From a virus, in the IMG/VR virus record IMGVR_UViG_3300042090_000914, positions 1 through 31,427 of that record: 31,427 nucleotides of DNA; one strand, given 5' to 3'. How positions within the stretch are numbered: the first letter of the stretch is position 1; every line of letters begins with the position of its first letter. A model generated the notes under the pieces. That model was given only the letters and a program-made list of their open reading frames with translations, was not told where the DNA came from and searched no databases. Both the position numbers and the translations under genes were made by a program. Below are positions 1 through 31,427 of the stretch, in pieces.

Positions 1-598
1 CAACCGCGTCGTGAACCGCGCCGCGAACCGCGTCGTGAACCGCGCCGCGAACCGCGTCGCGAACCGCGTCGCCAACCGCGCCGCGAACCGCGTCGCGAAC
101 CGCGCCGTCAACCGCGCCGTCAACCGCGCCGCGAACCGCGCCGTCAACCGCGTCGCGAACCGCGCCGTCGACCGCGCCGCCAACCGCGTCGCGAACCGCG
201 CCGTCGACCGCGCCGCCAACCGCGCCGCCAACCGCGCCGTCGACCGCGCCGTGAACCGCGCCGTCAACCGCGTCGCCAACCGCGTCGCCAACCGCGCCGT
301 CAACCGCGTCGCGAACCGCGCCGTCAACCGCGCCGTCAACCGCGCCTCTCCTGAGCATCTGAATCAGGAGTGCAGCCGTAGGTGCCGCAAAAGCCATGAC
401 CAGCGGCGATGATACCCATACGACATTGCCATGCCATGGGATGTCTGCGTATTGATAACATTTCTCTGCAGCCATCTCGAAGCGGCGCCGATCTGCTGGC
501 GCAGTTCGTAATCCAATCTCTATCCATTTATCAGCCCATTCGTCAAAGCGTGCGACCATCTCTGGCGTCAGCGAATCGATTCTGGCCACTTTTTTCAT
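1..598 (-). CDS. DUF6745-like protein with 4-residue tandem repeats (3' end off window)
   Basis: The frame opens at ATG 596-598 behind a GGGAGAGG ribosome site and stays open to the left edge, so at least 199 residues are present and the C-terminus is missing. The N-terminal 80 residues read MKKVARIDSLTPEMV, then a KWIEIGLRTAPADR block and a WHGNVVWVSSPL block. This matches my memory of the N-terminus of DUF6745-type proteins (IGLST..ADR, then a VW..SPL motif), which are usually followed by long four-residue repeats such as ASVGASVR. Here the repeat is Ala-Val plus two residues drawn from Asp, Gly, Arg and His. It lies 31 bp downstream of the 107-residue gene and is probably co-transcribed with it. 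No enzymatic motif is visible and the function is unknown. The plus-strand Asn-Arg-Ala frame over the same bases is a shadow of this repeat. Family assignment is from recall, so moderately sure; that the gene is real, quite sure. Confidence 0.72.
   Translation of the reverse strand, partial: MKKVARIDSLTPEMVARFDEWADKWIEIGLRTAPADRRRFEMAAEKCYQYADIPWHGNVVWVSSPLVMAFAAPTAALLIQMLRRGAVDGAVDGAVRDAVDGAVGDAVGDAVDGAVHGAVDGAVGGAVGGAVDGAVRDAVGGAVDGAVRDAVDGAVRGAVDGAVDGAVRDAVRGAVGDAVRDAVRGAVHDAVRGAVHDAV
2..346 (-). repeat. 12-bp tandem repeat, 28 full units, coding
   Basis: Twenty-eight consecutive 12-bp units plus a partial unit, each encoding four residues on the minus strand. In coding orientation the Ala codon is always GCG. 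The Val codon is GTT in 25 units and GTC in three. The other two codons vary only between CAC, CGC, GGC and GAC (His/Arg/Gly/Asp) at one position, and between GAC and GGC (Asp/Gly) at the next. There are no indels within the visible array. Confidence 0.95.
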
Positions 599-629
599 TT
601 TCCTCTCCCGATAAATAACGAACGATGGA

Positions 630-953
630 TCAGTCAGCGACGCGACGTAATGCCGCAGGTGTGTATTCGACTTGGACCGGCAACAGATATTTTCCGACCG
701 GAATGCGAGCCGTTGAATGTTCTTCGTGTTTCAGATCAGTGGGCGCCGAGGCATCAAGATACCGCGCTCCAGAATGCGCGACGTAGAGGCGCACATTTTG
801 AGTCTGATCGAAAAATTCAAAACGGTGCTTATGGCCCGTCACTTCTCCATAGGCGAGAACCACTTCGTTATCCTTGACCGGTTGCAGAATCGCGTCGACC
901 GGGATCGCTTCGGCACGCACCAGCAATACATCGCCTTGTCGAATAATGCCCAT
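630..953 (-). CDS. Conserved small phage/plasmid protein, partner of the DUF6745-like gene
   Basis: 107 residues. ATG 951-953 is preceded by a strong AAAGGAGT ribosome site. The start MGIIRQGDVLLVRAEAIP, a central VVLAYGEVTGHKHRFE segment, a LKHEEHSTARIPVGKY segment and the end VQVEYTPAALRRVAD form a pattern I recall from small proteins in phages and plasmids encoded beside repeat-rich DUF6745 or leucine-rich-repeat proteins. Several His and Glu residues (GHKHRF, KHEEH) could bind metal, but that is inference. No signal peptide or membrane segment. It is the first gene of the minus-strand operon, with a sigma70-like promoter about 45 bp upstream. Function unknown; I am confident it is a real gene and less sure of any role. 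Confidence 0.8.
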   Translation of the reverse strand: MGIIRQGDVLLVRAEAIPVDAILQPVKDNEVVLAYGEVTGHKHRFEFFDQTQNVRLYVAHSGARYLDASAPTDLKHEEHSTARIPVGKYLLPVQVEYTPAALRRVAD

Positions 954-1005
954 GAAAAAAACTCCTTTAGAAGGTATGGTTGCAATTGATTCATCGAGAG
1001 CGTAC

Positions 1006-1033
1006 TTTAAAGCCGCTTTATCGCAAATGTCAA
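1006..1033 (-). promoter_or_regulatory. Sigma70-like promoter for the 953-1 operon
   Basis: On the minus strand TTGACA (1033-1028) is followed by a 16-nt spacer and TTTAAA (1011-1006). The predicted start near 999 leaves a leader of about 45 nt before ATG 953. A weaker plus-strand candidate, TTGCAA (980-985) with TACTTT (1003-1008), could drive the 1073 operon from the same 119-bp divergent gap. Confidence 0.5.
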
Positions 1034-1072
1034 TAGCCGTTACTCAAATACACCGATCAGGAGGATTCAAAA

Positions 1073-1495
1073 ATGACGAAACGCCAACACCCGACCAACA
1101 CCGCTGAGCGCGCCCAAGCAGCATTTGACGCACTGCGGGCCGCGCCGTCTTTAGAGACGATCAAAGCCTATGGCGATGCGTGGAGAGCCGAATATAACGA
1201 GGATACGATCGAAGTTTCGAAACACCTCATTGATGCGCTCATTGCTGCAATGAAAAGCCCGCACGCACTCACCGAGGTGTGGAACGTCGCGCTGAAGATC
1301 CGAGGCGAGTACCACGAGCCCGCCTCCTACTTTCGCCATCTCATGCCCGCGGATTTCGCGCCTATCGGTGAGAAGGTGGCGGCGGATTTAGGGCTGCCGG
1401 TCCCGGATGTACTTCTAGAGTTGGCCCAGCGGTGCAACGAGAATTTGACGCTGAATGTCTATGTGGGGCGCTTGCTCGCGAAGAGCGGCCATTAA
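1073..1495 (+). CDS. Hypothetical protein, first gene of replication operon
   Basis: 140 residues. ATG 1073 is preceded by AGGAGGA about 8 nt upstream, so the start is well supported. The sequence is soluble and probably mostly helical, with an early Ala/Glu-rich stretch and blocks such as LIDALIAAMKS and VLLELAQRCNEN. There are no cysteine pairs, signal peptide or nucleotide-binding loop. I do not recognise the family. It opens the plus-strand operon and its stop lies about 14 bp before the proposed start of the helicase, so an early-gene role linked to DNA metabolism is plausible but unproven. Confidence 0.75.
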   Translation: MTKRQHPTNTAERAQAAFDALRAAPSLETIKAYGDAWRAEYNEDTIEVSKHLIDALIAAMKSPHALTEVWNVALKIRGEYHEPASYFRHLMPADFAPIGEKVAADLGLPVPDVLLELAQRCNENLTLNVYVGRLLAKSGH

Positions 1496-1509
1496 AGGAA
1501 CTGCTGACC

Positions 1510-2922
1510 TTGATCACCCTGCGCCGGTATCAGTCTGAGGGCGTTGAAGCGATCAAACGCGCCTACCTCGATGGATTCAAGGCGCCGCTGTATGTATTGC
1601 CCACAGGTGGTGGTAAGTCCGTGCTCTTCTCGGCGATCGCCGAATCGAGCCAGCGGCGCGGCAAGCGCGTCCTGATCTTGGCCCACAGGGTCGAGCTCGT
1701 CGACCAGATTGTTACGACCTTACAATCATTTGACGTCTCGCCCGATATTATCGCGGCCGGTTATCAACGACGCGCCGGGCGATTTCGCGCCAGCAATAAC
1801 GCCGTGGCCGTTGCGAGCGTGCAGACCCTCGTGCGCCGCTTGGGCGAATATCCGTCCCCCACCCTGATCATCTGCGATGAAGCTCACCATTGTGCTGGCG
1901 GCAATTCCTGGTCGGCCGTGATGCGCCAATATCCGACCGCCAAAGTGCTCGGCGTCACGGCCACCCCTTGCAGACTCGATGGGCGCGGGCTCGCAGCGCA
2001 TTTTGACAAACTCATCGAGGGCCCGACACAGCGGCAACTGATCGATGAAGGATATCTGGTACGCGCTAGAATCTTCGCCCCCCCCACCATCGACACGAGC
2101 GGATTGCTCGTGCGTGCGGGAGATTTTAAGATCGAGCAGGCCGATGCGCTCGTGAACGCACCATCGATTACGGGAGATGCGTTTTCGCATTATCAGCAGC
2201 ATGCTAATGGATTGCCCGCGCTTGCATTCTGCACATCCGTGGAGCACGCAAAGCATGTCGCGGAAAAATTTCGCAAGGAAGGCGTCGCTGCGGTTGCACT
2301 GTCGGGCGAGACGGATCGGGAGATTCGGCGCATGGCGGTTGCGGACTTTCGCAATGGTAAAATCCGTGTGCTGGCGAGCTGCGATTTATTTTCCGAAGGA
2401 TTTGACGTTCCAGGCGCGCACGTCGGCATCATGCTGCGCCCGACTGCCTCGGTCGGATTATTTTTGCAGCAAGTGGGTCGGATTTTGCGTCCCGCCCCCG
2501 ATAAGCAGCACGCGATTCTGCTCGATCACGTCGGCAATACGCGCCGCCACGGGATGCCTGAGGAGACGCGTGAGTGGTCGCTCACCATGGATGGGACGCG
2601 GAAAAAGAAAAAAGAGCCGGGGGTGCGCGTCTGTCCGAAATGCTTCGCCGCCTCGAGCGCGAGGGCCAGCCAATGCGGCGAATGCGGCCACATCTTTGAG
2701 ATCAAGCCGCGCCAGGAGCTCGATGAGCGTCCGGGCGAGTTACAGGAAATCACAGCCGAGGAGATTGCGCGGCGACGTGAGCGCCAAAGTCAGGGGCGTA
2801 CAAAAGCATTGCACGATTTGGTGAGACTCGGTCATCAGCGCGGGTATAAAGATGCGGAAGGGTGGGCGCTTCATGTGTGGCAATTTAGGCAGCGCAAGAA
2901 ACGGGCGAAGGAGATGGCGTGA
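1510..2922 (+). CDS. DEAD/DEAH-box SF2 helicase, RadD-like, with C-terminal zinc ribbon
   Basis: A superfamily 2 ATP-dependent helicase. Visible motifs from the proposed start: Q-like motif LRRYQSEGVEAI at residues 4-15, Walker A PTGGGKS near 31-37, DEAH near 123-126 (ICDEAHH), motif III GVTATPCR near 155, and motif VI QQVGRILRP near 320. A Cys4 zinc ribbon (CPKC, then CGEC) lies near 375-397. The order helicase core, zinc ribbon and basic tail resembles RadD/YejH and the Res-subunit helicases common in phages, which act on branched DNA in replication and recombination. The frame extends upstream to ATG 1432, but I prefer TTG 1510: AAAGGAA sits 9 nt ahead, right at the stop of the preceding gene, and it gives the family-typical MITLRRYQ start. 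At the end it overlaps the next gene by GTGA. Confidence 0.9.
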   Translation: MITLRRYQSEGVEAIKRAYLDGFKAPLYVLPTGGGKSVLFSAIAESSQRRGKRVLILAHRVELVDQIVTTLQSFDVSPDIIAAGYQRRAGRFRASNNAVAVASVQTLVRRLGEYPSPTLIICDEAHHCAGGNSWSAVMRQYPTAKVLGVTATPCRLDGRGLAAHFDKLIEGPTQRQLIDEGYLVRARIFAPPTIDTSGLLVRAGDFKIEQADALVNAPSITGDAFSHYQQHANGLPALAFCTSVEHAKHVAEKFRKEGVAAVALSGETDREIRRMAVADFRNGKIRVLASCDLFSEGFDVPGAHVGIMLRPTASVGLFLQQVGRILRPAPDKQHAILLDHVGNTRRHGMPEETREWSLTMDGTRKKKKEPGVRVCPKCFAASSARASQCGECGHIFEIKPRQELDERPGELQEITAEEIARRRERQSQGRTKALHDLVRLGHQRGYKDAEGWALHVWQFRQRKKRAKEMA

Positions 2923-3464
2923 TACACGAGGACGAAGAGGAAAAAGTGTTCGTGGATATGTGTACGCGTGGAGTCGGTTTTATGGGAGGACGCGTTCAAA
3001 TGACTAAGCGCCACGCCAAACCAACCACGGCACAGCTGGTCGACCGGATCTACCGCAAGCAGTTGGCGATGTACGACTACTTCGCTGAAATGGATCGCCA
3101 CCTGGGAATCAACGAACGGACGCTGCGCGATAATTTTGACTCGTTACGATCCGGCCAGAAAATGCTGAGCGAGCGCCTTGACTCCCTCAACATCCTTGCC
3201 TCGCACTGCGAGCGCCTACTGCGCGAAAAGGAGACCCTGCAGAAGCAGGTCGAAATACTCAAGGCGAATCCGTCGTATTTGGTTGGCACACCCGAGCACT
3301 CCAGCGCCACCGAGCAAGAACTGCGGCGCGCCGCCTCCTACATGGCCGCGCCGCTGCGGCCTCGCGAGCGCATCGAAAGTGGGCACGTCCGCCTGGATCC
3401 GTGCATGTTTGGGCATCTGCATCGCGCCGGCACTACCTGCAAAGTCTGCGGGTGGTCATCGTGA
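2919..3464 (+). CDS. Coiled-coil protein with C-terminal Cys/His cluster
   Basis: 181 residues from GTG 2919, which overlaps the helicase stop and has AAGGAG 5 nt upstream. ATG 3000, with GGGAGGA about 9 nt upstream, is an equally attractive start and would give 154 residues (MTKRHAKPTTAQL). The middle (DRIYRKQLAMYDYF to EKETLQKQVEILK) has heptad-like leucine spacing and is probably helical or coiled coil. The C-terminus CMFGHLHRAGTTCKVCGWSS contains a Cys-His-Cys-x2-Cys cluster that may bind zinc. I do not recognise the family. Its place between a helicase and two small zinc or nuclease genes suggests a DNA-binding accessory protein, as inference only. Confidence 0.72.
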   Translation: MIHEDEEEKVFVDMCTRGVGFMGGRVQMTKRHAKPTTAQLVDRIYRKQLAMYDYFAEMDRHLGINERTLRDNFDSLRSGQKMLSERLDSLNILASHCERLLREKETLQKQVEILKANPSYLVGTPEHSSATEQELRRAASYMAAPLRPRERIESGHVRLDPCMFGHLHRAGTTCKVCGWSS

Positions 3465-3643
3465 CCGACGCTGAGTTACTCGCCGCGCAGCACCGCGTCA
3501 TCATCAATATGGCTTCGTGTACTTGCGGACTTCAGTGGCGCCATGTCGAGCCGTTGCCGAAGTGCCCGGTGTGCATGATCATCGAAGCGTATAATAATCG
3601 AGCGCTCGCCGATGTCGGCAGCGAGGTGACCGGCTGTGAGTGA
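3461..3643 (+). CDS. Small zinc-ribbon-like protein
   Basis: 60 residues from GTG 3461, which overlaps the previous stop (GTGA). The in-frame ATG 3401 lies deep inside the previous gene and is unlikely. A Cys-x-Cys pair (ASCTCG) followed after 14 residues by Cys-x2-Cys (KCPVC) suggests a four-cysteine zinc ribbon. The rest is short and helical (MIIEAYNNRALADV). The stop overlaps the start of the VRR-NUC gene, which argues for coupled translation. Family unknown; zinc binding is inferred from cysteine spacing. Confidence 0.65.
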   Translation: MTDAELLAAQHRVIINMASCTCGLQWRHVEPLPKCPVCMIIEAYNNRALADVGSEVTGCE

Positions 3644-4028
3644 AAGCAAACTCTACACCGATATCCTCACCGCGCACTCGCGCGGCCCCACGCGCTTGGC
3701 GCGCTTGAACGCCGGCATGGCCTATCAGGGAAAAGTCATTGAACGCTCGCCTCATCGGCTGATCTTGGCGCCCTGGTATCCCGTGCGCTTGGCGCCCGAA
3801 GGGTGGAGCGATCTTATCGGCTGGACCAGCATCGAGCAGCCATCGCCCTTCTCAGGCGGGGGCGGCTATCAGAAGTTCGCCGTCTTCGTTGGGATCGAAG
3901 GGAAGATCGGGCGCGCGCGCACCACTCCTGAGCAGGATGCTTTTCTTGAGACCGTGCGGCGCATGGGCGGGCGCGCGGGTGTCGCGCGCTCGGTCGAGGA
4001 GGCGGCCATCATCATTAATTCACCATGA
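3636..4028 (+). CDS. VRR-NUC domain nuclease (PD-(D/E)xK fold)
   Basis: 130 residues from GTG 3636, overlapping the upstream stop by 8 bp. The key pattern is a conserved Asp in GWSDLIGWT (near 56-64), then FVGIEGKIGRARTTPEQ (near 84-100) with the E-x-K catalytic pair as Glu-Gly-Lys, and then ETVRRMGGRAGVARSVEEA. That arrangement (D, ExK, Thr-Pro-Glu-Gln, helix, Gly-x-Ala) is characteristic of VRR-NUC nucleases found beside phage helicases and primases. In related systems these are structure-selective nucleases or Holliday-junction resolvases. The protein spans the whole single domain. Metal-dependent activity is inferred from the motif, and the substrate cannot be read from sequence. Confidence 0.85.
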   Translation: MSESKLYTDILTAHSRGPTRLARLNAGMAYQGKVIERSPHRLILAPWYPVRLAPEGWSDLIGWTSIEQPSPFSGGGGYQKFAVFVGIEGKIGRARTTPEQDAFLETVRRMGGRAGVARSVEEAAIIINSP

Positions 4029-4096
4029 CGCATTGACGGCATGGCGGGTAAATCTTACATTTCGCACGACCAATAACATGCACACGCAGGTCTCCG

Positions 4097-4282
4097 ATGT
4101 ACCTTACAAAACGCCGCGAGCGCCTCCAGCAAGGGCGCCGAATTGCTCTGAACGTGAACCTATCTCCCGAGATCCACCGCGAACTGGAGTTCATTTGTAA
4201 CGGCAATAAATCCGCTGCAATCGAATTCCTGGTGCGCGAGCACCTGCTGCGGCGCCGCACCGAATCCGCCCCCACGCCCTGA
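4097..4282 (+). CDS. Small ribbon-helix-helix-like protein
   Basis: 61 residues. A basic N-terminus (MYLTKRRERLQQGRRI) is followed by a beta-strand-like ALNVNLSPEIHRELEFI and a helix (SAAIEFLVREHLLRRR). This fits a short RHH or CopG-like DNA-binding fold, in which the strand contacts operator DNA as a dimer. The ribosome site is weak, with only AGG about 8 nt upstream. It sits between the nuclease and the primase with a 68-bp gap before it and 11 bp after. It may be an autoregulator of the replication operon; the RHH call is by pattern, with moderate confidence. Confidence 0.6.
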   Translation: MYLTKRRERLQQGRRIALNVNLSPEIHRELEFICNGNKSAAIEFLVREHLLRRRTESAPTP

Positions 4283-4293
4283 CCCGGCGTCTC

Positions 4294-6450
4294 ATGGGCG
4301 TCTCGCCGGACATCAAATTCGAGGATGTCGCCGCTGCGGCACTCGCACAAGCGCATATCCTGCTGCCCCAATGGCTGGGCGGTAAGCGAGTCGGCAATGA
4401 GTGGCAGGGCGAGACGCGCGCCAATGGGGGGCTTGGGAATTCCTGGTGCGTGAATTTAACTACCGGGCACTGGCTGCACGGATCGGGGGAGGAGCGCGGC
4501 AAGGATCTCATCTCCCTGTATGCTGCGCTCAATCACGTCGAGCAGATTGTGGCGCTCGAACAGGTCGCAGATCTAGTGGGGTTCGGCGCAGCGGCTCCGG
4601 TGTTGGCACCCCTCAAGCCCAAGGAGAGCCCCGCCGAGCCGATACCGCTCGATGCGCCGCCCATCCCTGCCCATTTCAAATTGGGCGCGCCTAGCGCCGT
4701 TTATCGCTATGGAGAGGCCTTTTGGGTGGCACGCTGGGATACGCCCGAGGGCAAGACCTTTCACCCCTATACGTGGCGCGCGGGTAAATGGGTGGCGAAG
4801 GGGTATCCGGATCCAAAACCCATCTACAACGCCGCCGAGCTCGCTGAGCGGCCGGATGATTCGGTGATGGTCGTTGAGGGCGAGAAATGCGCCGATATCG
4901 CCAAATCGACCTTAAAACGTTACCTAGCGGTAACCTGGGCGGGCGGCGCTCAGGCCGTCCATAAGGCCGCATGGCAGGCGCTCGCCGGCCGCGATGTGAT
5001 CATATGGCCGGACGCGGACGATGCGGGCAAGAAGGCTGCGGCGCGCCTGGCTGAGATTTTGGGGCCCATCGCCAAGCGCGTGCGCGTCATTCAGCCGAAC
5101 GGCCAAGCGGATGGCTGGGATATCGCGGACGCGATCGCCTCGGGCTGGGACGCCAAGGCTATCACCCTGTGGGCAGCCGATCACATCAAGACGGTGCAAG
5201 CGGCGCCGGTGGCGGAAAAAAAAACCCGCAAAGAGAAGTCCGTCGTGGTCGAAGGGGGTGCATCCGCCTTCGTGAGCTGGTCGAGCATGGGGCTCGACTC
5301 CAATGAAGGGGGCCAGCCGCACGCCACCGTGGCGAACGCGAGCCTCATCATTCAAATGCACCCGGACCTTAAGGGCAAAATTTGGTACGACAGTTTCACC
5401 GATCGCGTGATGCATACGCTGCGGGGGGCTGAGTCCGCTTGGGCCGACGCGGATGATGTCGATATGGCGGTTTTCATTCAGCAATCTTTGAGGCTGCCAA
5501 AATTCAACGTGATGCTGGTCGCATCCGCTGTCATGCACGCGGCGCGGCGCGCGGCGCGTAATTCCCTGACCGATTGGCTCGATGGCCTCACGTGGGACCA
5601 AACCCCGCGCCTCGAGGACTGGTTGTCAGATACGTTGGGGGTGGCGCGCTCCGAGTATTCGCAGTCGGTCGCCGTCAATTGGCCCGTGTCGATGGTCGCG
5701 CGTGCCTATGTGCCTGGCTGCAAGGTCGATACAATGCCGGTGCTCGAAGGGCGCCAAGGCCTGTCCAAATCATCGTTTCTGGAAATTTTGGGCGCGCCCT
5801 GGTACGGATCGATTCCCGTGGCATTTGGCGATAAGGATTTTCTGCAAGCCATTCAAGGTCATTGGCTGGTGGAAATTCCGGACATGACTGGATTCTCAAA
5901 GCGCGAACACTCGCAGATCCTCGCGACCATCACCATACGCAACGACATCTATCGCCCCGCGTATGGCCGGTACACAGTCGAGCACGCGCGCACTGCCATC
6001 TTTGCCGCAACCTCCGAGACTGACGATTATCTGCAGGACACGCGCGGCCGGCGCCGATACTGGCCGCTGCGGTGCACGTCAATTGACCTCGACGCCTTGC
6101 ACGCGCAGCGCGAACAGATATTCGCCGAAGCGGTCGCGCGCTATCGCCAGGGCGCGAGTTGGTGGAATGCGGGTGAAGGGGCGGACTCAGAGCAGCTTGA
6201 CCGCTCGGCGCCCGATTTGTGGACTGATAAGGTCGTCGACTATGCCAATGAGTGCTGGGCGGAATCAAAGCGTACGGGACGCCAGATTAGCGTCACGTCG
6301 AGCCGCATCCTTCAGGACGCAATAGAGATGCCGCTCGCCAAGCAAGACGATGGCTGCAAAAGACGCGTCGCGCGCATTATGCGGGAGAATGGATGGATCC
6401 AGACCCGGGATGTGTACGGGCGGAAGTGGAAAAAAATAGAGCGCCCCTAA
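4294..6450 (+). CDS. VapE-type primase/helicase with TOPRIM domain
   Basis: 718 residues. The N-terminal 90 resemble the binding domain of P4-type primases (GNSWCVNLTTGHWLHGSG then KDLISLYAAL) but lack zinc cysteines. A TOPRIM domain follows near 190-280: VVEGEKCADIA, VTWAGGAQAV and IWPDADDAGKKAA carry its acidic residues. The C-terminal half is a virulence-associated-E (VapE) ATPase: LTWDQTPRLEDWLSD near 430, a P-loop EGRQGLSKSSF near 484, HWLVEIPDM near 524, and RPAYGR through GRRRYWPL near 550-590. Such proteins prime and unwind DNA at phage and satellite origins. The P-loop has Ser where the last Gly of GKS usually stands. No clear ribosome site precedes ATG 4294, which lies 11 bp after the previous stop. 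It is the last gene of the plus operon and meets a minus-strand terminator. Confidence 0.88.
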   Translation: MGVSPDIKFEDVAAAALAQAHILLPQWLGGKRVGNEWQGETRANGGLGNSWCVNLTTGHWLHGSGEERGKDLISLYAALNHVEQIVALEQVADLVGFGAAAPVLAPLKPKESPAEPIPLDAPPIPAHFKLGAPSAVYRYGEAFWVARWDTPEGKTFHPYTWRAGKWVAKGYPDPKPIYNAAELAERPDDSVMVVEGEKCADIAKSTLKRYLAVTWAGGAQAVHKAAWQALAGRDVIIWPDADDAGKKAAARLAEILGPIAKRVRVIQPNGQADGWDIADAIASGWDAKAITLWAADHIKTVQAAPVAEKKTRKEKSVVVEGGASAFVSWSSMGLDSNEGGQPHATVANASLIIQMHPDLKGKIWYDSFTDRVMHTLRGAESAWADADDVDMAVFIQQSLRLPKFNVMLVASAVMHAARRAARNSLTDWLDGLTWDQTPRLEDWLSDTLGVARSEYSQSVAVNWPVSMVARAYVPGCKVDTMPVLEGRQGLSKSSFLEILGAPWYGSIPVAFGDKDFLQAIQGHWLVEIPDMTGFSKREHSQILATITIRNDIYRPAYGRYTVEHARTAIFAATSETDDYLQDTRGRRRYWPLRCTSIDLDALHAQREQIFAEAVARYRQGASWWNAGEGADSEQLDRSAPDLWTDKVVDYANECWAESKRTGRQISVTSSRILQDAIEMPLAKQDDGCKRRVARIMRENGWIQTRDVYGRKWKKIERP

Positions 6451-6460
6451 AGAGCGCTCT
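6430..6460 (-). terminator. Intrinsic terminator of the 8331-6473 minus operon
   Basis: On the minus strand a 7-bp stem AGAGCGC/GCGCTCT (6460-6454 and 6444-6438) with a 9-nt loop is followed by A and seven T residues (6436-6430). It overlaps the last codons of the convergent primase gene. Confidence 0.8.
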
Positions 6461-6472
6461 GCGCCATTGACG

Positions 6473-6592
6473 CTAAAGACGGGTATCGATCAAGACGATG
6501 ATGAAATCCGCGATGGCCCAGAGAATCGCCGCCACGATGGCGATTGTCTCGAGGATGCTGATGCCCCGCTCATGAATCGGTAGCAGCCTCAT
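6473..6592 (-). CDS. 39-residue membrane peptide
   Basis: ATG 6590-6592 overlaps the stop of the upstream minus-strand gene as ATGA, and the frame ends at TAG 6473-6475. After MRLLPIHERG the peptide has about 22 hydrophobic residues (SILETIAIVAAILWAIADFI then IVLI) and ends DTRL, so a single transmembrane helix is likely. A strong terminator begins 12 bp past the stop, which fits this being the true last gene of the operon. Single-span phage peptides of this size can be lysis or membrane-modulating factors, but nothing here fixes the role. Confidence 0.65.
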   Translation of the reverse strand: MRLLPIHERGISILETIAIVAAILWAIADFIIVLIDTRL

Positions 6593-7056
6593 GGCTGATA
6601 CTCCCCGGGGTCGCGGTCCGGATGAGCCACGAACCACATCGAGACCTTGCGGCCGGTGCGCGTGCGCTCACCGGTATCGACGACTTGCTCACCGCGGCGG
6701 CGCAGTTTGCGGGCGCGCTGGCGATGGACGGTGCGCAGGCGCGCGTTCACCCAGGTCTGGCGGTAGTCCTCGATATCCGCAGTCGGATCATCGGGCGGCG
6801 GCAGCAATTGGGAATGGACACCGATCAGGCGGTTCATTTGTCGCCCTCCAACCCTGGCGGGCGGGATGAGCGCCGCGTAGCTGCGGATGATGTGCAGCGC
6901 CCGCGGAAGGCCGGCCGCCGGTTCGACCTCGCCGGTGTCCATGGTGATGGTGAGCCCGTCGTCATCGCCCTCGATCGTGCAGTCGAGCCCGAGCTCGGCC
7001 GCGAGGTCTCGGGCGGTATTGATGTCGATGTGTGTCTGGGTGCTGATATTGCGCAT
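6589..7056 (-). CDS. Hypothetical phage protein, basic C-terminus
   Basis: 155 residues from ATG 7054-7056, with AGGAGA about 9 nt upstream. The first third is acidic and probably alpha/beta (LGLDCTIEGDDDGLTITMDTGEVE). The C-terminal half is strongly basic (RLRTVHRQRARKLRRRGEQ) and ends RKVSMWFVAHPDRDPGEYQP. This suggests nucleic-acid binding, as inference. It overlaps the 39-residue membrane peptide by ATGA and is separated from the upstream DUF932 gene by an intrinsic terminator, so its expression may depend on read-through or a promoter I did not identify. Family not recognised. Confidence 0.72.
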   Translation of the reverse strand: MRNISTQTHIDINTARDLAAELGLDCTIEGDDDGLTITMDTGEVEPAAGLPRALHIIRSYAALIPPARVGGRQMNRLIGVHSQLLPPPDDPTADIEDYRQTWVNARLRTVHRQRARKLRRRGEQVVDTGERTRTGRKVSMWFVAHPDRDPGEYQP

Positions 7057-7075
7057 AGCCTTGATCTCCTGGATG

Positions 7076-7107
7076 AAAAAAAAATGCGCGCCCGGCGTGC
7101 AGCGCGC
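7076..7107 (-). terminator. Intrinsic terminator after the DUF932 gene
   Basis: On the minus strand GCGCGC (7107-7102), a 10-nt loop and GCGCGC (7091-7086) are followed by A and nine T residues (7084-7076). It lies 17 bp past the DUF932 stop and 19 bp before the ATG of the next gene on the same strand. Confidence 0.8.
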
Positions 7108-7124
7108 TAGGGTTACACACCTGA

Positions 7125-8012
7125 TTAGTTTAGCGCCTCGGTGAGCATCGGCACCACTGGCGCGCCCTTGAGTTTTGCCATCTCCGCGCCCAAGGTCCAG
7201 AGCGCTTGGTTCAGACCCACATTCCCGTCAATTCCCTTGATCGGGCGCACAGTCTGGCGCCGGCCGTTTGTATTGCGGCCGCGCTGGCCGCCACCGATCA
7301 GATTCTCCTGGATGCGATTAAACGCAGTCCATAAATCCTGCCCGCGATCCTCGGGGCGCTTAATGTCTAGCAATCGTCCCGCCGGAAAGGGCACTTTCTC
7401 CCCATCGAAGCGCAAGCGCATCGCGGCGTTTGCAAAGGCGTGCGCCTCTTCGGCGCGCAATTCTATCCCCTTCCACTGCGCCGCGACTTCCCCCGCTTTG
7501 GCGGCATTCGCAATCACGCGAAAGGAGCCGTCTATCACCTCATCGATAACGTCGCCGGTGTGGCGTACGGAGACAGACTCAAATTGCCCATCGGAGACAA
7601 TGAGTCCATTTGAGCACGCGAGCCGATACAGTCCGCTCATGAGTTCATAGACGCTCGAGCCGTCGTGAGAGTTGACCAGGCACACCTGAGGCACGGAGTC
7701 CCCCACTTTGGCGAGCTGCGCGCCGGCGCGGGCGAATTTAATCATGTGTTTGGTGTAGCCAGCCTTGTTATGGGTACGCGCAACACTTTGGCTGGCGTCG
7801 ACGGGTTCAAAGCCTTCTTTGCGAAGTGCCTGGATGACGGAGGAGGTGGGGACAAAGGCATATCGATCCGAGCAGCTGCCATGCGCACTTTGCGCGAAGG
7901 CCGAAGGCACCAAGCGCATTAATTGAGCGTCCGACAAAATGCGCGCGGCCATATTGATGGGCCCGCGGTTGGCCAAGGCGCCATGTGTGAAGTTGTGAAT
8001 GGTGGTCATCAT
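7125..8012 (-). CDS. DUF932 domain protein
   Basis: 295 residues from ATG 8010-8012, with GGAGA 8 nt upstream. A longer in-frame start at 8108 has no support and would overlap the RHH gene. The sequence has the DUF932 layout: LANRGPINMAARILSDAQL, then SDRYAFVPTSSVIQALRKEGF near 55-80, VDASQSVART, KHMIKFAR, QVCLVNSHDGSSVYELMSGLYRLACSNGLIV as two halves near 130-160, and a long helical C-terminal half with DIKRPEDRGQDLWTAFNRIQENLIGGG. DUF932 proteins are common on phages and plasmids. Some are described as plasmid- or phage-like proteins, and the biochemical role is unsettled. It sits between an RHH regulator and a terminator on the minus strand. Confidence 0.88.
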   Translation of the reverse strand: MMTTIHNFTHGALANRGPINMAARILSDAQLMRLVPSAFAQSAHGSCSDRYAFVPTSSVIQALRKEGFEPVDASQSVARTHNKAGYTKHMIKFARAGAQLAKVGDSVPQVCLVNSHDGSSVYELMSGLYRLACSNGLIVSDGQFESVSVRHTGDVIDEVIDGSFRVIANAAKAGEVAAQWKGIELRAEEAHAFANAAMRLRFDGEKVPFPAGRLLDIKRPEDRGQDLWTAFNRIQENLIGGGQRGRNTNGRRQTVRPIKGIDGNVGLNQALWTLGAEMAKLKGAPVVPMLTEALN

Positions 8013-8070
8013 GTGTGCAATCTCCAATGTGTGTAAAAGTCGTTTGTTTATCGGACAGCCGCCTCCGCAT

Positions 8071-8331
8071 TCACGCGGAGTCATGATCTTCCAGCAATCC
8101 ATATTCATCGACAGATATCAGTTTCTTGTCATACACGCGCATGGCGCTGCCTTCGATTATTGGCCCGCATGTTGGCGCGTTTGGGAGCGTCACGTCGTCC
8201 CTGATATAGGCGCGAACACATTCGTATAAAGCATTACGAATCAATCGTGTACGCGTGATCCCTTGCGCCTTCGCGATGTCCCGAAGAGCGGCTGCTATGC
8301 GCGGATCTACACCAATTAACACTCTGACCAT
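8071..8331 (-). CDS. RHH/CopG-like DNA-binding regulator
   Basis: 86 residues from ATG 8329-8331, with AGAGG about 6 nt upstream. The N-terminal 40 residues have a beta-strand VRVLIGVDPRI, a helix AALRDIAKAQG and ITRTRLIRNALYE, a typical RHH arrangement. The C-terminal half (TLPNAPTCGPIIE, DKKLISVDEYGLLED) may bind ligand or partner. It is the first gene of the minus-strand operon, 58 bp before DUF932, and faces an A+T-rich region with TTAGATATC inverted repeats that would suit an operator. A repressor role is inference. Confidence 0.75.
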   Translation of the reverse strand: MVRVLIGVDPRIAAALRDIAKAQGITRTRLIRNALYECVRAYIRDDVTLPNAPTCGPIIEGSAMRVYDKKLISVDEYGLLEDHDSA

Positions 8332-8344
8332 ATATACCTCTGTT

Positions 8345-8442
8345 GATATCTAATGACACGTCCATATGGCTTTTTAGATAACTTTAAAGTTGGTGTATAC
8401 CCAAATAGATTATCGGTATGTGTATATCATATGTTAGATATC
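8345..8442. promoter_or_regulatory. Candidate operator: inverted GATATCTAA/TTAGATATC sites
   Basis: GATATCTAA at 8345-8353 and its exact reverse complement TTAGATATC at 8434-8442, with a partial copy TTAGATAAC at 8373-8381, lie just upstream of the RHH gene. The spacing suits a looping or multi-site repressor. Binding by the adjacent RHH protein is inferred only. Confidence 0.4.
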
Positions 8443-8592
8443 CTCATGCGTATTTATGCCATTATTATGTGTCATATGTGTCTAAGTGTATATATCATAA
8501 TAGATTCATGAGGTTAGTACTCACACTTGGCTTGACACTTATGACACTTGGAATGGAATTCATACTAAATCGCGTTTTTATGAATAAATTTC

Positions 8593-8620
8593 ATGTCGCA
8601 TTTAGAACAATGTCGCATTT
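8593..8620 (+). repeat. Direct repeat ATGTCGCATTT x2
   Basis: ATGTCGCATTT occurs at 8593-8603 and 8610-8620, a 17-bp period separated by AGAACA. It lies in the A+T-rich intergenic region and could be a protein-binding iteron; two copies only. Confidence 0.6.
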
Positions 8621-9144
8621 GGGATAGTTGAGGCCCAATCGGTTCCTGATCGGTGCCAATCGCTGCTTTTGCCGGCTAAATCTGGCCAGAATGAACTCTC
8701 GGCCGGCGCATGTTGCAACGCACCATTGAAGTCGCGCATCTGTTCTGAACGCGACACGTGTGACAGCGCGCTATCACAATAATGCGTCATATTGGCATAA
8801 GTAGTTGATTTTATTGGATTATGTGATTTAACATATCAACGATTATGCGAAGTTGCAATGCAGCAATGTGCCATCCAGCCGCGCGGCCGAGCTCTGCTGC
8901 AGCTGGTTTTTGACCCCCCCGGTACCCCCCTTTTTCCTGGCGATTGAGCCTCCACCTACCCGGTCTGCGCAACGCCCGCACACGCGGCAAATTTCCCAAA
9001 AAGCGACAAAAAAAGGGGACCCTAGAAAAAATTGGCCAAAAAAATTCCCAATTTCACGGGCGCGAAGGGGGGGGGCTTGCGCGCACGCTACGTGTTATGG
9101 CAAGTTACAGCGAAACGCATTACTTCCAAGAGGGGACGAACGAA

Positions 9145-9246
9145 ATGTCGAACGCCGACGACGATACTGGGCAACGGGAGGTTTTCTCGCGCATGCAGTT
9201 CGAGCCCGGACCGGCGCCTCTGCCACTGAAGGAGAATGCGCGATGA
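9145..9246 (+). CDS. 33-residue peptide, first late gene
   Basis: ATG 9145 has AGAGGGGA 8 nt upstream and the frame ends at TGA 9246, overlapping the next ATG by ATGA. The peptide MSNADDDTGQREVFSRMQ continues to a Pro-rich end PGPAPLPLKENAR. An alternative ATG 9097 would give 49 residues but has no ribosome site. No domain is recognised. The overlap with a well-supported gene is the main reason to call it. Confidence 0.5.
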   Translation: MSNADDDTGQREVFSRMQFEPGPAPLPLKENAR

Positions 9247-9542
9247 ATGCGCTCGCGCCCGGGGATCTGTGCGTCATCATCGATCACCCTGCGATCGCCC
9301 CCTGCACACACGGTTTCGTCGGGCGCACCGTGGTGCTGGTGGCGATCTGTGAACGCTTGAGTCACCGGACGCACGCACCTTACTGGCGATGCAGCGGCGC
9401 ATCCGGTGTGGGCGTCTCCCACACGGTGCTGCGCAAAATCCCGCCCGCCCCGCTCGATGAAGGTGACCTGCACGAGGAGCGCGTGGAGTATTTAGCAAGC
9501 GCCATTGCGCAGTTTCGCAAACGACAACACTTGGAGGCGTAA
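9243..9542 (+). CDS. Small phage protein, SH3-like barrel pattern
   Basis: 99 residues from ATG 9243, with GAAGGAG 8 nt upstream. The open frame runs further upstream, but that part reads as non-coding homopolymer-rich sequence. MNALAPGDLCVIIDHP, then GFVGRTVVLVAICE, WRCSGASG and VSHTVLRKIPP form short beta strands with a final ..LRKI.. block, as in small phage proteins of the pattern 'PGDLC..V.......G..V.V'. The C-terminal helix (EERVEYLASAIAQFRK) is acidic to basic. It is part of the tightly packed late-gene leader. Function unknown. Confidence 0.75.
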   Translation: MNALAPGDLCVIIDHPAIAPCTHGFVGRTVVLVAICERLSHRTHAPYWRCSGASGVGVSHTVLRKIPPAPLDEGDLHEERVEYLASAIAQFRKRQHLEA

Positions 9543-9546
9543 AAAA

Positions 9547-9849
9547 ATGAGCAGCCGAATCTACATCATCACCCAGCGCGCCGATGCGAGTGTGGTGCGC
9601 TACGTGCGCGCGAACACTTTGGCCCAAGCCATCCGCGCGCTCGCCGATGAGACTTTTCTCGCATCTCCGGCGAGCACCGAGGACCTCTATCGGGCGATGA
9701 AGGCTGGGCAGTTTGAGGTGCTCGACGCTGCGGGCGATGAGTCGACACCGATCGGCGATGCGCCGCCCGAGGCCGAACGGCGGGGACCTAAGCGCGCACC
9801 CGCACCCGAGCGCACATCGACGCCTCCAACTTTGGTGCCAGCCGCATGA
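9547..9849 (+). CDS. Small conserved phage protein
   Basis: 100 residues from ATG 9547, with TTGGAGG about 10 nt upstream; an in-frame upstream ATG at 9505 lies within the preceding gene. MSSRIYIITQRADASVVRYVRANTLAQAIRALADETFLASPASTEDL followed by a ..AGQFEVLDA.. strand resembles a recurring late-region phage protein ('YVV......ARLVRA....QA..HVA'). The C-terminal 35 residues are Pro/Ala/Arg-rich and probably disordered. Overlaps the next start by ATGA. Function unknown. Confidence 0.75.
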   Translation: MSSRIYIITQRADASVVRYVRANTLAQAIRALADETFLASPASTEDLYRAMKAGQFEVLDAAGDESTPIGDAPPEAERRGPKRAPAPERTSTPPTLVPAA

Positions 9850-10019
9850 GCGATGGGAAATTAGCACCGACGGCGAAGTTGCGCTTCCTTGATCGCGCAA
9901 GCGGCGCCACGATGCGAGAGGTCGTGTTGCAGCAGTGGTGGGCGCCGGATGTGCCATCCTACATGCGCGATGAGAGTCAGGGCGAGTGGCGCGACGTTCA
10001 AGTGGTGAGGCATGTCTGA
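9846..10019 (+). CDS. 57-residue hypothetical protein
   Basis: ATG 9846 overlaps the previous stop (ATGA) and the stop at 10017-10019 overlaps the following ATG 10012. The protein starts MSDGKLAPTAKLRFLDRASG and contains VVLQQWWAPDVPSYMRDE and EWRDVQVV. It starts with the same MSDGK as the next gene, probably by chance. No family recognised. The overlaps on both sides and ordinary codon usage support it. Confidence 0.6.
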   Translation: MSDGKLAPTAKLRFLDRASGATMREVVLQQWWAPDVPSYMRDESQGEWRDVQVVRHV

Positions 10020-10260
10020 CGGCAAAGGCCCGCATGTACCCGTGATGACGGTTGCGGGGCACTTCCTCTCCATGCAGCCATCGACGGATGCGAAACTTGG
10101 GCCAGAGAAAGTCTGGTATCGCGGCGATGCATACCGCGAACTCTATGATCAGATGGCAACGTTTCGCCAAGCGTGCGAGGACGTGATGAAGTATGTCGCA
10201 CGCGAGGCCGATCCGGAAGTCGTGACGATCATCGATATCATCGAGAAGGCGACCGGATAA
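10012..10260 (+). CDS. 82-residue hypothetical protein
   Basis: ATG 10012 overlaps the preceding gene by 8 bp and the stop TAA overlaps the next ATG by one base. The sequence starts MSDGKGPHVPVMTVAGHFL, has a central EKVWYRGDAYRELYDQMATFR and ends in an acidic helix (DPEVVTIIDIIEKATG). It looks alpha/beta and soluble. Family not recognised; part of the coupled gene chain ahead of the terminase. Confidence 0.68.
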   Translation: MSDGKGPHVPVMTVAGHFLSMQPSTDAKLGPEKVWYRGDAYRELYDQMATFRQACEDVMKYVAREADPEVVTIIDIIEKATG

Positions 10261-10466
10261 TGCCGCGCGGCGAAAAACGTGTGCCCATTGTGGTGCAGGT
10301 CTCCCCGGCCCTAAAGACCAAGCTTGAACTCGAGGCCTGGGAGAGCCAGCACACGCTATCCTCCTATATTCGCGGCCTGCTCGAGCGGCGCGGCAAGTGG
10401 GCGCGCACCGTCGGGGAGGCGGGGGGGTATGATATTCAGGCGATCATACCGAAGGTGCAGCCGTGA
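10260..10466 (+). CDS. RHH-like small protein upstream of terminase
   Basis: 68 residues from ATG 10260, overlapping the upstream TAA by one base. MPRGEKRVPIVVQVSPALKT has a strand typical of RHH proteins, followed by ELEAWESQHTLSSYIRGLLERRGKW, which reads as the second and third elements of that fold. The tail ARTVGEAGGYDIQAIIPKVQP is short. Third RHH-like gene in the window. It could repress the late operon or assist DNA recognition in packaging; neither is shown. Stop overlaps the GTG of the small terminase. Confidence 0.65.
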   Translation: MPRGEKRVPIVVQVSPALKTKLELEAWESQHTLSSYIRGLLERRGKWARTVGEAGGYDIQAIIPKVQP

Positions 10467-11062
10467 TGGCCGCCGGCCGACCACGCAAATCAAAAGTCCC
10501 GCCAGGGATGCCGGTAGTACTCGAAGCGGCGGGAGGCGATCGCGAGGCGATCGCCAACTGGTTTAAAGAACAGATGGATCTCGTGCTCGCCGAGAAGGAC
10601 TCGCGTATCGAGGTGCTGCGCACCGTGGGCGAGCACCCCTCCCCGATCTTTGCGAATATGGTGCGCGAGCACGCGCTCATCGGCTTGGAGCCGCGCTACA
10701 TCGCGCGGCTTTTGTGTGTGTCGGCCTCGACGATTACGACCTACTACGCTGAGCAACTCGAAGAGGGGAAGGCGCAGGCACTCGTTGCAATCAGCAGGAA
10801 TATGTTTCGCATCGCGACGAGCCAGACGGATCCGAACAACGCGAAGGTCGGCATGCAGATGCTCGAGCGACGGGGTGGTGAGGAATTCAAGCCGGCAACG
10901 AAGAAGGTCGAGTTTGAGGATACGACCAAGCATCCGCCGCTGATCGACTCCTCGAAGATGACCTACGAGGAGCGCCAGCAAATGCGCGCCATGCTCATGC
11001 GAATTGCGAGCGGCGGTGATGGGGACCCCTTATCCCCGGAGGAAGAGGAACCGGTCATATGA
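10463..11062 (+). CDS. Probable terminase small subunit
   Basis: 199 residues from GTG 10463 (ATG 10466 is the next codon). A basic N-terminus (GRPRKSKVPPG) precedes a helical central region with a helix-turn-helix-like stretch near 70-100 (HALIGLEPRYIARLLCVSAS, then TITTYY), followed by QALVAISRNMFRIATS and PNNAKVGMQMLERRGG. That layout (DNA-binding HTH, oligomerisation helices, acidic tail EEEEPVI) fits small terminase subunits, which recognise the packaging site and load the large subunit. Position about 0.8 kb ahead of the large terminase supports it. Low sequence conservation in this family means the call rests on layout. Confidence 0.65.
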   Translation: MMAAGRPRKSKVPPGMPVVLEAAGGDREAIANWFKEQMDLVLAEKDSRIEVLRTVGEHPSPIFANMVREHALIGLEPRYIARLLCVSASTITTYYAEQLEEGKAQALVAISRNMFRIATSQTDPNNAKVGMQMLERRGGEEFKPATKKVEFEDTTKHPPLIDSSKMTYEERQQMRAMLMRIASGGDGDPLSPEEEEPVI

Positions 11063-11208
11063 CAGAGCCCACCAAACGCTGCACGCATTGCAAGGTGGCG
11101 AAATCGATAAAGACTGCCTTTTACCTAAGGGCCAATGGCAAGCCGATGTCTTGGTGCAAGCACTGGTGCATCAGCGCGGCAAAGAAGCGTCGAGCGGTGC
11201 CTGCGTGA
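11059..11208 (+). CDS. 49-residue zinc-ribbon-like peptide
   Basis: ATG 11059 overlaps the previous stop as ATGA, and the stop overlaps the next GTG. The peptide has Cys-x2-Cys near residues 8-11 (RCTHCK) and Cys-x3-Cys near 33-37 (WCKHWC), with a basic C-terminus (SAAKKRRAVPA). The spacing is compatible with a small zinc-binding fold of the sort seen in phage HNH-like or recombination fragments, but there is no catalytic His-Asn-His. Family unknown. Confidence 0.6.
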   Translation: MTEPTKRCTHCKVAKSIKTAFYLRANGKPMSWCKHWCISAAKKRRAVPA

Positions 11209-11396
11209 GCGATGATCGCATCGTGCGCTGCGCGAGTTGTCCGGGCCTGATCGTGTGGCTCAAAACGAAGAACGGCGCGAACATGCCGACCGATGCCTCC
11301 TCGGTAGATCCAGAGGATAGGATTTTCGATCACCAGAAACACATCTCGCATTTCGCGACATGTCCAAATCACAATCAACACAGGAGAAGCAAATGA
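11205..11396 (+). CDS. Small conserved phage zinc-binding protein
   Basis: 63 residues from GTG 11205, overlapping the previous stop (GTGA). CASCPGLIVWLKTKNGANMPTD sits near the start as two adjoining short motifs, and HFATCPNHNQHRR at the end. This is a pattern I recall from small phage and plasmid proteins: Cys-x2-Cys, a Trp-containing strand, a Met-Pro turn with Asp, and a terminal His-Phe-x-Thr-Cys-Pro. The Cys and His residues could form one zinc site. No function is established. The stop overlaps the next ATG as ATGA. Confidence 0.68.
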   Translation: MSDDRIVRCASCPGLIVWLKTKNGANMPTDASSVDPEDRIFDHQKHISHFATCPNHNQHRRSK

Positions 11397-11707
11397 TGAT
11401 ACCGACGATCGGCAGGATTATTTACATTTTCAAGCGCCACGCGCGCTACGCAAGTCCCGAGCCCGAGGCGGCGATCATCACGCACGTGAACGAAGACGGT
11501 ACGATCAACGTCAGGGGCTTTACCCACGAAGGAGGAGATTTTTCGCTCCACAGTGTGCGATTGCAGGATGATGGCGACCCCGAGGACATTCAAAGTGTGC
11601 ATGCCGAATGGATGCCGTACCAGAAGGCGGTCGCGCGTGGCGAAATTGCGCCGACGAAGCATGCGACGCCGGACACGGACAATAAGGCAGTCTCAGCGCC
11701 GACCTAA
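11393..11707 (+). CDS. 104-residue hypothetical phage protein
   Basis: ATG 11393 has AGGAGA about 7 nt upstream and overlaps the previous stop; an upstream in-frame ATG 11360 is inside the previous gene. MMIPTIGRIIYIFKRHAR, EAAIITHVNEDGTINVRGFT and HSVRLQDDGD read as a small beta barrel of the kind seen in phage proteins that begin 'P.IGR.V.Y'. The C-terminal 30 residues are charged and Thr/Pro-rich. Last gene before a 151-bp gap preceding the large terminase. Function unknown. Confidence 0.72.
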   Translation: MMIPTIGRIIYIFKRHARYASPEPEAAIITHVNEDGTINVRGFTHEGGDFSLHSVRLQDDGDPEDIQSVHAEWMPYQKAVARGEIAPTKHATPDTDNKAVSAPT

Positions 11708-11858
11708 TCCACTCGTGCGTTGATCCAATGGGCACCTACCTCAGTGGGTGTCTGCCGAATAGACTGAGAGGAGCAGCAATCCTTAACTGTGGTAGCGTGC
11801 GGAGAAAATTAGTGCCGCCGATTGGCCCACGTCACGGGCTTCGTTTATATTGGGGTCA
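11708..11858 (+). promoter_or_regulatory. Gap before large terminase: hairpin and candidate promoter
   Basis: No gene. GGCACC (11731-11736) can pair with GGTGTC (11747-11752), including one G-T pair, around a 10-nt loop. CCTACCTCAGTGG (11735-11747) recurs exactly at 16418-16430. TTGGCC (11822-11827) and TATATT (11846-11851), 18 bp apart, form a weak sigma70-like promoter that would start transcription almost at ATG 11859. Confidence 0.35.
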
Positions 11859-13478
11859 ATGCTCCCCACCCTCGGCAAATCCATCGATCCGCGCCTGCAA
11901 CTGCTTGACCTCGACCGGGCCGACTGCGAAGAGTCGCTGTACGAATTTTACAAAACCTCGTGGCGCTACATTGACCCGAGCCCTTGGTGTGATGCCTGGG
12001 CGATCGATGCGATTTGCGAGCATTTGCAGGCCGTGGTCGATGGGCAAATCCGCCAACTGATTATCAACTGCATACCTCGGATCGGTAAATCCTCGCTGAC
12101 GTCCGTGGCCTTCCCCGCCTGGACGTGGGCCCAACCTCATGAGAGTCACACGAGCGGGCCCGTCGTGCCATTTCTGCATGCCTCTTACAATGATAAATTA
12201 TCGCTGCGTGATTCTGTCAAATGCCGCCGTCTTATCGAGTCGAATTGGTATCAGGCCCGGTGGGGATCAAGATATCAACTCACCTCCGATCAAAACACCA
12301 AAAGTCGCTTCACGAATAATAAAGGCGGCGAGCGTTTAATCACCTCGATCGGTGCCGGCACGACAGGCGAGGGCGGCAATATAATTTTGATCGATGATCC
12401 GCAGGCAGCAAATGAAGTCGCATCCGAAGCGAGCACCCAAGAGGTCATCGACTGGTGGTCGCAGACGATGCCGACCCGCCGCAACAGCCAAGAAAAAAGC
12501 GCGGTGATCATTATTCAACAGAGGTTGGCGCAAAATGATTTGACCGGTCACGTACTCGAGACGGAAGCCGACGGCTGGACGCATCTTTGCCTGCCTGGAC
12601 GGTATGAGCCCGAGCGATCATTCATCACGACCATCGGCTGGAAGGATCCGCGCACGGTACCGGGTGAGTTGCTCTGGCCTGAGCGCTTCAGCGAAGAGGC
12701 ATTAAAGCGTCTGGAAAAAACAATGGGCCCCTTCACTTTCGCCGGTCAGATCCAGCAGCGCCCCGCGCCGGCGGGAGGTGGAATAATCAAGGACGACTGG
12801 TGGCAGACCTGGGAACTCGATGTCTTCCCACCGATGGATTTCGTGCTCGCAACCCTCGATACCGCCTATACGACAAAGCAGCAGAATGACCCGTCCGCCA
12901 TGATCGTCTGGGGAATTTTCTCAGGCGATACCAAAGCGCACGCGAGTCGCATTCTCGATGCCGATGGTCGACCGATGTTCATCGATCGCATTTACAACGA
13001 AGGCGCTCCAAAGGCGATGGCCATGAAGGGCTGGACCGAACGTCTTGAGTTGCACGAATTGGTCGCGAAAGTGGCCAAAACCTGCATCGACTATAAGGTC
13101 GATGTGCTACTGATCGAAAATAAAGCCTCGGGTATCTCAGTGGCGCAGGAAATTAGGCGTCTGTACTCGAACGAGAAGTTCTCGGTGCAGCTCTTTGACC
13201 CGAAAAGTCAAGATAAAATGGCGCGCCTGTACTCCGTGCAGCATTTATTTGCCGAAGGGATCGTCTATGCGCCGGATCGGCCATGGGCGACGGCCATTAT
13301 CGATCAGTGTGGGCAGTTTCCGAAGGGTAAACACGATGATTTGGTCGATTGCGTCTCGATGGGCCTTCGAAAATTGCGAGAAATGGGCCTTTTGACCCGA
13401 GGTCCCGAGCGTTTGGCTGAAATTGAATCCTTGAGAGTGTACCCTGGACGGCAAAATGAGCCGCTGTATCCGGTGTGA
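11859..13478 (+). CDS. Terminase large subunit
   Basis: 539 residues; the packaging motor ATPase and nuclease. The N-terminal ATPase has a Walker A variant NCIPRIGKSS near residues 70-79, Walker B NIILIDDPQAANE near 175-187, and a coupling-like segment SAVIIIQQRLAQND near 217-230. The C-terminal RNase H-like nuclease shows LDTAYTTKQQNDPSA near 333-347 (first Asp), LLIENKASG near 416 (Glu) and HDDLVDCVSMGL near 494 (Asp pair). Length is normal for the family. ATG 11859 has only GGGG nearby; the TTG at 11850, three codons upstream, is an alternative. A 151-bp gap separates it from the small-gene chain. Acts at the portal vertex with the gene at 14007. Confidence 0.93.
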   Translation: MLPTLGKSIDPRLQLLDLDRADCEESLYEFYKTSWRYIDPSPWCDAWAIDAICEHLQAVVDGQIRQLIINCIPRIGKSSLTSVAFPAWTWAQPHESHTSGPVVPFLHASYNDKLSLRDSVKCRRLIESNWYQARWGSRYQLTSDQNTKSRFTNNKGGERLITSIGAGTTGEGGNIILIDDPQAANEVASEASTQEVIDWWSQTMPTRRNSQEKSAVIIIQQRLAQNDLTGHVLETEADGWTHLCLPGRYEPERSFITTIGWKDPRTVPGELLWPERFSEEALKRLEKTMGPFTFAGQIQQRPAPAGGGIIKDDWWQTWELDVFPPMDFVLATLDTAYTTKQQNDPSAMIVWGIFSGDTKAHASRILDADGRPMFIDRIYNEGAPKAMAMKGWTERLELHELVAKVAKTCIDYKVDVLLIENKASGISVAQEIRRLYSNEKFSVQLFDPKSQDKMARLYSVQHLFAEGIVYAPDRPWATAIIDQCGQFPKGKHDDLVDCVSMGLRKLREMGLLTRGPERLAEIESLRVYPGRQNEPLYPV

Positions 13479-13493
13479 AGGGAGAATTTCGCG

Positions 13494-13742
13494 ATGAACA
13501 TCGTCCCAATGCCGATCACCAACCTCAAAGACATCGCCCAGCAGTTACGCAAAATGGCCGATTTTGTAGAACAAAGCGATGAGCACTTAAGTTGCGTGCT
13601 GATACTCGGTCGAGCCGATTGCAGCGTCGACGTTTGCGGGTGGGGACATCGCGTTTCTGGCCTAGAAATGCAAGGCTGGATCGCTCGAGCCGCAGTCGAG
13701 GTCGCTGCCGCAGTGAGAAGCTACCAGGAGGCCCACCCGTGA
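13494..13742 (+). CDS. 82-residue hypothetical protein
   Basis: ATG 13494 has AGGGAGA about 8 nt upstream. MNIVPMPITNLKDIAQQLRK and FVEQSDEHLSCVLILGRADC then VCGWGHRVSG suggest an alpha/beta fold, ending with a helix (ARAAVEVAAAVRSYQEAHP). The N-terminal MNIVPMP..L....LR..AD pattern is common in small phage proteins near the terminase and portal. No catalytic motif. Its stop overlaps the GTG of the next gene. Confidence 0.72.
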   Translation: MNIVPMPITNLKDIAQQLRKMADFVEQSDEHLSCVLILGRADCSVDVCGWGHRVSGLEMQGWIARAAVEVAAAVRSYQEAHP

Positions 13743-13975
13743 TCGTGAATCCCAAAGATGCACTGCCGCTGTGCGAGGCGACCGTCGATTTGATCTCAAA
13801 GCGCCAGCGCCCCTGGCTTTTCAGGGTGACCGTGGTGGGCAAACCACCCCATGCCGAGCGCCGGGTCTATGAAATCGCTGCAAAAGATGATAATACGGCG
13901 GCTATGACAGGCATCGATAGGTTCGTGAAAGAATTCTCGCATCCGCTGCGGATATTGGACGTGCTGAAAATATGA
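13739..13975 (+). CDS. 78-residue hypothetical protein
   Basis: GTG 13739 overlaps the upstream stop (GTGA), with the ribosome site AGGAGG about 10 nt upstream. The protein (VIVNPKDALPLCEATVDLIS, RPWLFRVTVVGKPPHAERRVYEIAA) is rich in beta strands, followed by a helix (NTAAMTGIDRFVKEF) and HPLRILDVLKI. This resembles small phage proteins of a strand-strand-helix type with unknown function. GTG 13745 is a possible shorter start. Confidence 0.65.
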   Translation: MIVNPKDALPLCEATVDLISKRQRPWLFRVTVVGKPPHAERRVYEIAAKDDNTAAMTGIDRFVKEFSHPLRILDVLKI

Positions 13976-14010
13976 GCATCGTTCAGATCCTGATGATGGA
14001 ACGCGGATGA
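13972..14010 (+). CDS. Possible 12-codon coupling ORF
   Basis: ATG 13972 overlaps the previous stop (ATGA) and its own TGA overlaps the portal ATG (ATGA). It would encode MSIVQILMMERG. It may carry ribosomes from the upstream gene to the portal start rather than make a functional peptide. Confidence 0.25.
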   Translation: MSIVQILMMERG

Positions 14011-16409
14011 GCGCGGTCCCCGGCCTCGGCAATGCGAACCTTCGCATCTCAGGCCCACCGCCAGATCCGGCTGTCGATCCTGCCAAAATCATCGTCGAAC
14101 TCGCACCCCCGGACGATCGAGATATTCCGGACATCGATGAGAAGGGGAACATTCTTCAGATCAAGCATGGTGACGGGTCAGTTACTGTATCGCTCAACGG
14201 CCAGCCGCTCGGCAGCACGAAGGCCGCGAATGACGGGCCCGCAGACTGGTTCGACAATCTCGCCGATCGGATTGATCAGTCGGAACTCTCGCGTATTGTC
14301 GATGACCTGCTGCGCGGTGTTGATCAGGACATTGAAAGCCGCAAGGAGTGGATTGAGGATCGAGCGCTCGGCATCAAGTTGCTGGGCCTTAAAATCGAAT
14401 TGCCGAATGTGCAGGGCGCCTCGGACGGCGCGCCGGTCGAGGGCATGTCTAAGGTGCGCCATCCTCTTTTGCTCGAGGCGGTGCTGCGCTTCCAAGCGAA
14501 CGCGCGCTCGGAGCTCCTGCCGACCGATGGGCCGGTGAAGATCAGAAACGACGATAACGATGCGCTCTTAAAGGAAGATCAACTCGCGAATGACTACCAG
14601 CGCGACATGAATCATTATCTCACTGCCGTGGCGAGTGAATATTATCCGGACACGGATCGCATGTTGCTACTTTTAGGATTTGGTGGCACGACCTTCAAGA
14701 AGGTGTATTTCTGCCCCATCCGAAATCGCCCGGTGTCAGAATCGGTCGACGCGGATGATATCATCGTCAACCAGTCGGCAACGGATCTTGCCAATGCGCG
14801 CCGCGTCACGCACCGCACGTACTTGAGACCATCAGCGGTTAAGCGCTTGCAGATCTTAGGGGTATACCGAGACGTGTCCTTAAATGATCCTGTGCCCTCG
14901 CAGCCCGATGCGGTGCAGGAGGAGAAACGCACCCAGCAGGGGCTCACCCTCAATAATTTTCGACCCGATGATCGGGATCGCGAGATCTTGGAGATTTGCT
15001 GCGAGCTCGACATCAAGGGATTTGAGCACAAGCATAAGGGCGTCGCGTCGGGTCTTGAAATTCCCTACGTGGTGACCATCGATCGGTCCGGTCGACAAGC
15101 GCTATCGGTGACGCGCAATTTCGATGAGAGCGATCAGGATCTGCCCACGGCGCGCAAGCGCTACGTGAAATACACCTTTGTGCCAGGATTCGGATTCTAC
15201 GACATCGGGCTGCTGCATATTCTGGGCAACACGACGAATGCGGTGACCGCCGCATGGCGCGAGATGCTCGACTCTGGCATGTACGCGAATTTCCCTGGTT
15301 TTCTGATGGCGAAGGGTGGAACGCGGCAGAACACGAATATCTTCCGCGTACCTCCCGGCGGCAGTGCGCAGATCGACACGCAGGGTATGCCGATCAATCA
15401 GGCCGTCATGCCGCTGCCGTATAACACGGCGGGCATGCCAGCACTCATGTCCCTCGTCGATAACATGGTGCAGACCGGCCAGAGGGTCGGGGGCACGTCC
15501 GAGCTGCAGGTCGGGGAGGGGCGCGCCGAGGCGCCAGTGGGCACCACGCTCGCGCTGATTGACCAGGCGATCAAGATCATGAACTCCGTGCATAAGCGCC
15601 TGCACACGAGTCAGGCTGAGGAATTCCAACTGCTCGTCAACTGCTTCAAGGAGCACCCGGATAGTTTCGCGAAGACCAAATGCCGGGCGAAGAAATCAAA
15701 GACGCCGTGGGATGTCGCGAAATTCATGCAGGCCGCCAATAATTGTGAGCTCGTCCCCCAGGCAGACCCAAACACCGCGAGCATGGGTCAGCGCGTGATG
15801 AAGATTACGGGGTTGAAACAACTACAGGCCGCATCGCCGAACCTCTATGACCCGATCGCGATCGATACTGCGGCACTGCAGGCCATGGGCTGGGCAAATC
15901 CTGAGCAGTTCTTCGTCCCTCCCGCCGCCCGCGCCGCGCCGCCGCCGCAGCTCCAGCAGATGCAAGCCGAGATGGCGAACGAAAAAGCCACCGCGGATGC
16001 CAAGGTCACCGAAGCGAACGCGCGCGCGGCGGAGGCCAAAGCCAAGAGCACCGAGGTCGACGCGAAGATCGCCGCAGGGCACTATGCGCCGAAGCAGGAG
16101 GGAGGCCTCGCTCCGCCAGCGCCCGAGGAGGAGTCGCTTCTGGATGTGGCGACCGCGCAGGCGAAGGTGCTCGATGCCCATACCCGCCAGCGCGAGGTGG
16201 GGTTAAAAGAGCGTCAGGCCGAAATCGAGAACGAAAACCGTGATCAGGATCGGGAATCCAAAGAGCGCGATGCCGCGATCGGGCTCGCCAAGGCGGTCAT
16301 CACAGCGCCCACCGCCGGGGAGTCCGGTAAGCAGGTCGATGTGTCGGGCGCGGGTAAGAAAACGAACAAGATCATCGGCGAAGTTGATAAAGGCTTGAAG
16401 CAAGAGTAG
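14007..16409 (+). CDS. Portal protein
   Basis: 800 residues, the size of P22-like portals. The acidic N-terminal 75 residues are followed by a segment with FDNLADRIDQSELSRIVDDL and DIESRKEWIEDRALGIKLLG near 85-125, typical of these portals. ADDIIVNQSATDLANARRVTH near 250-270 and PGFGFYDIGLLHILGN near 395-410 match conserved portal features, as does ELQVGEGRAEAPVGTT near 498-513. From about 640 to 800 the sequence is Ala/Glu/Lys-rich and predicted coiled coil. Dodecameric portals form the DNA entry vertex and bind the large terminase encoded just upstream. Coupled to a mini-ORF by ATGA. The coiled-coil tail may be a barrel-like extension into the head, as inference. Confidence 0.85.
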   Translation: MSAVPGLGNANLRISGPPPDPAVDPAKIIVELAPPDDRDIPDIDEKGNILQIKHGDGSVTVSLNGQPLGSTKAANDGPADWFDNLADRIDQSELSRIVDDLLRGVDQDIESRKEWIEDRALGIKLLGLKIELPNVQGASDGAPVEGMSKVRHPLLLEAVLRFQANARSELLPTDGPVKIRNDDNDALLKEDQLANDYQRDMNHYLTAVASEYYPDTDRMLLLLGFGGTTFKKVYFCPIRNRPVSESVDADDIIVNQSATDLANARRVTHRTYLRPSAVKRLQILGVYRDVSLNDPVPSQPDAVQEEKRTQQGLTLNNFRPDDRDREILEICCELDIKGFEHKHKGVASGLEIPYVVTIDRSGRQALSVTRNFDESDQDLPTARKRYVKYTFVPGFGFYDIGLLHILGNTTNAVTAAWREMLDSGMYANFPGFLMAKGGTRQNTNIFRVPPGGSAQIDTQGMPINQAVMPLPYNTAGMPALMSLVDNMVQTGQRVGGTSELQVGEGRAEAPVGTTLALIDQAIKIMNSVHKRLHTSQAEEFQLLVNCFKEHPDSFAKTKCRAKKSKTPWDVAKFMQAANNCELVPQADPNTASMGQRVMKITGLKQLQAASPNLYDPIAIDTAALQAMGWANPEQFFVPPAARAAPPPQLQQMQAEMANEKATADAKVTEANARAAEAKAKSTEVDAKIAAGHYAPKQEGGLAPPAPEEESLLDVATAQAKVLDAHTRQREVGLKERQAEIENENRDQDRESKERDAAIGLAKAVITAPTAGESGKQVDVSGAGKKTNKIIGEVDKGLKQE

Positions 16410-16437
16410 ATTTTCAGCCTACCTCAGTGGAGCACTC

Positions 16438-17361
16438 ATGAGCGCAATGGCCCAGCGGGCTCGAGATCGAGCAAAATCCAAGGTCGCCCGCATAACGCGC
16501 GCGACCTCCGGTGCGATCGATGCTTCCGGATGGACCGAACCGAAAGACATGCACGCCGATTCCCAGACGGGCCCGAAGCCCATCTCTCGGCGCCAATTCA
16601 AGCGCGGTGGCAAAGTAGAGGGCTCAAGAGGGATCATGCACGCGGGGCGCAAGCCGCGCGCCTCCGGTGGCGTCACCAAAACCGACGGCTCGCTCATCAG
16701 CACCGACGTCAAGCAAGCCGCCGGCCGCGCCGATGACAAGCACGTCGGGGGCATGAAAAAGGGCGGCCGCGTCCATAAGGACATGGGGGGGCTCGCATTG
16801 CCCGCAGCCTTTACGCCCGTGGCGCGCAAGGAGGGGGGCAAGGTCCACGCCGATGCCGCGCAGGATAAAAAGCTTATCCACGCGATGGGCTGCAAGTGCG
16901 CGAAGTGCTCAGGGGGGCGGGTGGCTAAGATGGTTGGAGGCCCGATGATGGGTCGACCCAACGTGCGTTCCCCGATGCCCATGAATCGACCGATGATGCG
17001 CGCAAAAGGCGGCTCCGTCACCGACGGCACCCTCGAAGGCACGCGCCCGGTAGGGGGTCGCATGGCTCGCGCCAAAGGTGGTCGCGCCAGGAAGGGCATG
17101 AACGTCAACATCATCATCGCGCCTCCAGGAGGCGCCGCAGCTGCGCGCCCTCCGATGCCAATGCCCCCTCCAGGAGGTCCCGTCGGGCTTCACCAGGCGC
17201 CTCCCCCCATGCCAGCGCCGGGTGCGGCACCTCCGATGGGACCTCCTGGAGGGGGCATGTCCCCGCTGGTGCGAAAGTCCGGCGGCCGCGCCTATCCGAT
17301 CGAATCTGGCGCAGGCGGTGGCCTCGGCCGGCTGGAAAAGGCGCGAGCGTACGGACCGTGA
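16438..17361 (+). CDS. Basic Gly/Pro-rich head-region protein
   Basis: 307 residues from ATG 16438 with GGAG 6 nt upstream. No globular domain is evident. The protein is dominated by Lys/Arg-Gly-Gly clusters (KRGGKVEG, HAGRKPRASGG, MKKGGRVHKDMGG, ARAKGGRARKG), a CKCAKC cysteine trio near residue 158, and a Pro/Gly/Met-rich stretch near 225-280. It shares a GGKV(D/E)G...(M)HAGRKPR(A/K)SGG block with the 99-residue gene at 22598. It may bind DNA or be a disordered head-interior or decoration protein. The 3' part encodes three CCTCC(A/T)GGAGG palindromes. Family known to me only as an uncharacterised protein following phage portals. Confidence 0.72.
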   Translation: MSAMAQRARDRAKSKVARITRATSGAIDASGWTEPKDMHADSQTGPKPISRRQFKRGGKVEGSRGIMHAGRKPRASGGVTKTDGSLISTDVKQAAGRADDKHVGGMKKGGRVHKDMGGLALPAAFTPVARKEGGKVHADAAQDKKLIHAMGCKCAKCSGGRVAKMVGGPMMGRPNVRSPMPMNRPMMRAKGGSVTDGTLEGTRPVGGRMARAKGGRARKGMNVNIIIAPPGGAAAARPPMPMPPPGGPVGLHQAPPPMPAPGAAPPMGPPGGGMSPLVRKSGGRAYPIESGAGGGLGRLEKARAYGP

Positions 17362-17510
17362 GACGAGTGCAGGTAGCGCCGGGATTTTCGACCTTGGCCC
17401 TGATGAGGGGTGTCATCGTTGGCGCGAACCCCGGCGAACGGTGGGTACGTCTTGATAAACTGCCGCATCACCCGATGCGATTTTTGGTGCGTGAATTGAT
17501 ATGGCTGTGA
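17358..17510 (+). CDS. 50-residue hypothetical peptide
   Basis: GTG 17358 overlaps the previous stop (GTGA) and the frame closes at TGA 17508-17510. The peptide begins MRRVQVAPGFSTLALMRGVI and continues GANPGERWVRLDKLPHH to RFLVRELIWL. Codon use looks ordinary. No strong ribosome site, so expression would rely on coupling. Family not recognised; it fills most of what would otherwise be a 226-bp gap. Confidence 0.45.
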   Translation: MRRVQVAPGFSTLALMRGVIVGANPGERWVRLDKLPHHPMRFLVRELIWL

Positions 17511-17563
17511 TTTCCCGGCGCAAATTCCTGTCGATGGTCGGCGCCGGTGCGAATGGCCATTAG
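17501..17563 (+). CDS. 20-codon ORF with twin-arginine-like start
   Basis: ATG 17501 lies within the end of the preceding ORF in another frame and reads MAVISRRKFLSMVGAGANGH before TAG 17561-17563. SRRKFL is a textbook twin-arginine signal motif and is followed by a small-residue stretch, but the frame stops before any mature domain. It may be a decayed gene or a chance match. Confidence 0.25.
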   Translation: MAVISRRKFLSMVGAGANGH

Positions 17564-17587
17564 CCGCTTCCGGTTAATCGTGGAACA

Positions 17588-17791
17588 ATGCAAACCATCA
17601 GCAACCGCTTTCACGCTGAATTGGAGAAAAGACTCAAATCTGAGGTCGAGACGCTGAAAACGAATTTGGCCAGTGGGATGGCGATCCAGACCATGGCGGA
17701 CTATCAGAAAATTGTGGGGCAGATCTACGCGTACAACCGCGTGATCGACCTTCATTGCCCAGAAATAGAAACATTACTCGAACAGAGGTAA
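17588..17791 (+). CDS. 67-residue coiled-coil-like protein
   Basis: ATG 17588 is preceded by a weak GGAAC site. MQTISNRFHAELEKRLKSEV, then ETLKTNLASGMAIQTMADYQKIVGQIYAYNRVIDL is wholly helical with heptad-like spacing and a charged end (EIETLLEQR). Small helical proteins of this type often follow phage portals. It lies 5 bp upstream of the co-chaperonin-like gene. Function unknown. Confidence 0.65.
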   Translation: MQTISNRFHAELEKRLKSEVETLKTNLASGMAIQTMADYQKIVGQIYAYNRVIDLHCPEIETLLEQR

Positions 17792-17796
17792 GTCGG

Positions 17797-18210
17797 ATGA
17801 CCGTGACGGCGATCAAGAAGCAGGATGCCCCATCGAGCGATTTGAAGCAGTCGATCATCGACAAAATTGGCGATCTGTCCGACTATCAATTGGCGCCCGG
17901 GGAAGTGCTCTTAGTGATCTATCAGCGTCCTGAAATGACCGCGGGGGGCATTATTTTGACCCCGCAGAACCTCAAAGAGGACATCTACCAGGGCAAATCG
18001 CACCTGGTGGTCAAAATCGGCGAAGGATGCGACTTTTTCGGCCTCGATGTACGCCTGCACGATTGGGTGGTGGTGCGCCCGAGCGACGGGTGGGCGATTG
18101 ACATCAATCCGCGCCCCAACATTCTCGACCGCAAGGACTACGTGCCGTGCCGGCACGTGTTGCCGAAGTACATCCGAGCGAAAATCCCGCATCCCGCGTT
18201 CGTGTGGTAG
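17797..18210 (+). CDS. GroES/Cpn10-like phage co-chaperonin
   Basis: 137 residues from ATG 17797, with AGAGG about 8 nt upstream; an in-frame ATG at 17755 is inside the previous gene. The core LLVIYQRPEMTAGGIILTPQ, NLKEDIYQGKSHLVVKIGEGC and HDWVVVRPSDGWAIDIN matches the GroES beta barrel with its mobile-loop segment (GGIILT) and the strand containing GKV.. Phage co-chaperonins (T4 Gp31 and relatives) support folding of the capsid protein by host GroEL. Position between portal and scaffold suits that role. The barrel appears complete. The C-terminal IRAKIPHPAFVW is an extension. Confidence 0.75.
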   Translation: MTVTAIKKQDAPSSDLKQSIIDKIGDLSDYQLAPGEVLLVIYQRPEMTAGGIILTPQNLKEDIYQGKSHLVVKIGEGCDFFGLDVRLHDWVVVRPSDGWAIDINPRPNILDRKDYVPCRHVLPKYIRAKIPHPAFVW

Positions 18211-18212
18211 CC

Positions 18213-19154
18213 ATGGCCGAAGAAATCCAAGTCGATCTCGATGCTGCAGACCGCGAAGCGGCCAAAAAGGCATCCCAAGCGAAGCCGAACGGCGCAAAAG
18301 ACCCCAAAATCGACACCGTTGAGGTGAAGGCGGCCGAACCGGCGGCAAAAACTCCCGATCGCGAGATTATCACCCCCGATGCGGGGCTCGAGAAACTCAA
18401 AAAACAGCTCGAGGACGAAAAGCAAGCCCGCGCGGACGCTGATCGGCGCGCGCAAGAGGCCGCCGAGAGTGAGGCGCGCGCCCGCGGCGAGGTCCAGAGC
18501 AGTCAACTCGACTTCGTCAAGAGCACGATCACGCAAGTCACCCAGGCAAACGATGCGCTCGAGGCCCGTTATGCCGATGCTCTGGCGGCGCAAGATTATG
18601 CGGCTGCGGCAAAGATCAACCGTGAGATGGGAGCGAACTCGGCGAAGATTTTGGCGCTCGAAACCGCCAAGGAACGCATCGAAAAGGCTCCCAAGCCCAC
18701 CCCGCGCGCCGCACCCGATCCAGTGGACCAATTTGCTGCCCAATTGACACCCAAATCCGCCGCGTGGGTCCGCGCGCATCCGGATTTCGTTCGCGATGCG
18801 AACAAAAATCGTCAAATGCTCGCCGCGCACGAGCTTGCCTTGGGCCGCGGTATCAAGGCCGATACGGATGAATATTTCGAGTCGATCGAGGATACTCTTC
18901 GCATCAAGGCGCCCATCATCGACCCTGCGGATCCGGACGATCCAGACCCCATGAAAGACGCCGCCGCCACGCCCACGCGCAAGGCCCCGCCGCCGGCCGC
19001 CCCCGTCACACGCTCCGGCAACGGCGCCGGCAATCGCTCCAATGTCGTGACGTTGAGCGCTCAGGAGGTCGAAATCGCCGAAATGAACGGCCTGACGCCT
19101 GAGCAATACGCGCGCAACAAGGTCCAACTCAAGAAAGAAGGCAGGTTGAACTGA
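18213..19154 (+). CDS. Probable capsid scaffold protein
   Basis: 313 residues from ATG 18213, two bases after the previous stop, with a weak ribosome site. The protein is acidic and highly charged. A long helical coiled coil runs from about residue 55 to 155 (GLEKLKKQLEDEKQARADAD, QEAAESEARARGEVQ, LALETAKERIEKA). A Pro/Ala linker near 255-275 and a short C-terminal helical end (SAQEVEIAEMNGLTPEQYAR) complete it. This is the layout of phage scaffolds that line the procapsid and are later expelled. Position two genes before the capsid cluster fits. No protease motif is visible. Confidence 0.7.
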   Translation: MAEEIQVDLDAADREAAKKASQAKPNGAKDPKIDTVEVKAAEPAAKTPDREIITPDAGLEKLKKQLEDEKQARADADRRAQEAAESEARARGEVQSSQLDFVKSTITQVTQANDALEARYADALAAQDYAAAAKINREMGANSAKILALETAKERIEKAPKPTPRAAPDPVDQFAAQLTPKSAAWVRAHPDFVRDANKNRQMLAAHELALGRGIKADTDEYFESIEDTLRIKAPIIDPADPDDPDPMKDAAATPTRKAPPPAAPVTRSGNGAGNRSNVVTLSAQEVEIAEMNGLTPEQYARNKVQLKKEGRLN

Positions 19155-19155
19155 C

Positions 19156-19755
19156 ATGGCAGACCCCACCATTGACGAATCCCCGCGCCGTCGTTCCGGC
19201 CCCCACGCCCCGCTCCCGACCGGCGAAGCACCCGCCGCACCGGGCTTGGGCGCCGCAGCCCTCGCTCCCTCAAGTGAGGACGATTCGCGCGCGCGCGCCG
19301 CGCGCCGCGCTGCGCAGCTTCGTGAGCATCAGGGCGATCTCGAGGAAGGCCCCGATAAATACTATATCGACCCGCGCATGATCCCGGATGGCTGGTCCTA
19401 CGAATGGAAGACGCAGACCGTACTCGGGCAAGAAAACCCCTCCTACCAAGTCTCCCTCGCGCGCAAAGGCTGGGAAGCGGTCCCGCGCACGCGCCATCCT
19501 GAAATGATGCCGGCGAATTTCAAAGGCGCCCACATCGAGCGCGACGGTCAGATCCTGATGGAGCGCCCCTTGGAGCTCACCAACGAAGCCAAGGCGCGCG
19601 ACTTACGCAACGCCCGCGACCAGGTGCGTCAGAAGGAGGCGCAGCTGCACGGCGCCCCGGCGGGCGAGCAATCGCCTTTCGCGAATACCAACAAGGGCAC
19701 GCCGCTCGTGCACGTCACGAAATCCTACGAGCCGATGCCGATTCCCAAGGAGTGA
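19156..19755 (+). CDS. Conserved head-region protein
   Basis: 199 residues from ATG 19156. A disordered Pro/Ala/Arg-rich N-terminus (residues 1-60) is followed by a conserved-looking part: DKYYIDPRMIPDGWSYEWKT, NPSYQVSLARKGWEAVP and RHPEMMPANF, then a helical EAKARDLRNARDQVRQKEAQ. I recall this YYI..RMIP.GW.YEWK pattern from uncharacterised phage proteins encoded between the scaffold and the capsid. Function unknown. It is the last gene before a strong hairpin at 19778. Confidence 0.72.
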   Translation: MADPTIDESPRRRSGPHAPLPTGEAPAAPGLGAAALAPSSEDDSRARAARRAAQLREHQGDLEEGPDKYYIDPRMIPDGWSYEWKTQTVLGQENPSYQVSLARKGWEAVPRTRHPEMMPANFKGAHIERDGQILMERPLELTNEAKARDLRNARDQVRQKEAQLHGAPAGEQSPFANTNKGTPLVHVTKSYEPMPIPKE

Positions 19756-19777
19756 TTTTGAGGTTTTGCCCGACAGA

Positions 19778-19806
19778 CGCATATGGTCATCGCTGACCAT
19801 CATGCG
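19778..19806 (+). terminator. Strong hairpin between head genes, possible terminator or processing site
   Basis: CGCATATGGTCA (19778-19789) pairs with TGACCAT-C-ATGCG (19794-19806) with one bulged base and a TCGC loop. There is no long T tail, so termination is uncertain; mRNA processing or stabilisation is equally possible. Confidence 0.45.
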
Positions 19807-19832
19807 TGCTTTCACCCTCAAGGAATTGATCC

Positions 19833-20189
19833 ATGTCCAGCCAACTCGTTCAAGTCATCGTCGCCATTGCCAAAGGCGCAACCATTGCCACTCCGACGGG
19901 CGCGGCCTATGCGGGCACCAGCGTAGTCGTGACCGATTCGACGGGCGTGGCGCAGCCCGCAGTGGTGCTAACCGGCAAAGAGACCCCGACACCGTTTGCG
20001 TTCACTGCGAGCGTGGCGCTGGGTGCTGGAACTGCCGTTGCGACAGACTTGGACGTCAATGGCGCCGTCATCGGGGGCCCCATCACGCAGTCGTTCACCG
20101 AAGCGGGCTCGCCGCCGACGTTTGCGCCCACGACCGGCATCACGATCACGCCCGTGAGTGCGGCCGCCGCAGCGCTTCGCAGGGCGTAA
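19833..20189 (+). CDS. Probable small virion (decoration-like) protein
   Basis: 118 residues from ATG 19833 with AAGGAA 8 nt upstream. The sequence is nearly all beta strands rich in Val, Thr, Ala and Gly (GATIATPTGAAYAGTSVVVT, GVAQPAVVLTGKETPTPFAF), typical of an Ig-like or decoration domain. A terminal Ala-rich stretch (PVSAAAAALRRA) closes it. No signal peptide is evident. Virion role is inferred from composition and position. The next ORF starts at the base after its stop. Confidence 0.6.
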   Translation: MSSQLVQVIVAIAKGATIATPTGAAYAGTSVVVTDSTGVAQPAVVLTGKETPTPFAFTASVALGAGTAVATDLDVNGAVIGGPITQSFTEAGSPPTFAPTTGITITPVSAAAAALRRA

Positions 20190-20357
20190 GTGACGCTGCA
20201 AACTTACGAAGAAGAGGAAATCCTCGCACGCGTTCGACGCTTGGAACATATGGTCCAGCGAATCGAACGCTTGTGCGAGGAAATCTTGTATGATGTGGGA
20301 CCCGAAACCTTCGCTCCCACCGTGGGCATAGTTGTCATTCCAAAATCCAATAGTTGA
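20190..20357 (+). CDS. 55-residue coiled-coil peptide
   Basis: GTG 20190 directly abuts the previous stop. The peptide opens MTLQTYEEEEILARVRRLEH and continues MVQRIERLCEEILYDVG, a clear amphipathic helix or coiled coil, and ends in a hydrophobic strand (GIVVIPKSNS). It overlaps the -35 box of the downstream promoter by its last codons. Unknown function; overlap-free junction and helical periodicity support it as real. Confidence 0.55.
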   Translation: MTLQTYEEEEILARVRRLEHMVQRIERLCEEILYDVGPETFAPTVGIVVIPKSNS

Positions 20358-20382
20358 CAACGCGATTTGCCTGTGGGATAAA
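20354..20382 (+). promoter_or_regulatory. Sigma70-like promoter with palindrome over the -10
   Basis: TTGACA (20354-20359), a 17-bp spacer and GATAAA (20377-20382). A perfect palindrome GTGGGA-TAAA-TCCCAC (20373-20388) overlaps the -10 box, a natural operator position. It would drive the 20484 gene and the major capsid gene. Confidence 0.6.
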
Positions 20383-20391
20383 TCCCACGTC

Positions 20392-20415
20392 CTCAACCTG
20401 GTGTTGAGAATTTTT
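20392..20415 (+). terminator. Hairpin with T tail ahead of the capsid genes
   Basis: CTCAAC (20392-20397), a 5-nt loop and GTTGAG (20403-20408) are followed by AATTTTT and, a little later, six T (20421-20426). It looks like a moderate intrinsic terminator, and it starts almost at the predicted transcription start of the 20354 promoter, so it may end upstream transcripts or cap the new mRNA 5' end. Confidence 0.5.
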
Positions 20416-20483
20416 CAAGATTTTTTCAGGTTCGACCGGCTCCGGTAGCGCGTGACGACCTCCGATGAAGGAGTGTCTCCGTC

Positions 20484-21092
20484 ATGGCGAATACAGCAGC
20501 GCCTTTCGGTTTCAAGAGGGTCGCCGGGACCGGTACGACGCCGAGCTTTGAGCAAATCGCTCGGCTCGTCGACTACAACACCGCGAATATTTTCTTCGGC
20601 GATCCAGTCGCGACGCTCTCCGACGGCACCGTCGCCGGCATCACCACTTCCGCACTTCCGGGCACTGTCCCGCTCGCCGGTATTTTCGTCGGCTGCAAGT
20701 ACCCCTCGGTCGCGCAGAAGCGCACCGTGTGGTCGAACTATTGGCCCGGGTCGGATGTCGCGAGCACCAACACGGTAGAGGCCTATATCGAGAACGACCC
20801 GGCCGCGCAGTATGTGGCCCAAGCCGGCGGCTCGACTTCCGTCGGTATTACGCAGGCGAACATCCAATCGAACGTGCAGTTCGCCTATGGCACCGGGAAC
20901 ACCGCGAATGGCATCTCCGGCGCCTACATTGACATGACCGTGACCCCCGCCGTGACGGCGACGCTGCCGTTTCGGGTTCTTGGATTGATTTTGGGCCCTC
21001 CGGGCGCCAATGGGACCGCGAGTGGCGCGTACAACTACGCGCAGGTGGCGTTCAACAACGTCGAGACCAAGACGCTCACGGCGCCGTTCTAG
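20484..21092 (+). CDS. Head protein encoded ahead of the major capsid protein
   Basis: 202 residues from ATG 20484 with GAAGGAG 11 nt upstream. MANTAAPFGFKRVAGTGTTP, then YNTANIFFGDPVATLSDGTV, AGIFVGCKYPSVAQKRTVW and a C-terminal beta-rich half match a recurring phage protein starting 'MANT.APFGF.P' that precedes the major capsid gene. It is probably a head fibre or decoration component. No signal peptide. A dedicated promoter lies about 100 bp upstream and the capsid gene starts 11 bp downstream. Confidence 0.75.
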   Translation: MANTAAPFGFKRVAGTGTTPSFEQIARLVDYNTANIFFGDPVATLSDGTVAGITTSALPGTVPLAGIFVGCKYPSVAQKRTVWSNYWPGSDVASTNTVEAYIENDPAAQYVAQAGGSTSVGITQANIQSNVQFAYGTGNTANGISGAYIDMTVTPAVTATLPFRVLGLILGPPGANGTASGAYNYAQVAFNNVETKTLTAPF

Positions 21093-21103
21093 GAGTAGCG
21101 TAA

Positions 21104-22018
21104 ATGCCAATCAATCTTTCGGCGATCAAAGATCTCTTGCTCCCGGGCCTGCGCGGGATCGAGGGCAAGTACGAAATGATCGCCAGCCAGTACGACAAAA
21201 TCTTCACGGCGTTCGACTCGAAACTTGCGCTTGAGCGCACGGCCGAGATGCGTTACTTGGGGCTCGCGCAGCTCAAAACCGAAGGCGGTCAGACGCAGTT
21301 CGATAACTCCTCGGGCGAGCGCTACGTCTACAACCAGGAGCACATGGAAATTTCCTTAGGCTACGCGATCACGCGCAAGGCGATCGATGACAATCTGTAC
21401 AAGACGCAGTTTCATCCCAGCAATTTGGGCCTGATCGAATCCTTCCATCAAACGAAGGAGATTTACGGCGCGAACGTGCTCAACACCGCGACGACCTACA
21501 ACAGCGCGGTCGGTGGCGATGGGGTCGCGTTGTGCTCGACCGCGCATCCGATCGATGGCAACACGGTCGCCAACACGCCGGCCACGCAGGTCGACTTGAA
21601 TGAGGCGACAGCGCTCAACGCCATGATCTCGATCCGCACGAATTTCAGGGATCAGGCCGGTTTGAAGATTTTCGCCCGTGGCCGCAAGCTCATCGTTGCG
21701 CCGCAACTCGAGCCTGTCGCTATCCGGCTCACCAAGACGGAATTGCGCCCCGGAACCGCCGACAACGATGTGAACGCGATCCTCTCGACCGCAGGGGGCA
21801 TCCCGGAAGGCTACATGGTGAACGACTTTTTGACCTCGCAATATGCGTGGTTCTTCCTCACCAACATCGCGGGCTTGGCGTACATGAAGCGCATCGCGTT
21901 CGAAACCGACATGCAGGTGGACTTCATCACCGACAATCTGTTGACCAAGGCTTATGAAAGGTACAGTCTTTCATACTTTAATTGGCGCGCCATCTGGGGC
22001 AGTTTCCCTACTTCGTAA
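21104..22018 (+). CDS. Major capsid protein (HK97 fold, Mu gpT-like)
   Basis: 304 residues from ATG 21104 with TAGGAGT about 6 nt upstream. The N-terminal helix and loop (LPGLRGIEGKYEMIASQYDK), the FDSKLALERTAEM segment, GYAITRKAIDDNLYKTQFHP and the central LCSTAHPIDGNTVANTPATQVD match the Mu gpT-like capsid family, with DLNEATALNAMISIRTNFRD as the expected spine-helix/P-domain region near 165-190. IFARGRKLIVAPQLEPVA and NDFLTSQYAWFFLTNIAG follow, as does the C-terminal YSLSYFNWRAIWGS. Assembles into the icosahedral shell, probably with the scaffold and co-chaperonin from this window. No cleavage site is obvious. Length is typical. Confidence 0.9.
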   Translation: MPINLSAIKDLLLPGLRGIEGKYEMIASQYDKIFTAFDSKLALERTAEMRYLGLAQLKTEGGQTQFDNSSGERYVYNQEHMEISLGYAITRKAIDDNLYKTQFHPSNLGLIESFHQTKEIYGANVLNTATTYNSAVGGDGVALCSTAHPIDGNTVANTPATQVDLNEATALNAMISIRTNFRDQAGLKIFARGRKLIVAPQLEPVAIRLTKTELRPGTADNDVNAILSTAGGIPEGYMVNDFLTSQYAWFFLTNIAGLAYMKRIAFETDMQVDFITDNLLTKAYERYSLSYFNWRAIWGSFPTS

Positions 22019-22027
22019 GGGGCCACC

Positions 22028-22585
22028 ATGTCAGACGTCAACGGCGGTCAATACCCCAACCCGAACGGCTCGCCGATCTTCCCCGGCACGACCTTCACAG
22101 GCCCACTGCTCGCGGGCAATGTCATCCATTCCGATGGCAGCGGTACGCTTGCTGGCCTAGGTGAGACGAACGTCGGCACGGCGAATGTGGGATATGCCCA
22201 CATGACGCAGGCGCAGGCCGGTGTCACGCAAGCCGCCTCCGCTGGCCAGAGCGCCGGTGTGTTCGTCACCTCCATTGTGATTCCCGCCCAAAGCGCCATC
22301 ACTTCGATCAAATTGCGCGTGACGACCGCGTTCTCTGGCACCGCGACGACGCTTGGGATTGGCACGACCGCTTCTGCGACCGCACTGACGGCCGCCAACG
22401 CAGTCGTTACCTCGGGAGCGTTAGGGGATGTGACGATTACCCCAGGAACTGGCGCGACTCAGATTGGCAATTGGGACAACGTCGGCAACAGCGATGTGCA
22501 AATCGTTTTGACCTCGACGAACACCGGAAATGGCGTCGCCACGCTATTCGTCGAGTATATGCAGGGCATCAACCTGGCCTCTTAA
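22028..22585 (+). CDS. Beta-rich virion protein
   Basis: 185 residues from ATG 22028 with AAGGGG about 6 nt upstream. Gly/Thr/Ser/Val-rich throughout: an N-terminal Gly/Pro/Asn stretch (NGGQYPNPNGSPIFPGTTF) and repeated strand-turn units such as ITSIKLRVTTAFSGTATTLG. No catalytic motif. This composition fits a head fibre or decoration protein. It is 10 bp after the capsid gene and 13 bp before the basic protein at 22598, in one operon. Function inferred from composition and position. Confidence 0.65.
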   Translation: MSDVNGGQYPNPNGSPIFPGTTFTGPLLAGNVIHSDGSGTLAGLGETNVGTANVGYAHMTQAQAGVTQAASAGQSAGVFVTSIVIPAQSAITSIKLRVTTAFSGTATTLGIGTTASATALTAANAVVTSGALGDVTITPGTGATQIGNWDNVGNSDVQIVLTSTNTGNGVATLFVEYMQGINLAS

Positions 22586-22597
22586 GGAGCCATCGAA

Positions 22598-22897
22598 ATG
22601 AAAGGTCGTAAAAAGCGAGAAGCGGGTGGCGTGAACGAGGCCGCAGAGGACTTGAAGAGCAAGCCCGAAGCGCGCACCGATGCCAAAAAGATCGACTCGG
22701 AGGCCGAGGAGATGAAGAAGGGCGGTCGGGCCAAGCGCAAGGAAGGCGGCAAAGTCGATGGGATGAAGGCCATGCATCATGCGGGGCGCAAGCCGCGCAA
22801 ATCAGGGGGTCGTGCGACCTCGGATGCGAATCCCTTCACGAGTGCACGCAGCGGCAAGATGCCTCCGGGCCACAAGACAGAGGCCGTGAGCGAGTAG
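22598..22897 (+). CDS. Small basic Gly-rich protein related to the 16438 gene
   Basis: 99 residues from ATG 22598 with TAAGGAG 8 nt upstream. It is highly charged and probably unstructured: KGRKKREAGG, EEMKKGGRAKRKEGGKVDG, then MHHAGRKPRKSGGRATSD. The GGKV(D/E)G-x4/5-HAGRKPR-x-SGG block recurs in the 307-residue protein at 16438, so the two share a module. DNA or capsid binding is plausible given the charge, not proven. An intrinsic terminator follows 30 bp after its stop. Confidence 0.72.
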   Translation: MKGRKKREAGGVNEAAEDLKSKPEARTDAKKIDSEAEEMKKGGRAKRKEGGKVDGMKAMHHAGRKPRKSGGRATSDANPFTSARSGKMPPGHKTEAVSE

Positions 22898-22925
22898 CGA
22901 TTTGGCTCGATGAATTTGCGCGAGA

Positions 22926-22950
22926 GGGGTCCCATTCGCGGACCCCTTTT
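22926..22950 (+). terminator. Intrinsic terminator after the capsid operon
   Basis: GGGGTCC (22926-22932), a 7-nt loop and GGACCCC (22940-22946) are followed by TTTT. It lies between the 22598 gene and the next ATG 22973, so it separates the head operon from the fibre operon. Confidence 0.75.
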
Positions 22951-22972
22951 CGCTTCTGAAGGAGAGATAAAG

Positions 22973-23308
22973 ATGCGGCCGATCGTTGTTTCGACCACTG
23001 GAGTCAGCACGAGCAACCTCGCTCGCATGGATGATTTGGCGCCAGGTCCCATCTCGATCGCCTGCGCGGTCACCGGTAGCGCGACCTATTCCGTGCAGAT
23101 CTCGAACGATGATCCGAACAGCGCCACCAACCCGGTCGCGGTCGGGTCAATGACATGGTTGCCATCTCCAGACGCTGCAGCGACTGGCGCTACCACCAGC
23201 ATCTATACGATCCTCACGGCGGTCCCACTTTTCATTCGGATCAACCAAACCGCCGGCAGCGGCAGTGTCGCAGCGACCATCGTGCAAGCAGGCGTAGGAC
23301 CTTACTAA
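22973..23308 (+). CDS. Small beta-rich virion protein
   Basis: 111 residues from ATG 22973 with GAAGGAGAG about 8 nt upstream. The open frame extends upstream to 22910, but that part is the terminator hairpin, so the shorter start is right. [36 protein letters not shown] and [20 protein letters not shown] look like beta strands of an attachment or connector domain with the pattern 'S.TG.S.......D.......I.....V.G....YS.Q...DDP'. First gene after the terminator. TAATG overlap leads to the collagen-like fibre gene. Confidence 0.72.
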
Positions 23309-24096
23309 TGGCGAACGAAAAAATCAGTCAGCTGCCCGCCGGGGCTCCCGCTCAGCCCACGGATTTAATCCCGATCGCGCGCTCGGGGAATAACTATAGC
23401 CTGTTGGTCTCAAATCTTTCTGGGGGCGCCACGGGCCCGACGGGTCCCACGGGAAACATAGGTCCCACGGGACCCGGAGGGGGAGCGACCGGCCCCACCG
23501 GGCCTACCGGTGCCGCTGGAGCAGAAGGCCCGACGGGACCGACCGGTCCCACCGGCTCAGGTCCCACCGGCGCGACCGGCGCTGCTGGCCCGACCGGGCC
23601 TGGTGGCGGTGCAACGGGCCCTACGGGACCCACCGGGCCAAGCGGCACAGGTCCCACGGGGCCGACCGGAGCGGGGCCGACCGGCCCGACCGGCGCTACA
23701 GGGCCAGGCGGTGGAGCGACTGGGCCTACGGGGCCTACAGGCCCTGCGGGTTCAGGCTCTGGGGGAATCTATAATTCGTCGGTCACCGCGACGCTTGCCT
23801 CGAGCCAGAATAATTATCAGCCATCGGGCTGGTCGACGACGACGAATCGATTCTTGCTCGCAGCCGCAAGCGGCGGTTCAACGATCACCGGATTGCAGGC
23901 ATCGGGTGTGACGGATGGCTGGTCGGTGCTCATCAGCAACACCAGCAGCACCGATGTGATCACGCTCCCCCACTTGTCCGGAAGTTCGACATCCGGAAAT
24001 CGTTTCTCAAACGCCAATGGTGCGGCGGCCACGATCTCTCCGCTAGGATCCGCGTTGTTTGTACTGATTGCCTCCATAGGTTGGGTCCCCGCATGA
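23308..24096 (+). CDS. Collagen-like phage fibre protein
   Basis: 262 residues from ATG 23308, overlapping the previous TAA by one base. Residues 1-40 ([31 protein letters not shown]) are the virion-binding N-terminal segment seen on phage fibres. Residues about 42-150 are Gly-x-y repeats, mostly Gly-Pro-Thr or Gly-Ala-Thr with several Gly-Pro-Gly-Gly-Gly interruptions, a collagen-type triple helix. Residues 155-262 form a globular C-terminal domain ([17 protein letters not shown] through [21 protein letters not shown]) that is related to the end of the protein at 30232. No signal peptide. Likely a trimeric adhesin or fibre stalk. The stop overlaps the next ATG (ATGA). Confidence 0.85.
23430..23755 (+). 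repeat. Gly-Pro-Thr collagen-like coding repeat
   Basis: Nine-base triplet-of-codons repeats (GGN-CCN-ACN) with varied third bases, interrupted by GGC/GGA-rich Gly runs. The complementary frame reads Gly-Pro-Val repeats and is a shadow. Confidence 0.9.
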
Positions 24097-25793
24097 AGAA
24101 GCTATCTGCATTGATGATTGGACTTGTGCTTGGCGTGCGGGCGTTCGGGCAGGTGGCTCCCACGTTTCAAAGTCTGATCGGAGGCACCAACAGCAGCGGC
24201 CAAACGATGACGGTTGGCAATTCCTCAGCACTGACCTTTTCTGGTTCCGGAATTGTCAACGCAAACCAGGCCAATGGTGCTGCATTTCCGACGCTCTCAT
24301 CTCTCTTGGGAACCAATGGATCAGCGCAACCCTCGGCGGTGGCTCTGGGCAACAATCTGGTCATCTCGAGCGGTGTGCTCGCGACCTCGCAGCCGATCAA
24401 TGCGCAGACCGGTACGACCTACGCTCTGCTCACGACCGATTACGGCAAACTGCTCACGTTCAACAATTCTGGCTCGGTTGCCGTCACGCTGTCATCTGCA
24501 ACTACGACCGGCTTCACAGCCGGGTACTCGTTCGACGTTGAGAATTTGGGTGCCGGTACGGTCACGATTACGCCCACGACCTCCACCATCAATGGTGCCT
24601 CAACCCTGACGATTGCTCAGAACCACGGCTGCACGGTCACGAGCGACGGCACGAATTATCAAGTCTCTGCTTGCACAGCGATTGGCGCCGGACCGGGAAC
24701 TGTGACCAGTGTTGCCATGACGGTGCCGAGCTTTCTGAGCATTTCCGGCAGCCCCATCACCAGCACCGGCACCCTAGCGCTGTCGCTCTCCGGAACCGCG
24801 TTGCCCGTAGCCAATGGCGGTACGGGGACCACCACGCCGGGTCTTGTTGCGGGAACGAACGTCACGATCACCGGATCCTGGCCGAACCAGACTATCAACT
24901 CCACGGCGAGCGGCGGTGGAGTGAACAGCGGTACGGGTGGGCAATTAACGTGGTATGCGAGCACAGGCTCGACGGTTTCCGGGAATGCGAACGCCACGAT
25001 CAGTACCGGCGTGCTGTCCTTGGGTGCAAGCGGCACGTTGGGCGGCCTCGTGCTCGGCAATGCCACGAGCGGTACTGTCACGATTGAACCTGTGACCGGC
25101 GCACTTGGCACGGTGACCGCGAGTGTGCCGGCCAATACTGGCACCATCGCTGAAACCAACTATGCGCAGACTTTCAGTCAGCCACAGACCTTCTCAGCAG
25201 CAGTCACCCACAGCGTCGCGGGCGCGGCCTCAGCTGCCGCAACGACTTGGACGGGCGCTCCCTACACCGGAGGCAGCGCTACCTCCACCTATCCGCTCGT
25301 CTACGTCAATAACGGTGCCACGGCTCCCGGCAGTTGGAGCACCGCGGGTACTGAATTGGGGTTCAACGCACCCTCCGGCTTCACCGGGAACTTCTTAGAC
25401 GCGCACGTCAATGGCGGGGCGAGTGTCTTCAATATCTCCTATCAGGGGAACGTCACCGGGGGTACGTACAACGGCACCACCATTCCGACCTCGGGCACAC
25501 TCACTCAAACGATCGCGAGTGGCACCATTGCGCTTGGCACAGCAGCGATCGCCAGCGGCGCATGCGCGAGTGCTGTTACGGGCACTGCGACTGGCACCGC
25601 GACCACGGACGTGGTGAGCGTGGGCTTCAATGGCGATCCGACATCGACAGTCGGTTATGAGCCGAGCACCAACGGGATGTTGACGATCATTCCGTATCCC
25701 ACTGCGAACACAGCCAATATCAAGGTGTGCAACAATACCGGTGCATCCGTGACACCGGGAGCGATCACCATGAATTTCCGAGTGACCCGATGA
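24093..25793 (+). CDS. Fibre-like protein with N-terminal signal peptide
   Basis: 566 residues from ATG 24093 (ATGA overlap with the fibre gene). The start [20 protein letters not shown] is a textbook Sec signal: two Lys, a hydrophobic core, then a small-residue cleavage area. The mature part is almost wholly Ser/Thr/Gly/Ala-rich beta sequence, including phage-fibre elements such as [18 protein letters not shown] and [17 protein letters not shown], and repeated TGTGTLT-type strands. The C-terminus ([21 protein letters not shown]) resembles a fibre tip. Finding a secretion signal on a virion-type beta fibre is unusual. It could be exported adhesin material or a hydrophobic virion anchor resembling a signal. 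Confidence 0.75.
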
Positions 25794-25823
25794 TCGATAC
25801 CCTAGTGGGCGATGGATCGTGAA

Positions 25824-27809
25824 ATGCGGGGTTTTGTAACCGGCGTACTGCTGGCACTGCTAGCGTGTTCATCCTCCGCGCGGCCCGGTCATGGAGCCGT
25901 GTCGCATGCGCTGCTGCCGATCACGGGACTGCACATCGTCGGCAATCAGATCAAAAACAGCATCGGGCAAGTGGTCCCATTTCGTGGCGTCGATGTCTCC
26001 GGCACGGAATACATGTGCATCAATGGCACGAATCAAATATTTGATCCCGCATCCGGCGCGCCCAACGCCACAACAGCACCCCCCGTTGCTCCCTTCCAGA
26101 CATGGGGCATCAATATCATTCGCTTGCCATTGAATGAGTCGTGCTGGCTCGGCATCAACGGCGCGGCCACGGGCGGATCGACCTATCAAACAGCGATCGA
26201 GAGTTTTGTTTCCTCGCTCACATCGGCAGGCATCGCCGTCATTCTTGACCTGCAATGGGTGGGCCCAGGTTCAGTGATCGCCAGCAGTTCGGTGTGCGGA
26301 GGTCAGTTTGCACCAGCTCCCGACAATGATCATGCACCGGCTTTTTGGGAATCGGTCGCTGCGGCATTTGCGACCAATGAGTCGGTGATATTCGACCTCT
26401 ACAACGAACCGTGGCTAGATGACACAAGCACCGGATGGGGGCTGCTGCTCAATGGCGGCACGATCAGCGGCGGCTCGTACTCCTCATGCCCTACTTACAC
26501 ATCCGCCGGTACCCAAGCACTGGTCAACGACATACGAACGGCGGAAGGCAGCGGCTACCACCATATCATCGATGTGCCCGGGGTCGGCTACACGAACGTT
26601 TTAGATAACTGGTTGGCGTACGAGCCGAGTGACTCGGCAAGCCCCGCGCAATTGAACGCCGCGTGGCACAGTTATCAAGGCCAGATATGCGACACGCTCT
26701 CGTGCTGGACCTCAGTGATTTTGCCCATCATGAACAGCGTGCCGTTGATGACGGAAGAGATGGGAGAGAATGACTGCACGGATCTTTATGTCGATCCGCT
26801 CATGGTGTGGGAGGATGCACATGGAGGCAACTACCTTGCATGGGCGTGGGATACCTATAACTGCAATAGTTTCCCTGCGGTCATCTCAGATACCACTGGG
26901 ACGCCGACCGGCTTTGGTATCGACATCCGCAATCACTATCTCACGATGTCAGGACAGCCTGTCCCCACACCGCCGCCGATCACATTTTTCGCAACCCCAC
27001 CGTTTGGTTTGGCTGTCGGTCGGACCGGCAATTACACAGCGAGCGATGGCACCGTCTATTATCAGGATCCGTATATACAAACGGCTTCAGGGACATTCAT
27101 TGTGGCGCCAGGTCTGCAAGAGAACATGCAGACATTCCAGCCTTTCTCGACCAGCGATACGATCACGGGCACGCCCGATCCCACGCTCTATCAGACAGGT
27201 CGCGAGAGCTTCGGCGGCACATGGATCATCAACATACCGAACGGCACCTATTATGTGACGCTCGGGATGTCTCTCAATTCTGAGTACAACCTCACAGGCA
27301 GCATCGCACCGACCAGCGCGTGGGGACAGAATCAATTCCTCCAAGGTACCGAGGTCAACGGTTGCATATGGACGAGCTATAGCGGCAGCAACACGATCTT
27401 AAATGCAGCGCAGAGTTCTCCTGGTTCTGGGTACACGAACGGCATTTATTCGAACGTCAGCCTCACCGGAGGCACCGGTACCGGCGCGTTTGGAACGATC
27501 TACGTATCGGGCGGCCAGGTCACCTATCTGGTGGTCACGAACAACGGTAACAATGCCTATCAGGTCGGTGACACGCTCTTCGCGAGCATTCCTGGCGGCT
27601 CTGGATTCCAAGCCACGGTTTACAGCCCTGCGGATCTTGGGTGTTCGTACAACGGAAGCTCGGTGTTCGTGCCTGCCGTCGATACGGCTTACACGATAAC
27701 GTACACGGTTGGCGTGTACGCTCAGCAGTTGACAGTCGAAGTCGCGGCAGCTTTCGGCAGCGGCCGCAATACGGTCTTGAACTCGATCAAAGTAGTGCCC
27801 GCGCCGTGA
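25824..27809 (+). CDS. GH5-like endoglucanase with split malectin-like module
   Basis: 661 residues from ATG 25824; ATG 25812 is an alternative, and neither has a good ribosome site. MRGFVTGVLLALLACSSSAR is a signal peptide with a lipobox-like LLAC. A GH5-type (beta/alpha)8 catalytic domain follows: FRGVDVSGTEYMC, WGINIIRLPLNESCW, IFDLYNEPW (acid/base Glu near 195), WHSYQGQ (conserved His), LMTEEMGEND (probable nucleophile near 312) and YLAWAWDTYNC, to about residue 385. The C-terminal half reads as a malectin-like carbohydrate-binding fold (YQTGRESFGGTWIINIPNGT; LTVEVAAAFGSGRNTVLNSI), interrupted by a phage virion-type insert (GSGYTNGIYSNVSLTGGTGT). Predicted to hydrolyse beta-1,4 or related glucans. 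Followed by the beta-propeller gene through a GTGA overlap. Confidence 0.8.
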   Translation: MRGFVTGVLLALLACSSSARPGHGAVSHALLPITGLHIVGNQIKNSIGQVVPFRGVDVSGTEYMCINGTNQIFDPASGAPNATTAPPVAPFQTWGINIIRLPLNESCWLGINGAATGGSTYQTAIESFVSSLTSAGIAVILDLQWVGPGSVIASSSVCGGQFAPAPDNDHAPAFWESVAAAFATNESVIFDLYNEPWLDDTSTGWGLLLNGGTISGGSYSSCPTYTSAGTQALVNDIRTAEGSGYHHIIDVPGVGYTNVLDNWLAYEPSDSASPAQLNAAWHSYQGQICDTLSCWTSVILPIMNSVPLMTEEMGENDCTDLYVDPLMVWEDAHGGNYLAWAWDTYNCNSFPAVISDTTGTPTGFGIDIRNHYLTMSGQPVPTPPPITFFATPPFGLAVGRTGNYTASDGTVYYQDPYIQTASGTFIVAPGLQENMQTFQPFSTSDTITGTPDPTLYQTGRESFGGTWIINIPNGTYYVTLGMSLNSEYNLTGSIAPTSAWGQNQFLQGTEVNGCIWTSYSGSNTILNAAQSSPGSGYTNGIYSNVSLTGGTGTGAFGTIYVSGGQVTYLVVTNNGNNAYQVGDTLFASIPGGSGFQATVYSPADLGCSYNGSSVFVPAVDTAYTITYTVGVYAQQLTVEVAAAFGSGRNTVLNSIKVVPAP

Positions 27810-29092
27810 GAATCATATTGGTCGGCTTGTCGGCAGTCATGGCGATCGCGATGTCGACGTTGGTCGGATTGATGTCGTTGCCGGATGCCAATGCGCGAAA
27901 TCCGCGCGGCTTCTCCATACCGGCGGCGAATCCCACGGGCACTTGGTATAACGTCACGCCGGGAACGATCAATCTTAACAATTCATTTTGCAGTGGCGGC
28001 AATTATGGAACCGAAACGGTAGCGGCCGACACATCGAATCCAGGCACGCTGTACACACTCGCGCACTGCCAGGGCATTTGGAAGTCCACGGACTACGGTC
28101 AGACCTGGAATGAGATGAGCCAAAGCGGCACCAATGGGGTCGCGGCGGTGACAGGCGGTGGCGGCTTGACGGTGCAGCCGAACGCGACCACGGGCGGCGT
28201 GCCAACGATCTACACCGCGTTCATTCGCAACTACCAGCAGACCTCTATCGGCTTTTGGGCGAGCACCGATGGTGGGGCCAATTGGACGACCACGAACCTG
28301 ATTCCCCCGCTCCCCTCGGGGCGCGGGGATGTGTATCCGCCGATTGTCGACCCTTATGCCCCCTTGCATCTGCTGATGGCGGGCCATGAGCAAGCGTACG
28401 TGCTTGAGAGCACCGATGGGGGCAATACCTGGTCGGCCGTGAATCTGGATTCGGGGATGGCGGCCGCCACGACCGGCACAGCCTACATATTTTTCATCAA
28501 CACGGGCACTGCCGGCACGCCCGGCACGCATAGCAGCGGCGGCACGGCGAACACGTGGCTGTGGATGGCGCAGGACACGCCCTACGGGACCTGGCGTACG
28601 ACGAATGGGGGTACCAACTGGACGCAAGTCAACACAGCCACCCACTCGCACGGCTCCTCAACGATCTACCAACCTGGGACTGCGGGTGTCATTTTCCTGC
28701 CGAACATTTACGGTTCTTGCTCGAACAGCATTGGCACGTATGTCACTTGCCCAAGCGGTGGCCCGAGCAGCGGCAATGCGACGGGACTGCTTTACAGCAG
28801 TGATTACGGGCAGACCTGGCCGACATTTTTGGGCGCGAACACGGAAGAGACCGTCACCGTCGCGACGTCCAAAAACGTCTATACGGCATACGGCTATCCG
28901 ATCGGCGTGGGATCGACGAGTCTGAACTTCGAATATGCAGCGCAACCGGGAACAGGTTCTTGGAGCGCCCCTTCGAGCCCAACAAACCCAAGCCAGGGGC
29001 CAGGACAGATCGCCGTGGTGAATGACGGCACGCATAACATACTGATAGGTGCCTTTCACAATGTCGGGCTTTGGAGATATATAGAACCATGA
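27806..29092 (+). CDS. Asp-box beta-propeller protein with signal peptide
   Basis: 428 residues from GTG 27806, overlapping the previous stop. The start MRIILVGLSAVMAIAMSTLV is hydrophobic and leads to an Ala-x-Ala-type end (PDANA, then RNPRG), a Sec signal. The mature part contains five Asp-boxes: STDYGQTW (near 94), STDGGANW (near 153), STDGGNTW (near 203), TTNGGTNW (near 264) and SSDYGQTW (near 331), each after a hydrophobic strand. This is the BNR/beta-propeller pattern of sialidases, GH74 xyloglucanases and sortilin-like proteins. No unambiguous catalytic residue set is visible, so I call the fold, not the enzyme. Its neighbour is a GH5-like enzyme, so polysaccharide binding or cleavage is likely. 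Confidence 0.78.
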   Translation: MRIILVGLSAVMAIAMSTLVGLMSLPDANARNPRGFSIPAANPTGTWYNVTPGTINLNNSFCSGGNYGTETVAADTSNPGTLYTLAHCQGIWKSTDYGQTWNEMSQSGTNGVAAVTGGGGLTVQPNATTGGVPTIYTAFIRNYQQTSIGFWASTDGGANWTTTNLIPPLPSGRGDVYPPIVDPYAPLHLLMAGHEQAYVLESTDGGNTWSAVNLDSGMAAATTGTAYIFFINTGTAGTPGTHSSGGTANTWLWMAQDTPYGTWRTTNGGTNWTQVNTATHSHGSSTIYQPGTAGVIFLPNIYGSCSNSIGTYVTCPSGGPSSGNATGLLYSSDYGQTWPTFLGANTEETVTVATSKNVYTAYGYPIGVGSTSLNFEYAAQPGTGSWSAPSSPTNPSQGPGQIAVVNDGTHNILIGAFHNVGLWRYIEP

Positions 29093-29859
29093 AGAAATTT
29101 GCTCTTGGCATATTGCTCCTGGCAGCAGGACTGGTGGGTCAGGCACGCTCGCAAAGCGTCGGCTGCGCTAACTGGAATGGCAACGCAGGAGCCGTCACCA
29201 CGGTTTCAAGCACCTCCTGCACGACATCATCAGCCGGGACCAGCACCTTCGTTCTGGTTGTCATCAACGCACCCGCGGCCACGAGTGTGCCAACCATCAC
29301 GGATACCTTTGGCAATAATGCCAAATGGACACTCGCGCAGAGCATCAACACCTATCCGGGACAACCGCGAACGCTCGCGCTTTACTACTGCAACTTGTGC
29401 ACCGGAGGCAGCGGCTACACGGCGACCGCGACATGGACTGGTACGGGCGATGCGTCCATCGGATTTGTTGAATTTCAAAGTGCCGGTACGCTCACTCTAG
29501 GGGTAGCGCCGACAGGCGTTACCGATACGGCTGCAAGTCCCATCGTTGCACCCTCCATCACGACGACGCAAGCGAACCAGTTGGTCATCAACGCTTTTGG
29601 AACGTACAGCTCCAACACTCAGACGCTTGCGAATAATGCGACCGGTGGCAGCGGTGGCTTTACCGCCGCTGTCTCTCAGCAATCGGTCAACACATATCAG
29701 AACGGTATGATCTCCTATCAAATCGTCACCAGTTCCGGCACCGCAGTGAAAGACGCCTATAGCTATAGCACGTTTGACTACACGGCGGCTCTTGCAATGT
29801 CTCTGAAGACGCCCGCCACCAACGCGCCGCCCGCGGGCGTCTTCGTCACTCTACCCTGA
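29089..29859 (+). CDS. Secreted beta-sandwich-like protein
   Basis: 256 residues from ATG 29089, ATGA overlap with the propeller gene. MKKFALGILLLAAGLVGQAR is a Sec signal with a likely cleavage before SQSVGC. The mature part has Cys residues (CANWNGN, STSCTTSS, YYCNLCTGG) and strands such as SGYTATATWTGTGDASIGFV and SPIVAPSITTTQANQLVINA, with the look of an exported adhesion or carbohydrate-binding beta sandwich. It ends KTPATNAPPAGVFVTLP. No catalytic motif recognised. Fourth gene of the region, third with a signal peptide in a row. Confidence 0.7.
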   Translation: MKKFALGILLLAAGLVGQARSQSVGCANWNGNAGAVTTVSSTSCTTSSAGTSTFVLVVINAPAATSVPTITDTFGNNAKWTLAQSINTYPGQPRTLALYYCNLCTGGSGYTATATWTGTGDASIGFVEFQSAGTLTLGVAPTGVTDTAASPIVAPSITTTQANQLVINAFGTYSSNTQTLANNATGGSGGFTAAVSQQSVNTYQNGMISYQIVTSSGTAVKDAYSYSTFDYTAALAMSLKTPATNAPPAGVFVTLP

Positions 29860-29866
29860 GAGTCAA

Positions 29867-30235
29867 GTGAGCACGGGCACCTACAATCTATGCATCAACC
29901 AGTATGCGACCTACACGAGGATATTCGTATGGCTGACGAGTATCTGCGGTTGTGGCACTGTGGGAGCGGCTCCGGGGCCGGTTGATCTGACTGGGTACAC
30001 GGCCTCTCTTCAAATCCGCGCTTTTCAGTTGGCTCCGGATATTCTGTACGATGCTAGTTCAGATATCGTCTTAGGGGGCACATCGGGATCGATCGCGCTC
30101 ACCATTCCTGCGTCCGCGACCGCTGATTTCACTTGGTGGACCGGAGTGTACGATTTGATCCTCACCGACTCGAGCGGCAATGTGACGCGCCTTCTGCAAG
30201 GCACAGTCACGGTGTCGGCGGGAGTGACGCCATGA
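29867..30235 (+). CDS. Small phage virion adaptor-type protein
   Basis: 122 residues from GTG 29867, 7 bp after the previous stop; the spacer contains GAG as a weak ribosome site. [20 protein letters not shown], then [20 protein letters not shown] and [20 protein letters not shown] with [14 protein letters not shown] match a common phage protein family (LTGYTA.MQIR....G.I.L....A....W..G.YDLEL....G.V.RLL.G.VTVS) related to baseplate BppU-like domains. It lacks a signal peptide and is coupled by ATGA to the second collagen-like gene. Probably an attachment domain for that fibre. Confidence 0.75.
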
Positions 30236-31065
30236 GCGTGCCGGGAACTCAAGTGATCGTGTCGACCACGCAAACCAATGTGATCGAGGTAGTCACGCCG
30301 GGCCCGCAAGGTCCCACCGGTCCGATGGGTAATCCTGGTCCGACAGGTCCTTCGGGAACTGCGGGACCCACGGGCCCCGGTGTCGGGGCTACCGGCCCGA
30401 CCGGAGCAGCTGGATCTTTCGGTCCCACGGGCCCGACCGGAACCACAGGGCCCTCGGGGAGCGGCGCTCAGGGACCCACCGGTCCCACCGGGCCTGGCGT
30501 CGGTGCGACGGGTCCCACCGGATCAACCGGCCCGACCGGTACGGGACCGACAGGTCCGATGGGCGCATCGGGTGCGGCAGGACCCACCGGCCCTACGGGC
30601 GCTGCTGTCACGGGCCCGACGGGCCCGAGCGGTGCTAGCGGTACGCATGGTGCCACGGGACCCACCGGTACAGCAGGTCCCACCGGCCCCACTGGCACCG
30701 GAGGCAGCGGACCTACGGGCCCCACGGGACCACCTGCCGCATTCGGCGTTCAGGTCACGGCGACTCTCGCATCCGGCAACACTGATAACTATGACCCTGC
30801 GGGCTACATCCCAGGCGTGACGAACTGCTTGATCTTGACGCCGACGGATGATACCTCCACGCTCTTGGGGCTTCTGGCGACAGGTGTGGCGAACGGATTC
30901 TCGCTGCTGATTTGGAATGCGAGCTCGACGCTTTACATCACCTTTGAGAATCAGGCGAGCAGCGCGACAGCGAATCAATTCGCGTGCCCGGGGGCCGCAA
31001 CAGTGGAACTCGGGCCCTTCACGAAGGTGCTCGCGACATATATAGGTGGTCAATGGACATTGTGA
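30232..31065 (+). CDS. Second collagen-like phage fibre protein
   Basis: 277 residues from ATG 30232, ATGA overlap. A short N-terminal segment ([26 protein letters not shown]) precedes Gly-Pro-Thr repeats through about residue 168, including three longer Gly-Val-Gly-Ala interruptions. The C-terminal about 105 residues ([20 protein letters not shown] to YIGGQWTL) parallel the tip of the fibre at 23308: the [20 protein letters not shown], and a final hydrophobic strand are in the same order. No signal peptide. Probably a trimeric fibre whose tip recognises a surface. Confidence 0.85.
30300..30734 (+). repeat. Gly-Pro-Thr collagen-like coding repeat
   Basis: GGN-CCN-ACN codon triplets with varied third bases, like those at 23430-23755 but longer. 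Confidence 0.9.
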
Positions 31066-31427
31066 AGACTCTTCTAGTAGTGACTCTGTCACTGCTCTGC
31101 GCCGACGCAGGAGCGCAGGTCAAAGCGCTCGTGCCGGGGCAGACCATCCAGGGCAATGCGACCTCGGGCCTTGCGCCGGTCACGCCGCTCACCGCCGCGC
31201 AGGTCAATACGATCATCGGCAACACGAGCAACTCGATTCCCATTGGTCTCACGCTGTCGCAGCTTTCGGCCGGATATCCAGCGTCGAACTATTCTAACAA
31301 TGTTGTTGTCCCCACCGCAGATGCGGGCCTCGTTCAATCGAACGGCAGCGCCTGGATATCGGGTCTGCGTTACTCGCTCCTGCAGACCTCCATCCCCTTC
31401 ATCTATGCCCCATCAGGCACGATGGGC
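31062..31427 (+). CDS. Secreted fibre-like protein, partial at right edge
   Basis: The frame is open to the window edge, so at least 122 residues are present. I chose GTG 31062 (GTGA overlap with the previous stop) because it gives [19 protein letters not shown], a clean Sec signal with an Ala-Gly-Ala cleavage site; ATG 31053, three codons earlier, is an alternative. The mature start [20 protein letters not shown], then [20 protein letters not shown] and [20 protein letters not shown], is typical of phage fibre tips or ends. The rest lies outside the window. Confidence 0.7.

Follow-up and report, generated by a model that had tools for sequence, protein, structure and literature searches.

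A tandem array of tetrapeptides with two variable residues per unit in a phage gene of the DUF6745 family

The TAL effector repeats of Xanthomonas are near-identical units that differ mainly at two residues each, and they are thought to evolve by repeat duplication, deletion and recombination (PMC4522561). In diversity-generating retroelements, protein variation is likewise confined to fixed codons. The locus described here lies at the left edge of the window (the whole stretch of viral DNA that was analysed, 31,427 bp) and shares features with both systems. Like TAL effectors, its product contains near-identical repeats varying at two residues. However, the TAL unit spans 33-35 aa (variable residues 12/13) rather than 4 aa, no sequence kinship between the two was seen, the context of the window array is phage genomes, and TAL effectors bind DNA sequence-specifically, whereas the window array is not known to bind DNA. 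As in diversity-generating retroelements, the variation falls in fixed codons, but it lacks their adenine-specific pattern and sits inside a tandem array. The features of the locus are as follows:

2..598, minus strand: 5' part of the array-protein gene, 199 codons open, with no stop before the left edge
344..598, minus strand: N-domain, 85 aa, non-repetitive
8..343, minus strand, within 2..343: tandem array (Ala-Val-x1-x2), 28 full 12-bp units
2..7, minus strand: first two codons of a 29th unit, the contig ending inside the array
601..609, minus strand: GGGAGAGGA, a likely ribosome binding site separated by 2 bases from the ATG at 598, as read from the sequence
1..412, plus strand: shadow frames of Asn-Arg-Ala/Val and Pro-Arg repeats, not a gene but a by-product of the 12-bp period
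630..953, minus strand: partner gene, 107 aa, phrog_27831, upstream and 31 bp before the array gene
962..968, minus strand: AAAGGAG, a likely ribosome binding site for the partner gene, as read from the sequence
1004..1033, minus strand: promoter-like site TTGACA-18-TAAAGT before the two-gene unit, by consensus match only

The minus-strand frame is almost certainly the front part of a gene for an N-domain/tetrapeptide-array protein of the DUF6745 family. The preliminary description had proposed a minus-strand gene with its own ribosome site, running off the edge of the contig beneath a plus-strand shadow frame, and each of these points was borne out. The plus-strand open frames (1..354 and 2..412) have no stop across the array, which would suit the Asn-Arg-Ala frame as the true gene, but this follows from the 12-bp period, which is divisible by 3, and from a unit free of stops. 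All three antisense frames are interrupted by stops over the N-domain, in the window as well as in 31 of 42 homologues. N-domain substitutions among homologues fall at minus-frame codon positions 1/2/3 in the proportion 1171/978/2004, with the excess at the third position. With the minus-strand protein also kept in 53 related loci, and no homologue found in which the plus frame is kept and the minus frame broken, a plus-strand gene is exceedingly improbable.

Among these relatives, which are encoded at 53 viral loci, the complete homologues read N-domain, array and C-domain in that order, the C-domain being Pfam DUF6745 (PF20530). In the five homologues tested (L005, L006, L015, L016 and L049, the last being the only array-less one), PF20530 scored 84.9-132.5 bits (cut-off 27). 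The window copy itself gives no PF20530 match, but the domain follows the array in sequence order, and this contig stops before the array is complete. We infer a DUF6745 C-domain for this copy, expected off the contig beyond the array, because leftward extension failed: the record consists of one contig, and the exact 46-base pattern of its left end had no match in viral_contigs. The N-domain is 75-85% identical to those of the closest phage homologues, among them L017 (80%), which forms, with L043, the two ends of one contig, carrying the N-domain and the C-domain respectively. In addition, window residues 6-71 match a protein of Nocardia farcinica (40.9% identity, E 7e-4), a near-identical sister record of which is annotated DUF6745. 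The N-terminal 85 residues matched none of the Pfam, PHROG or NCBIfam models. Thus, of the earlier suggestion that the N-terminus is DUF6745-like, the kinship stands, because homologues with the same N-domain carry PF20530 after the array, while the N-domain taken alone resembles no family model.

The N-domain, the C-domain and their order are the same in the DUF6745 proteins WP_060595207.1 of Nocardia farcinica and gp174 of phage Ma-LMM01. Some DUF6745 proteins of Nocardia have an array of the QV type at the same place. In contrast to the window gene, L049, L235-L237 and Ma-LMM01 gp174 have both domains but no array, and at this position a plain linker is present in Ma-LMM01 and in most members encoded on actinobacterial chromosomes. 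Given these array-less relatives in phages and actinobacterial chromosomes, we infer that the protein first had its two domains joined by a plain linker, which later expanded into the array. When the predicted structure of homologue L016 was compared with predicted viral structures by Foldseek, the Ma-LMM01 protein (named DUF6745) was recovered with an E value of 3e-12. Searches of Pfam, PHROGs, NCBIfam, PADLOC and the literature assigned no function to the protein; the PADLOC anti-phage defence models gave no significant match, the literature search returned no paper mentioning DUF6745 or naming Ma-LMM01 gp174, and the genes around two array-less actinobacterial members showed no common pathway. 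The 82.7-kb contig IMGVR_UViG_3300022562_001757 carries DUF6745 genes at three separate places (L178, L181 and L193), each with an array of the QL type.

The phrog_27831 gene and the array gene probably form one expressed unit. A phrog_27831 relative adjoins the DUF6745 gene at 28 of the 53 related loci, and in Ma-LMM01 the partner relative directly precedes its neighbour (gp175-gp174), in the same gene order as in the window. The phrog_27831 protein is characterised by RQGDVLL...TGHKHRF...EEH motifs, and it recurs on either side of DUF6745 genes, upstream or downstream; it is also present in Microcystis phages.

The array of the window gene draws on a very small set of codons, and the earlier counts were reproduced exactly: Ala is GCG in 28 of 28 units, Val is GTT in 25 and GTC in 3, x1 is GAC (10), CGC (9), GGC (6) or CAC (3), and x2 is GGC (18) or GAC (10). 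With the 15 other ORFs of the contig as the codon-use reference (GCG 0.43, GTT 0.10, GGC 0.48, GAC 0.41), the chances of such sets arising under contig usage are 4e-11, 6e-22, 2e-8 and 1e-8 for GCG, GTT, GGC and GAC, respectively. The comparison with related phages that had been proposed was extended to 128 distinct arrays from phages and bacteria, comprising 3,781 units with the cores AV (87), QV (26), SV (8), QL (5) and SL (2), and the narrow codon sets proved general. Within arrays, diversity reaches about 0.4-0.5 at the first and second bases of x1 and the second base of x2, against a median of 0 at the four third positions. In 52 AV arrays (1,822 units), the mean values are 0.51, 0.45 and 0.51 at the three variable bases, and each of the four codons shows 0.04-0.06, with a median of 0, at its third base; between AV arrays, the third-base consensus differs (0.62, 0.68, 0.32 and 0.42 for the four codons). 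Arrays of phages and bacteria with cores other than AV follow the same pattern. The claim that two residues per unit are kept variable therefore holds widely, since nearly all arrays are diverse at x1 and x2. Codon bias and tRNA reuse were both rejected as causes of the uniform codons, because one residue may be encoded differently at x1 and at x2 of a single array: in 25 arrays the Gly or Asp codon differs between the two positions (Fisher p<1e-3), which indicates common descent of the units.

The residues at the variable positions are also limited. At x1 they are mostly Gly, Arg, Asp/Glu, aromatic or Ser, and at x2 mostly Asp, Gly, Ala or Ser. Where the third base of x1 is fixed as C, Gly, Arg, Asp, Ser, His and Tyr predominate; where it is fixed as G, the main residues are Arg, Trp, Gly, Glu and Ser. 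Cys occurs at 3 of 3,781 x1 positions, although it is one step from common letters, and this near-absence indicates that residues are filtered at the protein level.

Close relatives differ in unit number and order, with the main caveat for this comparison that many arrays come from short-read assemblies, in which both may be wrong. The flanks of L203 and L204 are 99.75% identical over 3.2 kb and 99.8% identical over 1.1 kb, whereas their arrays have 38 and 56 units in an order no closer than shuffled (27 versus 22.9+-4.2), with identical silent bases in all 94 units. No near copies of L203 were found among annotated phages or plasmids. L207 (upstream of 4001) is near-identical to this pair and has about 5 units left, by contraction or assembly collapse. 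L179 and L180, with flanks 100% identical, have 26 and 29 units, the first 23 in common, and the common array part of L146 and L147 differs by one unit, Gly-Gly to Gly-Val (an x2 change). Turnover is not visible everywhere, since the arrays of L187 and L188 are identical and one Nocardia strain has two copies with the same array. Across near-identical phages, array length changes in 12-bp steps; several arrays contain long block repeats, and repeated three-unit blocks are in excess in 47% of the arrays with at least 20 units. The array is an assembly breakpoint too, as contigs end in it on both sides (L017/L043, L024/L044, L013/L161, L120/L132 and L030/L216); the genomes in question are probably circular or permuted, and the assembler would have opened them at the repeat. 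Two irregular arrays were seen as well. L015:4980-7646 is long, with 70 units of 30 types and many non-AV units, and has perhaps stopped turning over, whereas L159 (upstream of 4001) has shorter units interspersed in its array (AVGAVGDAVDAVDD), which suggests in-frame slips inside units.

These observations are probably explained by fast turnover of units combined with selection at the amino acid level for variety at x1 and x2. The preliminary description had invoked recent array expansion or homogenisation, of which homogenisation agrees with the data. Recent expansion alone would make x1 and x2 uniform too, so that something must keep them diverse: neutral expansion of one or a few units accounts for the uniform silent bases, but x1 and x2, which should be equally uniform, have medians near 0.5 against 0. 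In simulations that let arrays gain units, lose them and recombine at junctions, the neutral model left x1 and x2 uniform and diversity near 0 at all positions, which makes this explanation very improbable. Separate old founders, by which units with differing x1 and x2 would carry linked silent bases, were hinted at only at x2 of L040. With selection for unit variety, the same simulation gave diversities of 0.59 at x1, 0.50 at x2 and 0-0.03 at silent sites. An at least 100-fold elevated mutation rate at the x sites produced the same diversities, and the block-repeat statistics did not separate selection from hypermutation. Targeted mutation of x1 at its first two bases and of x2 at its middle base, with turnover homogenising the rest, also suits the finding that the same three columns hold the variation in most arrays, and the single x2 change between L146 and L147. 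It is nevertheless improbable. Reverse transcriptase was found in 0 of 27 array-bearing records, some of which may be fragments, against three positive control genomes, and silent third-base A hardly varies in the arrays that have it (L035, L053 and L028), which argues against an adenine-specific process; a retroelement origin was rejected on these two grounds. Changes of the C/G, A/G and T types are all present, a combination that fits no deaminase known to us, and the exclusion of residues such as Cys requires a protein-level filter in any case. Selection together with turnover is favoured because few residues are used and these are chemically diverse, with Cys nearly absent, as well as on account of the missing reverse transcriptase and the nearly invariant silent A.

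As for the role of the array, the overall explanation, for which the chances seem about even, is that a DUF6745-family phage protein, probably co-expressed with the small partner, had its inter-domain linker turned into a hypervariable tetrapeptide array, whose units would be gained, lost and reshuffled rapidly while amino-acid-level selection would keep x1 and x2 varied. The array might then be a rod, extended and perhaps helical, in which the core (A/S/Q-V/L) is constant and a row of changeable residues is presented to a variable partner; turnover of the array could thereby retune binding quickly. The rod is a guess, and the surface position of x1 and x2 given in the preliminary description a conjecture, because most of the array has pLDDT below 50 in the AlphaFold 2 models of both the window protein and L016, in which the N-domain mostly reaches 68-88 and about 86-96, respectively. 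The L016 model, with good N- and C-domains, had no Foldseek match in the PDB (best E 1.7) and gave weak rows only in VIA-align (best Z 3.5), and a sequence search returned no structurally solved relative. The window AV array scored 35.9 bits against the glycine-zipper OmpA model (PF13436; cut-off 27, best stretch 147-176), a match that appears compositional. A membrane helix is unlikely as a shared role, because the sister QV and QL arrays are hydrophilic (mean GRAVY 0.53 for AV, -0.73 for QV and -0.89 for QL).

A changeable recognition or binding surface is the leading guess for the array, though a tentative one, and its close rival, also possible but somewhat doubtful, is a heterogeneous spacer, that is, a long flexible or helical linker without recognition, in which variety at x1 and x2 would be selected since perfectly regular A-V-x-x chains would aggregate or pair in the wrong register. 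The scrambled order and the widely ranging length of arrays between near-identical phages suit a spacer, as do the array-less homologues with the same N- and C-domains, whose existence shows that the array is dispensable in principle. However, other polar residues, for example Lys, Gln, Thr and Asn, should be acceptable in a spacer and yet are rare, and the alphabets consist of a small number of chemically diverse residues (G, R, D/E, W/Y/H and S). A more specific version of the recognition surface, in which each unit, unusually small at four residues, contributes two of them to a small code and shuffling is so rapid that sister phages have unrelated codes, is rather unlikely; such an array could serve phage-phage or phage-host self/non-self recognition. 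Signatures of rapid turnover with kept variety often mark conflict or recognition molecules, and here they occur, as fast array turnover with variety kept at fixed residues, in the DUF6745 family. The system is easily testable, with short units, many natural variants and a recurrent partner gene, and the array also explains the breaks of many phage contigs at the DUF6745 gene.

The remainder of the window carries ordinary tailed-phage genes, including those for helicases/primase, terminase, portal, major head protein and tail fibres, and the array gene lies on the strand opposite to the helicase genes. Near the right end, collagen-like Gly-Pro-Thr repeats (GPTGPTG...) occur on the plus strand at 30235-31065, in a probable tail-associated protein.

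Follow-up and report, generated by a model that had tools for sequence, protein, structure and literature searches.

A virus-encoded GH5 hydrolase with a malectin-like domain split by a phage virion module

Can a domain that circulates among phage virion proteins come to lie inside the carbohydrate-binding-like domain of a phage-borne enzyme, and what would it do there? This question is raised by a gene in a 31.4-kb IMG/VR virus record (IMGVR_UViG_3300042090_000914), of which the whole stretch of 31,427 nucleotides was analyzed and is called the window here. The window carries helicase, primase/helicase, terminase, SU10-type portal, and capsid genes. A preliminary description had proposed that the gene at 25824-27809 encodes a GH5-like enzyme followed by a malectin-like module, the two halves of which are separated by a fibre-derived segment at about 27413-27625. 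We found that the coordinates of this gene are correct: it begins with M at 25824, stops at 27809, and forms one uninterrupted frame of 665 codons. The features are listed below with reference to L009 (IMGVR_UViG_3300005614_000066), a 34-kb viral contig that was found by a GH5-based scan of viral contigs.

25824..27809, plus strand: whole gene, with a signal-peptide-like N-terminus (which aligns with that of L009), a GH5 domain, and a malectin-like module with a virion module inside it
25824..25910, plus strand: putative Sec signal peptide (MRGFVTGVLLALLACSSSARPGHGAVSHA), read from the sequence; the L009 equivalent is MMRKLIALFLLFATAPIGAQ
25929..26951, plus strand: GH5 catalytic domain, aa 40-380 (PF00150; 49% identity to L009, 43% to Streptantibioticus)
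26406..26408, plus strand: E199 of NEP, predicted acid/base, invariant in comparison with the Streptantibioticus GH5
26757..26759, plus strand: E316 of EEMGEND, predicted nucleophile, invariant in the same comparison
26973..27392, plus strand: malectin-like module, first half, aa 388-527 (40% identity to L009; PF11721 E 0.0026)
27363..27644, plus strand: Cys518 (27363-27365) and Cys611 (27642-27644) flanking the insert, a possible disulfide at its neck (from the sequence)
27399..27626, plus strand: virion module within the malectin-like module, aa ~530-605 by predicted structure and 27423-27620 (aa 538-603) by alignment with L009
27621..27794, plus strand: malectin-like module, second half, aa 604-661 (44% identity to L009; malectin columns 112-148)
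27806..29092, plus strand: BNR/Asp-box protein (PF13088, E 2.4e-6; 47% identity to the L009 C-terminus) with a likely GTG start and a 4-base overlap (GTGA) with the GH5 stop, the overlap being read from the translation

Judged by its sequence, the window enzyme is a member of the GH5 family. PF00150 matched aa 88-347 with 60.9 bits (cut-off 23.5), which bears out the proposed GH5-like core, and both catalytic glutamates, those of NEP and EEMGEND, are conserved in the 43%-identical GH5 of Streptantibioticus. Presumably E199 is the acid/base and E316 the nucleophile, roles that we assigned from GH5 generalities. NCBIfam gave no match for the enzyme, and the earlier label "endoglucanase" is a guess at the level of GH5. 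The nearest cellular GH5 domains that we found were those of Streptantibioticus (40-43% identity) and Thermogemmatispora (43%). However, the matches to Streptantibioticus cattleyicolor and Thermogemmatispora are confined to GH5 itself; in Streptantibioticus the ORF starts with an N-terminal extension, CBM2-like by appearance, and it ends with GH5. In addition, the putative N-terminal signal peptide favours Sec export over cytoplasmic assembly into the virion, and the enzyme is probably exported.

The GH5-based scan of viral contigs gave 14 relatives, and one of them, L009, continues past GH5 into the same C-terminal module. Beyond the GH5 domain, the window and L009 proteins share about 40% identity over the first half of the malectin-like module (149 residues, E 1e-25) and 44% over the second half (62 residues, E 9e-10 at dbsize 1e8). 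In L009 these matches lie almost side by side, the first ending at 516 and the second starting at 520, and the insert of the window has no matching segment in the L009 protein. Thus, the domain of the window has gained 66 residues in frame (27423-27620). This agrees with the position proposed earlier, as does the structural extent of the insert, and the insert measures 66-76 residues. At the level of sequence comparison, the insert-free L009 is the decisive evidence that the malectin-like domain is split. The idea that the flanking halves are two separate folds was set aside given the uninterrupted domain of L009. L009 likewise carries a single cysteine to either side of the loop, and a disulfide between Cys518 and Cys611 that closes the neck of the insert is possible.

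The L009 contig also carries homologues of other window genes, namely the capsid (33% identity), the portal (24%), the BNR protein (47%), and the following gene (29%), and it is thus a distant relative of the window phage. Both proteins have a signal-peptide-like start, GH5, and the malectin-like module, and both loci have a BNR part, the same downstream gene, and a related portal and capsid. L009, however, is without the inserted module, and its two FN3-like stretches and BNR part are fused in one protein of 1124 aa. The fusion of BNR in L009 and the apparent 4-base overlap in the window suggest that GH5 and BNR act together.

To what extent is the split module a malectin? In the window protein, PF11721 stayed below threshold (14.2-18.2 bits vs a cut-off of 23), with an E of 0.044 for the entire protein and 0.0026 for the first half alone, and we therefore call the module malectin-like. 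The L009 module exceeded the cut-off (25.9 vs 23 bits), covering only the first half of the profile. Bacterial malectins were gathered from Chloroflexota by Pfam, and 14 of them were aligned. When the insert was kept, only the first half aligned with these malectins in hhalign; when the insert columns were left out, the alignment covered malectin columns 4-148 of 151 (prob 93, E 3e-7), nearly all of its score coming from the first half. The second half alone aligned to malectin columns 112-148 (E 3.6e-4), a score reached by none of 200 shuffles. The proposal that the two halves make up one malectin-like domain is supported by sequence, for they stand in order, are near-contiguous in L009, and align over the full-length profile. 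The sequence evidence for malectin is strong for the first half; for the second half, the profile evidence is moderate and that from contiguity in L009 is strong.

The structure prediction suggested as a check succeeded for the insert, which folds confidently alone, but gave the malectin halves below useful confidence. In the AlphaFold models, the halves flanking the insert had a pLDDT below 50 and the insert-free module of L009 had a pLDDT of 32. This is because only two sequences were available, and we therefore do not argue the nesting in a sandwich from the fold. In Xenopus malectin, the ligand residues are Y67, Y89, Y116, F117, and D186 (PMC7783096). In alignments inspected by eye, Y89 is replaced by E in the window and kept in L009, D186 is without a counterpart, and the Y116/F117 region is not alignable. 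The canonical ligand residues thus appear to be largely missing, which makes sugar binding by the malectin part doubtful. Poplar malectin domains likewise keep only 2 of the 5 ligand residues.

Searches with the full protein against viral contigs and against phages, with the malectin alignment, with the L009 C-terminus, and with a malectin DNA motif gave no relative of the split malectin module but L009, and no close relative was found in 301 Chloroflexota genomes. The comparison is thus made between one insert-bearing and one insert-free sequence.

The insert resembles segments of phage virion proteins, as had been noticed earlier. PHROG_5342 (tail fibre) matched aa 524-584 with an E of 1e-7, and the matching PHROG profiles are of tail fibre, virion, and wedge proteins (PHROG_5342 / 6005 / 438 type). 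We aligned the module from four viral contigs (L003, L004, L005, and L007) and the window; larger module alignments that included malectin rows, in which MAFFT misplaced L009, were discarded. Against a leave-one-out module HMM the insert scored 59.7 bits (E 1.3e-13 at Z=1e7), and 200 shuffled sequences gave no match. Pfam gave no family for the insert alone, even with E allowed to reach 10, nor any for a protein carrying the module twelve times. Using the module alone as a query, tblastn gave no matches in phages and plasmids, and masking by the low-complexity filter is probable here.

Among 600 pattern-matched viral candidates, the module was confirmed in at least 441 stretches. Its hosts among the loci kept fall into at least about ten distinct ORF groups. 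The biggest of them has at least 61 virion-protein ORFs, which are tail-stopper-like by our reading (PHROG_3287 names the L035 protein a virion structural protein and spans the module). Further hosts include at least 14 SU10-type adaptors, a DUF4815 myovirus protein, and others, and the module is also found in baseplate wedges, head-closure proteins, and fibres. No enzyme domains were found in the viral module-bearing representatives that were tested. The insert is therefore a phage virion module, as proposed, but "fibre-derived" describes it too narrowly, since adaptors, stoppers, wedges, and head-closure proteins carry the module as well. With this correction, the observation of a split module is confirmed and the nested-domain interpretation is supported. 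In L004, PF24175 (SU10 adaptor) was matched in two stretches with the module between them. The SU10-type adaptors interrupted by the module (L004:1603-2538 and L007:5725-6660) make a further nested case, in a head-tail connector. A viral ORF of 1544 aa (L003:1993-6624) has about twelve module copies, and L082, L094, L102, L105, and L107 are alike.

AlphaFold predicted the insert as an autonomous domain of six strands and a short helix, with a pLDDT of about 90 (about 81-93 over most of it). The named BFVD fold matches of the insert were mostly phage structural proteins, and Foldseek against PDB found no match with an E below 0.5. Among solved structures, domain I (residues 98-188) of the T4 tail sheath protein gp18 was one of the top matches to the insert, with a VIA Z of 5.2 (rmsd 2.7 over 74 residues, 18% identity), a value tied with that of T-protein (aminomethyltransferase) barrels and near that of EF-Tu barrels. 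This T4 domain is a six-stranded barrel with a helix, forms a protruding insertion in another domain, and binds the baseplate and the retracted fibres (PMC3004832). It is thus like the predicted fold of the insert in being a barrel plus helix nested in another domain. However, the similarity is weak and of a common fold, and the host protein and context are unrelated. We take the likeness between the predicted fold and gp18 domain I as a lead, not as homology.

What could the nested barrel do? The best explanation, to which we give a probability of about 0.62, is that the gene encodes an exported phage polysaccharide hydrolase, in which a virion barrel splits the malectin-like domain and adds a contact to the virion or to glycans. 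The hydrolase, probably exported, consists of GH5 followed by a putative malectin-like beta-sandwich, with the BNR protein co-encoded. In this phage lineage, a small beta-barrel circulating among virion proteins entered a loop of the malectin-like domain in frame and left the flanking strands intact. After export by Sec, the enzyme could cleave a beta-linked polysaccharide of the host surface, the biofilm, or the surroundings, and the malectin-like domain, with its ligand residues apparently mostly missing, may serve as a spacer or a weak glycan binder. The barrel would protrude from the loop and add a contact, most likely to virion parts or glycans, and this contact may concentrate the enzyme where the particle meets the cell. 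The enzyme may plausibly be recruited to the virion. A broader proposition is that the barrel is a general, unnamed docking module, nested in loops of virion proteins and here of an enzyme, which marks otherwise secreted carbohydrate-active enzymes and recruits them to the particle; we consider this improbable.

Another explanation is that the enzyme is the ordinary secreted product of an auxiliary metabolic gene, which acts outside the infected cell and in which the barrel is a tolerated passenger without tethering. The signal-peptide-like N-termini in the window and L009 fit this, and L009 has the same GH5-malectin architecture without the insert. In addition, a virus-borne GH5 whose endomannanase activity was tested and proven is known from permafrost soil (PMC6786970). 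Nevertheless, the window gene belongs to a cassette of fibre-like and collagen-like genes, the other occurrences of the module in the viral loci are nearly all in virion proteins, and the insert has kept its open frame and fold. We regard the passenger explanation as unlikely, though it is the likeliest of the alternatives.

Two further alternatives concern the origin of the insert. The insertion is the derived state, as shown by sequence from the existence of the insert-free L009 and from the 14-sequence bacterial malectin alignment without such an insert. The opposite course, an ancestral insert that was deleted in the L009 lineage, draws on the fact that the polarity is read from few sequences, with two viral GH5-malectin genes only; yet 0 of 14 bacterial malectins have such an insertion, the module is widespread in unrelated proteins, and we consider this course very improbable. 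Slightly less probable again is an assembly chimera of two phage genomes. The window is a single metagenomic record, and the malectin-motif scan gave only L009 as a second contig (the window's own record may be excluded from scans). However, both junctions are in frame within the 665-codon ORF, and on either side of the insert the flank matches L009, with hardly anything missing. The third-position GC does not set the insert apart (0.70 vs 0.64-0.71 in the flanks), and no near-identical donor was seen, identity to the insert being mostly 48-63% among the matches listed.

Virus-borne GH5 enzymes and domain sharing between unrelated phage proteins are known already. The permafrost-soil enzyme is, like the window enzyme, a GH5 on an uncultivated virus; the available part of its report mentions neither a malectin module nor a nested domain, and the two are compared here by description (PMC6786970). 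A survey of phage mosaicism, in its available part, described domains common to functionally different proteins, most strongly in fibres, spikes, endolysins, and DNA polymerases, and mentioned there neither this module nor any GH5 enzyme with a virion module inside its CBM-like domain (PMC10684548). A search of the open-paper literature with few terms found no description of a virus-borne hydrolase that has a virion module within its carbohydrate-binding-like domain and an insert-free sister gene; this is no proof of absence. The window and L009 thus make a natural pair with and without a virion module in the carbohydrate-binding-like domain of a viral hydrolase. This pair offers a direct test of whether such modules bring "auxiliary" enzymes to particles, and so of whether these enzymes serve entry or the feeding of the infected cell. 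Furthermore, our results draw attention to a viral module that is very common and matched no Pfam model.

Other observations were made at this locus and beyond it. Collagen-like (GPT repeat) tail-fibre-like genes at 23308-24096 and 30133-31065 bracket the hydrolase cassette. Four adjacent genes, 24093-25793 (fibre-like), 25824-27809 (GH5), 27806-29092 (BNR), and 29089-29859 (unknown), have signal-peptide-like starts, which is unusual for a tail region. In Chloroflexota genomes (L125, L126, L129, and L130), weaker relatives of the module are arranged in tandem, both between multicopper-oxidase domains and behind a CCP_MauG domain, and related repeats may thus have entered cellular secreted redox proteins too.
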